This document shows positions 1 to 64,000 of a stretch of 64,000 nt of DNA, piece after piece. Every line of letters starts with the position of its first letter. Position 1 is the stretch's first letter. The position numbers and the translations under genes are program-made. The DNA is from a virus: positions 124,001 to 188,000 of IMG/VR virus record IMGVR_UViG_3300035698_013060; one strand, written 5' to 3'. A model generated the notes under the pieces. That model saw nothing but the letters and a program-made list of their open reading frames with translations. It searched no databases and was not told where the DNA came from.

Positions 1-48
1 CCACATTCGAGACACACATTTTTCATTTTCATCTACTAAAAAGGGTTT

Positions 49-66
49 AGCTCCTTTCTAGGAGCT
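49..66 (-). terminator. Hairpin terminator after first minus-strand operon
   Basis: A perfect 7-bp stem (AGCTCCT/AGGAGCT, loop of four) lies just past the stop codon of the minus-strand gene ending at 70. On the minus strand it is followed after a few bases by a T-rich stretch (38-44). This fits a Rho-independent terminator for the operon running leftward from about 9.1 kb. Confidence 0.6.
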
Positions 67-69
67 GAG

Positions 70-381
70 TCAATGATCCCATCCGTGATACTTTGCGACA
101 TCGAGTACCACTTTATGCGGAGCTTTCTGCATTGCATCAAAGGCCTTCTTCGCCTTTCTTCTCAACACATTGGCTTTGGATTTCCATCCTCTCGTTGAGG
201 AGAAAAGCTGCCAGTGTTCCGGTTTAACTACCGGAAAATCTTTCCCTTCTACAGCCTTCCGCATAAGAGCTTCAAAGAAGTGGTCAGGTTCAGTATCACA
301 AGCACCCCAGTCTGAGTACTTGGTCTGAGCTTCCTCAAACTCATCAATGATTTGTCTCAGTTTCAATTCTGCACTAGCCAC
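70..381 (-). CDS. Hypothetical protein (103 aa)
   Basis: No family recognised. The protein is small, charged and probably all-helical, with an acidic N-terminal half (EFEEAQTKYSDWGACDTEPD) and a Lys/Arg-rich patch near residues 66-90. It starts with GTG at 381, placed by the strong AAGGAGG site seven bases upstream, and overlaps the end of the upstream gene by eight bases, which suggests translational coupling. It is the last gene of the leftward operon and is followed by a hairpin terminator. Confidence 0.8.
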   Translation of the reverse strand: MASAELKLRQIIDEFEEAQTKYSDWGACDTEPDHFFEALMRKAVEGKDFPVVKPEHWQLFSSTRGWKSKANVLRRKAKKAFDAMQKAPHKVVLDVAKYHGWDH

Positions 382-964
382 GCTTTTCCTCCTTGGTTAT
401 CTCATCAAATGGTACTTCTTTCTCAGTAGTCCAGGTCAAGGAGCATATTTCGTTGTCATCGATCCCGATGAATCTGAACCGAACTTGGTTCAGCTCTCCA
501 TTGGGACCGACTCTCATCCTGACCAAATCCCATGGGCCGAAGATCGTGTCCCATCTCTCTTTCATCTCATCGTACAGGGGACCACAAGGACTGCTGTTCT
601 GCATTCCTCCGATCATTCCCTTGACAGCCATGAAGTAGGCTCTTCGGATTCCAGTAGCCAGGAAGAACCGGGCATGCCTGAGAGCCGTCTCATCGTCAGG
701 AAACTTCCCACACAAATCACACTTCTGGATCTCCAAGCCACGAATGTCGCTGTCGAAGATTCCCCATCCAAGACCCTGACATTCTTCACAGTCGTCAGGA
801 TCTAAGAGCTTAAGTTCAAGAAGCTCCATCCTGTTGTGGATGGAGTTGATCACTTTCTCTCTGTGGGCTGCCGAGTATGTGAATATCTCATGACCACCAG
901 AAATCCTGAGTGATCCCATGGTGGTAGCGAGGAGAATCTGTAATTCTGCATATGAAACGTGCAT
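374..964 (-). CDS. Hypothetical protein with a CxxC...CxxC zinc-binding motif (196 aa)
   Basis: Two CxxC pairs (about C59/C62 and C82/C85, in CEECQGLGWG and CDLCG) resemble one zinc-binding cluster of DnaJ type, so a structural zinc is likely. The rest matches nothing I recognise. I chose the ATG at 964 because AGAGG lies seven bases upstream and this removes a 26-base overlap with the preceding gene; the frame is open to an ATG at 1003. Function unknown. Confidence 0.75.
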   Translation of the reverse strand: MHVSYAELQILLATTMGSLRISGGHEIFTYSAAHREKVINSIHNRMELLELKLLDPDDCEECQGLGWGIFDSDIRGLEIQKCDLCGKFPDDETALRHARFFLATGIRRAYFMAVKGMIGGMQNSSPCGPLYDEMKERWDTIFGPWDLVRMRVGPNGELNQVRFRFIGIDDNEICSLTWTTEKEVPFDEITKEEKRG

Positions 965-977
965 GTAGTACCTCTTT

Positions 978-1385
978 CTAGATCCGTCCAGTTTCCCAGG
1001 CATGGATTATGCATTCTTTATGTCTTTCGTCCATGGTGTCAACGTCAGAAAAAGGGACCTCCGTTCCATGGTGAACAGCGTCGGCGTTACATACCAGCTT
1101 CTTAGCTAGTGTTTTATCATCCTCTCTTCTTCTTTTAATCTGGAAGTCATTGACCATCTTAGCCACTTTGTTCTTACCAAACTTGGGAAGTTTAGACCAT
1201 TCATTACCAAGAGTACAACGAGCAATCGCAATCTCGATACTGTTTCCAGCACCGAGTTCTTCGTTGTCTTTGTTTCGTCTGACGCGCCACCAGCCACTAA
1301 TGACGGTAGCCCGACAAGTATCAGGATTCCTTCCAACAGCAATAGCTGCTGCTCTAACCATCAATGTGGCTGTGTCTACATTCAT
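978..1385 (-). CDS. Hypothetical protein (135 aa)
   Basis: Unrecognised. The N-terminal half (about residues 10-50) looks like a compact alpha/beta fold (ATVISGWWRVRRNKDNEE), followed by a basic stretch (KRRREDDKTLAKK). The start ATG at 1385 has AGGAG upstream. It lies between two other small genes of the leftward operon, with gaps of only a few bases. No function is proposed. Confidence 0.75.
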   Translation of the reverse strand: MNVDTATLMVRAAAIAVGRNPDTCRATVISGWWRVRRNKDNEELGAGNSIEIAIARCTLGNEWSKLPKFGKNKVAKMVNDFQIKRRREDDKTLAKKLVCNADAVHHGTEVPFSDVDTMDERHKECIIHAWETGRI

Positions 1386-1419
1386 ACTACTCTCCTAGTC
1401 GAACTCGTCCTTTTGGTTG

Positions 1420-2637
1420 TTACCTCTTACTCAAGTCCACATCCTGTTTGGTCTTCTTACACCAAACACATCTGTTGCCTCGAAGCCACCGATGTTTACC
1501 AGAAGGGTGTTCCTTACATTCTTCAGTTCGGCGTACTGGAGTCGATCTTGGTTCCTTTGGCTTTTTCATACTACAATGAAGTATGATAGATGGAACTTTC
1601 ATTCCATCTAGAGAGACGACGACCACTAGATCTTCACCCTCGATGGAAACAGTCATCTTGTGCAAGATAACCCCTACGCGACTCAAGAAGGTAGAAAGCC
1701 TATTCCTAACCCATTGGGTATACTTGAGATCATGGATCTCTGCAAAGCTTTCCTTCCAGATCTCCTTCATCTTATTTTCCAAGGCTTGTCTGACCTTGGG
1801 AAACTTTGTCCTAAGTTTCAATTTATCCAAGTTGTCAGTGAATTGTGGAGAATCATCAGGAATATCGTCCACCGGATCCAGAAAACTCTGAGCATCTTCG
1901 ATCTTTTCTTTGTCCACTTCTAGAATGGGTGCATGCGTATTACACAAATTCCTTCGGTGCTTGATTCCAACAGCGTCTAGCTGTCTTTCCAGCCATAACA
2001 ACTTAGGACCGTTCGCATACCTGGTGAAACACTTCCACTCTGTATCTTCGTTCGTCTCACTCTTGTTAATCACATTCAATGCCCACTCATGATAGCCCAT
2101 AGTGGTATCATTAAAAGCGACTTCAGCCTTCCAGTCAACTCTCGGAGCTCTTGGGTCGTCAGTCCAGATATCGGCTGGCATGTGTTTAGAAGACAGCATT
2201 TTCTGTTGCAACACACTCATAGACCCTTCAAACCCAGAAAGTTTCGCCCAGTCAGGAATTTCTCCTGTCTCTATGATGAACCTACCAGTTTCAGACATCT
2301 CCGAGAGAGACTTGCTGACAAACTCCTCGATCTCTTTGTGGGTACTGTTCCTAGCCATGATCGAGATGTTGGCAAGATACATCATCCCCATCATACACTG
2401 GACTAGATTTCCAATGTTGACTCTTTGATGCATTGTGATTGGGCTGAGGGTAACACCCCCTCCGGAGATCCCAGAAGAGAGTTGGACAATCAGCTCATAG
2501 AGGCTTGGAATCTTCATGATTTCCAACCAGCTCTCTCCGTTCCAGGCATTGACTGTACCCGTTTTCCACTCAATGTAGGCTGATCCCGGTTTGGGATCGG
2601 CTGGAGGCTCGGTCTTCGTCATTCTTAGTTCTTTCAT
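1420..2637 (-). CDS. Hypothetical protein with C-terminal zinc-ribbon-like motif (405 aa)
   Basis: The N-terminus (PKPGSAYIEWKTGTVNAW) has the 'product-tag plus W' look seen in some phage tail proteins. The C-terminal 40 residues carry Cys/His pairs (CKEH...CVWCKK) that could bind zinc. The middle is helical and charged. I do not recognise the family. The start at 2637 has GGGG-AAAG just upstream; a second ATG at 2622 is possible. It lies eight bases downstream of the 253-aa gene in the same operon. Confidence 0.8.
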   Translation of the reverse strand: MKELRMTKTEPPADPKPGSAYIEWKTGTVNAWNGESWLEIMKIPSLYELIVQLSSGISGGGVTLSPITMHQRVNIGNLVQCMMGMMYLANISIMARNSTHKEIEEFVSKSLSEMSETGRFIIETGEIPDWAKLSGFEGSMSVLQQKMLSSKHMPADIWTDDPRAPRVDWKAEVAFNDTTMGYHEWALNVINKSETNEDTEWKCFTRYANGPKLLWLERQLDAVGIKHRRNLCNTHAPILEVDKEKIEDAQSFLDPVDDIPDDSPQFTDNLDKLKLRTKFPKVRQALENKMKEIWKESFAEIHDLKYTQWVRNRLSTFLSRVGVILHKMTVSIEGEDLVVVVSLDGMKVPSIILHCSMKKPKEPRSTPVRRTEECKEHPSGKHRWLRGNRCVWCKKTKQDVDLSKR

Positions 2638-2644
2638 CTTTCCC

Positions 2645-3406
2645 CTAGACTAACGCCGCTATCAACGGCACTAGAAAGTTGCTGTAGTTGTAGATTGGAT
2701 CCATATTTTCCCAACCCGGGAAAATGTCGGAGTAAAACTCATGTCCTGCTAATATCATCTTCATTCGGAATCTGGAGACCCTATTCATCTCCCTGTAACA
2801 CTCTTCATCCAGATCCAGAGAAACATACTTTCCTCTGATTCTCTGAAGTATTCCCATCAAACCTTCATACGGGGCCTCTTCGGCCGATCGCATGATGTTC
2901 TCAAGCACTGCGAGGAAGTACTGAGAGTGTGCCTGTTCCACTGTACTCCCTAGCCCCTTCACCGTGAGCTTGTTGCTCCAGGACGACCAGTAGAACTCGA
3001 CTCCGTTCAAGTTGTAGAACGACGAGTACCTAGCAGCAAGCCTGAACTTCAGGTGTTCACCGATTTTCAATTTCGAGGCCTGGATCGTAGAGAATACTGC
3101 ATCTCTCTTGACGGAGACGATGTCATCCGATGAGATACCATTCTCTCTACAGAAGAGCCTCACGGCTCTCTTGGTTCCTTCCTCGACCCCTTCTAAAATC
3201 TTGTCATCGTCTCTGCACATCAACCCGACACGAACCAACCTTTCTTCTTTAGGAAGAGCGGCAATGGAAGCGGCCTTATCCGCTGAGATAAGGCCTTCTT
3301 CCATTATCACTGATAATCCTGCCGCCGAAAGGTCGTACTCGCGTATGACGAAGTCCCGGACACACGGGGCTTCGGTAGTCCAGCTCTGTCTGTCCGGGAA
3401 CGCCAT
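2645..3406 (-). CDS. Hypothetical protein (253 aa)
   Basis: Unrecognised soluble alpha/beta protein. It has an aromatic-rich central segment (YNLNGVEFYWSSWSNKL, about residues 132-148) and a hydrophobic C-terminus (NFLVPLIAALV) that could be buried or contact a membrane. It overlaps nothing, and the upstream 87-aa gene ends three bases before its start, so they are surely cotranscribed. Confidence 0.8.
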   Translation of the reverse strand: MAFPDRQSWTTEAPCVRDFVIREYDLSAAGLSVIMEEGLISADKAASIAALPKEERLVRVGLMCRDDDKILEGVEEGTKRAVRLFCRENGISSDDIVSVKRDAVFSTIQASKLKIGEHLKFRLAARYSSFYNLNGVEFYWSSWSNKLTVKGLGSTVEQAHSQYFLAVLENIMRSAEEAPYEGLMGILQRIRGKYVSLDLDEECYREMNRVSRFRMKMILAGHEFYSDIFPGWENMDPIYNYSNFLVPLIAALV

Positions 3407-3409
3407 TAC

Positions 3410-3673
3410 TTAATCCTCCAGAAGGCCCTTCAACACATCAGTCACGCCCTTGACGACCGGATCCTTTCTGTACGCCCTGATCAACGACTTCCCAGCAGCA
3501 ATTGCCGCTTCGGTCGCTGCTTCAGCGTGATCCATATTCGTCATTTCTTCGAAGGGCACCATAGCTCTCTTGTTCTTCTTACCCTTCTTTTTCTTCTTCC
3601 GTTTCCTACCCTCTTCAAGAGGGAGTTCTTTAGGGGGAATTCGTCCCCCTTTCGATCTGCGCTGGATTGTCAC
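3410..3673 (-). CDS. Small basic protein with poly-Lys tract (87 aa)
   Basis: The first 40 residues are strongly basic (RKRKKKKKGKKNKRA), followed by an Ala-rich helical half. Such a tail could bind nucleic acid, but no family is recognised. Translation probably starts at GTG 3673, six bases after a strong AAGGAGG site. It lies directly downstream of the interrupted small ORF at 3689-3919. Confidence 0.75.
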   Translation of the reverse strand: MTIQRRSKGGRIPPKELPLEEGRKRKKKKKGKKNKRAMVPFEEMTNMDHAEAATEAAIAAGKSLIRAYRKDPVVKGVTDVLKGLLED

Positions 3674-3688
3674 TTCTTCCTCCTTCTA

Positions 3689-3919
3689 CTAGGGTTCTGC
3701 CCGATACACTGGACTCGGTCTGTCCACGAACAAGGGACCGATATGAAGCTGCCTTACTCCGTCGCTCATGGATTGGTTTTCCGGAGTCCCGATTGCGCTT
3801 CGGGACTGATCAACCATTCTTAATCGAATAAGAGTCTCGACTTGTGCTTCGGTTAATCACTCCGGGATCATCATCTCCATGTGTACCGTCATCTTCTGAG
3901 TTCCGCCCTGATCGATCAT
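3689..3919 (-). pseudogene. Small ORF interrupted by an in-frame TGA (20 + 56 codons)
   Basis: From ATG 3919 (AAAGGA upstream) 20 codons read to TGA at 3857-3859. The same frame then stays open to TAG at 3689 and reads as a plausible amphipathic helix (LTEAQVETLIRLRMVDQ) and tail. Without the stop this would be one 76-codon gene filling the gap exactly between RNase H and the 87-aa gene. An internal ATG at 3817 could still make a 42-aa product. It may be a nonsense-mutated gene, a read-through gene or a sequence error. TGA is clearly a stop elsewhere here. Confidence 0.45.
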
Positions 3920-3953
3920 CTGTCCTAATCCTTTCTCTTCTCCTAAGGCTAAT

Positions 3954-4493
3954 CTATCTTACTTCTGACTGTGCCAACTTGTCTGCTAGCTCGTTTAGTG
4001 GTATTCCTTGATGACCACGGCAATGCTGCCAGATCACTTCAGGACAACACTGGTGTTCCAAGAGTTTTATCAGCTCCTTCCATAAGTCTTGGTTCTTCAC
4101 CGGCTTTCCCTCTCGGGTCTGCCATCCGTTTTTCTGCCACTTGATCAGGTAGTCCTTAGCACTGTTAATGGCGTAGGCTGAGTCCGATACAACCATTATC
4201 CTGTAGGAACCTGGATCCTCATAGTCTTGCACAAAATTCTTCAAGCCTTCGATGATGGCTCTGAGTTCCATTCGGTTGTTTGTGACCTGAGTCGGACACA
4301 TAACCCGAGTTGGACCTTTGTAGCACTTGCTGAATTTGTGGAGAACCGCTTCCTCGTTTGCTAATACTACTCCGATTCCTCCAGTAGCGTTATCTTCTCG
4401 CTGACCGGCTATGGAGCCGTCTGCGAATATAAAGAGCAAGTCTTTATACAGAGGGGCAAACTCTCTACCGTCCCATCCTTCTACTTTTTCCAT
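3954..4493 (-). CDS. rnhA: Ribonuclease HI
   Basis: RNase HI hydrolyses RNA in RNA:DNA hybrids; in phages it removes Okazaki primers. All four acidic catalytic residues are visible: D25 (FADGS), E76 (NNRMELRAI), D104 (VVSDSAYAI) and D171 (NELAD). The GHQGIPLNELAD motif supplies the conserved loop His (H161). At 179 aa it is slightly longer than the bacterial enzyme, with about 18 extra N-terminal residues. A candidate phage promoter lies about 95 bp upstream and a hairpin sits between. Primase lies in the same leftward region, consistent with lagging-strand synthesis. Confidence 0.93.
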   Translation of the reverse strand: MEKVEGWDGREFAPLYKDLLFIFADGSIAGQREDNATGGIGVVLANEEAVLHKFSKCYKGPTRVMCPTQVTNNRMELRAIIEGLKNFVQDYEDPGSYRIMVVSDSAYAINSAKDYLIKWQKNGWQTREGKPVKNQDLWKELIKLLEHQCCPEVIWQHCRGHQGIPLNELADKLAQSEVR

Positions 4494-4549
4494 AGATTTT
4501 TCTCCAGCTTGTTTATTGTCATTAAGGGGATGTTCCCTTTGTTGAGAAA

Positions 4550-4573
4550 CCCCCAGCCCGTGAGGACTGGGGG
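4550..4573. terminator. Hairpin between NlpC/P60 gene and RNase H gene
   Basis: CCCCCAG/CTGGGGG stem with further pairing towards a GTGA loop. It lies in the 109-bp gap after the gene ending at 4603. On the minus strand it is followed by only a short T-run (TTTCTC). The promoter-like motif at 4587-4596 lies just upstream, so the hairpin may either end the previous transcript or form the 5' end of the RNase H mRNA. Confidence 0.5.
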
Positions 4574-4586
4574 ATCGTCTTGTACG

Positions 4587-4596
4587 TAATATGAGT
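4587..4596 (-). promoter_or_regulatory. Candidate phage promoter motif (site 1)
   Basis: Minus-strand ACTCATATTA, followed by CGTACA. It matches the CATAT(AT)TA element found at six other operon starts. It lies about 94 bp upstream of the RNase H start and points toward it. Confidence 0.45.
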
Positions 4597-4602
4597 TTGG
4601 GT

Positions 4603-5187
4603 CTAGCCGATGCGTTTCTGCCAATCCCGACTATCGTGGATCTTTTCGATTTTGGGATGATGTAGGAGATCGTCAGCTAGGATTGGCTTACCTGGTGTTG
4701 ATGATCCAAGGAATTCATACCATGCTTCCCAGCACAACTCAAAGCAATAGATTTCCTCGTTACCGGACTTGAACTCGAAGTCGTATTCAGTACCTTCAAC
4801 ATTGAGGGCCTTCTGAACAGCCTCCGTACAGTTCTTCTTCTTAGTCCCGGTCATTCGAGCTAGAGCGATCCGGTCTGTCCTGAAGAACGTCAGAATATCT
4901 TCTTTAACGACGTCATGAGTTGTGGCGTGAATGATTGTCTTGTCGTCAACTATCAGGGCAGCATGGCTGAAGTACCCTGGAATGAAGATAGAGTTGATGT
5001 AGCCGTCATATCGCCTGAAGATCATATCCCCGGGCTTCATGATATTGATGACATGTCGTTGTTCAGGTCCTCTCACCTTGTACTTGGTGTTGCCAAACGA
5101 CATCCAGAACGGATACTTGTGGAACTGGATACTACCAAACAACTTGATAGCGAGCTTGGTGGCTCTGTACTTCAAGGATCGTGCCAT
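4603..5187 (-). CDS. Permuted NlpC/P60 (YiiX/YebB-like) cysteine hydrolase
   Basis: This superfamily has a circularly permuted papain-like fold and acts on peptides or amides, including cell-wall peptides. The hallmarks are in permuted order: PGDMIF (52-57), catalytic-type His in GYFSHAALIVDD (H75), and a Cys in EEIYCFELCWEAW (C148 or C152) followed by a helix. The 194-aa length fits a single-domain member. There is no signal peptide. It could be a lysis or host-takeover enzyme; the substrate is unknown. The start has AAGGAGG at optimal distance. Confidence 0.75.
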   Translation of the reverse strand: MARSLKYRATKLAIKLFGSIQFHKYPFWMSFGNTKYKVRGPEQRHVINIMKPGDMIFRRYDGYINSIFIPGYFSHAALIVDDKTIIHATTHDVVKEDILTFFRTDRIALARMTGTKKKNCTEAVQKALNVEGTEYDFEFKSGNEEIYCFELCWEAWYEFLGSSTPGKPILADDLLHHPKIEKIHDSRDWQKRIG

Positions 5188-5223
5188 TGTTCTATCCTCC
5201 TTATTGGAAGAACTGAAAAGGTA

Positions 5224-5243
5224 AGGGCCGGTCTCCCGGCCCT
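5224..5243 (-). terminator. Intergenic hairpin
   Basis: Perfect 8-bp stem AGGGCCGG/CCGGCCCT with a TCTC loop, in the 76-bp gap between the 152-aa gene and the NlpC/P60-like gene. The minus-strand continuation TACCTTTTC is only weakly T-rich, so this is more likely a partial terminator or processing site than a strong stop. Confidence 0.45.
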
Positions 5244-5263
5244 CTCAATGGCATGTTCTACTC

Positions 5264-5722
5264 TCAATCGTCCTTGGGGAAGCTGATTACCTCACCCCTG
5301 AGCTCAATGGGTTGATGGACTCCCCTGACCTTTCTGATCATGGTAATTTTTCCATCTACTACTCCATAGACCTCTTTCCAAACCTCGTCTGGTGCAGACT
5401 TGGAAGGGATAGAGCAAAATACCATGTCACTTCTGATCCGCCTGATAATCTCGATCTCGTTGGAGCCTTCGAGAAGTTTCACTGATACGATAGATTCTCT
5501 TTCATTTGAGATGAGTGATGCTGCCATGGTAGCAGCGTGTCTTGGCTCAACTTTAACGACACCTTCCTGAGTTTCTGTTTTCATAATTCTTAGGTTCTCC
5601 CTTGCGATTTCTCCCACCGTACTACGTTTTATCCTTTCCACAAGCTGGACGTATCCGTCCATGCTGAGTTCATCACCTGAGTTGTGGTAGGTATCAAAGC
5701 TGACGGTAAGTCTTTCTTTCAT
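5264..5722 (-). CDS. Hypothetical protein (152 aa)
   Basis: Unrecognised. Predicted alpha/beta protein with beta-strands near the C-terminus (DGKITMIRKVRGVHQPIELRG). Its ATG overlaps the primase stop (ATGA), so translation is coupled to primase. That position suggests a replication role by association only. Confidence 0.75.
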   Translation of the reverse strand: MKERLTVSFDTYHNSGDELSMDGYVQLVERIKRSTVGEIARENLRIMKTETQEGVVKVEPRHAATMAASLISNERESIVSVKLLEGSNEIEIIRRIRSDMVFCSIPSKSAPDEVWKEVYGVVDGKITMIRKVRGVHQPIELRGEVISFPKDD

Positions 5723-6741
5723 ACGATTGCTCTTCTGAGCTTGATCTCTTCTCGCTTCATACCGAAGTCCTTTCCGATCGAGTTGTAGTTAACCTCGATC
5801 TTTTCGTGTTTCAAGAGAGAGTCTTCTCTCTTGAGCCACCTGAAGAACGGTAGTCCAACCTCAGCGTCCGCGTAGAAGCGAACGTCTAGATTAAGGAAGC
5901 CCCTTGTCCTAACGGCTTTCAAGGCCGAAGCAAAGTACTTCCCACCGGCTGCTGCGAAGATTACGTCCCTTCTCTCCGCTAGATCGGGGAGTATGTGATA
6001 GGACACTCCGAGCAAATCCATGGCACCTTCAGTCATCACTAATATAACTCGTTCGGTCATGGCTTCAACCTCTTTTGGAACGGCAAAGAGGCTGTTGGAA
6101 AAGGGATCCTCACCATACAACATGCAGGCGTAGTATCTCTTCTTCCAATTTCCGGTTGTATCCCTGATTGCTAACTGTGAATGGTCTGATGAGAGGAATC
6201 CTATTCCTTCTCGAGCCAAACGCTTTATGGTTTTAGGTTCCTCCTCAAGTTTAAGCCCGTTCACCTTGATGAACCAGCCGATATCTGCGATTATACTGTA
6301 GTTCAGCCCTGCCTTGGATGGTGGAATACTGATACCTAACCTGTCCTCTACGTAGCCTAGCCTCCGGCAAGCGTCCCGATCCAGATGGATCGGGAGCTTT
6401 AACCGATGGAACCCTCCTCCAGTCTTCGGACGGAACTTTTTCCTAGCCCTAGATAGGTTGGCATGAGCCATCCTAAGGGCACCGTCATCGAAGCACCTGA
6501 GGTCTCTAACGAAGTCGGGGCTTACTGCCCCCTTCGCCTCACACCTCACGCACCTCCATATGAGGAACTCCGGGTTCTTCAACCGGATATTGAGGTGCGC
6601 ACTCATGGGGTTCTTCTGAGAATCCCCGCAATACGGGCATCTCACCGACGCGTTTCTACCACGCCGGTCCACATAGAGGACGTCGATCCTTTCTTTCAGC
6701 CTCTCCACGAAGCCATCGACGTCTTTTTGTTCCACGGTCAC
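5719..6741 (-). CDS. DNA primase (DnaG/Toprim type)
   Basis: Primase makes RNA primers for lagging-strand synthesis. An N-terminal zinc finger is clear (C35, C38, C64, C67 in CPYCGD and CVRCEA), as in CHC2-type phage primases. The Toprim core has the catalytic Glu in VILVMTEGAMDLL (E238), and the metal-binding acidic motif is FYADAEVG (289-296). At 340 aa it matches compact phage primases without a helicase domain; the helicase is encoded separately at 55-57 kb. The start is GTG 6741 or GTG 6735; GAGGA is better spaced for the latter. Confidence 0.9.
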   Translation of the reverse strand: MTVEQKDVDGFVERLKERIDVLYVDRRGRNASVRCPYCGDSQKNPMSAHLNIRLKNPEFLIWRCVRCEAKGAVSPDFVRDLRCFDDGALRMAHANLSRARKKFRPKTGGGFHRLKLPIHLDRDACRRLGYVEDRLGISIPPSKAGLNYSIIADIGWFIKVNGLKLEEEPKTIKRLAREGIGFLSSDHSQLAIRDTTGNWKKRYYACMLYGEDPFSNSLFAVPKEVEAMTERVILVMTEGAMDLLGVSYHILPDLAERRDVIFAAAGGKYFASALKAVRTRGFLNLDVRFYADAEVGLPFFRWLKREDSLLKHEKIEVNYNSIGKDFGMKREEIKLRRAIV

Positions 6742-6766
6742 TCCTCGCGCTCAATGTCATGTTCGC

Positions 6767-8248
6767 TCAGATGCTTTCCACCAGCTTGAGTACCTCATCC
6801 GTTATCCGGTTTATGGGGTAAGTATTGATATCTTTCGCCGGAACTTCAATCTCGCCCATCTCTTGCTCGTAGCTGGGTAACTCGACCGATGTGTTCACGA
6901 AGATAGTCGAAATAAGCTTGGCCAACACATTGTTACGCGACAGGTTCCCTAACGCATAACGGTACTTGACCTCTGAGAGGTACTTATACGATTGGGAACC
7001 TAAAAGACCGTTCACGAAGTCCTTCGTAGAAACGATTCGGCGCTCCAGGTCTATACCATCCGGGAACGTCGTAGTAACCCACCGGGACAGGAACTCGAAC
7101 CCGTTCGCTCGAAGCCACTTCTTAAAGAACACCAACAGAATGGCATACTCGCCGAACCTAAGGTTATACATGGAGTGGTATCGTCCGACCCTCTTCGCAA
7201 AGAACAGGAACATCAGGTTTGTCTGGACGGTGTTAACCTGGACACCATCCTTGTAATACTCCACTTCTTCTTGGGTGATCTGGATCTTAGGGTGCCTGAG
7301 ACACGATACGATCAAGTCTGACAGTCTGGCTTCCGTGACCAGAGATGCGCTTTCATCAAGCCGGGCCAGTTGGAACTCAAGTCTCTCGAAGTTCGTAAGG
7401 CGTTCGTTCTGTGGGTCCGTTACCTCATACAGATTCTGAGGACGGTAGGTCAGGGCAAAGTTCGCCTTGAACTGATACTGTAGAAGGTTTTTCAACGTCA
7501 CGTGGAGATAACTCACCACAGGCCGCGTCGGTTCTAACTTCGGAATGATGTCGATCATCAACTTCCTGAAGAACTGCGAACTAATGATGTTGGGATCCAC
7601 TGCCATGTTCAACAGTAGGTTCCACATCGTCTTGTCAGAGTACCTTGTAGTACGAACCCGAGAAGACACGATCTTGAAGATCTTGTCCTTGATGTTGACC
7701 CCATCACGGTCTACAGCCTCAAAGCATGGTTCGAAGCACAGTAAGAAGAGTCGATCGTTGCGCCCGTGGCCCCTCTTGGACAGATACTCCGTGATCAACG
7801 GAACCAAAACCTTCATTAGGAAAGAGGCTTTCAGAACGATCTTCGAGTGTTCATCAGTAAACTGAAGCTCGACATTCGCCTTCTTCCTCTTTCTAGTCCC
7901 TTCGCCAGCCGGGACATAGACTTTGTCAATGAACTCTTCAGCTGCATCCTTGCACTCCCATACAAGTTTCCGGCAGTCCCGAGCTAGATCTTCTTCAGAG
8001 TACTCCGGATAACTTTCAATCCGGTGACGAATGCACATGAATTCAATGCCCGCCATCTCCGACTTGTCAAACGATACCTGTATGGATTCCTTGATTCTTC
8101 CTGCACACTCAGGCTTGGCGTATGACCTCTTCTTAGTGAGGCTCATGGTGTCAAACCGATCATCCCCCAACTTATGAATCTCGTTAAAGTTAATGAGAAT
8201 TGATTTCGCATCCTCATCTAATTCGCATACTAGTTTCATACCCTTCAT
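6767..8248 (-). CDS. Large hypothetical phage protein (493 aa)
   Basis: No family recognised. The protein is mostly helical, rich in aromatic and basic residues, with no membrane segment. The frame is open to 8509, but that part overlaps the 259-aa gene by almost 200 bases. The ATG at 8248 has a clear GGGAGA/AAGGA site and a candidate promoter 58 bp upstream, so I use it. Its place between primase and chaperonin gives no clear function. Confidence 0.8.
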   Translation of the reverse strand: MKGMKLVCELDEDAKSILINFNEIHKLGDDRFDTMSLTKKRSYAKPECAGRIKESIQVSFDKSEMAGIEFMCIRHRIESYPEYSEEDLARDCRKLVWECKDAAEEFIDKVYVPAGEGTRKRKKANVELQFTDEHSKIVLKASFLMKVLVPLITEYLSKRGHGRNDRLFLLCFEPCFEAVDRDGVNIKDKIFKIVSSRVRTTRYSDKTMWNLLLNMAVDPNIISSQFFRKLMIDIIPKLEPTRPVVSYLHVTLKNLLQYQFKANFALTYRPQNLYEVTDPQNERLTNFERLEFQLARLDESASLVTEARLSDLIVSCLRHPKIQITQEEVEYYKDGVQVNTVQTNLMFLFFAKRVGRYHSMYNLRFGEYAILLVFFKKWLRANGFEFLSRWVTTTFPDGIDLERRIVSTKDFVNGLLGSQSYKYLSEVKYRYALGNLSRNNVLAKLISTIFVNTSVELPSYEQEMGEIEVPAKDINTYPINRITDEVLKLVESI

Positions 8249-8305
8249 ATCCTTCTCTCCCTTCTGCGTTCGGTTATTGTCAAGGGCAATGCTGCCGCTA
8301 GCCCC

Positions 8306-8317
8306 TAATATATGCTC
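8306..8317 (-). promoter_or_regulatory. Candidate phage promoter motif (site 2)
   Basis: Minus-strand GAGCATATATTA, in the same class as the other CATAT(AT)TA sites. It overlaps the stop of the 259-aa gene and lies 58 bp before the ATG of the 493-aa gene, in the correct orientation. Confidence 0.45.
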
Positions 8318-9095
8318 ACCTACTCCGACGTTTCCCTGTTGAAGATTTAGCCTTCCTCGTAGATTTAGCTTTCCTCGTAGTTGACTTTGACACTCGCTTG
8401 GCAGGCCGAGCCGCCTTAGCCCTCTTTGCAGTCCCAGAAGGTCTTTCCCTTTGGATTCGTTTCTTAGCAGCCTCCCGATCCTTCGTTTTCTTTCTCTCAG
8501 CTGCCTCAATCTTGACCACTCGTTCGTACTTCCTGAAGATTGTCTCGAAGTCTTCTACAGTCTTCGAGACCTCCTTCTCTTTCAGTTCTTGTTTATCCTC
8601 ATGTTTGATAGTGTGAAGCCTGGCATGGAGAATGTACGTAGCAGCGAAGAAGAATGATTTATCAAAACCAAAGATTGCACTCGGGTTTGCAACAACTGGC
8701 TTCTGCTCGTACATCTCCTTGTCGAACTTGTCCTTCAACCACTCGATCAAGAACCAGCCTTTGTTAGCCACATAAGCGTGACCACTAAAGACAAAGGCGG
8801 GGTTGTTGCTAAAGAGTCTCACGTCAGAGTCCATGAGGGACTTCTTGGTTCCGGTTGCCCGAGCCTCGATTAGAACGTCCCACCAGAACCGCTTCTTCTC
8901 CAGAGTCTCAGAAGGGACTTGGATATAGAAGAGGGTAAGATCATCTGTCCTATAGACAGCAGCTCTGAACCTTTTACCAACCTTGATCATCTCCCCGAAC
9001 CGTCGGTTCAGATCATCAATGATTCGGTACCGAGCTGCCGTATGAGCAGTCCCCGGCCCGGTTGGGTTGGTCATGAGCTCTTTCAGCGTAGGCAT
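8316..9095 (-). CDS. Hypothetical protein with Lys/Arg-rich tail (259 aa)
   Basis: The first 170 residues look like a folded alpha/beta domain (WWDVLIEARATG, AFVFSGHAYVANKGWFLIEWL). The last 80 are a coiled-coil then histone-H1-like basic tail (RKAKSTRKAKSSTGKRRSR). A nucleic-acid-binding role is likely by composition, but the family is not recognised. The ATG has GGAGG six bases upstream. It follows the chaperonin gene by 19 bases. Confidence 0.8.
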   Translation of the reverse strand: MPTLKELMTNPTGPGTAHTAARYRIIDDLNRRFGEMIKVGKRFRAAVYRTDDLTLFYIQVPSETLEKKRFWWDVLIEARATGTKKSLMDSDVRLFSNNPAFVFSGHAYVANKGWFLIEWLKDKFDKEMYEQKPVVANPSAIFGFDKSFFFAATYILHARLHTIKHEDKQELKEKEVSKTVEDFETIFRKYERVVKIEAAERKKTKDREAAKKRIQRERPSGTAKRAKAARPAKRVSKSTTRKAKSTRKAKSSTGKRRSR

Positions 9096-9114
9096 CTCTA
9101 GCCTCCATGTCTAG

Positions 9115-10821
9115 TCAGAAAGGTCCAGCATTTCCGACAGTTCCTACGAACGATCCTGAGGACATGAACCGAGTACTTCCGGCCAGGAGACCGACAATAC
9201 TGACAGCCGTTCTCAGAGTCTCTATGTCTGCTTCGGTCGAACTGACGACCTTCGTTTCGTTGGCGGGTTCGAAATCCCCAGTGACCACGTTGTAAACCTC
9301 TTCGGAGTCAGTACACCTCTTGATGATCTCAGTACACTCAATTTCTCCGATTCCAGCATTCGCCATGATTCTGGCCACAACCTTGGTATAGGCTGTACCA
9401 ATAGCATGAAGGATTGAAGGACTACATCCTTTCTGGATTTCAGATTCAGGGACTTTGTCACCATCGCCGTAGATTCTGCTGATAATCTGCAGGACTCCCA
9501 TGCAGCAACCTGGAACGATCCCGCTCCGAGCAGCACTTTGCACTGCGAAGACAGCGTCCTCTACCAGGAAGGACGTAGTCCGACGCTCCTGAGGAGAATC
9601 TCCACCGACGAAGATGGTGATCATACCACTCTCACTCAGTCCAGAGAATCGGCGTTTGAGTCTCACCAGCTCTTCGATATTGTCCTTGACTTGATCTTCC
9701 TCGATATCCTTCAAAGCTTCCAAGATGAGAGCATGCCTCTCTTTGGCTGCATCGAAAGACTCAGGGGACATCCCGGAGAACAGAGATTTGTTCTCTTCGA
9801 TAGTGACCTCACCGACAACTCCCAAGAGCATATCGATCGTCTCGACGCTTTGGAATAGATCTTGAAGAGTAGCGTGTTCGTTGATGTCGAACGGAGTCGA
9901 TGACGTAAAAGCTACGAGATCATCGAACACCTCTCTGGCGTGGGGAGACTCGACAGCGATGTCCAACGGACAGATCACCAGCTTTTCCTGGAACTGAGCT
10001 TTGTTCTTGTATAGAAATGAGAAGAACATCTCGTCAAAAGCTGGAGCCATAATGACAAGGGCTTGGTTGGAAGCCATGCAGTGCTGCAAGAGTGGGCTGA
10101 ACATCCGAACATCGTCAGCCGTGAGCTTCTCTCTCGACATAAAGATACGGACGGCTCCGGCCGCTTTAAACTTCTCGCGGTTCTGATCGTTGGCGAAAGA
10201 GTGATGCATCATACCCCTGGGATGCTCGATACCACTCGACTCCTTGATAGAAGAGGATGGACCTGTAGCCTCCTTGACTGTGATAACTCCATGCCCACCA
10301 GACTTACTGAAGGCATCAGCAACGATAGTTCCGATTACCGGGTCGTTGTTGGCAGAGATCGTAGCAACATCCTTCAGGATTTCCTGGAATACTACGTCAG
10401 TGTATTCCCCTTTGGTGTTGTGCAGATTCACGATCTCGGAACACAGAAACTCCGAGGTCTGTTTCATCTCCCGTAGAGTGGCAGCATTGCAACCACCACT
10501 TTCAAGAAGGCTCTTGAGTAGATCAGCGGCTACCAAGACTGCTGTCGTTGTCCCATCTCCGACTGTCCTATTCAACCTGGAGGAAACCCTCTGAAGGAAA
10601 CCGAGGATTGTCCGGTCCAGCTCATTGTTGAACGCCATCTTACTCAGAACGGTATACCCGTCCTTGGTGCAGAAGTGCTGAAGCATTTGGTCCTGAATCA
10701 GGACATTACCACCACCCGGGCCGAGAGTTGCCCCTACTGCATCAGTCACATCATTCAGGACCATCACGATCCTCTCGGCTGTCTCTTCCTGCCCCAGCAG
10801 GTTGCTGTTTTTCTCTGGCAT
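9115..10821 (-). CDS. Phage-encoded group I-like chaperonin (GroEL-like, 568 aa)
   Basis: ATP-driven folding chamber subunit. Conserved ATPase segments are present: VGATLGPGGGNVLI (29-42), TKDG with D54, VGDGTTTAVLVAAD with D89, and VEDAVFAVQSAARSGIVPG with D422 (counterparts of E. coli D52, D87 and D398). Between them lies a divergent apical region (about 180-390). The Gly/Met-rich tail of bacterial GroEL is absent; it ends GTVGNAGPF. The length matches GroEL (about 550). No GroES-like gene lies in the window. Chaperonins of this kind are known in a few jumbo phages. It precedes baseplate genes on the minus strand, so clients may be virion proteins (inference). Confidence 0.93.
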   Translation of the reverse strand: MPEKNSNLLGQEETAERIVMVLNDVTDAVGATLGPGGGNVLIQDQMLQHFCTKDGYTVLSKMAFNNELDRTILGFLQRVSSRLNRTVGDGTTTAVLVAADLLKSLLESGGCNAATLREMKQTSEFLCSEIVNLHNTKGEYTDVVFQEILKDVATISANNDPVIGTIVADAFSKSGGHGVITVKEATGPSSSIKESSGIEHPRGMMHHSFANDQNREKFKAAGAVRIFMSREKLTADDVRMFSPLLQHCMASNQALVIMAPAFDEMFFSFLYKNKAQFQEKLVICPLDIAVESPHAREVFDDLVAFTSSTPFDINEHATLQDLFQSVETIDMLLGVVGEVTIEENKSLFSGMSPESFDAAKERHALILEALKDIEEDQVKDNIEELVRLKRRFSGLSESGMITIFVGGDSPQERRTTSFLVEDAVFAVQSAARSGIVPGCCMGVLQIISRIYGDGDKVPESEIQKGCSPSILHAIGTAYTKVVARIMANAGIGEIECTEIIKRCTDSEEVYNVVTGDFEPANETKVVSSTEADIETLRTAVSIVGLLAGSTRFMSSGSFVGTVGNAGPF

Positions 10822-10842
10822 CTCTTCTTTTCTCCTCGTTTG

Positions 10843-11304
10843 TTACGCAATGTCGAAGTCAGTCTCTTCCACGAGAGGATCCTCGTGCCCGGTGATCTTG
10901 ATCAGGAAGTATCCCGTGTCTATATCCAAGACTACACTCCTGATTCTCGCCTTGCTCTTAAAATTCTCTATCTGAGTCTGGATCCACTCAACGATTAGAG
11001 AAGATTCCATCACTGGGATGGTGAAGATCAAGTTTTTGAATTCATGACTTTCAGCGTCATAAGGGTCTAGGTCGACTTCTTCATGAAGTCTTAGACTCTT
11101 GAATCCTTCTCCCACTTCTACTTCCCCGTGTTCCAAGCCCAGCGACTCCTCGATCCATACGAGGAACTCGCTGAGCACTTGGTAGTTCCTGTAGAACTCC
11201 AGACTGTCAGAATAGTTTTGGAGGTCCAGTTCTGGATCCTCTCCGTCAGATACATCAGTCAACTTCTTCAGGTATGGCATTCTTTCCTGGTGAGTCGTCC
11301 CCAT
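10843..11304 (-). CDS. Hypothetical protein (153 aa)
   Basis: Acidic protein, probably alpha/beta, with a C-terminal beta-rich half (SVVLDIDTGYFLIKITGHED). The frame is open to 11367, but ATG 11304 has GGAGAAAGG upstream and is the better start. Its position between the gp51-like gene and the chaperonin, and the EWIQTQIENF/IRSVVLDI pattern, resemble gp25-type baseplate folds weakly; I do not assign it. Confidence 0.75.
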   Translation of the reverse strand: MGTTHQERMPYLKKLTDVSDGEDPELDLQNYSDSLEFYRNYQVLSEFLVWIEESLGLEHGEVEVGEGFKSLRLHEEVDLDPYDAESHEFKNLIFTIPVMESSLIVEWIQTQIENFKSKARIRSVVLDIDTGYFLIKITGHEDPLVEETDFDIA

Positions 11305-11340
11305 TACAAACCTTTCTCCCTTCTGCTTTAAGGAGAGAGA

Positions 11341-11357
11341 CCAGCTCTGAGAGCTGG
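11341..11357 (-). terminator. Intergenic hairpin (attenuator or terminator)
   Basis: CCAGCTC/GAGCTGG stem with TGA loop in the leader of the 153-aa gene, about 37 bases above its ATG. The following minus-strand sequence is TCTCTCC rather than a T-run, so a partial terminator or mRNA-processing role is possible. Confidence 0.35.
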
Positions 11358-11422
11358 CCCCTCGCAAGTTTTAGTAGGCCCCTACATTTAGCGAGCCGGA
11401 CCCTACCACGACGGAGGCGGCG

Positions 11423-11626
11423 TTACCTCCTCTGCTTCCTAGCGTTAGCGGCTTCTTGCCGCTTACGCTCGCGTTCCTGATCTTCCATGATCTCACGCCG
11501 CCTCTTGTCCTTCTCTTCAAGCAACCGAGATCGGGCCTCTCCTAGCCGCTGGAGAGTTCCGATCTCATAGCGTTCAAAGACGTCTTCGAGACTAAGCTGC
11601 CCCTCGAAGACGTCCATATAGAACAC
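11423..11626 (-). CDS. Putative baseplate hub assembly chaperone (gp51-like, 67 aa)
   Basis: A short, highly charged helical protein (LLEEKDKRRREIMEDQERERKRQEAA is a near-continuous charged helix). It follows the gp26-like gene directly: the GTG start shares bases with that gene's TAG stop (TAGTG). In T4-type phages gp26 and gp51 both serve hub assembly. The assignment rests on this context plus size and charge, not on a motif. An internal ATG at 11617 is an alternative start; neither has a good ribosome site, so coupling is likely. Confidence 0.6.
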   Translation of the reverse strand: MFYMDVFEGQLSLEDVFERYEIGTLQRLGEARSRLLEEKDKRRREIMEDQERERKRQEAANARKQRR

Positions 11627-13161
11627 TACGTCGTCTGATTGTCGCTTGTTGAAGGCGTCGAGGTCTGCTCCATCCGAAAAACCAATAGCCGCTCAATGTC
11701 GATATTGATGTCTCCGATGTCCTCTTTACACGAAGGACATGGCATAGCCTTGAGACGGTGAGAAACTGAGTACTCACTTTCCTTCTCGTTGATGCATCTG
11801 TTCAATTCATCAGCATCTTCGGAAGGAAGATCACAGACAACCCTGAACTTCTCAGCCCAGTCTTCGAGAGGGGCGAACACGGGTTTTCCGGTCCTCCTGA
11901 TTGCTTCGATGTTGGGCAGGAACACGTCCTTAATATATATCATCGAACCAAAGGTCTCCCTCTGGCCTTTGATATTACTTGCACTGGTGTAGAAGCCAAG
12001 CATGTTCAAGTGGTCTTGAAGACTGGCCGTACGGACATCGATGACCACTTTGGACTTCGGGAGGATGATTCTTTTCGTCCTGTGGACCAGTGAACGCCCA
12101 AGGAGTTCCATGGGCTTGATCTGGGACTTAATGACCTCATCGATCCACGCAAAGATGGCATCGTCATGTACTTTGATGAACGACGCGGGTTTGACCTTCA
12201 CTTGCACCGGCCTGTGACACTTACCACATGTTACTGTGAATTCAGTGTCGCCTGGATAGGTCTGACAGAAGATGCCAAAGAGAAGCGTATCGAGGTCATC
12301 GAAGGCCGTGACCTTCAAGAACTCAGTAAACGTCATTTCACCAACACTGCAAGGGCCGATCTTGTCATGGACGGTGGAGTAGAACCGCTTCCGCTCATTG
12401 AGTGGGTCAGCACTACTGTTTCGTAGGACATCCTTGTCTTTGAACGTCAACCCTTTCATTCCAGCTGAGTAAGCCGAACGCAGAGCGATCACTTGGTATG
12501 TTGCATCGGTTTCGAGAGCGGTCTGAGCAAACTTGTTCCGTTGAATCAGGTTCGCTTCCTGGATGTCCAGCTGACTCAGATCTACTACGAGAGAATCGAG
12601 GATTTCTCTGTCAGGATTCGGGATAGAATCCCCACCTGATTTCTTTTCAGAGTCCTTCTTCTCTTGGGCTTGTTGATTGGCTGTATCGTATGCAGCTTCC
12701 AAGAAGTTAGGAGTCCCTTCCGGAGCCTTAACGATCTTTTCAGGCTCGGGTGCCAATTCCAGTACCGGAGTAGTATCTTTCAGTCTTTCATCGGATTTAA
12801 CTACCACTTCTGGCTCTCCCTTTTTCGGTTCGATTTTTGTCCCTGGACCAGTCTCTACATCAATCACTGGACCAGTCTCTACAGTAGTCTCTATACCGGT
12901 CTCTACGACAGTTCCTGATTCCGGAAGGTCTTCAACCACTGAATCTCTCAGAGATGCTTCAGCCCGGGCCCTCGCAGTTTCCATCGGGTTGACAGCAGCC
13001 TCTCCATCTTCAGGGTACTGTACTGTACTCGAAGATTCGGCTCTGGCCTTAACCTCTAATTCCTTGCGCGTCTTCTCGAGTTTCTTCCGATCAACCGGAG
13101 GCTTGCGTCTCATTGGGGCTTCTTCGGAGGATCCTTGAGTGTTACTTGCTTCGTTTGCCAT
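11626..13161 (-). CDS. Baseplate protein, T4 gp26-like (511 aa)
   Basis: The C-terminal 300 residues show the pattern of the T4-type baseplate (gp26-like) family: a CxxC pair in FTVTCGKCHRPVQVKV (about residue 310), a helical middle, and a second CPSCKEDIGDINIDIE pair near 475. The two pairs probably bind zinc. The first 200 residues are a disordered Glu/Thr/Val-rich extension with repeats of VETGxxxxVETGP, unusual for the family. The ATG at 13161 has GGGAGA upstream; the frame stays open to 13200. Neighbours (gp25-like before, gp51-like after) support a baseplate role. Confidence 0.72.
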   Translation of the reverse strand: MANEASNTQGSSEEAPMRRKPPVDRKKLEKTRKELEVKARAESSSTVQYPEDGEAAVNPMETARARAEASLRDSVVEDLPESGTVVETGIETTVETGPVIDVETGPGTKIEPKKGEPEVVVKSDERLKDTTPVLELAPEPEKIVKAPEGTPNFLEAAYDTANQQAQEKKDSEKKSGGDSIPNPDREILDSLVVDLSQLDIQEANLIQRNKFAQTALETDATYQVIALRSAYSAGMKGLTFKDKDVLRNSSADPLNERKRFYSTVHDKIGPCSVGEMTFTEFLKVTAFDDLDTLLFGIFCQTYPGDTEFTVTCGKCHRPVQVKVKPASFIKVHDDAIFAWIDEVIKSQIKPMELLGRSLVHRTKRIILPKSKVVIDVRTASLQDHLNMLGFYTSASNIKGQRETFGSMIYIKDVFLPNIEAIRRTGKPVFAPLEDWAEKFRVVCDLPSEDADELNRCINEKESEYSVSHRLKAMPCPSCKEDIGDINIDIERLLVFRMEQTSTPSTSDNQTT

Positions 13162-13228
13162 GTCGGAGTATCTCCCGTTTTTCAGTTGGATTCTTCGCAA
13201 TTACCATGTTCCGCGTGGGATTTCCGCG

Positions 13229-13660
13229 CTAAACGAAGAACTCACCGTGAGTCGTTCCGTCGTCTTCTTTGAAGACTTGGTATATGATCGCCTTTACGCC
13301 ATCGAGGGCTTTCTGTAAAGTTATCACTACATTAAGGACGCTGGTGGCTCTCTCGATTGTCTCAGCCTCAGCCTTCGCTACCGTTACCTTTTCGATGAGG
13401 ATATCAGGTAGATATTCTCTCAACTGAGTCGAGATCCTAAGCTCAAGCCTAGCGATGAGTCCGTCGTCTAAGATCTCGAATAGGTAAGTTCCAATACCAA
13501 CCCCCATGTCGAAATTATCGACACAAGTTCCTGGTTCCATCAGCAATAGCACTTGAGCTCTGGCTGCTATAGCCTGAAGCCCACTGTGATATGCACTTCG
13601 CCTGAAGCTGTCGATTGACAATCTCAGCTCCGGCATGACTTTCGTCCTGTCTCCGGCCAT
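13229..13660 (-). CDS. Baseplate wedge protein, gp25/GPW family
   Basis: gp25-type proteins connect the baseplate wedge to the sheath and have a lysozyme-like fold. The signature is here: a small 143-aa alpha/beta protein with EPG (42-44), then DMGVGIGTYLFEILDD (51-66) and two further strands. It is first in the rightmost minus-strand block before the divergent nuclease gene, immediately upstream of the gp26-like gene. The start has AAAAGGAG at good spacing. Confidence 0.75.
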   Translation of the reverse strand: MAGDRTKVMPELRLSIDSFRRSAYHSGLQAIAARAQVLLLMEPGTCVDNFDMGVGIGTYLFEILDDGLIARLELRISTQLREYLPDILIEKVTVAKAEAETIERATSVLNVVITLQKALDGVKAIIYQVFKEDDGTTHGEFFV

Positions 13661-13848
13661 GTCACTTGGCTCCTTTTGAATAATTCCCGGATCTATGTTG
13701 CCAATGTTCTGTTACCCGCATGCGAGAAAGCTCCGGAATGAGGGCCTGGTCTCAGCGAAGAAACGCCATTCCATAGAGTCAGCAACAACCCATTAACGAT
13801 CCAGGGTGAAAGCCCATCCCGGAAAGAGATATACGGAGGCGCAAGCCC

Positions 13849-14580
13849 ATGAGTAGACCTAGAAAATGCCCACTTTGTCGTTCGAAGTTTGTGTCGCAAT
13901 CGACCCTGGAAGGGCACCTCCGAAAGCATCACGAAAAAGAGCTTGGAGGAATGAGCCCCGCTAGGTACATCTTCAATATCAGGAATAACAAGACCCGTGG
14001 TACCTGCATCATCTGTGGTAAAGAGTCAGAATTCAACGAACATACCAAGAAGTACAATAGGCTCTGTAACAGACCGATGTGCCGAGAGCGGTACATCAAG
14101 ATGTTCCGTGAGAGAATGCAACGGAAGTACGGGAAGACCCATCTTTTGGACGATCCTGATGTTCAGAAGAAGATGCTAGCTCGCAGAGGAATTTCTGGTG
14201 AGTATGGTTGGAGTGACGGAACTCCAATGACATTTACTGGACAGTATGAAGAGGAGTTTCTCAAGTACTGTGATATCTTCCTGAACCTTCCGAGTGCTGA
14301 CGTCATCGCCCCATGTCCCTTCCCTGTGGAGTACAACCACGGCGGGAAGAAGCATATCTACCTTGCTGACTTCTTCTTTCCTTCTCTTGATCTGGTCATC
14401 GAAATCAAGGCCACTGATAACAAGGGATACAGAGAGAGGGACATTGAAACTGAGAGGGTTAAAGACAAAGCCATGGTCATGAGCAATCACCATTACTTGA
14501 AAGTGGCTGACAAGAACTATGACGAGTTCTTAGAGGGTCTTATAGAAGGGCGTTGGACTAAGAAGAAATTCAAGAAGTAG
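13849..14580 (+). CDS. Zinc-finger PD-(D/E)XK nuclease, probable free-standing homing endonuclease
   Basis: The N-terminus has a C2H2 finger (C7, C10, H23, H27/28) and a second Cys cluster (C53, C56, C73, C78). The C-terminal half has a PD-(D/E)XK nuclease core, D174 in YLADFFFP then E185 and K187 in VIEIKATD, a Vsr-like arrangement used by many phage mobile nucleases. It is a single plus-strand gene between a minus-strand baseplate gene and a plus-strand block, with its own hairpin after it, typical of an inserted mobile gene. Target site unknown. The start is set by GGAGG nine bases upstream. Confidence 0.8.
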   Translation: MSRPRKCPLCRSKFVSQSTLEGHLRKHHEKELGGMSPARYIFNIRNNKTRGTCIICGKESEFNEHTKKYNRLCNRPMCRERYIKMFRERMQRKYGKTHLLDDPDVQKKMLARRGISGEYGWSDGTPMTFTGQYEEEFLKYCDIFLNLPSADVIAPCPFPVEYNHGGKKHIYLADFFFPSLDLVIEIKATDNKGYRERDIETERVKDKAMVMSNHHYLKVADKNYDEFLEGLIEGRWTKKKFKK

Positions 14581-14600
14581 AAGAAAGATTGCCGAAATCT

Positions 14601-14612
14601 AGACATATATTA
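14601..14612 (+). promoter_or_regulatory. Candidate phage promoter motif (site 3)
   Basis: AGACATATATTA, identical over 12 bases to the minus-strand site at 22509-22520. It lies 91 bp before the plus-strand gene at 14703, with the 13-bp-stem hairpin at 14620 in between. Confidence 0.5.
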
Positions 14613-14619
14613 CATCGAC

Positions 14620-14650
14620 AAAGGGATTCCGCTTTAGCGGAATCCCTTTT
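14620..14650 (+). terminator. Strong hairpin after nuclease gene
   Basis: Perfect 13-bp stem (AAAGGGATTCCGC with its complement, loop TTTA) ending in TTTT. It could end the nuclease transcript. Because the promoter motif at 14601 precedes it, it could also be the 5' structure of the next transcript. Confidence 0.7.
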
Positions 14651-14702
14651 ACTTATCACCGAAACAACAGGACGAAAACACTAGATAGAAGGAGATAACA
14701 CC

Positions 14703-15806
14703 ATGTCAGTTCTAGCTCCCATACTCATATCCAAAATGATCAAGTACGAGAGACTCTCGGAGATTCTGTACCCCTACGGTGACGTTACCGGAGAGGTCAA
14801 TCTGTTCATAGACGTTAGAAGTATCGTTGGTCCACTCTTTACGGAACGATTCAAAGATCTTGGCGAAGTCCTTGATAGAGACGAAGGTCCTTTGTTGTGT
14901 TCTCAGCTCGTCAACCTGTGTGGTCACTACAGAAATTACTTCTGGACCAGACAAGGAGCTAAGACTAACGTTATCATGTTCTACTCGAACCAGGTAAGCG
15001 ACCGATGTCTCAAGCTCGAGCCAACGTACAAAGCCGATTTCAGAGATAGTCGTAACCCTGAAGGAGAGTACTCAGCTACATCAATCTACGTCAATACGAA
15101 TCTGGACCTGCTTAAGTCCATATCTGAAAGGATACCATACGTCTACCTATTGGATACAGGCCAAATGGATCCAGTTGCTCTCCCGTACATGATCCTTTCT
15201 GAGAGGCCCTTCACAGGACATCCTTCTTTGTTGTTGAGTAACAACAAGGTCTACATGCAGTACATTGGGCTCGGACTGGACTGTCACATTCTGACCCTCA
15301 AAGGAGATCACTCTAGGGTTGTTACCAAACTGGATGTATTTAACTACCTGACAGATGGGAAGCACGACGGTGGACCTCTTGGGGTTTCTATGATCCTTCC
15401 AGCTCTGTCCATAGCTGGAACCGCTAACAAGACAGGACTGAGAGGTTGGAGCAGATTTGGTCTGTTGAAAGCGGTGAAGTACCTGGAGAAACTGGCCAAT
15501 GAGCGAGTGATCGTCCAGGGGACTCCGTACGACGCAGCATCATTCTGTAAGGAGTTGGAGAAACTTACCATTAAGGAGCCAGGTAGGATCTCCAAGTTGA
15601 GACGGGAGTGGGAGGCTATCGATGCCACCCGCAATCTGGAGGACGCTGGACCAGCCCTGGCTGAGGCCATCAGAAACCAGATAGTCAACAAGGAGGATAC
15701 TGACTCCCTCTACGCGGCCAACCACAGACATTTCAGCGAGAACCCAATGAAACTCTCTCACCTCTTTGGAGGAGAAGAGAGGACGTACCGTAGAAGGAAG
15801 GCTTAA
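14703..15806 (+). CDS. Hypothetical protein (367 aa)
   Basis: Family not recognised. Residues 32-45 (VNLFIDVRSIVGPL) resemble the first strand of a PIN/FEN nuclease fold, and YLLDTGQMDPVALPYMIL (about 148-165) resembles a later acidic strand. The full set of acidic residues cannot be placed, so this is only a hint. It is the first gene of the plus-strand block after a candidate promoter (site 3) and is followed two bases later by the hub-like gene, so it may equally be a virion or assembly protein. AAGGAGAT precedes the ATG. Confidence 0.8.
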   Translation: MSVLAPILISKMIKYERLSEILYPYGDVTGEVNLFIDVRSIVGPLFTERFKDLGEVLDRDEGPLLCSQLVNLCGHYRNYFWTRQGAKTNVIMFYSNQVSDRCLKLEPTYKADFRDSRNPEGEYSATSIYVNTNLDLLKSISERIPYVYLLDTGQMDPVALPYMILSERPFTGHPSLLLSNNKVYMQYIGLGLDCHILTLKGDHSRVVTKLDVFNYLTDGKHDGGPLGVSMILPALSIAGTANKTGLRGWSRFGLLKAVKYLEKLANERVIVQGTPYDAASFCKELEKLTIKEPGRISKLRREWEAIDATRNLEDAGPALAEAIRNQIVNKEDTDSLYAANHRHFSENPMKLSHLFGGEERTYRRRKA

Positions 15807-15808
15807 AC

Positions 15809-17134
15809 ATGGCCATTATAGGTAAAGAGAACGTCAGAGAAGCTGATGCCAATATCACTACGGCGTGGAATCAGTATGGTGTAAAGTTTCAGGCCGTTAT
15901 CCAAGGGGATGAAGAACCCTTGGACTTGACTGATCGCTTTGTAACGGTAGTCATGCACTACAACTTCTCTGAAGCAGTCTTTGCATACTTGATGGTGGAA
16001 CTTCGTCTAACAAAGGCGGAACACCTCCGACTTCAGGAACACTCAGACGACGTTCTCTTTACCATAGGAATAAACAAGTTCGATCCGACCGGTGAAACCC
16101 CCGAAGAGTACCATCTCAACTACTATGACGGGGTCTTGCTGAAGCCCATCGACATCTCTAAGGAAGTTATAGAACCTACCGATGAGCTAAATGCGGACGA
16201 TAGCTCGGACCAAGCTGATTCGATGCCACAGTATCCAATGAAGCTCTTTCTCTTCAAGAGAGAACATCTGTATTTCAATAAGACGCTGTGCAGTGGAATC
16301 TTCGCGGAGACTACGCTGTACGACGTCATGTTGTATATGATCAACCAGAACTTCGCTCGGACGGAGATGGACTTTCACATAGGGTCCTTCCATAACCAGA
16401 AGATCTACGAGCAGATCATAGTACCGCCGACAACGTTTGTAGGAGCTGTCAGGTACCTACAGAAAGCCTACGGGATCTACAATAACGGGATCGATCTCTT
16501 CTTCGATTTCAAGGACGTCTGGATCTTGGATAGGAACGCTGTAATTGGGGGAGCTCCGGTCAGTGGTATAACTACAAATGTAGTTATAGAACTGTATTCG
16601 GAGAAAGAGGGAGACAGATCAGCGCTTCCTTCTAGACAGATGACATTCTATGACGCTAAAGCGGATTCCTACGTCGTCAGAACGATCTCCACACCTGGAC
16701 TATCCAGGCCCCATAACTCCCAGAAGGAGATCTACGGGGAAAGGGCAATCGTCAGGAGTAGCACGCAGAAGACTGATGTTGAAAAGAACTTCTTGGATCT
16801 TACATTCGGAACAACTCCGAATGACAACAGACGTCTCAAAGAAGCTGTGTATTGGAACCCGTTCTCACATCCGCAACTAGAGTCCGAGTTCAAGGTAGAG
16901 GCATCTAAGAACTTTCAGACGATCGAATTAGTCATAAGAGACGCCGATCTGGAGGTCTTCGCACTGAACCGTAAATACACCATAATAGACAAAAACGACT
17001 CTTTCGACATGGACCTGGGAGGGGAGTACCGAATAGCAGACCTGGAGTTCATCCTTAACCCAAGGGGAGGTGGACGCGGGACTATCGGAGCGTACGCCCG
17101 TATCAGGCTTCGGAGGATCATACAAACAGAGTAG
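15809..17134 (+). CDS. Putative baseplate hub protein (gp27-like, 441 aa)
   Basis: The N-terminal region (LTDRFVTVVMHYNFSEAVF, then repeated short beta strands ending DVLFTIGINKFD) looks like the strand-rich first domain of gp27/gpD-type hub proteins. The C-terminal part is also beta-rich with a conserved-looking TFYDAKADSY segment. No catalytic motif is visible. The assignment rests on fold impression and the baseplate-rich neighbourhood. Start 15809 has AAGGAAGG upstream; the preceding gene ends two bases before. Confidence 0.5.
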   Translation: MAIIGKENVREADANITTAWNQYGVKFQAVIQGDEEPLDLTDRFVTVVMHYNFSEAVFAYLMVELRLTKAEHLRLQEHSDDVLFTIGINKFDPTGETPEEYHLNYYDGVLLKPIDISKEVIEPTDELNADDSSDQADSMPQYPMKLFLFKREHLYFNKTLCSGIFAETTLYDVMLYMINQNFARTEMDFHIGSFHNQKIYEQIIVPPTTFVGAVRYLQKAYGIYNNGIDLFFDFKDVWILDRNAVIGGAPVSGITTNVVIELYSEKEGDRSALPSRQMTFYDAKADSYVVRTISTPGLSRPHNSQKEIYGERAIVRSSTQKTDVEKNFLDLTFGTTPNDNRRLKEAVYWNPFSHPQLESEFKVEASKNFQTIELVIRDADLEVFALNRKYTIIDKNDSFDMDLGGEYRIADLEFILNPRGGGRGTIGAYARIRLRRIIQTE

Positions 17135-17142
17135 GAAACAAT

Positions 17143-17430
17143 ATGAAGAACGATCACTTTGCTCAGCTGGTTAAACAGCTACAGGCTGAGGAGGATGGAG
17201 AGCCTCTTTCAGTTAAGGATATATTCGAAGCCATGGGAATGATGGACCCAGTGGTCGGCATATACTCCGAGCTCTACGACTCCGGAGTCATTGGCATCGA
17301 AGAAGCCCTCCTTAGGTCCATCTCCCACCTGTCGTTAATTGCCAAGCAAGGTGCCCAACAGAACGCCTACCTGTGTGATAAGATACGGATGATCCATGAT
17401 TCTGGGTTGAGAGTGATCAATGTGAACTGA
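17143..17430 (+). CDS. Hypothetical protein (95 aa)
   Basis: Small helical protein with no recognised family. It is the last gene of the 14.7-17.4 kb block, nine bases after the hub-like gene, and is followed by two hairpins. A small tail-assembly factor would fit the position, but nothing in the sequence proves it. Confidence 0.75.
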   Translation: MKNDHFAQLVKQLQAEEDGEPLSVKDIFEAMGMMDPVVGIYSELYDSGVIGIEEALLRSISHLSLIAKQGAQQNAYLCDKIRMIHDSGLRVINVN

Positions 17431-17431
17431 T

Positions 17432-17475
17432 GTTTCCATCTGGAAACTTTATGTCTCAACGCCATTGGCGTTGAG
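17432..17475 (+). terminator. Tandem hairpins after hub block
   Basis: Two perfect stems follow the stop: GTTTCC/GGAAAC (17432-17447) and CTCAACGCC/GGCGTTGAG with an ATT loop (17455-17475). The second is the stronger. There is no T-run, so termination may be Rho-dependent or partial. Confidence 0.5.
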
Positions 17476-17497
17476 GCGTAAATACTGTCTCTTTCAA

Positions 17498-17506
17498 CAC
17501 ATATTA
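17498..17506 (+). promoter_or_regulatory. Candidate phage promoter motif (site 4)
   Basis: CACATATTA followed by the 10-base palindrome TGTACGTACA. It lies 79 bp before the plus-strand gene at 17585 and immediately after the terminator hairpins. Confidence 0.45.
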
Positions 17507-17584
17507 TGTACGTACATCGGAAACCTTCTGGTGTAATCGGGCGGAACCGATCAAACTACCAATTCCAAGAGGAGTATCATCATC

Positions 17585-18130
17585 ATGGAAGTCATGGACA
17601 AAATTCGTAAAGCCATCGACCCGTTCTACACCCCCTCAGGTGTCACCCCCCATCCGTACGTACGTACAGGAACTCCAGCGCATGCGGAATTCGTGACGGA
17701 ACGGAACGAGGCGGAAGTGGGGCTGAAAGGCCTCATGGACGAATCCCTTCCCACAGTCGAGGCCTTCGCCAAAGCCGAGGCCTTCGCCAAAGCCGCAGCT
17801 GCAGCTTTCGACTCAATGCCCAGCAGAAAATCGTTGGAAGGAAAGGTAAAGGAAGCCAAAGCCAAAGCCGAGACCATTCCAGTCACCGCAACCGAAACTG
17901 CCAAGACCACCGCCACCCAAGCGGTAGTTGCAGCCGAAGCAGCTATCGTGGCGTTCACGGACAGTGAGAAAGCGTTGATCGAGGCAGATAAGGCAGTCGT
18001 CGATTCCGAGAAGGCTAACGAGCCGTTCTTGAAGGCCATCAGGATCCAAGAAGCGTACATCGTATCTCGGTTCGGGAGCAGCGAGGTTGACTCGCCGATC
18101 CTGGCCGAACTGGAAATCCTCGGAATCTAA
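17585..18130 (+). CDS. Ala/Glu/Lys-rich coiled-coil protein (181 aa)
   Basis: Composition is strongly biased to Ala, Glu and Lys over residues 50-150 (AEAFAKAAAAAF, KVKEAKAKAETI), so a long helix or coiled coil is expected. There is a perfect 18-bp tandem duplication (17759-17794) giving EAFAKA twice. No family is recognised; a virion-internal or scaffolding role is possible. It stands alone with its own promoter-like site and a bidirectional terminator. Confidence 0.8.
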   Translation: MEVMDKIRKAIDPFYTPSGVTPHPYVRTGTPAHAEFVTERNEAEVGLKGLMDESLPTVEAFAKAEAFAKAAAAAFDSMPSRKSLEGKVKEAKAKAETIPVTATETAKTTATQAVVAAEAAIVAFTDSEKALIEADKAVVDSEKANEPFLKAIRIQEAYIVSRFGSSEVDSPILAELEILGI

Positions 18131-18156
18131 ACCTTCCGCCCCCAAAGCAGTACGAA

Positions 18157-18184
18157 GGCCTCACCCGCTCGAGCGGGTGAGGCC
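18157..18184. terminator. Bidirectional terminator, perfect 28-bp palindrome
   Basis: A perfect palindrome (half-site GGCCTCACCCGCTC) sits between two convergent genes ending at 18130 (plus) and 18224 (minus). It is GC-rich with no long T-run on either side. Confidence 0.65.
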
Positions 18185-18223
18185 AACGTCTGTCTTCGTC
18201 TTCTTCAACAGGACGGGAACGAC

Positions 18224-19138
18224 TTACTTGTCGTCCTTGGCGCCCTTCTTACTTGCCGAAAGCAGCATTCGACCGGCCGTCGAAGCCTGGGAGATGGCGG
18301 TGCTGTAGGCACTCACAACGGCACCAGCAACACGCTGTTTCCCGGCCAGCGACTTCTTCAGACCTTCGATTTCGGTCTTGGCTTTGGCAGCATCATCGCC
18401 GCCCTTGGCTGCCGAGGAAGCACCGGCCTTGGCCAGGCGCTGTCCGTTCTTGGCGTCGGTACCAGCCGAAGCAACGATGTTCTTGACATGCGCCAAGTAC
18501 TTCGTCGAGCCACTGAGGACGATGGAAACGCCCTGGTCGGTGAACTCTTGTTCGCCTTCAGCACCAAGGATCTTGGCCTTGATCTGGCCAGCAGTCTGGG
18601 ACTCAGCGTCGGGAGCGCCGATGGTATCGATGCTTTTGACAGCGGCGATGAGTTCGTTCGCGACGTTGTTACCGTCTGCGACGTTTGCATTGCCGTTCAT
18701 CTTGATGGACTTCACAGTCACATCGCCACGCACACCGTTCCACCACTTCTCTTGATTGCCGAACTTGGAGAAGAGCTTGGCGACGGTCTTCTTGAACCAA
18801 CCGCTGATGGCGTTCCAGATCTTCATGAAGAAATCGCCGATCGACTTGAAGACTTCTTTCACGCCTTCATCCAAGATCGACTGGTCTTCGTTCACGATCG
18901 CCTGATGCTCAAGGCTCGCGGCGTCGTTAATGATGGCACCCCAGGCAGTCTCCATCTCGAGTGCGACTTCGAGGATACCTTCGGCTCCTTCGCCGAACAC
19001 ATCGTAGTCTTCCTCGCGGATGCCCATTTCCTCAGAGATGTCAGTCATCTCCTTGAAAATCGGATCCTTCAGCATTTCGTCGAGGTTCACAGCGAGTCCG
19101 CCGCCACCGTTGCTTTTTGATTCGTTCAAGAACAGCAT
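18224..19138 (-). CDS. Putative virion protein with amphipathic hydrophobic helix (304 aa)
   Basis: No known family. The first 30 residues are acidic and Gly-rich (MLFLNESKSNGGGG), then an acidic helical region, then a strongly amphipathic Trp/Phe/Lys helix around residues 97-122 (DFFMKIWNAISGWFKKTVAK) that could touch membranes, then an Ala/Gly/Lys-rich tail. The MLF start and overall plan resemble the 183-aa protein at 58.1 kb. An ejected or internal virion protein is a reasonable guess. GGAGAAAAGACC precedes the ATG. Confidence 0.75.
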   Translation of the reverse strand: MLFLNESKSNGGGGLAVNLDEMLKDPIFKEMTDISEEMGIREEDYDVFGEGAEGILEVALEMETAWGAIINDAASLEHQAIVNEDQSILDEGVKEVFKSIGDFFMKIWNAISGWFKKTVAKLFSKFGNQEKWWNGVRGDVTVKSIKMNGNANVADGNNVANELIAAVKSIDTIGAPDAESQTAGQIKAKILGAEGEQEFTDQGVSIVLSGSTKYLAHVKNIVASAGTDAKNGQRLAKAGASSAAKGGDDAAKAKTEIEGLKKSLAGKQRVAGAVVSAYSTAISQASTAGRMLLSASKKGAKDDK

Positions 19139-19199
19139 GGTCTTTTCTCCGTATCAAGGGTTCAGTAGAAAGTATACCCCCTAGCGGGTCCTCAGGCCT

Positions 19200-19334
19200 T
19201 TACCGGCCGGTGAACGCGTCTAGGGGGCTCTCGCCAAAAAATCTGTCAAGGAGAGCCAGGGTGCGAGTAGTGTCCCGGGGCTCCTGTGCGCGACTTTCAT
19301 CCGATGCCAGATCCGGTGTCAGTCGCATTGTCAT
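19200..19334 (-). CDS. Small hypothetical protein (44 aa)
   Basis: ATG at 19334 (GAGAGG upstream) opens a 44-codon frame to TAA, giving a charged peptide that starts MTMRLTPDLASDE and ends LLDRFFGESPLDAFTGR. It fills the 250-bp gap between the 364-aa and 304-aa minus-strand genes. The C-terminal codons overlap an 8-bp inverted repeat (CCCCCTAG/CTAGGGGG) that could fold around the 304-aa gene leader. The function is unknown, and the gene could be a leader peptide. Confidence 0.5.
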   Translation of the reverse strand: MTMRLTPDLASDESRAQEPRDTTRTLALLDRFFGESPLDAFTGR

Positions 19335-19389
19335 GTTGGCCTCTCAAAAACCTAATTTGATGTTAGTTCTTGGAGGTGGGATTCTTGTG

Positions 19390-20484
19390 TCAGATTAGGG
19401 GGGAGCCACCGGCCGATGCAGGGACGCTATCTTTCGGAACGTGTTCTGTGTTGACCTCTCTCCGTACTGTATCCTTTGAGGTCTTCTCTGCGATATCATT
19501 CTTCACAGAAATGTTGTCAGACAGTTTGGCCATCTGTTTTGCCAACTTAATCTGCTTCTGTTTTACGCCTCCACTCTTCTTAGTGGCAGCGTTGATTTCC
19601 AGAAATTGGGAGACGATCATGAACTCCCTACTGAAATGTCTCCGAAGATTGTAGAAGAAGATGATACTCTTGCGAACAAGATAGATGACGAAGAAGAATG
19701 CTGCAATCGCTGCAACGGTAACTCCGAGAATGGTTCCGAAGTCTTCGTTGACAGACTTCTGGTTCTCTTCATCATCGACCTCTTCACCAATTCCTCTGAG
19801 TTTTATCGGAGCCACCTTTATTGGCTCAACCATCATAGGATCAGTGCCGTCACCAAAAAGGGCTTTCTTACCCTTCTTCCCGGTCTTGATGAACTCAGCA
19901 ATCTTTCCAGACCTGAAAGCCTGGTTATAGTGATGAATGTCTTGGATGACATAGTTGGCCATCAGCCCCCTGTCTTCCATATAGGCAATCGTCATTCCAC
20001 TCTGATCGAGTTGAGTTCTCACTGAAGTAGAGATCGCCAAAACCGTTCCATAGAACAGACTCATGACCATCGATTGGTACAACCAGATTGCTAAGAGATT
20101 GTTCTCTCTGTAGGCCTTCTGGAAGTCGCTCGTATACTCCCTCATCTTTCCTTTCAGCATACTGAGCTCCATCAAGACCTGAGCCTGTCTCCTGGTGAGA
20201 TTCGTCATCGCATTGAGAGCGTCTTCTACGTTGTAGTAGTCCGGGACCTTGGTGATATCACCCTTGGATTTGTCAATCGATCTGGTATCGATGAGATCCT
20301 GCTTCGGAGCCGTTGTGGAAATCATCTTCCGAATCAGCATGTTCATCTGAGTGGTCTTGACTTCCTCGTCCAAGGCCACCAGTTTGTGCCTCTCATGAGG
20401 GCCTTCGCAAAGAAAGAACTCGAGAGACTCGTCTCTCGATGGGTTCTCTGGGAGGGTATATTCGTTTCCTGTAAGTCTGCTCAT
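19390..20484 (-). CDS. Putative membrane-associated virion protein (364 aa)
   Basis: The family is not recognised. Two hydrophobic stretches are clear: about 130-153 (LLAIWLYQSMVMSLFYGTVL) and 249-270 (GTILGVTVAAIAAFFFVIYL). They are separated by a charged region with a GKKGKKALFGDG turn. Basic residues flank the second. It could be an inner-membrane or ejected protein. It is cotranscribed with the 485-aa gene 19 bases upstream. Confidence 0.75.
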   Translation of the reverse strand: MSRLTGNEYTLPENPSRDESLEFFLCEGPHERHKLVALDEEVKTTQMNMLIRKMISTTAPKQDLIDTRSIDKSKGDITKVPDYYNVEDALNAMTNLTRRQAQVLMELSMLKGKMREYTSDFQKAYRENNLLAIWLYQSMVMSLFYGTVLAISTSVRTQLDQSGMTIAYMEDRGLMANYVIQDIHHYNQAFRSGKIAEFIKTGKKGKKALFGDGTDPMMVEPIKVAPIKLRGIGEEVDDEENQKSVNEDFGTILGVTVAAIAAFFFVIYLVRKSIIFFYNLRRHFSREFMIVSQFLEINAATKKSGGVKQKQIKLAKQMAKLSDNISVKNDIAEKTSKDTVRREVNTEHVPKDSVPASAGGSPLI

Positions 20485-20503
20485 TTTTCTATGCTCCCGT
20501 GCG

Positions 20504-21961
20504 TTACTTGGTCACCGCGAGGATGGTTTTGAGGAGGTCGCCTTGAGTAAGCTCCCTATCCTCCTTCTTGATGCCATCAATGCTCTTCACATCGAAGTCA
20601 GAGTCAGCCTCATCGTACCACCAGATCCTGTCATTTACTTCATCGATGATAACGAGGTTGAGAAGACTCAAGCTTTCGACAACTCCCTTAGCAGTACTAC
20701 TCTTGGAGAGATCGAACTTACCGTCAGTCTCCCGAAGCATTTCCTCGACGTCTTCCATGGAAACCGCCAAGGTGGCTGTGGACATGACGTCTCCACCAAT
20801 CATTCGTCTCATGCTGTTGTCAGACGTCAGGCGTTTCAGTTTGGCATACCAACCGTCTTTTCCAGCTTTCTCTTTACGGAAGCTATCTTTCACTTCCTTA
20901 AGGTTGAAGACGAAATCCTTGAAGAACTTGGTCTCACCAGTCCATAGACGGGCCAGTTTGATCAAGAAGCTCATATCGAACTTGGCCTTCGGGAGGAACT
21001 TCGTCATCTCAGTAGAGGGAACGATGTGGATCACGGTCTTGACCCCAAGAGTGAACTTGGTATTCTTGATGAAGCCGGGAGTATGGTACTCCACGTCGAC
21101 AGAGATCTTCAAGGGCTCAGCCTTGTTAGTTTTCTTTTCGACGTTAGCCCATGATGTCCCAATCTCACCTTTCACTCTAGCCATCTCAGCTCTGACGGCC
21201 TTCTCTTCGGCATCAGCTTCTGCTTCATCTCTCTCGACATTTTTCTTGGTGATTTCGATAGCGACTCTATCAGCAAGATAGGTATTGAGGAAATCGATGT
21301 CACGTTCGAGATTTACCTTCTTAGCCGGAGTGGTAGCGCGTGAATAAGATGCTTCCATCTTCAAGACCTCACGGCGAAGGACAGTCTCTGCAGTCTCTCC
21401 TTTTGGAAGCCTTGCTGCCTTTCCACCGGGTGTAGAAGGGATACCGATCATTTTCTCAATGTCAGCATATGTCAAAGGGGCTGCTTCAACGATGAGGATA
21501 TTTCCATCAATGTCGGTACAGTTGAGGCCGTTTCCGATCTCTTCTGAGAGATCAAATACGCCATCTCCATCAAGTAGAGACCTGAGTTCAGGAACATTCT
21601 CCCATCCCTCCAACTCGTCTCTGAGCATATCGAAGCCAGAGATCTTACTGATAAGCCCTTCTTTACTTTCACCTGTTTCAAGGTTGATGATACCGATTCG
21701 CTCGATCACCATTTTCACCAAGACTGCACTGCGATATTCGATTGCAGTGGCCAAAGCCGATGCCATCTCAAAATCACAGCTATCACTGATGATGAGAGGG
21801 AAGTGCATGATAGACTTCTTAGCGAGCCGACTGATACTTCGTCCCTCACCCTTGATACGCCTTCTCAGCGTATCGAGATTGACGTCAGGCTGCCAGACTT
21901 TATCCTTGAAGTGACCAGCCAGCTTCACAATATCGTTGATTATTCCGCCGTCGACTGCCAT
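20504..21961 (-). CDS. Hypothetical structural-type protein (485 aa)
   Basis: No family recognised. A central charged coiled-coil (about 215-270, KKNVERDEAEADAEEKAVRA) separates two folded halves. The C-terminal half has beta strands (ISVDVEYHTPGFIKNTKFTL). The size, lack of enzymatic motifs and location with other putative virion genes suggest a structural protein. The ATG at 21961 has CGGAGAG upstream. Confidence 0.7.
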   Translation of the reverse strand: MAVDGGIINDIVKLAGHFKDKVWQPDVNLDTLRRRIKGEGRSISRLAKKSIMHFPLIISDSCDFEMASALATAIEYRSAVLVKMVIERIGIINLETGESKEGLISKISGFDMLRDELEGWENVPELRSLLDGDGVFDLSEEIGNGLNCTDIDGNILIVEAAPLTYADIEKMIGIPSTPGGKAARLPKGETAETVLRREVLKMEASYSRATTPAKKVNLERDIDFLNTYLADRVAIEITKKNVERDEAEADAEEKAVRAEMARVKGEIGTSWANVEKKTNKAEPLKISVDVEYHTPGFIKNTKFTLGVKTVIHIVPSTEMTKFLPKAKFDMSFLIKLARLWTGETKFFKDFVFNLKEVKDSFRKEKAGKDGWYAKLKRLTSDNSMRRMIGGDVMSTATLAVSMEDVEEMLRETDGKFDLSKSSTAKGVVESLSLLNLVIIDEVNDRIWWYDEADSDFDVKSIDGIKKEDRELTQGDLLKTILAVTK

Positions 21962-22034
21962 GATTTAATCTCTCCGATGTTTATATCCCAAGTATAGAGT
22001 TCTCATTGCAATAAGATGTTCTACCAGTTCGGAA

Positions 22035-22081
22035 GAAAAAAGAGGACTGATGGGGGAGGAGTGACCCTCCCCCACCGTCCT
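22035..22081 (-). terminator. Strong Rho-independent terminator
   Basis: GGGGGAGG/CCTCCCCC stem enclosed by an outer AGGAC/GTCCT pair, followed on the minus strand by CTTTTTTC. It ends the small minus-strand transcript whose stop codon lies inside the stem, separating it from the 485-aa gene. Confidence 0.85.
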
Positions 22082-22439
22082 AGAATTCCTTGTCCCTAGC
22101 CCCCATTGGAACTGCGGCAGTTGATTGTATATCGGGCTCGGTCATAGACTGGCCCTTTGGGATGTTGTCTACCTCTCCTTCAGGGGGATTCGGGTCTTCC
22201 GGGATTTCGGCTCCCGTTGCCACGAACGAGTTACATTCTTCGACTGGATGCGAATCCCTCCTCTGATACTTCCCTGAAAGCAAATTTCAGGTGATCCGAT
22301 AGTGAGGGGCGCTTTTTCTCAATCCGAGAATGAAACTTGCGGTCGATCTCTTCTAATCTTTTTCCTTGCCTGAAGACGTTGAACATCTTCCTGGTGGCAG
22401 GGTCAGAATCGAAGTCGATTACCGCCTCCTTTCAGACAT
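22080..22439 (-). pseudogene. Small gene with two compensating frameshifts (about 120 codons)
   Basis: ATG 22439 has an ideal AAAGGAGG site and a promoter motif 70 bp upstream, but reads only six codons (MSERRR) to TAA. A frame shifted by one base is open from 22422 to 22231 and is convincingly coding (DPATRKMFNVFRQGKRLEEI) but has no start codon. The last 60 codons, to 22080 (EIPEDPNPPEGEVDNIPKGQ), are back in the ATG frame. So one deletion near 22423 and one insertion near 22240 would restore a single gene of 120 codons. Either the gene is decayed or the assembly has two indels. Confidence 0.5.
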
Positions 22440-22508
22440 GATCAGGGCCCTCCTTTGTTAGATCTTTTTGAACTGTCTAGGTAAGACTTAAACCCGTAAG
22501 CTATGACC

Positions 22509-22520
22509 TAATATATGTCT
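22509..22520 (-). promoter_or_regulatory. Candidate phage promoter motif (site 5)
   Basis: Minus-strand AGACATATATTA, 12 of 12 identical to site 3. It lies 70 bp before the ATG at 22439 and points away from the divergent plus-strand block. Confidence 0.5.
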
Positions 22521-22602
22521 CTGTCACTTTTTGTCGTAGATCCATTCCGAAACAATCAATAGACGGAGCTATAAAGAATGAACCGAGACAGGAGACCCAC
22601 CG

Positions 22603-23793
22603 ATGGCTGACGCGAATATCCATACCGGAACGGGTACCGTCAGGGGCGGGATTCAGCAGGACTCCCCGATAAAAGATTCGATGGACCCATCCCGGGTGTT
22701 AGACCCATTCAATGTATACAACAGGACTAGGACCCGTGGGGCCTGGAGAGAACCTGCTACCGGTCCAGTATGGTACGTTTTCATGACAGCTCCTAGCTGT
22801 AACCTGGCCGGACAGAACTTGAAAAACTACCGATACTTCCAGAAACTCTGGGAGGAACACGTAGAAGGGACTGTTACGTCTAGAGGTCGGGCTATCATAG
22901 AGGCTCTCTCGTTCGGTATCGAGGGAAAAGGCGTGTCCAGCATGATCAAACTGCTGACTAACACTGCCATGGGTTTCACTCCTGTAGATACAACCTCAAA
23001 TCCTCACACAATCGCTGAGACTTGGAACAAGCTCAAACATCAATATGCTGGTAATGATAACGACAGTAGGAGTGGTGGGTCATTCAGCATCGAGTATGAA
23101 GAGCTTCAAGGACTTCCCGTTCTGAATCTACACAAGTGCTGGTATGAATACATTCAGAAGGTGAAGAGTGGTAAGGTTCTCCCAGCTGAGTTCTTCCGGA
23201 CCAACCGGATCATAGACTACCAAACGTCTCTTTACTATTTCTTGATAGGACCAGATGGTGAATCCATTGAATTTTGGTCTAAGTTCACTGGGGTCTTTCC
23301 AACGGCGATGCCGTATAGTGCTATGGCCACAGGAGATGGTTCTCCTATCAAAATTTCAATCCCGTATGCCTTTGTGTACAAGGAAGACCTTGAGCCTGAG
23401 ATTTTAACAGACTTCAATGATTCCATCAAAGCCCAATCGGACAGGAATACGGTCTACGATGCTATCGTCTGGCCTGGAGTGTCTGTAGGGAACTTTGTTA
23501 AGGGATCAGGAAAGCTGGCATCTCGAGCAAAGGGAGAGACTTGGGATTGGATAACTGGTCTATTTGGAGCTGGAACAGAGTCATTCACTGATGAAACTTG
23601 GATCAAGCTGAGAGGAATCCAGCATAACGAGTATTCAGGTAGTGGTGGAACTGCTAAAGTTAGAGATGATGTCTTCGGCGCGAGCGCGGTGAAGGTGATC
23701 ATGAAGTCAAGGAACGGAGGCCCGGAAAGGCCCTGTTTAGTCTTCGACAATGTTGGGGATCCGAGCGAGAGTTCTGTACCCGCAATCATATGA
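22603..23793 (+). CDS. Putative tail-tube or baseplate structural protein (396 aa)
   Basis: Not firmly recognised. The pattern around residues 214-262 (a hydrophobic strand, then FWSKFTGVFPTAMPYSAMA, then an IKISIPYAFVYKED strand) resembles the tube-type fold of gp19/gp48/gp54 proteins, where a polypeptide pairs 'GVFP' and a late strand. It is cotranscribed with the gp6/J-like wedge gene 12 bases downstream, which supports a baseplate or tube role. AGGAGAC precedes the ATG. Confidence 0.5.
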   Translation: MADANIHTGTGTVRGGIQQDSPIKDSMDPSRVLDPFNVYNRTRTRGAWREPATGPVWYVFMTAPSCNLAGQNLKNYRYFQKLWEEHVEGTVTSRGRAIIEALSFGIEGKGVSSMIKLLTNTAMGFTPVDTTSNPHTIAETWNKLKHQYAGNDNDSRSGGSFSIEYEELQGLPVLNLHKCWYEYIQKVKSGKVLPAEFFRTNRIIDYQTSLYYFLIGPDGESIEFWSKFTGVFPTAMPYSAMATGDGSPIKISIPYAFVYKEDLEPEILTDFNDSIKAQSDRNTVYDAIVWPGVSVGNFVKGSGKLASRAKGETWDWITGLFGAGTESFTDETWIKLRGIQHNEYSGSGGTAKVRDDVFGASAVKVIMKSRNGGPERPCLVFDNVGDPSESSVPAII

Positions 23794-23805
23794 ACGAGGT
23801 GAGAG

Positions 23806-26721
23806 ATGGCGACGACAACTGACACGACCCCAGTCGTCAGAGACGACACCTACGGGGTAGAAGAAGACCTCCTCAGCCTCGCGAAGACATTCTTCTTCGA
23901 CGAGAATGAGGATATTGCGATATCGACGTTGAAGCCTAGTATCTTTGGCTTCTTCGCACAAGCGGCGTCGACGATTGTAAAGACTGGAGTCTTCCACAGA
24001 AATGTTTTCTACGATGAGTTCTTTTTGAACACAGCTTCAATGGACTCCAGTATCTACAACTTTGCCAAGCTATACAATTACGAGGTGGCGAACGCCTTCT
24101 CGTCCAAAGTATATCTGTCCATGGCAATACGTGAGAGTGAGATACTGAAGTATAGTAATTTGAATCCCGATGACGACGGAGCAACAAGGCTGTTCAAAAT
24201 CAACAAGGCCACGAAGTTCGTCTTCGGTGAGTTTGAGTTCTTACTTCCATGCTCAGTTTTCGTCACCATCTCCAGGATGGATGAGTCTGTTCCCATTTCT
24301 GACTTCGCCAACAACAGATGGGTATTCCAGGCTCGTTACGACTTGAATGATTACAATCTCCAAGAGTACAAAACTACTAACCCGTACATCAAGATGTACA
24401 GCAATGTCATCGGCGGGGAGAAATGGTATATCTTCAAGCTCGAAGCTTGGCAGATGACCCTGAACGAGTACGTATTTGATGTACTCACTAGTGACGTTGA
24501 CCAACTTGTCTCGTACACGACAGAATTCGAAGACCAGTTGGCAGGATTCAAAGTAGAGGTCCAGGATCCAACAAGATCAACACCTGACTCTCAATACATG
24601 GAGATCTCTAAGGAATTCAATAACGCCGTTGCATTTACTGAGGATGGAGAACCTATCTCAGCAGCGGAAGAGGAAACCCTTACCGGGGACTACTACGACT
24701 GGACCAGACTGAGTTACTTCGCTTATCCGGCTGAAGAGTCCGTTCAGGTCTACTTCCCAACCCTCTCAGCAGAGAGACCTGGTTTTGGCTCGTCCGTTAG
24801 AATTAGAGTGTTCACTACCAAGGGCGTACTCGGTAATTTTCAGTATGATGGCAACATCGGCATTCAATTCGTGAGGGAAGAAGGAGATCCTAACTCTACT
24901 AGTGAGAAGGATAAGTCTGCGATGGAGGTCGTAGTCTCTAACCTATCAGATGCTGCTGGTGGTAAAGACAGACTCGGGGTTCTAGAGCTGAAACGGGAGC
25001 TGATTAAGAAAATCCTGGTCCGAAATAACTTGATCACTGAGAAAGACTTGGAGTATTTCTTCGAGAATCTCGTCGAGACCAGTTCGATCAATCAGGGTAA
25101 GTTAATGTTCGTCAAACAGAGAGACGACATTCTACGAAGGCTCTTCACAGTCTTCTTACTTCTAAGAGATGGTGATGGTAGGGTGGTCCCTACTAACACA
25201 GTGGACTTGAAGGCTGACTATGAATGGATCTCGTCCCGGGACTTTGTCATTAGACCCGGGGAGATCGTCGTATACGATCCGGACAGAGCTGGCTACAGAT
25301 TCCTACAGGAAGGAGAGTTTCCAGAGGCATATCTCGGAGACTCGAGATCCTTTGTCTATTCGATTCCTCATCTCATGTATGTGAAGCTAGACCCATTCCC
25401 ACGTATTGTCTATTATAGAACAACCGTGGCTAATGGGATTACTGTGGAGTTTGACCAGTACTCAGACTTCCGCTTCCCATTCGAAGTTATCGTCAACACT
25501 GTTAACGCTAGGCGTAACGGACTGTATGATAACTTCTACACGTTCTACTTGGACATGGCGACGAATATCGACGAAGACGAGAACTATCATCCCAATAACG
25601 CTGATATCTTGAAGTCCTCCAACATGAGAGTCGTGTTGGCCCTGAGAGATCGCTCCAGCAATGAAATCATCTGCTATGTCGCCCTTGGGAAAAAGAAAGG
25701 AAGCGACACTGAGTGGTTTGTCAAGATCGAGACTGAGGATGTTATCGTCAACGACACAGCTGGTGAAGGCCGGTTACAACTGGTTAATCCTTCTCTGACA
25801 GGAAATCTTCTGGACTCGGCTGGAAATCCATTAGCCTTGATCAATGTTCCAGAAGAGTTTGATATCGAAACTCTCGTACTGTATGATCCGTACGAAGTCG
25901 AGACTGTCGATAACGAGAGGGTGATGATCAACAAAGCCCAAGACAGTCGGAAGAACAGAGAAGACTATTTGGAACTAATGGAAGGTCTGTCGGACTCCAA
26001 ATGGTCTTGGAATGGAACCGAATGGTATTGGGATGGTAGTCCTTGGAACGGAGTTGATAGCGGGAGCTTCTTTGGGATGGTTGCAGTGTTTGTACACGCT
26101 AGCTCTGACTACTTCACTCTACATCAACCACTGGCCAATCTGATCTTGTCTGACATTCTACTCAACAGCGATGGTACGTTGGTCCTTAGGAGCGTCCCGA
26201 TTATCGGGACAAAGTACTTCTCAGACTACGATGCCAGTGTTGATGTCCATGAGACTCTTCAACAATATGAGGATATCCTTCGTTCTAACATGGCTCTATT
26301 GGAGAACAATACGCAAGTTAGCATGAAGTTCTTCAATACCTATGGAGTGGCGAGGCATCACAGTACAACCTCTTCCAACATCTTCATGGAGATCAAAATC
26401 AGGTTGGTTGGAACAGACACAAGCATCGACAGTGATATCATCGCAGCCATTGCGGCACATGTCGAGTCGTCCAATGATATCGGCGTACTCTCTATGTCGA
26501 ACGTTGTCACCATGTTGGAAACCACCTTCCCAGAGGTCAGGTTCATTAATGTGGTGGGGATGAATCAGTTGGGTCAACAGTCTATCGAGAGGACGAGCCC
26601 TGACGACCTATCTGAGATGACAAAGGAGGAGTTGGTGGCATACGTGCCTGAGTTCCTTAACTTGAATACCGAAGTGGTTGACAACAGACTGGCATACTCG
26701 GTGAAAATCGAACACATCTAG
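23806..26721 (+). CDS. Baseplate wedge protein, gp6/J-like (971 aa)
   Basis: Large wedge protein forming the baseplate ring. The C-terminal 120 residues have the gp6/J-type layout, with MEIKIRLVGTDTSIDSDII, then AHVESSNDIGVLSMSNV and EVRFINVVGMNQ, a helix-strand module preceding a 'pe-vr-vn' strand. The rest is beta-rich with many aromatic segments. At 971 aa it is larger than T4 gp6 (660). No cleavage or enzymatic motif is seen. It overlaps nothing and follows the 396-aa gene closely. Confidence 0.6.
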   Translation: MATTTDTTPVVRDDTYGVEEDLLSLAKTFFFDENEDIAISTLKPSIFGFFAQAASTIVKTGVFHRNVFYDEFFLNTASMDSSIYNFAKLYNYEVANAFSSKVYLSMAIRESEILKYSNLNPDDDGATRLFKINKATKFVFGEFEFLLPCSVFVTISRMDESVPISDFANNRWVFQARYDLNDYNLQEYKTTNPYIKMYSNVIGGEKWYIFKLEAWQMTLNEYVFDVLTSDVDQLVSYTTEFEDQLAGFKVEVQDPTRSTPDSQYMEISKEFNNAVAFTEDGEPISAAEEETLTGDYYDWTRLSYFAYPAEESVQVYFPTLSAERPGFGSSVRIRVFTTKGVLGNFQYDGNIGIQFVREEGDPNSTSEKDKSAMEVVVSNLSDAAGGKDRLGVLELKRELIKKILVRNNLITEKDLEYFFENLVETSSINQGKLMFVKQRDDILRRLFTVFLLLRDGDGRVVPTNTVDLKADYEWISSRDFVIRPGEIVVYDPDRAGYRFLQEGEFPEAYLGDSRSFVYSIPHLMYVKLDPFPRIVYYRTTVANGITVEFDQYSDFRFPFEVIVNTVNARRNGLYDNFYTFYLDMATNIDEDENYHPNNADILKSSNMRVVLALRDRSSNEIICYVALGKKKGSDTEWFVKIETEDVIVNDTAGEGRLQLVNPSLTGNLLDSAGNPLALINVPEEFDIETLVLYDPYEVETVDNERVMINKAQDSRKNREDYLELMEGLSDSKWSWNGTEWYWDGSPWNGVDSGSFFGMVAVFVHASSDYFTLHQPLANLILSDILLNSDGTLVLRSVPIIGTKYFSDYDASVDVHETLQQYEDILRSNMALLENNTQVSMKFFNTYGVARHHSTTSSNIFMEIKIRLVGTDTSIDSDIIAAIAAHVESSNDIGVLSMSNVVTMLETTFPEVRFINVVGMNQLGQQSIERTSPDDLSEMTKEELVAYVPEFLNLNTEVVDNRLAYSVKIEHI

Positions 26722-26804
26722 GCCATCGACAGTAACATAGAATTAAACGTACTAAATCACCTGCCGTGGCGCGGGCTGTGAAGAAAAGAAAGAGGAACAC
26801 TGAA

Positions 26805-27662
26805 ATGAGTATACTCAAAGACATGCTGCGGCCAGACCGAACTTCGAGACGCCGGGCTGAGCAAAGATCCAAGGCCGAACAGGTTTTGGCTGAACAGGCA
26901 GTCAAGAATCAGAACGAATTTGGTCCCAATGCTACGGCTATCGCCGCTGGTAAGAAGGCCCAGGTGTTGTCTGAGGAAGGGACCTGTGCCCTGTCCAGTA
27001 AGTCTACCGCGAAGACAAAGAGGCTTCGTGAGAGGGACAAAAAGACGACCGAGGCTAGGACCGTAGTGGCTGAGATGGTTGCTGGTGTTGTGATTCGGGG
27101 TCTCCCGCTTGATGAGTCAGCCATTGATCAGTTTGGCGAGAGAATCAAAGACAATACCGTCAGCTTCGTGACCGGACTTCTCGAGGATGGTACACTGAAG
27201 TTGCGGGACTTCACTGAGAGCGAATCTCAGGTTGTCAAGGACCTCGTGGCTTGCTCCTTCTTGGAGCCCAATAACAATCTTGCCATCAGAGAAGCTGGAG
27301 ACCAGATCTCTGAGATGGTCAAAGAGAAGGCCAAGAAAGCAATCAAGGCTGAGATTCGTGCCGCCAAGGTCCAGAAGAAGATGGAAGAAGACATCGACGG
27401 TGAGACACCTGCAAAGGCTGATGCAGGCCTTGGAGAAGGCATGGAACTCTATCGGAGTAAGAGGATCAAACCCGGCGAGAGGACCTTCATGTCCAAGATC
27501 TTGCGGGAGACTTCGAAGACTCTGGTGAGAGCTGAAGGCGAGCTCGATATGGACAGAGCTGTCGGTGAAGCATCGGTACAGTTCTGCATCGTCGAGACCC
27601 TCAATACCATGAATCTGGTCAAGGACTTGGACAATATGGTGGAGAGAGTCCTAGCCTGCTAG
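26805..27662 (+). CDS. Charged helical protein (285 aa)
   Basis: Rich in Lys, Glu, Arg and Ala throughout, with long helical stretches (KEKAKKAIKAEIRAAKVQKK). No known motif. The frame is open to GTG 26766, but ATG 26805 has GAGGAAC upstream. A scaffold or core-type role would suit such a sequence next to tail genes, but nothing proves it. Convergent with the following minus-strand block. Confidence 0.7.
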   Translation: MSILKDMLRPDRTSRRRAEQRSKAEQVLAEQAVKNQNEFGPNATAIAAGKKAQVLSEEGTCALSSKSTAKTKRLRERDKKTTEARTVVAEMVAGVVIRGLPLDESAIDQFGERIKDNTVSFVTGLLEDGTLKLRDFTESESQVVKDLVACSFLEPNNNLAIREAGDQISEMVKEKAKKAIKAEIRAAKVQKKMEEDIDGETPAKADAGLGEGMELYRSKRIKPGERTFMSKILRETSKTLVRAEGELDMDRAVGEASVQFCIVETLNTMNLVKDLDNMVERVLAC

Positions 27663-27683
27663 GATTGGTCCAGAAACGATTAC

Positions 27684-27717
27684 AAAGGGGCTAACGGCAA
27701 TGCCGTTAGCCTCCTTT
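27684..27717. terminator. Bidirectional terminator
   Basis: GGCTAACGGC/GCCGTTAGCC stem with an AAT loop, extended by AAAGG/CCTTT on either side, between convergent genes ending at 27662 and 27738. Confidence 0.75.
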
Positions 27718-27737
27718 GCTTCCTCGACGAGAGCTTC

Positions 27738-28241
27738 TTAGCTCTTCTTTTTCTTCTTGGTCTTGGGCTTATCATCAGAGATCCGAGGTTCAGGAGAATC
27801 GGTTTCCTCGACGGTCTCGGGAACAGGAGTTACCGGAGTTTCGACTACACCAGCCCCAGGAGGAACCGTGATATTCGCCTGGTCTTGAACGTCTGCCTTG
27901 TCCTCGACCTTCTTCGGAGCGGGGATCTGAGCCATCTTCTGTTGCTGCTGAAGCTGCGCGGCCGGGACTGTAACCAGCTTGTGGTGGTCGATGAGATTGT
28001 CCACCATCGTTCTGGCAAAGCTCATGACGTCCATCGTCGTGCGCATCAACCAGTTGTACTTGATGTACATGTCAGCGTTCCGCTTCTCCAGGTGAGGAGC
28101 GATGAACAACAGGTGTGCAGTTCCCTTGTCCTCTTCCTTTGAGTCTTCTACCCTTCCGGCGCAGATGACGTAGTCGAGACCGAATTCTTCGCAGAGTTCG
28201 ATAAGCTTCTTACGGGCTACGGTGACCTGTTCTGCCTTCAT
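27738..28241 (-). CDS. Hypothetical protein with disordered tail (167 aa)
   Basis: The first 95 residues are a compact helical/strand domain (EEFGLDYVICAGRVEDSKEE). The rest is Gln-, Pro- and Glu-rich and ends in a Lys run (KPKTKKKKKS). The family is not recognised. AAGGAGAC precedes the ATG. It is the last gene of the 27.7-42.2 kb leftward block. Confidence 0.7.
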   Translation of the reverse strand: MKAEQVTVARKKLIELCEEFGLDYVICAGRVEDSKEEDKGTAHLLFIAPHLEKRNADMYIKYNWLMRTTMDVMSFARTMVDNLIDHHKLVTVPAAQLQQQQKMAQIPAPKKVEDKADVQDQANITVPPGAGVVETPVTPVPETVEETDSPEPRISDDKPKTKKKKKS

Positions 28242-28270
28242 TCCGATTTGTCTCCTTCGTTTTTCTTTCT

Positions 28271-28849
28271 TTACGGGACGTATTCCATGATAACGAGATC
28301 TCCCTTGACGCTCTCTACCAACACCTTGAAAATGTTGGGAATGAGGAAACGTCCAAGATCCTCTTCATCTGGGAGGGTTTTGAAAACTTCTTCTCTTTCA
28401 ACAGAGAGAGTCTCATCCTCTTCACTGAGTCTGTTAACCTTCTCAAGTAAGAGGGTGAGAAGAGGGTCCATCACTTCATAGTGAAGAACCGTAAGTTTGA
28501 AAGCAGTTGCCGCCTCTAGATGTGGGGCACTCTCAACTTTCAACCCTTTCGTCATCATTCTTTCCAGTCTTCCATCAGGATAAGCCTTTAGGGCTTCATC
28601 AGTAATGGGGACCTTGAGACGGAAGACAGGCTGATCGTCACTGATAAATTTTCTGGCCCTGGAATTGAAGAAATCAACGTAAGAAGATTCTTCCACCAGT
28701 CCCACTATCAGGTTCTTGATGTACCCTATCTCGAAAGACTTTGTAAGCTTGTTCCGGAAACTAAGCAGTTTTCGAAGCGCTTTCTCATGCTCTGGAGAGA
28801 ATCTCCCGTCGAGCTTTTTGATGATTCTATCTATTCTTCTATCGGCCAT
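28271..28849 (-). CDS. Hypothetical protein (192 aa)
   Basis: Predicted all-helical and charged (RIDRIIKKLDGRFSPEHEKA at the start). No motif recognised. It lies in the baseplate-type block, 85 bases after the M15 peptidase gene. Confidence 0.7.
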   Translation of the reverse strand: MADRRIDRIIKKLDGRFSPEHEKALRKLLSFRNKLTKSFEIGYIKNLIVGLVEESSYVDFFNSRARKFISDDQPVFRLKVPITDEALKAYPDGRLERMMTKGLKVESAPHLEAATAFKLTVLHYEVMDPLLTLLLEKVNRLSEEDETLSVEREEVFKTLPDEEDLGRFLIPNIFKVLVESVKGDLVIMEYVP

Positions 28850-28933
28850 GACCGTTTTTCCTTTTTTCGTTCATGGTGGAGCTGCCACTCATTAAGATGT
28901 TTCTCTAACGAATACAGAAAGATGGTCGGACCA

Positions 28934-29677
28934 CTAGGTCCAAACAACAGACAAGTCGTTGTCGGATCCAAGGGCATCTGGTTCGATAGCTAATCCTCTT
29001 ATCTGGTGCCCGTCGATCTCATATGGAACCGTAACATGGACATACGACTTCATTCTGATGATTCCTCCGAAGTCCACCCCAATCAAGCCGTCAGCTATGT
29101 CTCGGAAAAGTTGTTCTACACTGACACCGAGGATCCTGAAATCTACAGCTCTGCCAACAACATGCTGACTTGCCATGTGTCCTGAAATAGAACTCACCAC
29201 ATTCTCTTGAGATGAAAGTCCGTTAACGATAACCAGTCTACAACCATTCTCTGCGGGACCGTAGAACTGGACTACTGGTGTAAGGATAGTATCGTATACC
29301 TCTCTGAGTTTCGACACCCTCTCAGGGGTAACTACCATCCTGTCTGCGTTAGATACAAAATGGTTAAGATCGAAACTATCTTCGGGACAAGTTCTATAAG
29401 TACCCTCAGCCGTCCCGATGATAGCGCTGTTTCTGGATTCTTCTTCAATTATCTCTTGAATCTCTAGATCAGTGAGAGGTCTCGATAAATACTCAGCTCT
29501 TTCAGCGACAGCCGCCTTGACAGCCTTCTGAATGTCGGCGTCTGGTCCTCCGTCTGCAGGAGATCCTAATTCAACCATAGCTTTCTCAGCAAGTTCTACT
29601 GATTCGTTGATACTGACCACATCTGGGCCTGAAGTATGAACGAAGTCCTCTTCTCTCAAGTACGTTCCACTGGTCAT
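28934..29677 (-). CDS. Peptidase M15-like domain protein (247 aa)
   Basis: The C-terminal 120 residues match M15 (D-Ala-D-Ala carboxypeptidase/endolysin) zinc peptidases: zinc ligands H172 and D179 in SQHVVGRAVDF, and H214 in YVHVTV. These enzymes cut peptidoglycan cross-links. The N-terminal 100 residues are acidic and probably linker-like. It sits among baseplate-type genes rather than with lysis genes, so it may be a virion-borne wall hydrolase that helps DNA entry (inference). The start overlaps nothing and has GGGGAGG upstream. Confidence 0.75.
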   Translation of the reverse strand: MTSGTYLREEDFVHTSGPDVVSINESVELAEKAMVELGSPADGGPDADIQKAVKAAVAERAEYLSRPLTDLEIQEIIEEESRNSAIIGTAEGTYRTCPEDSFDLNHFVSNADRMVVTPERVSKLREVYDTILTPVVQFYGPAENGCRLVIVNGLSSQENVVSSISGHMASQHVVGRAVDFRILGVSVEQLFRDIADGLIGVDFGGIIRMKSYVHVTVPYEIDGHQIRGLAIEPDALGSDNDLSVVWT

Positions 29678-29940
29678 AGTATAATCCTCCCCTTCAACCC
29701 GCCGGACGACGTATAGTTCCGAGACGTCAGCCCTTCAGCATCAAAGGCAAAGTACTTGATGAGGAGTTTTCTCTTAAGAAAGGTTACTCTGTCGACAGTC
29801 TTGATGGCGGTACCTTCAGGAGTAAAGGACTCCCCGGACATCTTGTCCACAGCCTCTCTAAGATCTCCAAAATGTCCCTCTAGTAGACCTGAGAGTCTCT
29901 TAATCAAAGCAGGTATCTTGGTTACTTCTTCGATAGCCAT
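29674..29940 (-). CDS. Hypothetical protein (88 aa)
   Basis: Small protein with no family recognised. The C-terminus is strand-rich (VDRVTFLKRKLLIKYFAFDA). Its stop overlaps the start of the M15 gene by four bases (ATGA type), so the two are coupled. Confidence 0.7.
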   Translation of the reverse strand: MAIEEVTKIPALIKRLSGLLEGHFGDLREAVDKMSGESFTPEGTAIKTVDRVTFLKRKLLIKYFAFDAEGLTSRNYTSSGGLKGRIIL

Positions 29941-29942
29941 GT

Positions 29943-30935
29943 TCAGATCCTGATTACCCTGAACTTCCCGAGGACATTAGTAGTCCTGAGAAAGTTGACG
30001 GCGTTGGTTTCAGATACCACGAAGGACTCACTCTCGAAGCTATCTTCTAGTCCACCCTCTCTAGTTTCAACAATCTCAGAGACGTACTTACTCCTAATAC
30101 GTCTCGTCGTTAGTTCAGTACGACTATACCCCCACTCCACAAAATACCTATCACCATCTCCCCATGTCACAGGAAGTATGAGGTCGATCACGGAATCTTC
30201 AGTGACGTACTTACCACCCATGAATGAAGGAGTAAATACCCATTTCTCATCCGGATATTTGGGAGGAGTTATCTCAGGTTCCCATTCATCAGTAGTAACT
30301 GTGAATAGATCTTCATAAGTATCATCTGCTTCAAGAAAGTAGAATAGGTCCACTCTACCAACGGCTTCCTCTGAGGCAGTCCAATCCACATACGCTAAAG
30401 GCTCTCCTTCGGCACGAGCCATGGCATCTGCTACTCCCTCGACAGAGGTGGCAGCTGGAACGTAGTGATTAGGTACCGGAGGTGAGTAGGTACTTATAGC
30501 AGTCTCCCACATCTCCCGAAGTATCTTCTGATTTCTAGTCTCTATTTCCTGAGAGATGGATAGCTTGGTGCGGAAGGGCTTTAGTGAAGTAGTGATCTTA
30601 TCAGGATATTCACGAAAAGTTCCAGCAGCTAGATTGGTTAGAATCTCTGTCAAAGGTCTCTTGTTTTCCAATTCACCAAGAGCTACGAACCTGAATAGTC
30701 CCAATGACTTGTCCCTGGAAAGAGCTTGGAGTTCTCCTACATACTTTAGTCCAAGAATCTCAGCTGCCTCTTCTATTCTTCCACCCGTCGTTACTTCTCC
30801 CGTCCCCTCTTCAGGGAGAAGTAGAGCATTGACCGCATCGAACGCGATCTTATGGGCGGCGACCCTTGTGGAATCGACGCCCCTGGACAGCCTCTCCAAG
30901 GAAAGGCCATCTACGGTGAAATCTCTGACGGGCAT
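29943..30935 (-). CDS. Putative baseplate or tail structural protein (330 aa)
   Basis: A beta-rich protein with Trp/Tyr-rich strands (EKWVFTPSFMGGKYVTEDS, DRYFVEWGYSRTEL) and no enzymatic motif. It lies directly before the 88-aa and M15 genes. No family is recognised; the tail-type neighbourhood is the only support for a structural role. Confidence 0.6.
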   Translation of the reverse strand: MPVRDFTVDGLSLERLSRGVDSTRVAAHKIAFDAVNALLLPEEGTGEVTTGGRIEEAAEILGLKYVGELQALSRDKSLGLFRFVALGELENKRPLTEILTNLAAGTFREYPDKITTSLKPFRTKLSISQEIETRNQKILREMWETAISTYSPPVPNHYVPAATSVEGVADAMARAEGEPLAYVDWTASEEAVGRVDLFYFLEADDTYEDLFTVTTDEWEPEITPPKYPDEKWVFTPSFMGGKYVTEDSVIDLILPVTWGDGDRYFVEWGYSRTELTTRRIRSKYVSEIVETREGGLEDSFESESFVVSETNAVNFLRTTNVLGKFRVIRI

Positions 30936-30944
30936 GTCTATTCC

Positions 30945-31340
30945 TTACTTGAAATCCAACTGTTCTTTTACTAGCCCCTTTTTCAGGCCAGCAACTATAG
31001 CGGCTTTCTTGCCCTTCGCATCTGCGATCTGGTACAGACGGAATTCATCTGTGAAGACAACGAACTCCTCACCACTATCATCCTTCCGGAGGACAAAGTA
31101 GTAAGGAACTTCCTTACTGTCCGGATCTTCAGTGCACTCTTTGAAAAACTCTGCGACTGTCTCGGTGGTGACAGCCTTTTTCGTTGCAACCACAGCTATC
31201 CACGGATCATCATCATCGAGATCTTCAGTGACCTTCAAGTCAAACTTCTTCTTAGCTTTTTCAGGAGAGGAAAAGCAGCCGAGAACAGCTCCAAAGATAT
31301 GGTACTTGACGGGTTCTTCAGCTTTTTCGTAGAAGATCAT
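30945..31340 (-). CDS. Hypothetical protein (131 aa)
   Basis: Small alpha/beta protein with a Lys-rich C-terminus (KGKKAAIVAGLKKGLVKEQL). No family recognised. AGGAAAC precedes the start. It lies between RusA and the 330-aa protein. Confidence 0.7.
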   Translation of the reverse strand: MIFYEKAEEPVKYHIFGAVLGCFSSPEKAKKKFDLKVTEDLDDDDPWIAVVATKKAVTTETVAEFFKECTEDPDSKEVPYYFVLRKDDSGEEFVVFTDEFRLYQIADAKGKKAAIVAGLKKGLVKEQLDFK

Positions 31341-31349
31341 GTCTGTTTC

Positions 31350-31889
31350 CTATATGTCCAGTCTGTCCTGTCGGTACTCCATGTAAACCTCTACTCGGGG
31401 CTTTTGGCTGTAAAACTTCTCACAACTCTCAAGAGTACACTGGTTGTCATCAACCCAGACCACCCCTTTCATCGCATCCAGTATGGACTTGACGTAGTTG
31501 TCGGTATCGGGGGTCTTCTCTGGTTGGAGATGACCTCTCTCCATGAGAACAAGTCTCGATCTAGCTGTGCCTTTCGGTGGCATCTTGAAGACCTCAGCCC
31601 ATACCCTGATCTGTCCCTGGATTGGTATGTAGTCCTCCGGGAGCTCTCTCCTGAGATAGTTCTGGAGTCCAGTCTGCCACTTTTCCAAGTCCTTGTCAAC
31701 GTACTTCCATCTAGCCCCATCCTTGTGCCTTTTGTACTGGACACACGGTCCAATGAGGACAAAGTCAAACGAGAACCAAGGGTTGTTCTCCTCCCAGTCG
31801 GTCCACATCTTGTCAGCCCGCGCCACGTCCTTATGATCGAACGTTGCCAGGACGGTTTTTCTTATAGCCGCGCCCTGTTCTGTCAACAT
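31350..31889 (-). CDS. rusA: RusA-family Holliday-junction resolvase
   Basis: RusA cleaves four-way DNA junctions; phages use it in recombination and to resolve DNA before packaging. The signature is present: PDTDNYVKSILDAMKGVVWVDDNQ (127-150) with Asp at 128, 130, 138, 147 and 148, then ESCEKFYSQKPRVEVYME. The 179-aa length is about 60 longer than E. coli RusA, with an N-terminal extension. It sits among structural genes in the leftward block. AGGAG precedes the ATG. Confidence 0.9.
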   Translation of the reverse strand: MLTEQGAAIRKTVLATFDHKDVARADKMWTDWEENNPWFSFDFVLIGPCVQYKRHKDGARWKYVDKDLEKWQTGLQNYLRRELPEDYIPIQGQIRVWAEVFKMPPKGTARSRLVLMERGHLQPEKTPDTDNYVKSILDAMKGVVWVDDNQCTLESCEKFYSQKPRVEVYMEYRQDRLDI

Positions 31890-31893
31890 TAGC

Positions 31894-32106
31894 TTACTCC
31901 TCGTTATCGTCAGTTTCTTCCTTCCGAGTCATCATTGTGCCGCACTTCGGACACTTCTTATCGGTACAGGGTTCTGTCCTATCGTGGTCCTCTGTATGAC
32001 CACACTTCGGACAAACACAAGTTCCACCAGGTCCAGCTGCGGCTTTTCCACCCATCCGACCACGACCCTTGGCCTCTTCAATGATGTCACTGTTGTAGAA
32101 TAACAT
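31894..32106 (-). CDS. Zinc-ribbon protein (70 aa)
   Basis: Two CPKCG knuckles (VCPKCGHTEDHDR and KCPKCGTMM) make a small zinc ribbon, which usually mediates protein or nucleic-acid contacts. No wider family is recognised. The ribbon is C-terminal to a short Gly-rich segment and followed by an acidic tail (EETDDNEE). It lies four bases before RusA in the same operon, so a joint role is possible. Confidence 0.8.
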   Translation of the reverse strand: MLFYNSDIIEEAKGRGRMGGKAAAGPGGTCVCPKCGHTEDHDRTEPCTDKKCPKCGTMMTRKEETDDNEE

Positions 32107-32118
32107 TACGTCTCTCCT

Positions 32119-33483
32119 TTAAAATATCCTATCTGCGATGTGTTCGACGACGTCCTTAGCACTGGTCACAGCAGAATCTGCCGCTCCAGTAAAAAGCGAG
32201 ACTTTGCCCATGATGGTTGCCCTGAGAGAGTCAGCGATATGTGCTTCCATCACATTAAGCCCGCACATGTTGTCCAGGAACGTCGAGAGTCCGATGTTCT
32301 GGCGAAGTAGGGCTTGGTTGGTGGCCACAGCCATGGACGGATACATGTCGGTTACAGTGGCCGTTACATCGATAACTCGGGGTAGTCCATTCGCCGCCCA
32401 ACTATTACTAGCTCCACCCCTAACAAAGCTAAAGCTGGTAAACATCCCCATGTCACAGCTCATTAAACCTGGAGAGTCCAGACGCACCAGCATTGGGGCC
32501 TTGAATGAATCAGGCTTGACCTGCCTGGGGAGAGCGAACGTCAGAAGCATCAAGAACGGGAGGTACACGAATTCGAAGATGGATTGAGGGTCTCCATACG
32601 GAGTCTCGAACTTGAAGCTCAGGTTATAGCTCTTCTCGAACTGAGAGCTCTTCCACATCTTCGGATAGATGATCTGCTCACCTTTCGAAGCCGCATCTTT
32701 CATCGTAGCATTAAGGCCAGTGATTACAGCTCCGATATCTTGAGAGGCGGCAGCAGCGGCTCCCATAGCACTCTGAGCCCTCTGAGCCATCGCTACTGCG
32801 CTGGCTCCAAAGTTACTTCCACCTTGTTCCAGTTCTCCAGTAGATCTTCTGAAGGCGAATCCTCGACTAAATGCCACTTCACGGGCTTTAGCTTGGATCT
32901 CTTTGGTAGACTGTGCCAACGAAGATTCGCTGACTTCATTACTGGCTGATTCCGACACAGTAGTAGCAGCTTCACAAAAGAAGTGAAGTCCATCGTTATG
33001 CCAGTTAGTCGTATCCAGAAAGGCCTCGATGTTATGTCCGAGAGAAAATCCAGCCAGTTTGGCTCCAATTTCGTTCAGGAGAACGTTGATGATTCGGCGG
33101 TACTCTGAAAAGTCCACATCAAAAGAATAGAACCTAACATCTCTCTCTTCATATTCCTTGTCGATTTTACCAGAATCCTCATCCTTGTAATAATCGACAT
33201 TCATTTTCGGAACCGGTTGTCCGTCATTCCCAAATGAACCTGTTTTCCAAAGACCGTCCATGTCACCATTAGGCTCGTTGCGAATCAGCTCCATCAAGGC
33301 TTTATACTTGGCATCCCTGATCGTTCCATCGTTAAAGCCAGGTCTTCCTGGGATGATATTGATTATGTTAGCGTTCTGGATAAACGTCTTGGCAAATACC
33401 CGGTAGTTGGGATCCGTAACTTGGGTGAATCCCAAGGGGAGCCCAACTATCGACCTATTAAGCCTCATTGGTGTCGTAGCCAT
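32119..33483 (-). CDS. Putative baseplate/tube structural protein (454 aa)
   Basis: No motif is firmly identified. The C-terminal half has strands and the pattern APMLVRLDSPGLMSCDMGMF... then GLPRVIDVTATVTDMYPSM, resembling tube-like gp48/gp54-class proteins. An Ala/Ser/Gln-rich helix (about 175-260) splits it. It is the gene just downstream of the tape measure on the minus strand, where tube-initiator proteins are common. Low-confidence assignment. Confidence 0.55.
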   Translation of the reverse strand: MATTPMRLNRSIVGLPLGFTQVTDPNYRVFAKTFIQNANIINIIPGRPGFNDGTIRDAKYKALMELIRNEPNGDMDGLWKTGSFGNDGQPVPKMNVDYYKDEDSGKIDKEYEERDVRFYSFDVDFSEYRRIINVLLNEIGAKLAGFSLGHNIEAFLDTTNWHNDGLHFFCEAATTVSESASNEVSESSLAQSTKEIQAKAREVAFSRGFAFRRSTGELEQGGSNFGASAVAMAQRAQSAMGAAAAASQDIGAVITGLNATMKDAASKGEQIIYPKMWKSSQFEKSYNLSFKFETPYGDPQSIFEFVYLPFLMLLTFALPRQVKPDSFKAPMLVRLDSPGLMSCDMGMFTSFSFVRGGASNSWAANGLPRVIDVTATVTDMYPSMAVATNQALLRQNIGLSTFLDNMCGLNVMEAHIADSLRATIMGKVSLFTGAADSAVTSAKDVVEHIADRIF

Positions 33484-33538
33484 GGAGTACTCTCCGGTTC
33501 GTTTCTTCTTTCGTCAATCCTAAGTTGGCCTAACCGGA

Positions 33539-36500
33539 TCATCCTTTCGCGATTCTGAGTATGGTCCCAGGAACTGCGAGGGAAGCGTTAGCTGTTTTAT
33601 CCCGACCTTCAGCATCTGATTGGCCCGGACCTTGTCCTCCGACAAACATATTGGGTCCAGACGACATAGAGCTATCTGTACTTCTCTTTTCACTCCCAGC
33701 CTCTGAGCTAGTTACCTTCAGGTTAACCGGGATTCCACTCTCGATGTTATCTGCCGTCCTATTGGTGTTGCTGGCGATAGCTTCAAGGAGTGTCAGCATC
33801 TTACTCTGATCGCCAACTATTGAGCTAGCGAGCATCTTAGTCTTGATGTCTTCCTTACGACTGAACATTTCTCTCGGAGACATCTCTACCGTTGGCCTGT
33901 TTGCCGTCGTCGGCATTTTAACAACCGAGACAGGAGTGGCTGTCGGAGAACGCTTCGGGATAGGTCCACCAGATGTACTAAGCTTCGATGACCCTAACAA
34001 CATATCCGGTTTTATCATACCCGGAGTCTTGTCCATGACAGGCTCGATCTCAGAGGCCTCTTCAGGACTCTCTGGCATACCCATCTTCCCAAAACCAGAC
34101 TGCATCTTGTTCCACTTAGCGTCCTTTTCAGCCTTGTGTTTCCTAAAGGTCTCTTCATCGACTGAAACGCCGTTGATTATGAAGGTTTTGCTGACCCTGC
34201 GCTTAACTCCATTTTCTGAAAGACCTCTGGTCTCAGGTTTAGCAACTGACTCAGAAGCACCTGTCGCCTGTTCATCGCTCTTCGGACCTGATCCCTTGAG
34301 CCTAGCAACGGACTCATTGAAGGCGGCAGTATCTTCTTCTCCGCCCTCTTCTTTACCAAACAGCTTGTTCCAGATGCCCTTGATAGCATTCTTAATTGCA
34401 TCCTTCAACATGCCGGGGATTTTAATGAAGAAGTCTTTGATCTTGCCCATGAACCCAAAGAACTTCTCCTTGATGTTAGCAACGAAGTCCTTGCCCATAT
34501 TCCAGATAGCTTTACCCCAGTCCTTGAATGCCCCGAGAATCTCTCCAGGAGCCTTGGCTATATTGCTGACCAGATTTTTTCCTGAGTCGAGTAGACCCTT
34601 TCCAAAACCTTTGATGAAAGCCCCAGCTGCAGCAGACTTCTGTTTGGTCATGTCCCAGGCTTTGCCGACAGCTTCCTTAGACTTGGTAAGTGCGGCCGAA
34701 GCCTTGTCCTTGATCTTATCGATCCCAGTCTTGTCATCTTCACGCTCTTCCTTATCGATCGTCTTACCAGCAGCCTTGGCTATGAGGTCGATCCTTCTCT
34801 TAGAGTAACTACTGATCTTCGAAGACTGTTGCAAGAGCCTGAGCTTATCCGGAGGAAGCTTACCGATGGCATCCCAATCCAAGACTTTCCACTTGCCCCA
34901 CCCGAAGGTATTCTTGAGTACTCCGACTTTCTCCAGTCCAACAGCAAGAGCATCACCCTCTTCTTCACTCTTAGAACCAGTAAGCCAACCATAAAGTTCA
35001 GAAATACCGTAAGTTGGTATTGCAGCACTACCAACGATACGAATAGCTTTGAAATCATCGGACTCTTTATCCTTGGCATCTTTATCGGCCTTTATAGCCT
35101 CTTTGGACTTGTCTTCTTCTTCCTTCTCTACGGTGCCCTTGGATTTGGCGATAGCTGCCATTTTCTCTTTGGTGGCCTTACCAAACTTACTCGACTTCGA
35201 GAGGAGATCTAGTTTATCTCCAGGTAGATTGCCGATAGCGTCCCAATCAGTGACTTTCCACTTTCCCCACCCAAGCGGATCTTTAACGACCCCTTCAGTA
35301 GTCAGAGCCTTAGCTAGTGCATCAGCTTCCCTGGTTTCCTTACCTCTGAAAAGCCACTTACCTATACTCGGAACTATCGACATAATGGATTTCCCAGCCA
35401 TCCATGCCAGCTTGAGACCAGCAATCGGGCTAAAGACTGCCTTGGCGAGCTTTTTACCGATACTTTCCTCTTCATCGAGGATAGCTTGTTCTCTCTCTTC
35501 TTCTTTGACAAATTCCCCAAACCCACGCTTCTTAGCGATATCTTTGAACTTATCTTTAGTCCTACCACTGAATAGGTTCGACCTAGTAAGCTCCATCAGA
35601 TTCGCTGGAGGCATCATCGCTACTGAATCCCAGTCCATGACCTTGTATTTGCCTGGGCCGAACGGATCTCTAACGACACCGCGTTCTTTCAGAGCTAGTA
35701 CAAGTGTATTGGCCTTGATCACTGATTCATCTGGAGCCATCACGAGTTTCCGAGCCTGCATTATCCCGCCGATTCCAGCGCCGACAGCAGCTCCTGCGGC
35801 AGTACCGGCTCCAGGGATGATCGATCCCAAAGTAGCACCGATCATAGCTCCTCGACCAGTAGATCCGACCATTCCAGCAGCCGCTTCACCAACCCCACCC
35901 TCTTTAGTACGAAAAACCTTTGCCAGAGTGCCTCTCTTCTTAGCACTCCCAGTCAACATTCCAGATATCATCCCCTCAACTTCACCAACTCCAGCTTCTT
36001 CAGAACCCCTGTGTCCTGTGAATCCACCTCTGGCGAGTTCTACACCAGCAAGAATCGCAGACAGAGCAGCTCCACCGCCAACCTTAGTGAGACCCTTACC
36101 CATGGTCTTAATGCCACCCTTACCAAACATCTTAAGTAGAGCACGCTCACCAGCCCGTTTGGCTCCATACTTCATTATACTTCGGCCTGCTCGCCAAACA
36201 GCTTTCCCCTTCCGACCAATGTTCCTGATTCTTCCACCTTTCCTCTGAGCTGGAACGCCAACGGTATCTAATACATCATCGTCAGCATCATCGTCAGCGG
36301 CAGTCATTCCCCCTATAGCTGCAGTGTCAGCTAAGTCTCCACTATCAGTAACATCTCTCTCTTCCTTGACCTTATCACGACGTTTAGCAACTCTAGCTGC
36401 CCTTGCAGCTTTTCTGTCCTTGAGCTTGGCGTCCATCCTAGTACTATCACGATCTCTGTCAGCCTCTTCAGCAATAGCCTTTCTCTCACTAGACTCTGCC

Positions 36501-39500
36501 TTTTGGTCCATAGTCTCGTCTTTTTCGTCAGCTGCTCGCTCTGTATCAGCCGTCCTGGTAACTAACGTTACTGATCTGACGATCTCAACCTGTTGGACTG
36601 AAGTAGCTTCTGCTTTTGTCGGGGTAGAAGTCTCTCTTGGAGAAGGATTGGTCATAGACGCAGAACCGCCAAACACGGCGCTAGCTCCTTCAGAGATCGC
36701 AGATGCAGTTCCTCTGACAGCCCTTCCTATGAAACCTCCGATTCTTCCCAAGACCCCCGGACCACTAGAACCAGCTGAGACTTCATCTTCACTCAAATCT
36801 CCCAAGCCAGGTCCTTCAACTCCGTACATCGGAATGGCTACTGAACCTATAATCTTAACCAGCTGGACTTTACCCCCGCTAGCAAGACCGCTTACAGCAT
36901 CAGCTCCTATTCCAAAGATACTACCAATACCTCGACCGAGGGCTTTGACACCATCCCAGAGTCCGTTAACGACCTTAGTCACACCGCTCCATAGGGCTGG
37001 AATGACATCATCCTTCAAAGCACCCCATAGACCTGTAGTAACAGCCTTTACACCATTCCAGAGTTCCGGAACTATAGCTTGGGCTGCACTCCACATCGTC
37101 TTAGTAACAGACACACCAGCATCCCAGAGACCCTTAGCGGCTATTTCAGCACCCTTCCAAAGAGTCTTCGTTATGGCAGTGACACCTTTCCATAGCTCAG
37201 GTACTACAGTTTGGACAGCCTTCCAAGCTTCTCCCGTCACCGTCTTGGTGACGTCCCATACTTCTGTCGCGATGGCCTTGACCCCTTCCCAAATATCCTG
37301 AGCTCTGTCCTTGATCCATGAGAATGAATCAGTAACGATGTCTTTAATCTTGTTCATCAGACGCTTCGGAGCATCCAGGACAGCCTGAATTCCATCCTTG
37401 AGCTTTCGTCCAATATCCTTGAACGGAGAAGTCAGCTTATCGAACATTCGACCGAAGAAGCCCCGATGCTTCCCAAGGGCACTCTCATCGACTTCATCCT
37501 TGTCAATGCCAAGCTTCTTAACGAGCCTAGCGAGATTCTTTCCAGTACCTGACAAGTGATCCTTCATGAAGTTGAGCATATCTTTGGTGTGACGCTCAGT
37601 CTCCACCATAGAACCAAAACCTTGAGCAGGACTTGCAGTTGTTCCGGATGCAGAAGCTGAAGTAGCACTTGCAAGAGCCGGAGCTTGAGCAGCAGGAGAA
37701 GCTTTAAGAGATGCTTCCTTTCTAGCTTGTCTAGCATCAGCTTTTTCTTTGAGTTTGATATCCAAATCTGCATCTCTAGTGGCTCTCGATGTCCTACGCC
37801 TCTCATCTCTATCCACTCTAGAAGTGCGACGATCTCTAGCAGCAGCATCTCTTTCAGTTATCCTAGCAGCAGCTATCGAAGCTCGCTCCTTAGACTGGGA
37901 ATCAATACCCGTCTTTTCTACAGTGGAAGTAGTGCTAGTATCTTGTTTTTCTGTCGGGATGGGTGGAGGCTTGGCGGATTCAGTAGCAGTAACTTCAGCA
38001 GTAGGTTCGTTTACTGTTCCATCCTTAGAAGTGACTTTTCCAGCCAACTTATCAGGAACACCCATACGCTTCTGCCATTCAGATTGAGCTTCTTCCGTTC
38101 TAGTTTCCGTCAGCTTAGGAGCAGCCTTCTCAGTTGAGGTACCACCGACTCCCATATGCTTCTGCCATGCTGTCTGAGTTTCCGTCCCTTCAGGTTTAAG
38201 AGACGTAGCAGCTCTAGCAGCAGCACCCTTTCTAGCGGCCTGTTTCTCTCTAAGGGCTGCAGCCTTCTCTTGTAAGAAGGAAACCCCCCTCTTCATTATT
38301 CCTCCAAGCCCTTTACCAAGCCAGTCCCGGAAGCTTTTTATATGGGCCCCGAAAGGCTCTAGGAAGTTCTCTTTGATCATCTCTCCGAACGGCTTACCGA
38401 AACTAGTTTCGAACATGGTACCCATGAACTCACTAACGGCACTCATCCCTTCCTTGATACCGTTTTTCACGATATCTGTCAGAGAGTTGAATCCTGCCTT
38501 CATCTCCTCCATGAATGGGTCAAAGACCCCCTTCATCGGATCAATGACGTTCTTACGAGTCCAGTCGGCGGTAGCTGTCCATGTCTCTGTAAAGAAAGTC
38601 CTGGCGGGATCTATGATATTCTCACCTACCCAGACGTTCAGAGCATCGAATTTTCCACCCTCACCGAATAGACCACCATCACCAGTCTTTTCGTTACCGA
38701 AGAGGTAATCAGTGGCCTTGGTGTAAATGGCTGTGATCTTTCCTTCTTCACCAAAGAGGTAATCTTGGACCTTCTGACTTCCAAGAGCATAACCGGCCCC
38801 GGCTCCAATGATCATGCCGACCGGACCAAATCCAGCCAGACTTGCACCGATACCGCCCAGGCCTGCGCCCCACAATTCTCCCTCATGATCCTTCATCCAG
38901 ATCTTAGCTTTACCAATAACTCCAGGATCACCTTCTTCGTCTGGATTACCGAAGAGCCAATTCTGGACTTTGTCAGTCTGTAAGGCATAGCCCGCACCAG
39001 CCCCGACAATCATACCAACAGGACCACCGAACATATACCCGGCAGTACCGCCGCCAAGCATTTTAGCGTTACCTTGAACCCAGTCTCCAGCCTTCTTGAT
39101 AATCCCTGGATCTCCATCATCACCCTCTTTACCGAACAGCCAGTTCTTAACCTTGTCAGTAGTCAAGGCATAGCCCGCACCAGCTCCAACGATCATGCCA
39201 ATGGGACCTCCGATGATACCAAGAGAAGCACCTCCACCAAAGGTAGCAGCTACTTTACCCATGTGCGGTTGGGCTTTCTTCCAAAACTTGTTAAGAGCCC
39301 CTTCCTTCCCAAAGAGAGACTCTCTAACGTTAGTCAGAGCTGTACCAGTTTGTTTCAAAGCTCTTGAGGCGAAGTTACTAACTGGATCTAGGACTTTGTC
39401 CTTCATCCAAGCTTTAATACCCCCACCTTCTTTGTCACCAGACCACAGTTCACTGAGTCCTTTACTAACGCCTTCGAAACTTCTTTGTGCGAAACCCTTG

Positions 39501-42208
39501 ATTGGATCCCATACTTGGGTCTGAAGAGAGTCTTTGAGACCACCTTTCTTAGACCAGAAGTCAGTGATAGGTTTGAAAGCCCCAATCACTGCATCAGCAC
39601 CACCACCGTCCTGAGACCACCAACTCTTGATCCCATCGACCATACCAGTCCACTTATTCTTAATCCAATCAAAAGCAATCCGGACAGGTTTAGTCATCCT
39701 ATCCATCAAGGAACCACCCTCTGGAGCATCAGGTTTGCCGAAGAACCATCTACCAACTTGATCTCCAACTCTATCAGTCATGTCAGCAATGGCTTGAATT
39801 GGATGCAAGAGCATCTCTTTGATGGACATCCTGTCGGCTTCTCGACGATCTTCTTGTTCCGTGTACTCTTCGTTAGGACCGATGGCTTCAGCAGCCTTAT
39901 TAACAGACGTTACTCTATCTAGTACTTCTTGTGCGTCTTTACCGTCCTTGAAACGCTTGTCGATCTCTCCAGACTTAGTCTTACGGATCTCACCGGTTTC
40001 AAGCTTGGCTTGGATTTCTTTCGCCTTCTCCATATCAGCCTTCTGATCTTGGAAGAAGGAGAGTAATGGATCTGGAGGAGGCTCTGGAAGAGCAGCGATA
40101 GAGGCTTCAGAGGCCCTATTGATCCTACCCTCTCTAGCAGCAGCTGAGACATCAATCCTCATCGCTCGACCATTTTTATCTCTGATCGTCGGCTCACCGC
40201 CATTTGCGCGGACAATATCCCTGAGAAGTCCGGGGATAGTATGGATGATAGCGCTTCTAACGTCGGCATCAAACGGAACTGGCTTGACTCTCCCGACGGC
40301 TTGCGCTGAAGAGACACTTCCCCCGACTTCGTAGGCCTGGATGTCACGGGAAGACCTGATGCTAGATATTTCTTGCTCCAGATCCCTGGACTCTCGGACA
40401 ATCTTTTTCTCGTCTTTGTCAAGCCCACCCTTAGCTTGTCTCTTCCTAAATTTGTCTTCCCCAGTCTGCCTTCTGATATCGTCCAATCGTCTCTGGGCTT
40501 CGATCTCCCTGGAAGAGACCATACTGGAGTCAGACATTACTTGTCTGAAAGCAGAGCCCTTGATATCACTTCCAACCTTATCACCGAATTCTGCACCGCT
40601 AGCCCTGAAGGCAAGTTTCTCTTTTTGTAACTGTGTCAGTCCGGAGACCCCAAGGCCCTTAACAGACTTGTTCCAAGCATCTACGAGCTCGACATTCAAG
40701 CCCGGAGCTGAAAGATCCCCGACAGACTTACCACTAGCAGCCATCTCAGCGCTACGAATCTTTTCCAGTTCTTTTTCAGCTACTTTTCTCTGTTCTGGAT
40801 TGAATTTGAAGGAATCCAGGACATTCCTACTCATATCTGTAGTAAAGCCTACACCACGTGTGGCGGCACTTCTCTCAACATTTAGTTGATCGACGACCTC
40901 TGTTCGAGTCCTCATCTTCCCGGTACCGTAGTCGAAGATCTGTTCATCTCCCTCAGTACCACCATTAATGGCATTGAGAATAAGGGAGAGGTACTTCGGG
41001 ATCACCTCAGTGATCGCCTTTTTGGTATGGGCATCGAACGGAACAGCTTTATCCAGAGTCCCCAATCTAGCGTCTACCCTGGTGTCGTCTCTGTCCATCC
41101 CGAGAAACCTACCAGCACCCCTCTTCAGAGTGTTGAGTACGCCATCATCAGTGATATTAGCCCACTCTTCAAGCTGAAGCATAAGTGTGGCCGGGAGTCC
41201 ACCGATGATGTTATCCATCCTCTGGAATGACTTCTGTAGACTTTCCGGGAAGAATTTCTCAGCGAGGGAGTCCATTGCCAACTCGAGAGGATTCGTGAGC
41301 ATGTCCTTGAACATGTTCATATCTTCGAGTGTAGTCTTGATCCTATCACTGACAGTCCTGACATAGTTTTCCGGACTGAAACCACCGTACTCAGTAAAGA
41401 TCTTATCATACTTGGTTTCAATACCATCACTAGCTCTGCCATCAACAGTCAAGCCAAGTGCCCCTAGATGGGCCTGAGATGCCCTATTGATCTCCTGAAG
41501 CTGGACTGCCATCTCGGAGATACCCGTCATAAGGGAACTCCGGTGCGAATCCAAACCAGTCTGATGGTTGTAGCCCGCTATTACTGCATGTTTCTGTTCT
41601 TGAATCAGACTCCGGATATTGTCCAAGATCGTATTGGTTGCAGTGATTCCTCTACCAAGAGCTCTACTGCTACCAATGACGGCGGAGGCTTGTACTGTAC
41701 CAGCAGCACCGATAGCCGTACCGACCTTACTTCCAAGTGAGGAAGCTTCCGATGAGATGGAAAACTTGTTGGAGACGTTAGTCACTCTGTTATCAGAGAC
41801 TTGAACTGGAGTAGAAGAATCTCCTCCGAAGTCTCCCATATCAATGTCGCTGTCACCCCCGTCGTCGCCTCTACCTACCATATCAGAAGTATCAAAATCT
41901 GACATCATATCGTCGTCGAAACCGAGAGCGGAAGCCATAGCGGCTCCCTTTTCCTCTTCCGACCTATAGAACTTCCCAGTACGAACGGCCTCCGTGGTGT
42001 TCTTCACCATGGCAGCCCCTACGTCCTTGACGACGTTCTCTTTGATCAGGCTTGTGACTTCGGATGCGACCTCTTTGACACTATCGCCCGAGGAGAAGAC
42101 CTCCTCGATCAGCTCGGCTGTTTGACCGAACATTTGAGTCTTGATCGCCCCGGCGGCCGCAAAGCCCAAACTTTTAGCAGCGTTCTTTGTAAAGCTGAAC
42201 GCACCCAT
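33539..42208 (-). CDS. Tail tape-measure protein (2889 aa)
   Basis: Tape-measure proteins set tail length, acting as a ruler inside the tube. This one is extremely long. Trp recurs every 11 residues over about residues 1640-1760 (WKAVQTVVPELW, WKGVTAITKTLW and so on). Three Gly-zipper blocks (GPIGMIVGAGAGYAL) lie near 993-1141, and three DWD blocks (GVVKDPLGWGKWKVTDWDAI) near 2170-2460. Long coiled-coil and Ala/Lys/Glu-rich stretches connect them. No signal peptide is present. The next gene (454 aa) is structural. Using about 0.15 nm per residue, the tail would be roughly 430 nm. CTGGAGAT precedes the ATG. Confidence 0.92.
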   Translation of the reverse strand: MGAFSFTKNAAKSLGFAAAGAIKTQMFGQTAELIEEVFSSGDSVKEVASEVTSLIKENVVKDVGAAMVKNTTEAVRTGKFYRSEEEKGAAMASALGFDDDMMSDFDTSDMVGRGDDGGDSDIDMGDFGGDSSTPVQVSDNRVTNVSNKFSISSEASSLGSKVGTAIGAAGTVQASAVIGSSRALGRGITATNTILDNIRSLIQEQKHAVIAGYNHQTGLDSHRSSLMTGISEMAVQLQEINRASQAHLGALGLTVDGRASDGIETKYDKIFTEYGGFSPENYVRTVSDRIKTTLEDMNMFKDMLTNPLELAMDSLAEKFFPESLQKSFQRMDNIIGGLPATLMLQLEEWANITDDGVLNTLKRGAGRFLGMDRDDTRVDARLGTLDKAVPFDAHTKKAITEVIPKYLSLILNAINGGTEGDEQIFDYGTGKMRTRTEVVDQLNVERSAATRGVGFTTDMSRNVLDSFKFNPEQRKVAEKELEKIRSAEMAASGKSVGDLSAPGLNVELVDAWNKSVKGLGVSGLTQLQKEKLAFRASGAEFGDKVGSDIKGSAFRQVMSDSSMVSSREIEAQRRLDDIRRQTGEDKFRKRQAKGGLDKDEKKIVRESRDLEQEISSIRSSRDIQAYEVGGSVSSAQAVGRVKPVPFDADVRSAIIHTIPGLLRDIVRANGGEPTIRDKNGRAMRIDVSAAAREGRINRASEASIAALPEPPPDPLLSFFQDQKADMEKAKEIQAKLETGEIRKTKSGEIDKRFKDGKDAQEVLDRVTSVNKAAEAIGPNEEYTEQEDRREADRMSIKEMLLHPIQAIADMTDRVGDQVGRWFFGKPDAPEGGSLMDRMTKPVRIAFDWIKNKWTGMVDGIKSWWSQDGGGADAVIGAFKPITDFWSKKGGLKDSLQTQVWDPIKGFAQRSFEGVSKGLSELWSGDKEGGGIKAWMKDKVLDPVSNFASRALKQTGTALTNVRESLFGKEGALNKFWKKAQPHMGKVAATFGGGASLGIIGGPIGMIVGAGAGYALTTDKVKNWLFGKEGDDGDPGIIKKAGDWVQGNAKMLGGGTAGYMFGGPVGMIVGAGAGYALQTDKVQNWLFGNPDEEGDPGVIGKAKIWMKDHEGELWGAGLGGIGASLAGFGPVGMIIGAGAGYALGSQKVQDYLFGEEGKITAIYTKATDYLFGNEKTGDGGLFGEGGKFDALNVWVGENIIDPARTFFTETWTATADWTRKNVIDPMKGVFDPFMEEMKAGFNSLTDIVKNGIKEGMSAVSEFMGTMFETSFGKPFGEMIKENFLEPFGAHIKSFRDWLGKGLGGIMKRGVSFLQEKAAALREKQAARKGAAARAATSLKPEGTETQTAWQKHMGVGGTSTEKAAPKLTETRTEEAQSEWQKRMGVPDKLAGKVTSKDGTVNEPTAEVTATESAKPPPIPTEKQDTSTTSTVEKTGIDSQSKERASIAAARITERDAAARDRRTSRVDRDERRRTSRATRDADLDIKLKEKADARQARKEASLKASPAAQAPALASATSASASGTTASPAQGFGSMVETERHTKDMLNFMKDHLSGTGKNLARLVKKLGIDKDEVDESALGKHRGFFGRMFDKLTSPFKDIGRKLKDGIQAVLDAPKRLMNKIKDIVTDSFSWIKDRAQDIWEGVKAIATEVWDVTKTVTGEAWKAVQTVVPELWKGVTAITKTLWKGAEIAAKGLWDAGVSVTKTMWSAAQAIVPELWNGVKAVTTGLWGALKDDVIPALWSGVTKVVNGLWDGVKALGRGIGSIFGIGADAVSGLASGGKVQLVKIIGSVAIPMYGVEGPGLGDLSEDEVSAGSSGPGVLGRIGGFIGRAVRGTASAISEGASAVFGGSASMTNPSPRETSTPTKAEATSVQQVEIVRSVTLVTRTADTERAADEKDETMDQKAESSERKAIAEEADRDRDSTRMDAKLKDRKAARAARVAKRRDKVKEERDVTDSGDLADTAAIGGMTAADDDADDDVLDTVGVPAQRKGGRIRNIGRKGKAVWRAGRSIMKYGAKRAGERALLKMFGKGGIKTMGKGLTKVGGGAALSAILAGVELARGGFTGHRGSEEAGVGEVEGMISGMLTGSAKKRGTLAKVFRTKEGGVGEAAAGMVGSTGRGAMIGATLGSIIPGAGTAAGAAVGAGIGGIMQARKLVMAPDESVIKANTLVLALKERGVVRDPFGPGKYKVMDWDSVAMMPPANLMELTRSNLFSGRTKDKFKDIAKKRGFGEFVKEEEREQAILDEEESIGKKLAKAVFSPIAGLKLAWMAGKSIMSIVPSIGKWLFRGKETREADALAKALTTEGVVKDPLGWGKWKVTDWDAIGNLPGDKLDLLSKSSKFGKATKEKMAAIAKSKGTVEKEEEDKSKEAIKADKDAKDKESDDFKAIRIVGSAAIPTYGISELYGWLTGSKSEEEGDALAVGLEKVGVLKNTFGWGKWKVLDWDAIGKLPPDKLRLLQQSSKISSYSKRRIDLIAKAAGKTIDKEEREDDKTGIDKIKDKASAALTKSKEAVGKAWDMTKQKSAAAGAFIKGFGKGLLDSGKNLVSNIAKAPGEILGAFKDWGKAIWNMGKDFVANIKEKFFGFMGKIKDFFIKIPGMLKDAIKNAIKGIWNKLFGKEEGGEEDTAAFNESVARLKGSGPKSDEQATGASESVAKPETRGLSENGVKRRVSKTFIINGVSVDEETFRKHKAEKDAKWNKMQSGFGKMGMPESPEEASEIEPVMDKTPGMIKPDMLLGSSKLSTSGGPIPKRSPTATPVSVVKMPTTANRPTVEMSPREMFSRKEDIKTKMLASSIVGDQSKMLTLLEAIASNTNRTADNIESGIPVNLKVTSSEAGSEKRSTDSSMSSGPNMFVGGQGPGQSDAEGRDKTANASLAVPGTILRIAKG
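34840..35690 (-). repeat. Three DWD repeats in the tape measure
   Basis: Three copies of a roughly 30-residue motif recur about every 125 residues: PFGPGKYKVMDWDSVAMMPP, then PLGWGKWKVTDWDAIGNLPG, then TFGWGKWKVLDWDAIGKLPP. Each is followed by a helix ending in a Ser/Thr-Lys pattern and preceded by a Gly-Val (GVV/GVL) turn. Confidence 0.75.
36930..37290 (-). repeat. 11-residue Trp repeats in the tape measure
   Basis: About nine consecutive Trp residues are 11 (once 12) residues apart, for example WSAAQAIVPELW and WNGVKAVTTGLW. Eleven-residue spacing matches a helix with one face per three turns, a known tape-measure feature. Confidence 0.8.
38785..39230 (-). repeat. Glycine-zipper triplicate in the tape measure
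   Basis: Three copies (about 63 residues apart) of a GGP(I/V)GMIVGAGAGYAL plus KVxNWLFG unit, residues about 993-1141. Small-residue zippers like this often pack or span membranes, so this part could be the segment that inserts during DNA ejection. Confidence 0.75.
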
Positions 42209-42319
42209 GGACGTTATCTCCAGGATTGGTTCTCAAAAAGTGGTAGAGTTTTCAATAGGATGTTCTTTGATCGGAACAACTCATTGAGAGTCCTATACGA
42301 TAGCTAACGAAGAGATACT

Positions 42320-43072
42320 ATGGCTTACCTACCAGAACAGGACATACTGACCAAAGTTCTCCATAAGGCCCAAGAAATCGCGGGCGCACGTGAGGACAGG
42401 ACCGGCGACATTATCAATGTAGCAACCTCCCAGATTTCGGAGGTAGTTCCTGATATCGCAGGTTCGCTGATAGATTGCGGATTCTTAGATCTTAGCAAGA
42501 TAGGCGAGATCTGCGATCTCTTGGCTGAGATCTCCACAGTCTCGTTTGCATTAAAGGATGGAGTTCTTTTTCATGTGGACCAAAGTGAGGATCTGTTGGG
42601 AGGAACTGAACTAGAATTGGACGGCGGAGCTGACATAGACGTAGATTTCCTTTCCGGAATGGCTGAGAAACTTACGGGAGCTTCCAAGAGCTTAGCCTAC
42701 ATTCCTAATCTATTTGAAGATTGCATGAACATCCCGACTTTCGATCCCATATCAGGGATACTAGGAGACCTTACTGGACTACTCTCAGATATCATCGGTC
42801 TGAAAAGTCTAGGTGACATCGGATTATCTGGAAAGGAAGACTCCATCAGGTCCATGCTCTTAAGTCGGGTTCAATCTATCCTAAGTTCTTGCAATCTGAT
42901 TCATGGTTCCATCAACTCAGAGATAGCTAATGGTCTACGGGCTCTTGCTATGGTTGGAGATCTATGCTCCGGTTCTCTGGTCAATCCAGAAGTAGATGGG
43001 AGTCCAATACAGGTAGAGGGTATCCCAGACATAGACTACGACATCCTCGATCGAGTAAGTAGGACGGTGTGA
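42320..43072 (+). CDS. Hypothetical protein (250 aa)
   Basis: No family recognised. It is Leu/Ile/Ser-rich with repeated 'SDIIGLKSLGDIGLSG'-like segments and probable helical pairs. Divergent from the tape measure, it starts a two-gene plus-strand unit; AGAGATACT precedes the ATG. It may be a tail-assembly or virion factor by position. Confidence 0.7.
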   Translation: MAYLPEQDILTKVLHKAQEIAGAREDRTGDIINVATSQISEVVPDIAGSLIDCGFLDLSKIGEICDLLAEISTVSFALKDGVLFHVDQSEDLLGGTELELDGGADIDVDFLSGMAEKLTGASKSLAYIPNLFEDCMNIPTFDPISGILGDLTGLLSDIIGLKSLGDIGLSGKEDSIRSMLLSRVQSILSSCNLIHGSINSEIANGLRALAMVGDLCSGSLVNPEVDGSPIQVEGIPDIDYDILDRVSRTV

Positions 43073-43073
43073 T

Positions 43074-43907
43074 ATGAAGACCATCAGAGAGTATGACGAG
43101 TGGAGCACCGAGGTAGACTCTCTCATGCTCCTTAGAGAAGAAGATAAGGAGGCCTACTTTAGGTCAGTCCTGTCTAATGACTTCAAGCTCTCGTGTGAGA
43201 TCCTAGGAAGAACATTCTTCTCCGGGATTTACTCACTGAGCATTCTATATGAAAAGTCAAGAGAAATTCTGGATATGTCTAGGAGGTTGGCTGTATCCCC
43301 GGCTACCCTTCCCAGTCTACCCATAGAATCGTACGTGACTTCTAGTGAGACGAGAGCCATTGGCGGAAGATGTGAAATCGCCAGGTTCTTTGATGGGATG
43401 GACTCAGAGATAGTCTTCCCAGGAATGTCAGCATCAGTCGCCATACTAGAGACTAGCGAATTCTTCGAGAGAACATCAGTGTTATTCTTGGAGTGGTTTT
43501 TACCTCTTGGAAGGAGAAAAAAGATTACAGTTATCAGAGATGCTGTAGCTTTTGTATCTAAATCCAAGAAGGATATGAATATTCCAGCTCATGCTGTTAC
43601 TATCAGATTATCATCCACTGGAGTATTCGCTATACTCAAGGGGATTAGAGATGGTGTCGTGACTGAAGCTCCTGGGGGATGGTACGAAGAAGTTGTTGGT
43701 TCTATAGAATACGTTCTAGAGCGCGAGTCTCTAGTCGACGCTGGTCTTACAGTTGTCTCTGATACATGGAATGCGCTGTTTAGAGACGAAGCTTATCCAA
43801 CTTTGTCTATTCTAAAAGGAGGTGGAAACGAAGAGTTCACTACCTTCATAAACTCTTTGATACCCCATTTTGGAACGGGGGTCGCCAACGCACTAGCGTT
43901 AGCGTAA
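43074..43907 (+). CDS. Hypothetical protein (277 aa)
   Basis: Unrecognised. Helical N-terminal half, then an alpha/beta region (KKITVIRDAVAFVSKSKKD). Its ATG lies two bases after the TGA of the preceding gene, so translation is coupled. A strong bidirectional hairpin follows. Confidence 0.7.
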   Translation: MKTIREYDEWSTEVDSLMLLREEDKEAYFRSVLSNDFKLSCEILGRTFFSGIYSLSILYEKSREILDMSRRLAVSPATLPSLPIESYVTSSETRAIGGRCEIARFFDGMDSEIVFPGMSASVAILETSEFFERTSVLFLEWFLPLGRRKKITVIRDAVAFVSKSKKDMNIPAHAVTIRLSSTGVFAILKGIRDGVVTEAPGGWYEEVVGSIEYVLERESLVDAGLTVVSDTWNALFRDEAYPTLSILKGGGNEEFTTFINSLIPHFGTGVANALALA

Positions 43908-43929
43908 TCTAAGAGAAAGAAGAAAAAGA

Positions 43930-43961
43930 GACGGGAACTTGGCCGAAGCCAGGTTCCCGTC
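43930..43961. terminator. Bidirectional terminator with UUCG loop
   Basis: A 14-bp stem (GACGGGAACTTGGC against its complement, one wobble) with a CGAA/TTCG loop between convergent genes. On the minus strand it is followed by CTTTTTCTTCTTTC. Confidence 0.85.
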
Positions 43962-43996
43962 TTGGGTATTAAAACCCCTGAAACATCGAGATGGGA

Positions 43997-44851
43997 CTAG
44001 TCTTCGGGAACGAAATCCCCGTCTTCATCTATCTCACCGCGAACAGACTCCACGCCTTCGATGTTCCGGTCGTACTTGGAACGACAATGAGCGGGCATCA
44101 GGCTGCTGGATGCGCCATCGATGATACTGCCGAAGAAACGCTCTTGGATGAATACCCGACGGAACATGGCGTCCATGAACTTGAGCGAGTAGTCGCCGGT
44201 CACGGCGATCAGAGTGTCTTCGATCAGAGTCACGAGGTCAGCTGTGATCTTCTTGGACTCAGGAGCGCCGAGGTCGGAAGTCTCGAGGTATTCGTGCACG
44301 ATGCTCATCAACGTGTCACGCGGAATCCGGCTTCCCTCTTCGGGGAGCTCACCGGGGACCGTCAACTCGATGTCATTGACAGTGAACTTAAAAGACTTCT
44401 TGCCAGCCGAACGGCCGCCCAGAACAATACCACGGCGTTTCCCGGCCGTCTTCTTGGCAGCGGGCTTTGCAGTAGTCTTCTTCGTGGCAGGCTTGCCCTT
44501 CTTGGTCGGAGGAGCCTTCTTGACAGGCTTCTTCTTCCCAACGACCTTCTTGATCACGAGCTTCTTCTCGATGACCTTCTTCTTCTTCTTCGGGGGAGGA
44601 GCTTCCTCGACCTCTTCCTCGACTTCCTCGACCTCTTCCTCGACTTCTTCGACCTCTTCCTCGACCTCTTCGGTCTCTTCCTCGACTTCTTCGACCTCTT
44701 CCTCGACCTCTTCGGTCTCTTCCTCGACTTCTTCGACCTCTTCGACTTCCTCAGGCGGAGCCGCAGCGACCTTCTTGCGAGGAACGATTTTCTTCTTCGG
44801 AGCGGAACCGGATTTCGTTCCGACTACTTTTTTCTTGGGACGGATGGCCAT
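43997..44851 (-). CDS. Highly charged protein: Glu-repeat block, Lys-rich block, folded C-terminal domain (284 aa)
   Basis: After a Lys-rich start (MAIRPKKKVVGTKSG), residues about 34-84 are almost only Val and Glu (a 42-bp unit coding EEVEEETEEVEEEV). Residues 85-150 are Lys/Pro/Ala-rich, like a histone-H1 tail (KKPVKKAPPTKKGKPATKK). The last 130 residues form a normal alpha/beta domain (SFKFTVNDIELTVPGELPEE...). No family is recognised. Opposite charges could condense or bind nucleic acid, or be disordered spacers. Start 44851 is preferred over 44860 for its spacing from AAGGAA. A promoter motif lies about 200 bp upstream. Confidence 0.8.
   Translation of the reverse strand: MAIRPKKKVVGTKSGSAPKKKIVPRKKVAAAPPEEVEEVEEVEEETEEVEEEVEEVEEETEEVEEEVEEVEEEVEEVEEEVEEAPPPKKKKKVIEKKLVIKKVVGKKKPVKKAPPTKKGKPATKKTTAKPAAKKTAGKRRGIVLGGRSAGKKSFKFTVNDIELTVPGELPEEGSRIPRDTLMSIVHEYLETSDLGAPESKKITADLVTLIEDTLIAVTGDYSLKFMDAMFRRVFIQERFFGSIIDGASSSLMPAHCRSKYDRNIEGVESVRGEIDEDGDFVPED
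44613..44752 (-). repeat. Tandem repeat encoding Val-Glu tract
   Basis: Imperfect tandem repeat with a unit of about 42 bp, coding the EEVEEETEEVEEEV block. On the plus strand it reads as a CT-rich tract (TCTTCCTCGACTTCTTCGAC). Slippage or recombination could change its length between related phages. Confidence 0.75.
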
Positions 44852-45000
44852 GTGATGCATTCCTTGTTTTTCTGATAGGTCATGGCATTTAGATCGAAAG
44901 GGTGCCACCCTCTCTCTTCGTAAGGACTGTCATACAAACTTGGCTTAGTTTGCAAAAAGCTGCCTCTTCTCTCAGATTCTCCTTTCATTTCATAGATCAT
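44824..45000 (-). CDS. Possible small protein (58 aa)
   Basis: A reading frame from ATG 45000 codes a plausible peptide (MIYEMKGESERRGSFLQTKP to KECITWPSVPRKK) and overlaps the start of the Glu/Lys-rich gene by 28 bases. Upstream, the open frame continues in coding style (GLPVNFQPGQ) to a TAA, with no start codon and no good ribosome site. The promoter motif at 45051 lies just before. It may be a truncated gene or a leader. Confidence 0.3.
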   Translation of the reverse strand: MIYEMKGESERRGSFLQTKPSLYDSPYEERGWHPFDLNAMTYQKNKECITWPSVPRKK

Positions 45001-45050
45001 TATTTGGCCGGGTTGGAAATTAACGGGTAAGCCTACAACCGTGCAATCCC

Positions 45051-45063
45051 ATTATATATGTCT
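45051..45063 (-). promoter_or_regulatory. Candidate phage promoter motif (site 6)
   Basis: Minus-strand AGACATATATAAT, one change from the 12-base core of sites 3 and 5. It contains TATAAT by chance or as a -10-like box. It points toward the Glu/Lys-rich gene 200 bp downstream and the small ORF ending at 44824. Confidence 0.45.
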
Positions 45064-45266
45064 AATCAAGAAGTTCCCAGTTGGTATGCGACTGAGATCC
45101 GCGCGTCACCATTTGCTTGTTAGCTTCACCTGCGTCAAAAAATTTCCTCAAGAAAAAAAGAAATTATAACCCATAAAGGCGAATGGAAGCTTTCGGACCC
45201 CTCTTTATATCAAGGACCTCCTTAGTTTCTCTTGAGTACTCTTATTTTCTTGTCAAAAAGAAAAGA
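45064..45266. other. About 200-bp AT-rich non-coding stretch
   Basis: No convincing gene was found. It contains several A/T runs (AAAAAATTTCC, AAAAAAAGAAATTAT) and the minus-strand ribosome-like sequences AAGGAGGTCC and GAGGAAATT that lead into frames with early stops. It separates the fibre block from the Glu/Lys-rich gene and might contain further regulatory sites. Confidence 0.4.
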
Positions 45267-45293
45267 GACGATACGGCGGTATGCCGTATCGTC
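45267..45293 (-). terminator. Terminator after tail-fibre block
   Basis: Perfect 11-bp stem (GACGATACGGC and complement, five-base loop), followed on the minus strand by TCTTTTCTTTTTG. It ends the leftward fibre operon just past the 385-aa gene. Confidence 0.8.
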
Positions 45294-45322
45294 CCTAAAA
45301 CTCAAGATTTCTGTGTTCCTGA

Positions 45323-46480
45323 TTAGGTCAACTGTATGCCTACATGTGTAGTACCATCAGCCTTCTTAGCGACCAAGAATAGGTTGTCACTATCATCCTG
45401 CCAGAACGCTGCCCTTTCACCAGAGGCAGCCAAATCAGGAATCAGAGTCTGGTCGTACATGTTAATGGAAAGCTTGATGGCATCCCTGACGGCCTTTTCT
45501 GTAGCAGACTGCGTGTCATCAGCAGCACCATCAGCCCTGATAGAAGTGGTGGAAAACAGACGTCCAGTATCCATCCTCGCAATGGCTGTTCCTGAAATCG
45601 CTGAATCAGTCTTGATAGAACCGATGACAGTCGGAGCTGAACCAGTAGCGATCGTTCCTCCGATGACGACGACACCGTTGATGGAGTTCGGAAGAGGATT
45701 CCCCGTTGTGTTCTGTAGAGTGATACCTCCGCCGGATCCGGAGTTCACTACCATCAAGTCGAAGAGACTCGCGAAACCAGCCGTAAGACCAATCACCGGA
45801 GCGGAGTCTGAATCCACCAGTAGGTGACCATCATTGATCGCGAGTACTCCAACTCCGGAGATTGTCCCGGCCCCGGAGTAGTTCAGGTTGGTACATACCA
45901 GATTCATACCACTGTAGAGGATGATATTCGCTTCCTCAACGTTCACATGGTCAAGGTATGTACTTCCCTTGATATCGATCCTGGCACAAGACAACCGACT
46001 GAACTGAACGTATGAGTTCCTCAAGTCGAGGTAGGTGTCAGCCGTGATCCAGATATCACGCAGATAACAAGTTGTCTGGAAAGCACACTGACCTGCAAAA
46101 GTGAGATGAGCATCATTTCCGTTGATAGTCATCCCAATGTGATTCCAGTCCACACCTGCTGGGTGACTGAGCTCACACCCAGGCTGAAGATTCACAACGA
46201 GATCAGGGACGTCGTCGGGTGGAACGGAATCGAGGGCTTGGATAAACGTAACCAGCTCGGTCAGAGTATCGAGATAGGTCGGATCCTGTCCAGGAACGAT
46301 GACCTCGATATTTCCAGCCCATACGGGTGAGGACGCTACGTCCTCTACATCGTTAATACCCATCCCCACCCCAGTGGTGACTAGCTTTCTTCCAGCCGGA
46401 AGGTTTCCTCCAGCAGGAACGGGCAAGCTCGGCCTCTTGGGGAGCTCTGTATTGACAAACTGTTCGAATTGTGTAGCCAT
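45323..46480 (-). CDS. Tail fibre or receptor-binding protein (385 aa)
   Basis: The central region (about 80-290) has many short beta strands with Asn/Gly turns and regular hydrophobic spacing (LRDIWITADTYLDLRNSYV, GVGVLAINDGHLLVDSD), consistent with a right-handed beta-helix. The C-terminus is a short domain (FLVAKKADGTTHVGIQLT). No lyase or deacetylase residues were identified. It lies downstream of the other fibre genes, and such proteins bind host receptors. AGGAGATACTGAC precedes the ATG. Confidence 0.6.
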   Translation of the reverse strand: MATQFEQFVNTELPKRPSLPVPAGGNLPAGRKLVTTGVGMGINDVEDVASSPVWAGNIEVIVPGQDPTYLDTLTELVTFIQALDSVPPDDVPDLVVNLQPGCELSHPAGVDWNHIGMTINGNDAHLTFAGQCAFQTTCYLRDIWITADTYLDLRNSYVQFSRLSCARIDIKGSTYLDHVNVEEANIILYSGMNLVCTNLNYSGAGTISGVGVLAINDGHLLVDSDSAPVIGLTAGFASLFDLMVVNSGSGGGITLQNTTGNPLPNSINGVVVIGGTIATGSAPTVIGSIKTDSAISGTAIARMDTGRLFSTTSIRADGAADDTQSATEKAVRDAIKLSINMYDQTLIPDLAASGERAAFWQDDSDNLFLVAKKADGTTHVGIQLT

Positions 46481-46503
46481 GTCAGTATCTCCTAGGTAAT
46501 CTC

Positions 46504-48168
46504 TTAGATTACTTCTTCGAGCTCGGCCTGCATCGTCCCTGCCGTGTTAGACACGGCATTAGGAAGATCACAGTTGTACCATACGGTTCCCTGAGGATCG
46601 ACCGATCCACCAAGGCCATCCAAGATGGTGTACTCATCCAGAGTATCATCCTGATCAGCCCTGTGATCGAAGTTGAGAGAACCAGAAGGACTCTTCGAGA
46701 GGTTCGTACATTCCAACTTCATTACATCCAAGACGGAGGTCTCTATGGCAACCTCTCTGTTAGGCCATGCTGAGATGGTGAGCGTCCTAAGGACGAATCC
46801 TCCGATGATGTAGTTCACACCATTGGTAGGAACGTTGATGACCTTTCCAGCCAGGTTGACGGCATCGAAGCTCCCCCACGCGTGGGATCCCTTCACGTCG
46901 TCATCATGGACCTGAAGATCTCTTGTCCAGACCATCGGTCCCCCTGCGAAAGCTGCTCCTTGGAACGTCCCAGACGGAGCGACCATTGTGGGAGGCTGGA
47001 GGAATTCCTGATTTCCAGTGACGGTGATGATATGATCTTGTGCGACAGTACCAGCATTACCACCACTTCTGAGTCTGGCAGCCGGAACGGCGATATCTAC
47101 CGTCATGTCAACATGTGCAATCTGGATGATGACATTTTCCACGGTGGATGCATCGTTAGCTGTTCTTGTCGCAGTGGCTCTGAGATTGTCAACGGAAACA
47201 TTGTAGTTTCCGGAGATTCTCTCAACTGTCTTGCTCGCTTCCACGACTGAAGGATTGGTAATGAGTAGCTCTGCACTGGGCGAGTCGAATAGTACAACAT
47301 CCAGATCTGAGGTGGTGATTACCACTGAAGCCGTCTCAGAGTCCTTGAGGGCTTCCTGTGCTCCGGGGTATGTGGTAATCCCGAATGAGACCGTTGGATG
47401 CAGATTGTTGAGCGGAAGGGTGTTCCCTGTTTCAAAGGCTGCCCCAAGGCTTCCACTGGCGTCTACGGCTTGAATCCGTGCAGTGAGGTTTTGTAGCGTC
47501 GTCCCTCTGTTGGCGATCGTAACCTGAATAGTCGTGTTCGTCGTTGATGCAAAGCTGTGTGAGGATGCTTGGCATGCACCAAAGCCTTCGACCTCGATCC
47601 CTATCATGGGCTCAACAGAATCGATGACGAGGTTGACTACGTCTCCTTCCTTGAGTTCTGTCTGAGTTCCAGGAAGTGCTCCAAACAGAGCTCCTGATAC
47701 TTCAGGTCCAACTTGGATGGTAACGTCACACGCGTTGATCGGACCATCAGAATGGATGGCTGTTACATCTCCGGAAGCTCCAAGAGTGATGTCCACTGTA
47801 CCAGCCCACATCGGTTGATCCGGGAGCTGAGTAAGTGTCACTGAGATACCGTTGACCGTGACTGAAGGTAACAGAGTTGTTCCTCCACTGATAGCCATGA
47901 CGCTAACGGCAATTTCACCGTCGTCAGAGGTACAAGAGATAAGCTCCAATCCGTCTGATCTGGTGACCTTTGAGCCAACATTTCCACCTGCTGCAGGAGC
48001 GATGTCTGTGATGAATATCCCACCAGAGATTCCACCAGCCGTCAGTCCTGCCATGATGGCGTCAATGGACCTAACGGCGTTGTTGAGAATCTGTCCCCAG
48101 TTGTCACTGTCGCCACCAATGTCTGGGAGCTCGATATCGTAATTCGGCGTGTGTTCGTTCTGTGCCAT
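46504..48168 (-). CDS. Tail fibre protein (554 aa)
   Basis: The N-terminus has the fibre-family signature (NYDIELPDIGGDSDNWGQIL...AVRSIDA), which is similar to short 'tail-fibre N-terminal' segments. The body is Ser/Thr/Val-rich with repeated strand pairs (TIQVTIANRGTTLQNLTARI), as in Ig-like or beta-sandwich fibres. The C-terminus is a separate domain (QGTVWYNCDLPNAVSN). It is unrelated by eye to the 385-aa gene. AAAGGAG precedes the ATG. Confidence 0.6.
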   Translation of the reverse strand: MAQNEHTPNYDIELPDIGGDSDNWGQILNNAVRSIDAIMAGLTAGGISGGIFITDIAPAAGGNVGSKVTRSDGLELISCTSDDGEIAVSVMAISGGTTLLPSVTVNGISVTLTQLPDQPMWAGTVDITLGASGDVTAIHSDGPINACDVTIQVGPEVSGALFGALPGTQTELKEGDVVNLVIDSVEPMIGIEVEGFGACQASSHSFASTTNTTIQVTIANRGTTLQNLTARIQAVDASGSLGAAFETGNTLPLNNLHPTVSFGITTYPGAQEALKDSETASVVITTSDLDVVLFDSPSAELLITNPSVVEASKTVERISGNYNVSVDNLRATATRTANDASTVENVIIQIAHVDMTVDIAVPAARLRSGGNAGTVAQDHIITVTGNQEFLQPPTMVAPSGTFQGAAFAGGPMVWTRDLQVHDDDVKGSHAWGSFDAVNLAGKVINVPTNGVNYIIGGFVLRTLTISAWPNREVAIETSVLDVMKLECTNLSKSPSGSLNFDHRADQDDTLDEYTILDGLGGSVDPQGTVWYNCDLPNAVSNTAGTMQAELEEVI

Positions 48169-48195
48169 TTCTTTACTCCTTTACGTCGATAAAAC

Positions 48196-48345
48196 TTATG
48201 CTCCGAAGTTCTTGGAGGCAAAACTGGGTGAGTCGGAGCCGTCGTCTCCGTAGTGGAGCTCGTTTCCGCTTACTCCAATGATACTCTGCCAATCAGCTCC
48301 AGGTTGGTTCACATCAGGAATTTCTGTGGTATAACTCGGAGGCAT
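48196..48345 (-). CDS. Small fibre-related protein B (49 aa)
   Basis: ATG 48345 with AAGAAGGAG upstream codes MPPSYTTEIPDVNQPGADWQ, followed by NELHYGDDGSDS and a KNFGA end. Its first half matches the N-terminus of the adjacent 554-aa fibre (Y-E-PD...DW/NW...I pattern). Its second half matches the other small gene (ELHxGxxGSDxxSFxxKNFG). It is probably a mini-fibre or adaptor. Confidence 0.7.
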   Translation of the reverse strand: MPPSYTTEIPDVNQPGADWQSIIGVSGNELHYGDDGSDSPSFASKNFGA

Positions 48346-48369
48346 AATAACGACTCCTTCTTACGGGTC

Positions 48370-48504
48370 TTAGCCCCCGAAGTTTTTGTCCTTGAAACTC
48401 TCTTCGTCGGAACCATTGACTCCTCCATGGAGCTCAGTTCCCTCAATAGTATGATCAGTCTTGTATTGCTCGAGGTATTCTGATCTGGTGACGTCGTCAG
48501 CCAT
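48370..48504 (-). CDS. Small fibre-related protein A (44 aa)
   Basis: ATG 48504 has a perfect AAGGAGAG site. It reads MADDVTRSEYLEQYKTDHTI, then GTELHGGVNGSDEESF and a KNFGG end. The last 22 residues match the next small protein (ELHxGxxGSDxxSFxxKNFG). It lies between the 606-aa gene and that paralogue, in the fibre operon. Unknown function; an attachment adaptor is the best guess. Confidence 0.7.
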   Translation of the reverse strand: MADDVTRSEYLEQYKTDHTIEGTELHGGVNGSDEESFKDKNFGG

Positions 48505-48515
48505 TTCGTCTCTCC

Positions 48516-50336
48516 TTACAATCCAACGACGAAGCGTTCGGCCACGACTTCGCTGCTGTCATAGTTGCCTTCGTCCAGGTTCTCGCCAGACGCTTTGATT
48601 CTGAATATCTGGGACTCAGGATTACCGTAATTCCTGGTCTCATCGTAAAGATCATTTCCGACGTTGTGTTCATACAGGTCAGTCGGAGTGAACGCCCCTG
48701 TCGCTTTCACGGTAAAGTCATCGGCGTGTAGATCATTGATTGAGAAGATACCAGGTATCGTGGTCGGATCAACGTAGAAACCAATCAAGTACAGGTACTT
48801 CTCAAGGTCAGACCTGTAATAATCAGAGTTCAGGTTCATCTCTTTAGTGATACCGTTCTTCGGCACCGTGTACTTGACGTACAAGTACTCGTTCGACGGG
48901 AAGTTAGTAATCCTGAAAGCACCATCGGAGATGTTTTCCAGCTTGCCTTTGTCGACATACTGGTTGTTCATCACGACGTCGGTGTAGGTAACCCCCACTG
49001 GGAAATTCTCATGTCTGAGAAGGGTGATGATTCCATCTGTCGGAGTAGTGGTCACCTTGGTCTCGGTCATGAACCAGTTACTCGGCTCCTGCTTGATAAT
49101 CCTGACCTTTGATCCTATCGGCAGAGTGCCGTTGATCAGTCTGAGCTGAACTGGACTACCTGAACTACCAGTGTTCTCAATGAGATTGAAATCCCATCCA
49201 GGAACGAGTCTGTAACCGGCTGGAGAAGCTCCTGGTACGTGGATCGTTACCGCAATTTCACTCTCACTTTCAACTGGGAGCGGCATCTTGTCGATCATGG
49301 CCTGAGACCCGCTCGGGTCCAGGTCATTAAAATCAGTAGTGTCTCTGCCAGTGAATACGTCCGGATCCCCGGTAGGATCTCGCTCGTATCCCTCTGAGAT
49401 CAAGTCGAAATCCGTCTGACCACCTGAAGTGGTCTCGACATCGATGATCCAACCTGCTGAATTCGGGACAATGAAGACTTCATCACCAAAAGCAATGCCA
49501 TGACCTGTACTAAAGGTCAGTACTAATTGCTTGGCAACGGCACCGTCTTCTCTGGCAGTGTAGAAACTCCGGCTAAGTCTCTTGAAATAGGTCTCCCCAG
49601 AATGCCTGACATAGACGAGAAAATCGCCAAGGTCGTCAGCAGACTCATCATAGCAGTAGGGATAACCAATCTTGTCGATCTCAGTAAGCATGAAAGGATC
49701 GATTTCGTTCCATCCAGCACCGACGGTCAATCTATGCCACTTGGGAATATTCCAATGCCGTCTCATTTCGATCGAGATGACGTCATCATCGTCAACCTCT
49801 TCGATCGGTACGAACAGCGAATACCCAATTCCCTGACTGTGCAGATCGAAAGCGTCTGTTGGGAGCGGTCTACCGTTTTTGTAGACGAGCGTGTAGTAAT
49901 CCCCTTCTTCGAGCCTTTTGGCTCCATGCATTTGAAAGAAGACCACATCCGCCGCCGTCGGAAAGACGGAAGCCCAATCATATGCTGCACCATTCGCGTC
50001 AAAGACGCTGTCGTAAACGTATCCTGCAACACTGGGATACTGGAAATCTCTCTGGAAGTACGGATTGCAGAGGCTATTCAGATAATTCTGGATGTACCCT
50101 GGTACCCGTACCCCTGTTTCGTTGACATGGTTCTCAACTTGTTGCAACCGGTTCCAGACTTGTCCTAACCGATTGTTGATAACCAAATCGACCCAGTTGT
50201 TGAACGCCGTAGCGTCCTGTAGATCCAACTGACTGATTCCCTCGGCCTCTGGGACCATCGGGACGTAGCCGCTGTACATGTTCGTATCGAACAAGTCCCG
50301 GAGCAGCCTCTCTTGTCTTATCCAATTCGTGCTCAT
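48516..50336 (-). CDS. Putative tail or baseplate structural protein (606 aa)
   Basis: Beta-rich, with many aromatic strands (YTLVYKNGRPLP, DYYRSDLEKYLYLIGFYVDP) and Asp-rich loops. No enzymatic motif. It precedes the fibre genes in the leftward block, so it may link baseplate and fibres. Family not recognised. GGGAGCGC precedes the ATG. Confidence 0.65.
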   Translation of the reverse strand: MSTNWIRQERLLRDLFDTNMYSGYVPMVPEAEGISQLDLQDATAFNNWVDLVINNRLGQVWNRLQQVENHVNETGVRVPGYIQNYLNSLCNPYFQRDFQYPSVAGYVYDSVFDANGAAYDWASVFPTAADVVFFQMHGAKRLEEGDYYTLVYKNGRPLPTDAFDLHSQGIGYSLFVPIEEVDDDDVISIEMRRHWNIPKWHRLTVGAGWNEIDPFMLTEIDKIGYPYCYDESADDLGDFLVYVRHSGETYFKRLSRSFYTAREDGAVAKQLVLTFSTGHGIAFGDEVFIVPNSAGWIIDVETTSGGQTDFDLISEGYERDPTGDPDVFTGRDTTDFNDLDPSGSQAMIDKMPLPVESESEIAVTIHVPGASPAGYRLVPGWDFNLIENTGSSGSPVQLRLINGTLPIGSKVRIIKQEPSNWFMTETKVTTTPTDGIITLLRHENFPVGVTYTDVVMNNQYVDKGKLENISDGAFRITNFPSNEYLYVKYTVPKNGITKEMNLNSDYYRSDLEKYLYLIGFYVDPTTIPGIFSINDLHADDFTVKATGAFTPTDLYEHNVGNDLYDETRNYGNPESQIFRIKASGENLDEGNYDSSEVVAERFVVGL

Positions 50337-50351
50337 CGGCGCGCTCCCGCT

Positions 50352-51296
50352 TTACTTTGTGAGCCTGAAGAACTCGAGGAAAGAGGCCTGGACCTGCTTG
50401 TCCGCGAGATTGTTGATCAACACTTCCGAATTGACACCTGAAAGGGTGGCAGCCCAGAAGACATTAACCACGAAGTAATGGAACGACTCAACGGCCAAAA
50501 GCGCCGACGGGCCGAACATTTTGGTCCATGCCTCGGTCAGAGATCTCAACGTAAGATGCTGGATCTTATCAACCGTTCCAGCAAGAGAGACGACGAAAGA
50601 TGAAAGGGAGTCATACTCCATAATCATCTCATCATCGGTCCTCTCGATGATACTCTTCGGGGTGTCATTCGGGATAATCCCGAAAGCAATCCCCTTGGTA
50701 GACGGGGTATCGGCTCGGCCCATCACACCAATCTGGAAGTACTTCGCTACGAGGTAATTTACCTTATCGGTCTGGAGTGGGTCTAGGTTAAGAGAATAGA
50801 GCCTATCCAAGCATCTGACGAACATTCTGGTGTAGACATGAGTCAAGTTCTTCACCAGATTAACGTTGTTTGTCAGCTTGTTCTCGTTGTGATAAATCCT
50901 CATCAGGACAAGCGCGGATTGGAGAAGCCCGAAGAGCTTCTTCGTATCGATGTCGAGTTCCTTCTCACCCTGTTTGGCATACGGAGAGAGATTAGAAACT
51001 GCTACTACTCGGTTCTTTTCGTTGTAAATCAACCACGACGGGATCGATGTCGGGATGATTGAACCGTTGTCGAAGACTGGAATTATCTCCGCTGAGCCAA
51101 CGGCCTCTATCACAGAAGGCCTTGACACATACTTGTATCTTCTCTGAATGATCCCCATGCCCTCACTGATCTTCTCCAGGGATACGGTAAAGTGCCCCAA
51201 CAGGAGATCGCCGGTCATGGCCTTGATGATGCTGTTCTTATAAGCTGAGGGGAAGCTATTGAACAGATCAAGTTCTGTCAGTTTCTTCAGGCTCAT
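50352..51296 (-). CDS. Hypothetical protein (314 aa)
   Basis: Helical protein with a well-packed core (SAYKNSIIKAMTGDLLLGHF) and no motif recognised. The frame is open to 51332 with a non-ATG start; ATG 51296 with AGAGAAGAG upstream is preferred. First gene of the leftward fibre block, divergent from the plus-strand replication block. Confidence 0.7.
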   Translation of the reverse strand: MSLKKLTELDLFNSFPSAYKNSIIKAMTGDLLLGHFTVSLEKISEGMGIIQRRYKYVSRPSVIEAVGSAEIIPVFDNGSIIPTSIPSWLIYNEKNRVVAVSNLSPYAKQGEKELDIDTKKLFGLLQSALVLMRIYHNENKLTNNVNLVKNLTHVYTRMFVRCLDRLYSLNLDPLQTDKVNYLVAKYFQIGVMGRADTPSTKGIAFGIIPNDTPKSIIERTDDEMIMEYDSLSSFVVSLAGTVDKIQHLTLRSLTEAWTKMFGPSALLAVESFHYFVVNVFWAATLSGVNSEVLINNLADKQVQASFLEFFRLTK

Positions 51297-51431
51297 GGCT
51301 CTTCTCTCTTCTTTGTCTGGGTTGCTTGCCAACCATTTATTCTGTTCGGATTAATTCCTTGTTCCGCCGACGTGCGTCCTTCATGTGCTCAGAGTCCTTA
51401 GTAACGTCCGTCATAAACCAATATTACGAGG

Positions 51432-51563
51432 GTGTATCGTAAGGCCTGGAATCTTCCTCCGGTAGTAAACAGCCGGTGGAGACGACTGGGATCAGATGGA
51501 CGGACTTGAAGCGGGTCCGGCCTAGTGGCCGAAGAGCTCGCCAAGAAACTAGGTATTGGCTAA
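51432..51563 (+). pseudogene. Small ORF with in-frame TGA (about 43 codons)
   Basis: A frame starting near GTG 51432 (YRKAWNLPPVVNSRWRRLGS DGRT) meets TGA at 51507, then continues SGSGLVAEELAKKLGIG to TAA 51563. Both sides look coding, and Trp (TGG) at the stop would fit. The upstream start is weak; AACCAATATTACG just before it resembles the promoter element. It lies in the divergent gap between 51296 and 51585. Confidence 0.3.
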
Positions 51564-51584
51564 AACCCGAGAAAGGAGGCGCTA

Positions 51585-52820
51585 ATGTTTTTGATTGCCA
51601 AGAATAGAAAAGATTTCGTCAAGACCTTGATAGCTGAGGTAGAGACCGCTAGGTCGGAGAGGAGCTTCGCTAAAAGAGTAAAGGGTCTTAAAAGGCTGGC
51701 ATTCCTGGACTTGAGTAAGTTTCGGGTGACCGGGACTGACAGGACAGAACCTTCATTCAAACGCATCCGTTTCAAGGTGACCCCTCAGAAGGTGGCGACT
51801 CATACAGTCAGCCTTGTGACAGGTCCGGAGACGTACAGATGTATCGCAGCCCATGGAATCGAAAGGATCGTCAGGGCTTTCTTTGTCGACCACCATATCA
51901 GAAAGGTCATTGAACTGATTGTGAAAGGTGATGAGGTCTTAGCAGAAGCCATCCGCCGAGGCCGATGTTACATGGACATGTGGGATCACAACTCAGAAGA
52001 TCTGGAAGATAACGATAGAGTCAGTCTACTCCCAGTGGACGTACTTGGTCCGGAAAACCAGATAATGATCACAGGAGAGATGCCCTCTACATACCTGAAG
52101 GATCTGAGCTTGTTGGCCGTATTCTACTCAGTAGTACACGGACGTCCACAGATACCTCTTGGAATTTACAAAGTAACCTCCACAGAGGCAGAGACTGCTG
52201 AGACTCCTCCTGAAGTTGATGCCAGAGGGTTTGTCCCGTTTATCATTGAGCCCAGACTCGAAACCTTCAAGCCGTTCGAGAAAGAAACTATACACGAGAA
52301 ACTGTTCAACGCAAGTCTAGGTAACACTTACTTTGCGAAGTCAGGACTGTTGTGTACGATCGGTAAGGTTATCATGGAAAACATCCAGAGTAGCGAAGTA
52401 CTTAAGAGAGTACTCATCCTGCTGTGCAGCCTTACTGGAACTCATGATGATGAGGATATTGTATTTGATCTGATAAGGAAGACCCTTGGATTCCTTGAAA
52501 GTACCCTAGACTATGAGATCAAGAATCTTACCTTCACAGGAAAGAGACGGATCACTAACAGGGTGTTCTACAACACCATGGCTGATTTGGAGGATGAAAC
52601 TCTGTTCTCTATAGCCAAGGATCCTGGGATGCTCCGAGTGGTGGATGAGTTCGGGGTAGAGAACCAGAATGTCCAACAGTACATCCTCCGGGAACAGATT
52701 CGAAGGTTCCGCAACCGCCCAGAGCTCGATGAAAATGTGAGACACCTGATGAACAGGCTTGACTTCGGAGGGAAGCAATCTCTAATGGAGTTAGCATTCC
52801 TAAAAGAAAGGAAGATATGA
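51585..52820 (+). CDS. Hypothetical protein (411 aa)
   Basis: Soluble alpha/beta protein without a recognisable motif. It is the first gene of the plus-strand block containing an exonuclease, nuclease and helicase, so a replication or recombination role is possible. AAAGGAGG precedes the ATG, and its stop overlaps the next ATG (ATGA). Confidence 0.7.
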   Translation: MFLIAKNRKDFVKTLIAEVETARSERSFAKRVKGLKRLAFLDLSKFRVTGTDRTEPSFKRIRFKVTPQKVATHTVSLVTGPETYRCIAAHGIERIVRAFFVDHHIRKVIELIVKGDEVLAEAIRRGRCYMDMWDHNSEDLEDNDRVSLLPVDVLGPENQIMITGEMPSTYLKDLSLLAVFYSVVHGRPQIPLGIYKVTSTEAETAETPPEVDARGFVPFIIEPRLETFKPFEKETIHEKLFNASLGNTYFAKSGLLCTIGKVIMENIQSSEVLKRVLILLCSLTGTHDDEDIVFDLIRKTLGFLESTLDYEIKNLTFTGKRRITNRVFYNTMADLEDETLFSIAKDPGMLRVVDEFGVENQNVQQYILREQIRRFRNRPELDENVRHLMNRLDFGGKQSLMELAFLKERKI

Positions 52821-52960
52821 AGAAGTTGATCATTGCAACGATCGTGATTGTAGTGTCCTTGTGCGTAGTCCTTCCTCTCGCGACAGGCTTTTTACAGGCT
52901 GCCAGAGAAGAACAAACGTCATGGGATCGTTACGTAGCGGCAGCACTAACCAACGGTTAA
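52817..52960 (+). CDS. Small membrane protein (47 aa), with read-through extension
   Basis: ATG 52817 overlaps the previous stop (ATGA). Residues 4-28 are a clear membrane helix (LIIATIVIVVSLCVVLPLAT), then a short helical part (REEQTSWDRYVAAALTNG). TAA at 52958 ends it, but the same frame continues as SPEKAAIIADKTLSEKRRRF and ends exactly at the TAATG shared with the next gene's start (53023). That coupling suggests the true gene was 68 codons with an in-frame TAA. A single-span membrane protein (holin, antiholin or other) is likely. Confidence 0.6.
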   Translation: MKKLIIATIVIVVSLCVVLPLATGFLQAAREEQTSWDRYVAAALTNG

Positions 52961-53022
52961 AGTCCTGAGAAGGCGGCCATTATAGCCGACAAGACTTTAT
53001 CAGAAAAAAGGAGAAGATTCTA

Positions 53023-53604
53023 ATGAGTAAATTCCCTGAAGTTGAAGAAATGCTGAGACAGATGGTGTTCTTTGACACCGAAACGTCTGGCCTGTTGGAT
53101 TACAAGCACGAGATCATTCAGATCGGTGCTATATCCGGTAACAGTGAGTTCGAAGTCAAGTTACGCTTCGACATGGACAAGGCTGACCCGAAAGCCTTGG
53201 AGATGAATTGTTACAACGAGGATGTTTGGGCCGAGGAAGCCGTGGATCCCGAGGAAGCGATGAACGCATTCTCGGAGTTCCTGGAAGACTTCAAGTTTGT
53301 AGGAAAAGTCGGTAAGAAGTCCGGAAAGCCTTACAAAGTTGCTAGACTTGTAGGTCACAATGCATCTACGTTCGATAAGGGCTTCATGATGGCTCTCTAC
53401 AGAACTTATGATGCCTTTATGCCGTTCGAGTTCAAGATCTGGGATACTCAACAGTTGGCTATGTGGAGCCTTCCAGACGCTGAGCATCACAAGCTCGAGG
53501 TTCTGTGTGAGTACTACAACATTGACATCGGCAATGCTCATGACGCTCTAGCTGATGCGATCGCCACTCGACGGGTAGCTTGGTGTCTCATGACTGAGGA
53601 GTGA
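53023..53604 (+). CDS. DnaQ-like 3'-5' exonuclease (DEDDh)
   Basis: The fold and residues of DnaQ/ribonuclease-T-type exonucleases are clear: D18 and E20 in VFFDTETSGL, D118 in HNASTFDKGF, and H173 with D178 in AHDALADAIATRRV (ExoIII motif of the DEDDh group). Such enzymes proofread DNA synthesis or trim DNA or RNA ends. At 193 aa it is a stand-alone domain. Its ATG shares bases with the stop of the preceding small ORF (TAATG). It sits upstream of a gp47-like nuclease and the helicase. Confidence 0.88.
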   Translation: MSKFPEVEEMLRQMVFFDTETSGLLDYKHEIIQIGAISGNSEFEVKLRFDMDKADPKALEMNCYNEDVWAEEAVDPEEAMNAFSEFLEDFKFVGKVGKKSGKPYKVARLVGHNASTFDKGFMMALYRTYDAFMPFEFKIWDTQQLAMWSLPDAEHHKLEVLCEYYNIDIGNAHDALADAIATRRVAWCLMTEE

Positions 53605-53609
53605 GACGA

Positions 53610-53810
53610 GTGAAGACGTACATTATTTACCATGAAATGGGCCTCTGCCAAGATATTATCGTCAGTGACGAGTCGGAAGCTGATTCCGAAAAAAGACTGG
53701 CCTGAATCAAATCACGTTCTGACTTTCAAGTCATTGCCGTGATAAGAGGAATACTCATGGAAGGACATGAAGCATGCCTGAATCAACGAAAGACGACGGA
53801 CCCGTCATAG
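53610..53810 (+). pseudogene. Small ORF interrupted by TGA at codon 32 (67 codons)
   Basis: GTG 53610 has GAGGAG eight bases upstream. It reads KTYIIYHEMGLCQDIIVSDE and on to RLA, TGA (53703), then IKSRSDFQVIAVIRGILMEG and a tail to TAG 53810, a strand-helix-strand layout that is convincing across the stop. It overlaps the next gene's start by 37 bases. It may be a nonsense-mutated or read-through gene. Confidence 0.45.
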
Positions 53811-53983
53811 GGACGTTTGTAGTACATGCTCTCAAAAGTCGTGTGAGAACGCGAGATGAATTAAACGGGGATGGTAAAAGGTTCTGTGTTACCCCTCTTG
53901 AAGGGAAGCACCTGAAGCCATACTCCGAGTACTACGGCAACCTGGATCAATTCAAAAGTGTCTGGGGAGAACCCATAGACTAG
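53774..53983 (+). CDS. Hypothetical protein (69 aa)
   Basis: Small strand-rich protein (VIGTFVVHALKSRVRTRDEL) with no recognised family. GGAAGGACATG precedes the ATG. It ends ten bases before the SbcD-like gene. Confidence 0.65.
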   Translation: MPESTKDDGPVIGTFVVHALKSRVRTRDELNGDGKRFCVTPLEGKHLKPYSEYYGNLDQFKSVWGEPID

Positions 53984-53993
53984 AGGAGAAACT

Positions 53994-55175
53994 ATGACAA
54001 ATGATGGAAAGATGTTGATATACATCGTGAGTGATATCCACTTTCACGACACGATTGCTAGAAGGCTCTATGAAGAGCTAGAGGGTAGCTTCCTGCATCA
54101 CTTGGAACAGGAAGCTCCGGAAGTCGATATGGTGGTAATTGCCGGAGACCTCTTTGACCGCAAGGTCATGTTCAACTCCGATGCTGCCATGTTGGCATTG
54201 AAGTTCGTAGGACGCATCGTTGACCTCATGCATGATGATCTCACTGATGGCCACAAGCCAGTCAGAATCCTCAAGGGTACCAGGACACACGACCACGACC
54301 TCTTAAACACGTTCAATTTCATGGACAAGGGAAAGAATGTTGAGGTAGTGAATACCATCACAGGTGAAGAAGTGGTCCCTCACTTCAACGTACTGTATAT
54401 CCCTGAGGAATATCCTGTCGATTGGCAGGAGTACTATTCAGACTGGTTGGCCTGTACTGAGACGGAGATAGAAGCTGAGTCGGAGAGTCCGGCCTGGGAT
54501 GTGATCTTCCTTCACGGGATGATCGACTTTGAGGCCCACTCTTCGATCGTCATCGACTCGGAAAGGCCGGTCCACTCAGCCCCAGTGTTCCCCACTGACG
54601 TACTACTAGCCAGCGGCTACGTGACTATCGCAGGTCATGTCCATGTCCCTAGTTCCAGGCAGGACAGGATCTTCTATTGCGGTTCGTACACGCGCTTCGC
54701 CTATGGTGAAGATCACCCAAAAGGCTGGATTAGACTCGAGTACGACGCTGAAATTGGAGCATCCAAGGTTCTCAGGATCGAGAACACGGCTGCCCCTGAG
54801 TACAAGACTGTGCGTCTGTCTGAAGTCTATGATCCTGAAGCGGATGTGGATGAGAACGTTAAGTCCATCCAAGAAGTCGCCGAAGGTATCCATCTCAGGC
54901 TTGACGTTGACATGGAGCAGGGAGAAAAAGTGAGAAGCGACCTAGCTGTAGTCAGAGAGCGGTTTGCTGATGACGATAGGTTGAAATTGAAGATAGATAG
55001 GCGAGGAGTCCTCCCGAAACCGGAAGACTCAGAAGACCAGCGAACCGAGTTCCTAGCTAAGCCAGGTACCACGGTGGCAGAAGCTGTCCACGGCTACGTT
55101 GGAGTCACGTCGCCTGATGTGTCGATCACCCTGGACGAGGTCAAGCAAATCATCAGTCCTGAAAAGGAATCTTGA
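53994..55175 (+). CDS. SbcD/Mre11-like nuclease (T4 gp47-like)
   Basis: A calcineurin-type metallophosphoesterase. Metal-binding motifs are present: D14/H16 in VSDIHFHD, D52 in AGDLFD, H99-D100 in GTRTHDHD (where cellular Mre11 has GNHD), H174 in LHGMID and GHVH (214-217). Mre11/SbcD/gp47 proteins pair with an ATPase (SbcC/gp46) to process DNA ends in recombination. No SbcC-like gene is in the window. At 393 aa it fits the family. The next gene starts within the end of the frame. Confidence 0.85.
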   Translation: MTNDGKMLIYIVSDIHFHDTIARRLYEELEGSFLHHLEQEAPEVDMVVIAGDLFDRKVMFNSDAAMLALKFVGRIVDLMHDDLTDGHKPVRILKGTRTHDHDLLNTFNFMDKGKNVEVVNTITGEEVVPHFNVLYIPEEYPVDWQEYYSDWLACTETEIEAESESPAWDVIFLHGMIDFEAHSSIVIDSERPVHSAPVFPTDVLLASGYVTIAGHVHVPSSRQDRIFYCGSYTRFAYGEDHPKGWIRLEYDAEIGASKVLRIENTAAPEYKTVRLSEVYDPEADVDENVKSIQEVAEGIHLRLDVDMEQGEKVRSDLAVVRERFADDDRLKLKIDRRGVLPKPEDSEDQRTEFLAKPGTTVAEAVHGYVGVTSPDVSITLDEVKQIISPEKES

Positions 55176-55248
55176 AGCTGAGACGCTCCGACCAATAACC
55201 AAATGGGGCAAGAGAGTCTCAGATAGAATAATAAAGGAGAAGTTGCCT

Positions 55249-57000
55249 GTGGCGAAAAAACAAGACAGAAAACACCTCCAAATGGTAGCCGATAACCTGG
55301 CTGTTGGCTTCTTAGAGACCGTGGTGTTCTACTTGATGTCGAGCAACCTCTCAATCAACCGCCGGTCGATGAGGAGGGTTAAGGAGTTTTTCGAGCTCTT
55401 CGAGCCCGACGACTTCGCTCGAAGTAGAGATCGCGAGGTCAGGTTTCACCTAATCCAGAGGCTGGCAGCTGCCAGGGTCGATAAAAGACTGGATGATCCT
55501 AACAACATCCTCCAGGCATGCCTCGACGGATCTAGTTATGATGATGAAGTCAACGCAGTCTTCGACGAGTTTGACGAGATCGGGGAGATTGGTAACGATG
55601 ACGTCAACTTTGTCGATGAGACGATAGCGGCGAGATTGAAGTTCGCTAACTTCTCTAACGTGGCTGGGAGACTGCAGGACGTAGTAATTAGGTACCAGAA
55701 TAACGAATTCCGGAACTTGATGACGTTCATGGAAGAAGAATTGAGTCCAGTAGTAGCTGAAGCAAATGCTGAGCTCAGACGAGTACAGGTATCTGGTAAA
55801 GAATCTGCACTGGACTTCGACATGAGTCGTGAGAGTCTCATGAATATCTATACTCACACGATTGATGTTAGGAATCGTGGAGGCTCCTGTATCACAACTG
55901 GAGTCCAGATGCTCAATGAAATGCTTGGTGGAAATGGTTTTGAAGCTCCAAGAGTTTATACAGCTCTAGGTGCTAGTGGAAAATGGAAGTCTGGATTCCT
56001 CTTCAATGCGTCGATGTGGTCCAAGAAGTACAACGCTAATACAGAATGCATGGATCCGACGAAGAAGCCCTGTACTCTATTCATGAATCTGGAGAATGAC
56101 AATCCGGAGACGGCTGAACGGATGCTATCATACGTCGTGAACGACGGTGATATGCAACATGCAGACGTAAGAGAATGGGATGCTTCAGATCTGGTGGACC
56201 AGATCGTTGACGAAGGGGTCGGTCACGAGGATGATAGTGAAGACTACCAGATATTCTACCGCTACAAATCCAACAGATCGATTGACGCCAATGACATCGA
56301 GGGAATAATTGAAGAACTTGCTGAAGATGGATATGAGGTCAGATTCCTGATCATTGACTATCTACGCAGGCTCAACTCCGTGACCAGAGAGACAGAGGAA
56401 AGATTCAGGTTGGCATCAATCGTTGATCAACTGAAAACCCTTGCTATTGCACATTGCATCCCTGTGCTCACAGCAGCTCAGTTGAATCGGACGGCTATGG
56501 CCATCATCGAGGAGATGTCCGAGAAAGGACATGGTAACATCGGACAGAAACTCATGAGCAGCCAGATCGGAGAGGCCTGGGGTATCATGGAGAACTCCGA
56601 TATGTGCATCATTGGAAATCCTGAGACGGTCATAACTGGTAGGAAGGAGATTAAGTACTACACGTTCAAGCGATGTAAGATGCGCGGGAGAGAGAAAGGT
56701 CCAAGCTATTTCGCGCATCCATACGTCTCGGGGAACGATATGCGCCTGATAGAGGATATCGATGAGGCTAAACCGCTTTCTGAGATGAATCTAAAGGACA
56801 GTTTCCCTGATGCCGCTTCACTTCCATCAGACGACGCCTCTGACCCGAGTAGCAACATAGTCAGTCGTAAAAAGAACAAGATGGTGAAGGGAAGAGAACA
56901 GAAGGAGAAACCTCCAAAGAAAAAGAAAGAACAGAATGGAGTCGTTGACGGGTTCCTGGGTGAAAATGAAGGAAAGTTTTTACTACCTGAAGAGAAATGA
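55249..57000 (+). CDS. Replicative DNA helicase (DnaB/gp41-like)
   Basis: A RecA-fold helicase that unwinds DNA at the fork and pairs with primase. It has a P-loop (ALGASGKWKSGF, about residues 239-250), Walker B (FLIIDYLRR, D370) and the QLNR motif (411-414). The Walker A Gly before the Lys is replaced by Trp (GKWKS, not GxGKS). An N-terminal DnaB-like helical domain precedes it. The frame is open back to 55099 inside the SbcD gene, but GTG 55249 has a perfect AAAGGAG. The C-terminal 70 residues are Lys-rich and disordered. Confidence 0.88.
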   Translation: MAKKQDRKHLQMVADNLAVGFLETVVFYLMSSNLSINRRSMRRVKEFFELFEPDDFARSRDREVRFHLIQRLAAARVDKRLDDPNNILQACLDGSSYDDEVNAVFDEFDEIGEIGNDDVNFVDETIAARLKFANFSNVAGRLQDVVIRYQNNEFRNLMTFMEEELSPVVAEANAELRRVQVSGKESALDFDMSRESLMNIYTHTIDVRNRGGSCITTGVQMLNEMLGGNGFEAPRVYTALGASGKWKSGFLFNASMWSKKYNANTECMDPTKKPCTLFMNLENDNPETAERMLSYVVNDGDMQHADVREWDASDLVDQIVDEGVGHEDDSEDYQIFYRYKSNRSIDANDIEGIIEELAEDGYEVRFLIIDYLRRLNSVTRETEERFRLASIVDQLKTLAIAHCIPVLTAAQLNRTAMAIIEEMSEKGHGNIGQKLMSSQIGEAWGIMENSDMCIIGNPETVITGRKEIKYYTFKRCKMRGREKGPSYFAHPYVSGNDMRLIEDIDEAKPLSEMNLKDSFPDAASLPSDDASDPSSNIVSRKKNKMVKGREQKEKPPKKKKEQNGVVDGFLGENEGKFLLPEEK

Positions 57001-57047
57001 GACAAGCCCCATACGCTTCGGCGTATGGGGCTTGTCGTCTTTTTCTT
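57001..57047 (+). terminator. Strong terminator after helicase
   Basis: Sixteen-bp stem (GACAAGCCCCATACGC and complement) with a TTCG loop directly after the stop codon, followed by GTCTTTTTCTTC. It closes the plus-strand replication block and is convergent with the minus-strand block. Confidence 0.9.
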
Positions 57048-57051
57048 CTCT

Positions 57052-57522
57052 TTACAGGTCGACGTCGATCGGAGTCAAGGTCCTATCAGATACGTCAGTA
57101 GGAGTTTTTCGGCTAACCTCGATCTCTTCTCTAGCCTTATTCACTGATCTCAAGAAGTTACCAACGAACCTAGGAGGTACCACTTTGATAGTACCAACAA
57201 CGAGTTCTGTTGGCCTGAACATGTTGTTGCCCCTAAGAACCATGTACCATAGGTCAGGTGTACCATAAAGAGCCTCAGAGACAGATTCAGGTCTGTATTG
57301 GAGTGTCTCATCCACCTCAAAATCGTCCATAAAAGCAAAGAGTGTCCGCATCTCTTCATGAAGAATACCGTGGGGTTCGCTCATTACGAAAAGCCCCTTG
57401 AAGAAGATCTTCATTGAAGTATTATTCAACGCCAAAGTATTGTCTTTGGAGTGGTCGACACTATCAGCGATGTCGGTGAATCGCCCCGAGTTAAATCTCG
57501 GGTTACTAGGTATATCTGCCAT
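57052..57522 (-). CDS. Baseplate wedge protein, gp53-like (156 aa)
   Basis: T4 gp53 is a wedge-assembly protein. This protein has its typical core: YRPESVSEALYGTPDLWY (about 77-94), then VLRGNNMF and TELVVGTIKVVPP, with a characteristic 'Y-rPE-vS-LYG-p-lW' run. Helices flank it. It is slightly shorter than gp53. The neighbouring 531-aa and 197-aa genes are unknown. AGAGGTG precedes the ATG. Confidence 0.65.
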   Translation of the reverse strand: MADIPSNPRFNSGRFTDIADSVDHSKDNTLALNNTSMKIFFKGLFVMSEPHGILHEEMRTLFAFMDDFEVDETLQYRPESVSEALYGTPDLWYMVLRGNNMFRPTELVVGTIKVVPPRFVGNFLRSVNKAREEIEVSRKTPTDVSDRTLTPIDVDL

Positions 57523-57525
57523 TCA

Positions 57526-58119
57526 TCACCTCTTCAGGTATTCCTTGACATGAGACTCCATTTGATGGTGGTCCCAGTAGCGGCTCTCCTCAAGGATAAA
57601 CCGCCTCAGTTGATTCTTATTCTCCAAAGCTTTCTCAGCAGCATTTGGAGCTAAGGCATCATCAAAGAACCTCACTCGGTTCACTGCCATACCATATTCT
57701 CTCATCATCGGAGTTATCAAGAAATTGGCAATTCCTTGGAGCATCCTCCTATCAGGAACACCCTCCCTAAAGTCATCATTCAAGACGATCAGTATGTCGT
57801 CCTTTCTACCATGCGGGATAGCTCCAGTGGCAGCTAGTTCATAGAGAAACCAAGAGACTTGGCTCCTTCCTATCCCGGAAAAGAAAACATAATCATCTTC
57901 AAGAAACTCAACGTAAAAATGGCAAGGAGGTTGACTAGCTTGAAGGTCTTCGTAGAAGTACCGTTGGTACTTGCCCCACGAATATCTATAGGAACTCCGG
58001 AGCATCCTAGGCTCCCAAACTGTTCCTCTGACCATGAGGTTGTGGAGCGGGACCAGAAGAATCCCAGTAGGCTCTCTGACCCGCTTCCACTTCTTGTCGT
58101 TGAGTATCGTGTTTCTCAC
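57526..58119 (-). CDS. Hypothetical protein (197 aa)
   Basis: Alpha/beta protein (CHFYVEFLEDDYVFFSGIGR, DDILIVLNDDFREGVPDRRM) with no clear catalytic motif. GTG start at 58119 with AAGGGA upstream. It lies between gp53-like and a membrane protein. Function unknown. Confidence 0.7.
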   Translation of the reverse strand: MRNTILNDKKWKRVREPTGILLVPLHNLMVRGTVWEPRMLRSSYRYSWGKYQRYFYEDLQASQPPCHFYVEFLEDDYVFFSGIGRSQVSWFLYELAATGAIPHGRKDDILIVLNDDFREGVPDRRMLQGIANFLITPMMREYGMAVNRVRFFDDALAPNAAEKALENKNQLRRFILEESRYWDHHQMESHVKEYLKR

Positions 58120-58120
58120 G

Positions 58121-58672
58121 TTATCCCTTGATGGACTGGTAGAACTGTTCCTTCATGGCAGCCACTTCGGCCTTGCGCTTCGGATCCTTGGTCGCTTTCT
58201 CGAGGTCATCCAAAGCTCTTTCTGCTTTCTTGACCTGCTTCGTGGCGTCCTTGCTGGCGAAGAAAGCTGCAGTCCCTACTCCAACGAGCGCGATCATGTT
58301 CAAGGTCAGACCGTAAATGGAGTAGAAGAAAGCGAGAACGAGAGCAGCTTGGAGAGCACCGATGGTAGCCAGAATGGCGACCATGATATATACTCCAACC
58401 GGAACGAGAAGCAAAGCGATTGTCGCCTTTTGAACTCCATCAGCTGTCTTATTGGCCTTCTTAGCCTTCGACATAAAGTCGTAGACCTTCGCTCCGAGGA
58501 CGTCGATGGATTCTTCGGTGAGAACTCCATTCTCGACAATGAGCGAACCCTTTTCAAAGGGCTCCAACTCAGCATCTTCCATAAGAGTTCTACCCTCTTC
58601 TGATTCGAAGAAGACCACACACTCTTCAATGGACAGATTGGCTTCACCGGCAGTTCCTTGGTAAAACAGCAT
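58121..58672 (-). CDS. Putative membrane protein (183 aa)
   Basis: After an acidic 65-residue N-terminus (MLFYQGTAGEANLSIEECVV), two hydrophobic stretches follow: about 84-105 (ATIALLLVPVGVYIMVAILA) and 107-139 (ALQAALVLAFFYSIYGLTLN). A Lys-rich coiled coil (DATKQVKKAERALDDLEKAT) ends it. The MLF start and acidic/helical plan resemble the 304-aa protein at 18.2 kb. An ejected virion protein is possible. GGAGATGTCGAG precedes the ATG. Confidence 0.7.
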   Translation of the reverse strand: MLFYQGTAGEANLSIEECVVFFESEEGRTLMEDAELEPFEKGSLIVENGVLTEESIDVLGAKVYDFMSKAKKANKTADGVQKATIALLLVPVGVYIMVAILATIGALQAALVLAFFYSIYGLTLNMIALVGVGTAAFFASKDATKQVKKAERALDDLEKATKDPKRKAEVAAMKEQFYQSIKG

Positions 58673-58693
58673 CTCGACATCTCCTGATTTTCG

Positions 58694-60289
58694 TTACACC
58701 CACTCGTCGCAATACTCTACGAGAGTACTTGTGTAGTTCACCTTCTGATTCAGTCTGTCAGCTAAGGCATCAAGCATGTCTGCCTCCATATCGGGAAGGT
58801 CAGCATTTGCCATAGATTCCAGTGGGACTCTAGTGCCGATCTGCGACACATTATCCTCTCGAAGGCGGTTGATGTTCACTAATCTACTGTTTAGCTCCAG
58901 GAAACGCTGCCTGCTCATGAGGACGTCGCCGTTAGCATCATACCCATCGTACTTGTCGTACTCTGTTCCAGGCAAATCTGGAAGATTCATAAGGGTCTTA
59001 CCGAGAGTAAGCGAGCTTACTAAGGTATACCCTGGATCAGAGTCTGGTACCACATTGACTACGGAGAAGTAGACGTATTCCCAAAAACGAGAACCGTCAT
59101 CTTCGTTCGACGGATCTCTGACAGGAAGATCTCTACTATCAGCTGTAATATGATCAATATCCAGTTGTCCGATGAAATTAGGATGGATCATGTTGTTGGT
59201 CAAAATGACGTTGGTTGGATAGCTAACAGTAGCAGCAGCAGGTAAGACCAGATTACCGACGTTAGTCTCCACGATTTGCATAGCGTAGCTAGCTTCAGCT
59301 GCCGGGAGCTCTGGATCTAGAACGGGATAGAAGAAACCTCCATCATTAAGGATGAGTCCCATATGTGAAGGATCATCAGCAATCATGACAACGTTGTGTC
59401 TACGCAGCATGACATTGGTGATAACAGCGTCGTACCACGAGTCACCACCCCATGGTGGTCCTATCGGATCTGGATTACCGGGCTGGTCTGGTTCGTCGAT
59501 GATAGAGTCAGAAATACAATCCGTTATGGCTATCCATATCTCGTCCCAGTATCGGACCATTTCTCTGACATAGTTGATATCTTTATCTGCTTTCGCAACC
59601 TCTCCGGAAGCTAGTATCTTGTCATACATGTACTCTGTGGGAGTCTGTGCTCCTGGGGTCGGTTCACTGATACTATCCAACGGGTTGCCGTCATCATCAT
59701 GAATCATATTTTGTATACTCTGGTCCTGGGATTTAGACAGGTGGTCCACTGCATATCCAGTAATGAGAGATGTGATGTCGAAAGCGGAAGCGAACCCGTT
59801 CTGTACCATCAGCGAGTGATATAGTGTGTACAAGTCGGCGAAATCCTGGGTTGAGAGCCGGGTGATCCTGGACATGTAGTCCTGCTCCCAGTCGAGGTAG
59901 AGTTCGTCGTTCTCAGGGTCATCCGGATACTTGGGCGTAATAATCCACGCCTTAAAGGCTATTATTCTATCCCCCACTAATTCTTCGTAGTTCCTTTCAA
60001 TGATGACATCTTCGTCATTCTTCTGAAGTTGATCATCTTGCGTTCTGATATACCTATCAAGGAATACCAGTTCGTTCTGTACCCAAGCCCAGTGATTTCT
60101 TGGGACCGTTACATCAGGATCTGTCTCTCCGTCAGCTTCTTCCGTAGGAGAGAACTGTCCATCCAGAGACCAGAGCTTCATCTTGAGGTAGTTAGCATCT
60201 TCTTCGTCAGAGTAGTCCCTCACGAGGAGTTGTTCCTCGATCCATTGTCTGGGATTGATGAAGTTGTCATTGTCTCTGATATTGGCCAT
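58694..60289 (-). CDS. Hypothetical protein (531 aa)
   Basis: Large acidic protein with many short strands and Asp-rich loops; no enzymatic motif recognised. A Gly/Pro-rich part near 268-282 (GNPDPIGPPWGGDSW) looks disordered. Its position in the gp53-like block suggests a structural or baseplate protein, without direct evidence. ACGGAGAAC precedes the ATG. Confidence 0.65.
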   Translation of the reverse strand: MANIRDNDNFINPRQWIEEQLLVRDYSDEEDANYLKMKLWSLDGQFSPTEEADGETDPDVTVPRNHWAWVQNELVFLDRYIRTQDDQLQKNDEDVIIERNYEELVGDRIIAFKAWIITPKYPDDPENDELYLDWEQDYMSRITRLSTQDFADLYTLYHSLMVQNGFASAFDITSLITGYAVDHLSKSQDQSIQNMIHDDDGNPLDSISEPTPGAQTPTEYMYDKILASGEVAKADKDINYVREMVRYWDEIWIAITDCISDSIIDEPDQPGNPDPIGPPWGGDSWYDAVITNVMLRRHNVVMIADDPSHMGLILNDGGFFYPVLDPELPAAEASYAMQIVETNVGNLVLPAAATVSYPTNVILTNNMIHPNFIGQLDIDHITADSRDLPVRDPSNEDDGSRFWEYVYFSVVNVVPDSDPGYTLVSSLTLGKTLMNLPDLPGTEYDKYDGYDANGDVLMSRQRFLELNSRLVNINRLREDNVSQIGTRVPLESMANADLPDMEADMLDALADRLNQKVNYTSTLVEYCDEWV

Positions 60290-60320
60290 AAGAGTTCTCC
60301 GTAAATAACAGCTTTTTCAT

Positions 60321-60330
60321 CACATATTAA
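60321..60330 (+). promoter_or_regulatory. Candidate phage promoter motif (site 7)
   Basis: CACATATTAA, 41 bp before the plus-strand gene at 60371 and in the correct orientation. Confidence 0.45.
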
Positions 60331-60370
60331 AGCGATGTATGATACGAAATCCACAACAAGGAGAATAGAA

Positions 60371-60604
60371 ATGTTCACAGGATCACTCGCAAATGTCACT
60401 AATGATTTGGTCCATGTCAACGACGTGGCCGAAGCAGCCGTGGCTCAGAGAAGAGACATGCTGCGCGGTACTCTGCTCGAGGGAGATCCCCGGATTGAGC
60501 AGATGAATCAGAATGCTCTCGCCGGGATTCGCAAGGCTACTGAGAAGATCTTCATGGCTGAAGCTTCAGCCAGGACACCCAGGGATCGGAAATCTACCTG
60601 GTAG
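60371..60604 (+). CDS. Small hypothetical protein (77 aa)
   Basis: Mostly helical and charged, with a Met-rich start (MFTGSLANVTNDLVHVNDVA). The frame runs back to 60335, but ATG 60371 has AAGGAG seven bases upstream. First of three small plus-strand genes. Confidence 0.7.
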   Translation: MFTGSLANVTNDLVHVNDVAEAAVAQRRDMLRGTLLEGDPRIEQMNQNALAGIRKATEKIFMAEASARTPRDRKSTW

Positions 60605-60705
60605 AAGATTAGGGGGAGCTCTGGCTCCCGGGGAGGCTTTGCCTTCTTCCCGTGAATACATCCTAAATGAGACTGATATTAGTGATCTATCAAGGGAGGT
60701 GTTCC

Positions 60706-60870
60706 ATGAAGATACAGACTCCAGGCACGATGACCCTCGTAGTGATTGCTATCCTGTGGATTGATGTTCTGATCATCTGGAAGCTTGGCTTCTGGGCGTT
60801 CTGTGGCATCACCCTCGCTGGCAACACGTTCAATCACTGGCTCAGAACCAGGAAAGGAAGTGGATCATGA
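60706..60870 (+). CDS. Small membrane protein (54 aa)
   Basis: Residues 9-37 form a hydrophobic helix rich in Ile, Val and Trp (LVVIAILWIDVLIIWKLG...). GGGAGG precedes the ATG. Its stop overlaps the next ATG (ATGA). A holin- or antiholin-like small membrane protein is possible, not proven. Confidence 0.65.
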   Translation: MKIQTPGTMTLVVIAILWIDVLIIWKLGFWAFCGITLAGNTFNHWLRTRKGSGS

Positions 60871-61055
60871 TGGACTTGGGAGAAGCCGCCGAGGCTATAA
60901 ACCGGGAGACGGAGAGGATGACGAAGGAATTCGCCATCAAACGTTCCGCAAGGAAGATCAACGTTGAACGAGCCTGCAAGCTGATGTGTCAGCTCACAGC
61001 TGGTGAGATCAACGGTGAAGACTTCCAAACCAGGCTGAATGAGATCTCAGCCTGA
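60867..61055 (+). CDS. Small hypothetical protein (62 aa)
   Basis: Helical, charged protein (LGEAAEAINRETERMTKEFA), no family. Translationally coupled to the 54-aa gene (ATGA). Its stop overlaps another ATG (TGATG) followed by a perfect AAAAGGAGG, but the DNA beyond is occupied by the PAAR gene on the other strand. Confidence 0.65.
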   Translation: MMDLGEAAEAINRETERMTKEFAIKRSARKINVERACKLMCQLTAGEINGEDFQTRLNEISA

Positions 61056-61095
61056 TGAAAATGAACTTGAAAAGGAGGCGTCTAATGCTTCTTCT

Positions 61096-61395
61096 CTATC
61101 CTCCAGTAATTACAGTTCCAGCTCCTGTTACTACGTTGCCGATGAAACACCCTACGAAGAGATCTCCTATTCGACAAACGTTACTCCCTTCAGCTATGAC
61201 TGTAGAAGAGCCGGTGACCATGATCCCGACATGCCCACAGAATCCGAGCATAACATCTCCGATCCTAGATGTAGGCATCCCCTCAGCAATCACTGTTCCA
61301 GCTCCAGTTACGAGCACACCGACCATCCCTATGCAGCTCTTATGACAGCAGCAGACGCCGACACCGAGATCGGATATTCTTGCCGTTGGTGGCAT
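61096..61395 (-). CDS. PAAR-repeat spike-tip protein (99 aa)
   Basis: PAAR proteins form the sharp metal-bound cone at the tip of phage and type VI secretion spikes. The repeat layout is clear: ARISDLG, a Cys-rich CCCHKSC loop (15-21), GTVIAEGMPTSRIGDV (residues 33-48), CGH (53-55), then STVIAEGSNVCRIGDL and GAGTVITGG. Cys and His could bind Zn or Fe. At 99 aa it is a single-domain tip. It overlaps the radical SAM stop by TGATG and is last in the spike operon. Confidence 0.85.
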   Translation of the reverse strand: MPPTARISDLGVGVCCCHKSCIGMVGVLVTGAGTVIAEGMPTSRIGDVMLGFCGHVGIMVTGSSTVIAEGSNVCRIGDLFVGCFIGNVVTGAGTVITGG

Positions 61396-62555
61396 CAGTT
61401 ATCCTCTTTTTCTTCAGTGTTTACAACGCAGAACCTTATCTCCCCCTTCTTCCTTCCACTTTTCTCGAAATTCAGTATTCTATTGACTACTGTTTCATAA
61501 CCCCAAGTTCCAATCCCAGTCTCTCTACTGACCTTCCCGATCTCATCTAGGGTTCTCTTAGCAGCGTCTAGAGTTTTTGGAGTCCATCCGTCACCACACG
61601 GATCCAACCTTCCGAGACCGTTTTCTTCGAGCCACGGACCTCTGTAAGGTGCAAAGCACACTGACTTCATTCCGTTCTTAGCACCCCACCTCATAAGGTC
61701 TGGCCCATCCGTCAACGTCTCGGTTGTGATAAGACTTCCAAGAAAGATCCCGTGATTGGGGTCCCTGCGAAAGATTTCTTCCAGATTCCCCTTGACTATA
61801 CTAAGATCTTTCAGTCTGTGAGTCTTGTAATGTTCAGGGTCTACGGTATCAAGACTCACGGATATCCTTGTTAGAGGACCATTCCTCACCCATTTCTCCC
61901 ACTTCTCTGGAGTCATCCCGATCCCATTAGTAATCGTCATTATCTCGGTCCCCGGATTGGGAAGATCCAAGACTTTTTTGATATAGGAGTCAGGATGAGC
62001 AAAGAGGTCCCCACCCATGAACTGTGTGTACCTCACATTCTTGAATACCGGTTTCAGCTTCTCAAAGTTCTTATCGTTCAGTTGATTCTTGACGTTAGGA
62101 ATGTAAGTGGACCAACAGAAAGGACACGCTGTGTTACACTTGCGTCCTATGAAAAGGAAAACCATGAGAGGCTGTGTATCGATCTTTGATTTTCCAGAGA
62201 GAATACTCTTCTCTATCTCATCGATCTCTGGACAATTTTTAAATCTCTTACGAAGTAAGTCCATTTGCTCTTTGACCGTTTGTCCGTTACCTCTACATAT
62301 CGGACAAGACATCTCAACAGGACAGGCTTTCTTGTATCCAACTGCCAACATCTTCTCACGAAACTTGACGAACCCTTCACAATTCCATTGTACTTCACCG
62401 CTGTACGGACCACCCTCTAGGTATTCGTGCTTAACTAGATCAGGAACGTAACAGCAGGGACTGACTCCCCATCCACCAATTCCAAGATATGTCCATGGGT
62501 CAACACAGATGTCTCTCCTCAAACTGAGATCTTCAGTACTTGCTTCGTTAATCAT
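61395..62555 (-). CDS. Radical SAM enzyme with N-terminal SPASM-like cysteines (386 aa)
   Basis: Radical SAM enzymes use a 4Fe-4S cluster and S-adenosylmethionine to start radical chemistry. The cluster motif is C140, C144, C147 in GRKCNTACPFCWS (CX3CX2C), followed by a GGD motif (181-183) and later barrel strands (TEIMTITNG, RISVSLDTV). The N-terminal 110 residues have many Cys (C17, C34, C35, C59, C78, C84, C87), and CVDPWTYLGIGGWGVSPCC strongly resembles a SPASM auxiliary-cluster motif, normally found C-terminally, so this may be permuted. The gene is coupled to PAAR and DUF6527-like genes, so a spike or tip protein is a plausible substrate (inference). Confidence 0.85.
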   Translation of the reverse strand: MINEASTEDLSLRRDICVDPWTYLGIGGWGVSPCCYVPDLVKHEYLEGGPYSGEVQWNCEGFVKFREKMLAVGYKKACPVEMSCPICRGNGQTVKEQMDLLRKRFKNCPEIDEIEKSILSGKSKIDTQPLMVFLFIGRKCNTACPFCWSTYIPNVKNQLNDKNFEKLKPVFKNVRYTQFMGGDLFAHPDSYIKKVLDLPNPGTEIMTITNGIGMTPEKWEKWVRNGPLTRISVSLDTVDPEHYKTHRLKDLSIVKGNLEEIFRRDPNHGIFLGSLITTETLTDGPDLMRWGAKNGMKSVCFAPYRGPWLEENGLGRLDPCGDGWTPKTLDAAKRTLDEIGKVSRETGIGTWGYETVVNRILNFEKSGRKKGEIRFCVVNTEEKEDN

Positions 62556-62917
62556 TTTATTTCATGACTTTTATCGTAGTCTTCTTTGCACACTGGAAGC
62601 ATGTCTACAGTCTTCCCAGCGAATTTATGAGTACAGTCGCTAAGAAACCTGACCTTCCCATTCTCGATGAAGCAGTGACACCTCATCAACTCTTCTCCCC
62701 TGGATTGGCTCAAGAGAGAAGGACTGAGTGTCGGCTTATCAAGAGACTCATTCCAAAACCAACACGGTCCTTTGCTCTCTTTCTTTCCAGTATGGAAAGG
62801 TACCACGCACAATCCGACCCATCCCTGAAGACGGATCCTGATATGAGATGCCTCTGGAATAGGGCACTCTACATATGCATGGTCTAGCAGTTTTACAGGC
62901 TGTGCTAATTTGATCAT
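62552..62917 (-). CDS. DUF6527-like protein (121 aa)
   Basis: Conserved features of the DUF6527-type family appear: GPCWFWNESLDKPTLSPSLL (50-69), then MRCHCFIENGKVRFLSDCTH with Cys/His (80-82, 95, 97) that could bind a metal. The function of that family is unknown to me. Its stop overlaps the radical SAM start (ATGA), so it is a tight neighbour in the spike operon. Confidence 0.6.
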   Translation of the reverse strand: MIKLAQPVKLLDHAYVECPIPEASHIRIRLQGWVGLCVVPFHTGKKESKGPCWFWNESLDKPTLSPSLLSQSRGEELMRCHCFIENGKVRFLSDCTHKFAGKTVDMLPVCKEDYDKSHEIK

Positions 62918-62926
62918 GGTTTTCTC

Positions 62927-63292
62927 TTAGACGGGTAATATCGGAGAAAAGTAAACTCCTTCAGAGTAGAGTTTCTCTCTAATCTCCTCAGAGACGGCTT
63001 GAAGTTCTTTACAAACCTTGTCAGCTTCCCCAAGATTCATGCCTGCGGTAAAGGTCATCGTAGGATGCCCATGTTGAGTAAACTGTATCAACCTGATCTT
63101 GAAGGTTGGCTTGCCTAAAAACCTCTTACCGGAGCAATCATAGACTGGATGATAGTAGAACGCCTCTTTGTAGACCTGTTGGTGAGGATCCCGCGTCTCT
63201 CTCATGAGTTTTTCCATGGCTTCTCTTCCACTCAAAGCCTTCGGGAAAACTCGACGAAAGAGAGCTATCATCTTTTTCAACTTACTCATCAT
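62927..63292 (-). CDS. Hypothetical protein of the spike operon (121 aa)
   Basis: The family is not recognised. Basic N-terminal helix (MMSKLKKMIALFRRVFPKAL), then an alpha/beta part (KPTFKIRLIQFTQHGHPTMT). It sits between the spike and DUF6527-like genes with five- and nine-base gaps, so it probably shares their pathway. GGGGG precedes the ATG. Confidence 0.65.
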   Translation of the reverse strand: MMSKLKKMIALFRRVFPKALSGREAMEKLMRETRDPHQQVYKEAFYYHPVYDCSGKRFLGKPTFKIRLIQFTQHGHPTMTFTAGMNLGEADKVCKELQAVSEEIREKLYSEGVYFSPILPV

Positions 63293-63297
63293 TCCCC

Positions 63298-64000
63298 CTA
63301 GCTGTTCAAGTAGATCATTCCAGCCGTCTGTCTGATAGTGGCTCCAGCCTGTACGTCCACAGCAGAGCCAGCCTTGACATTGACCTGACTTCCAGATTCT
63401 ACGTTAACGGTAGATCCAGTCTTAATGTTGATCACAGTACCCTGGTTAAGCTCGATCAGTGATCCGCTGTACGTGTAGATATGCACGAGATCCGCCACAT
63501 CATCCATGAGCATGTAGTGGCCTTTGACTGTCCTGACGTGGATCTTCTCGTATCCAGCGTTGTCATCCATCGTAATGAAATGACCGGCGCTAGTCTCGAG
63601 CTTCACAAAGGTCCCGTGGTTCACTCCGTCTTCGTCGTTGGCATCCAACGGGTTATCATCGCCCACAGCCGACGACTTGTCGACCAACTTCAACTGATGC
63701 CCGCTCTGAGTATTCAAGGTCACGACTGAAGAGTCCGCATTGAACTCCAACTTGAGCCTATGACCGTTGGCGAACTTCAGGATGAAAGTGTTTCTATCGT
63801 TGTTAGTGTCAGCATACAGAACGTTCCCATTCTGCCACTCTCTTAGGACGTGGATGTTGACCTTCGTCTGCATGGTGTCCCTATTAGCGAACGATTCTAC
63901 GTTAGCCATCGGAGTCACCTCACCATACAGTGTGGGTGAGAAGGGAAGGAAGTAGCACTTCTGCGGATCTCCGTCCTCGAATAGGACGAACACCGTAGAT
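63298..64000 (-). CDS. Baseplate spike protein, gp5/gpV-like (partial)
   Basis: The first visible residues (VFVLFEDGDPQKCYFLPFSP) are OB-fold strands of the kind found in gp5/gpV/VgrG spikes, and the frame is open to the window edge, so the start is missing. The middle is a beta-rich region with Gly/His strands (GHFITMDDNAGYEKIHVRTV). The C-terminus is a series of short beta-helix rungs (TGSTVNVESGSQVNVKAGSA) ending IRQTAGMIYLNS, as in needle domains. It is first in the spike operon and likely carries the PAAR tip. Confidence 0.8.
   Translation of the reverse strand, partial: STVFVLFEDGDPQKCYFLPFSPTLYGEVTPMANVESFANRDTMQTKVNIHVLREWQNGNVLYADTNNDRNTFILKFANGHRLKLEFNADSSVVTLNTQSGHQLKLVDKSSAVGDDNPLDANDEDGVNHGTFVKLETSAGHFITMDDNAGYEKIHVRTVKGHYMLMDDVADLVHIYTYSGSLIELNQGTVINIKTGSTVNVESGSQVNVKAGSAVDVQAGATIRQTAGMIYLNS

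Follow-up and report, generated by a model that had tools for sequence, protein, structure and literature searches.

The question raised by this locus is how a GroEL-like protein of a phage could work if no GroES-like partner is encoded beside it. We analysed a stretch of 64,000 nucleotides (hereafter the window), taken from a 241,176-bp virus record (bases 124001-188000). An earlier note, made from the letters alone, had pointed to a phage chaperonin at 9115-10821 that may work without a co-chaperonin or borrow the GroES of its host. The reading we prefer, with a probability of roughly 0.85, is that the product is a working, ATP-driven AR9-type chaperonin, which would form a seven-membered, probably single ring and use no GroES lid.

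The chaperonin gene and its neighbours

The chaperonin ORF is intact and starts with ATG, and a Shine-Dalgarno-like GAGGAG is located just 5′ of the start codon. The 568 aa product scored 101 bits against Pfam Cpn60_TCP1 (PF00118, cut-off 34.3 bits), and the PHROG 5725 profile 'chaperonin groEL' matched it over its full length (residues 6-554, 318.6 bits, E 1.4e-94). At the level of sequence, the product is an intact chaperonin of the AR9-type phage family (PHROG 5725), and the earlier note was right to call it a phage chaperonin. The gene and its neighbours are given below; the AR9 chaperonin, named gp228 in papers, is BI022_gp227 in RefSeq.

13229..13660, minus strand: baseplate wedge protein, gp25-like (phrog_261, E 3.3e-9; 34% to the AR9 'base plate wedge subunit')
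11626..13200, minus strand: protein of unknown function, phrog_18873, syntenic with AR9 BI022_gp230 (profile and synteny)
11423..11626, minus strand: small gene, 67 aa, likely counterpart of AR9 BI022_gp229 (shared start motif, by eye)
10843..11304, minus strand: small gene, 153 aa from the ATG (longest ORF to 11367), counterpart of AR9 BI022_gp228 (position, weak similarity)
9115..10821, minus strand: groEL-like chaperonin gene, AR9 type, 568 aa (PF00118, phrog_5725, AlphaFold2, Foldseek)
8316..9095, minus strand: conserved gene of unknown function, phrog_20045, counterpart of AR9 BI022_gp226 (profile and synteny)
6767..8509, minus strand: non-virion RNA polymerase subunit, phrog_25005 (profile, synteny, AR9 annotation); the listed TTG probably lies upstream of the true start
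5719..6741, minus strand: DNA primase, counterpart of AR9 BI022_gp224 (profile and synteny)

The order endonuclease, gp25-like wedge, phrog_18873, two small genes, groEL, phrog_20045, RNA polymerase subunit and primase is syntenic with AR9, and much the same block was found in BpSp, Machias, MarsHill and the viral contigs L024 and L025. Similarity of the two small genes to their AR9 counterparts is weak. For 10843..11304, the similarity was seen in the alignment with the counterparts from AR9, L024 and L025, while pairwise BLAST alone was not significant. By eye, the 67-aa product shares with AR9 and MarsHill the initial motif (L/M)D(L/V)F(D/E)G and a charged helix after it. The first base of its gene coincides with the final stop-codon base of the phrog_18873 gene, and the one-base overlap suggests that translation of the two may be coupled; in AR9 their counterparts also lie between the baseplate wedge gene and groEL. 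The translation of 11626..13200 contains two CxxC pairs.

The position next to baseplate genes, as originally described, holds only in part. A gp25-like gene (with a Pfam GPW_gp25 score just below the cut-off) lies 2.4 kb upstream, but three genes are placed in between and the immediate neighbours of groEL are unknown genes. The AR9 late-promoter motif AACA-N6-T[AG] has one match upstream of the block, at about 13713, where approximately 0.1 would be expected, and this lends weak support to a putative AR9-type late promoter.

Fold, relatives and comparison with GroEL

The structure predicted by AlphaFold2 displayed a full chaperonin fold with high confidence (mean pLDDT 89.3, pTM 0.83), and this fold is that of group I (GroEL) chaperonins. 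Foldseek searches with the model recovered Hsp60/GroEL structures (E about 1e-33, TM up to 0.77), and among viral models the top match was the GroEL model of AR9 (E 1.9e-40, TM 0.81). A group II chaperonin (thermosome/CCT) was rejected, as the built-in lid formed by a long apical helical protrusion is absent: the alignment with GroEL contains no apical insertion longer than 6 residues.

Relatives of the protein were found in 255 of 50,697 phage records. Phage GroELs, which had been described as rare, are uncommon but not extremely so. The best relatives come from the Bacillus phages AR9, PBS1 and Goe21 (31-32%), followed by BpSp, Listeria phage LPJP1 and Staphylococcus jumbo phages. Among viral contigs, the only closer relatives were fragments of the same sequence, namely L019, L020 and L104, which are IMG/VR contigs from a single sample (3300022882) and showed 100% identity in the proteins compared. 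A maximum-likelihood tree calculated from 52 chaperonins placed the protein as sister to all eight AR9-type proteins (support 100/99) and united it with AR9, apart from the other phage and bacterial chaperonins, which provides the comparison suggested with the original observation. Attraction to the long-branched EL and OBP sequences was rejected as a cause, since the tree rebuilt without them gave the same placement (100/100). Recent acquisition from a bacterial host was also rejected, as the protein clusters with the phage proteins of the AR9 type, away from bacterial GroELs. Given its long branch (2.27 changes per column), we regard the protein as a deep sister lineage of the AR9 type and not as a close relative of AR9.

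Regarding the ATP site, D52, D87 and D398 of E. coli GroEL align exactly with D54, D89 and D422, the three ATPase aspartates that had been reported as kept. K53, T91-T93 and S156 are kept as well. Two positions of the nucleotide site are changed: G415 of GroEL is replaced by C439, and the ribose-contact residue D495 by S527, where the AR9-type sequences shown have N. Identity to E. coli GroEL was 33% in the intermediate, 19% in the equatorial and 17.7% in the apical domain, so that the apical region, noted earlier as divergent, is indeed the least conserved. R197 of GroEL is kept as R202, but its salt-bridge partner E386 aligns with P410. The E386-type residue seems to be lost here, although AR9 keeps the pair as R202-E402; the OBP chaperonin also lacks the R197-E386 pair (PMC9598537).

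The C-terminus ends with ...GTVGNAGPF and lacks the GGM repeat, in agreement with the reported absence of a Gly/Met tail; some bacterial GroELs, e.g. L172 in the same alignment, have no such tail either. The single-ring GroEL variant SR1 carries substitutions at R452, E461, S463 and V464, and all four positions differ in the alignment with GroEL (R452 to A, E461 to G, S463 to I and V464 to E). A single ring does not follow from these changes, because the EL chaperonin also lacks the SR1 contact residues and yet forms double rings.

In summary of these comparisons, the protein resembles group I GroEL/Hsp60 in its three-domain fold and ATP-site residues, and differs in overall identity (about 20%), in its changed apical groove and ring-ring contacts, in the missing GGM tail and in the lack of a GroES gene in the record. 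With the AR9 chaperonin (31% identity over 97%) it shares the gene block, the clade, the kept ATP site, the lack of a GGM tail and a genome without GroES, and it differs in having P410 in place of E402. It also branches outside all other AR9-type sequences. The chaperonins of the Pseudomonas phages EL (gp146) and OBP (gp246) are likewise GroEL homologues reported to be co-chaperonin-free, but they form a separate deep branch with no common gene block seen, and the double rings of EL split with ATP.

Co-chaperonin and mode of action

No GroES-like partner had been seen in the window, and the search of the whole 241,176-bp record, which may be incomplete, gave the same answer: Cpn10 (PF00166) and PHROG 3188, 13932 and 931 had 0 matches at E <= 10. 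As a positive control, the PF00166 search was applied to 14 records, where it detected T4 gp31 and a second phage GroES. A GroES hidden elsewhere in the record was rejected on the basis of these four profiles and the working control. PF00166 had no match in six whole AR9-like records (AR9, Goe21, BpSp, LPJP1, MarsHill and Machias), nor in the records of EL and OBP.

The phage chaperonin could still borrow GroES of the host as its lid, as the earlier note had offered. In its ATP site and three-domain fold it resembles group I chaperonins, and among the GroES/substrate contact positions of the GroEL apical groove, F204, L237 and N265 are unchanged. However, substitutions occur at most of the other contact positions, several of them to polar or charged residues (L234 to S242, Y203 to S208, Y199 to M204, L259 to F267, V263 to Y271 and V264 to K272), and most hydrophobic residues of the GroES-binding groove are gone. 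Moreover, the EL chaperonin fails to bind E. coli GroES (PMC7185714) and that of AR9 requires no co-chaperonin, and we consider borrowing from the host improbable. A lid or cofactor of a new fold could instead be encoded by a small gene beside groEL, in particular 10843-11304, which occupies the position of bacterial groES and has counterparts beside groEL in AR9, BpSp, MarsHill, Machias, L024 and L025; the phrog_20045 gene is likewise found directly downstream of groEL in every AR9-type locus compared. The product of 10843..11304 had no match in Pfam or PHROG, and its low-confidence model (pLDDT 51.7) displayed a long helix in a helix-rich mixed alpha/beta arrangement with no GroES barrel, on which grounds it was rejected as a GroES. 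As the AR9 chaperonin refolds endolysin without any partner, we give very little credence to a phage-encoded lid.

A relic that is decaying or has been repurposed, and no longer acts as a chaperonin, would fit the long branch and the changes E386 to P410 and G415 to C439, which, together with D495 to S527 and only 31% identity to AR9, are also the points that may speak against a working AR9-type chaperonin. On the other hand, the 568-aa frame is intact, the three catalytic aspartates are kept, the gene block is conserved and the predicted fold is confident, which leaves the relic hardly any plausibility.

The AR9 chaperonin forms a single seven-membered ring that needs ATP but no co-chaperonin to refold denatured endolysin; to date, only open states of phage chaperonins have been observed (PMC9598537). 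The groEL gene of AR9 is a late gene (PMC5312081). Because of descent, an AR9-like mechanism is the best explanation for the working, lidless chaperonin proposed here. Seven subunits would form a ring, which is probably single if the ring number follows AR9, and the apical domains of the open ring would bind non-native phage proteins late in infection, e.g. endolysin or virion proteins. In the equatorial domains, ATP would then be bound and hydrolysed, which would move the apical domains and release the substrate, with no GroES lid used. By analogy with AR9 we infer the ring number, ATPase and folding activity, late expression and substrates. That the protein works without a co-chaperonin, as suggested originally, is very probable given its descent within the AR9 group and the absence of GroES here and in six AR9-like records.

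The implied novelty of such a chaperonin does not stand, as co-chaperonin-free function was already published for AR9, EL and OBP, on which the wider question of protein folding by a chaperonin whose cavity stays open is already under study. What may be new is modest, namely the deep sister lineage and the apparent loss of the E386-type residue. Since this salt bridge appears to be lost, comparison with AR9 would reveal which allosteric contacts are dispensable to a lidless single-ring chaperonin.

Other genes of the window and the host

The other genes of the window include those for a tape measure, tail sheath, virion proteins and a DnaB-like helicase, a content consistent with a large contractile-tailed phage. 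The GC content of the window is 47-50%, which, despite the common gene order, is far above that of AR9 (roughly 28%). The host is probably not a low-G+C Bacillus, and the co-chaperonin-free chaperonins of the AR9 type would extend to a deeper lineage in a phage of much higher G+C than AR9. The C-terminal half of a very large ORF of 2889 aa (33539-42208) matches tape-measure families and a region near its N-terminus a tail-fibre family, and a radical SAM domain protein (phrog_1802) is encoded at 61395-62555.
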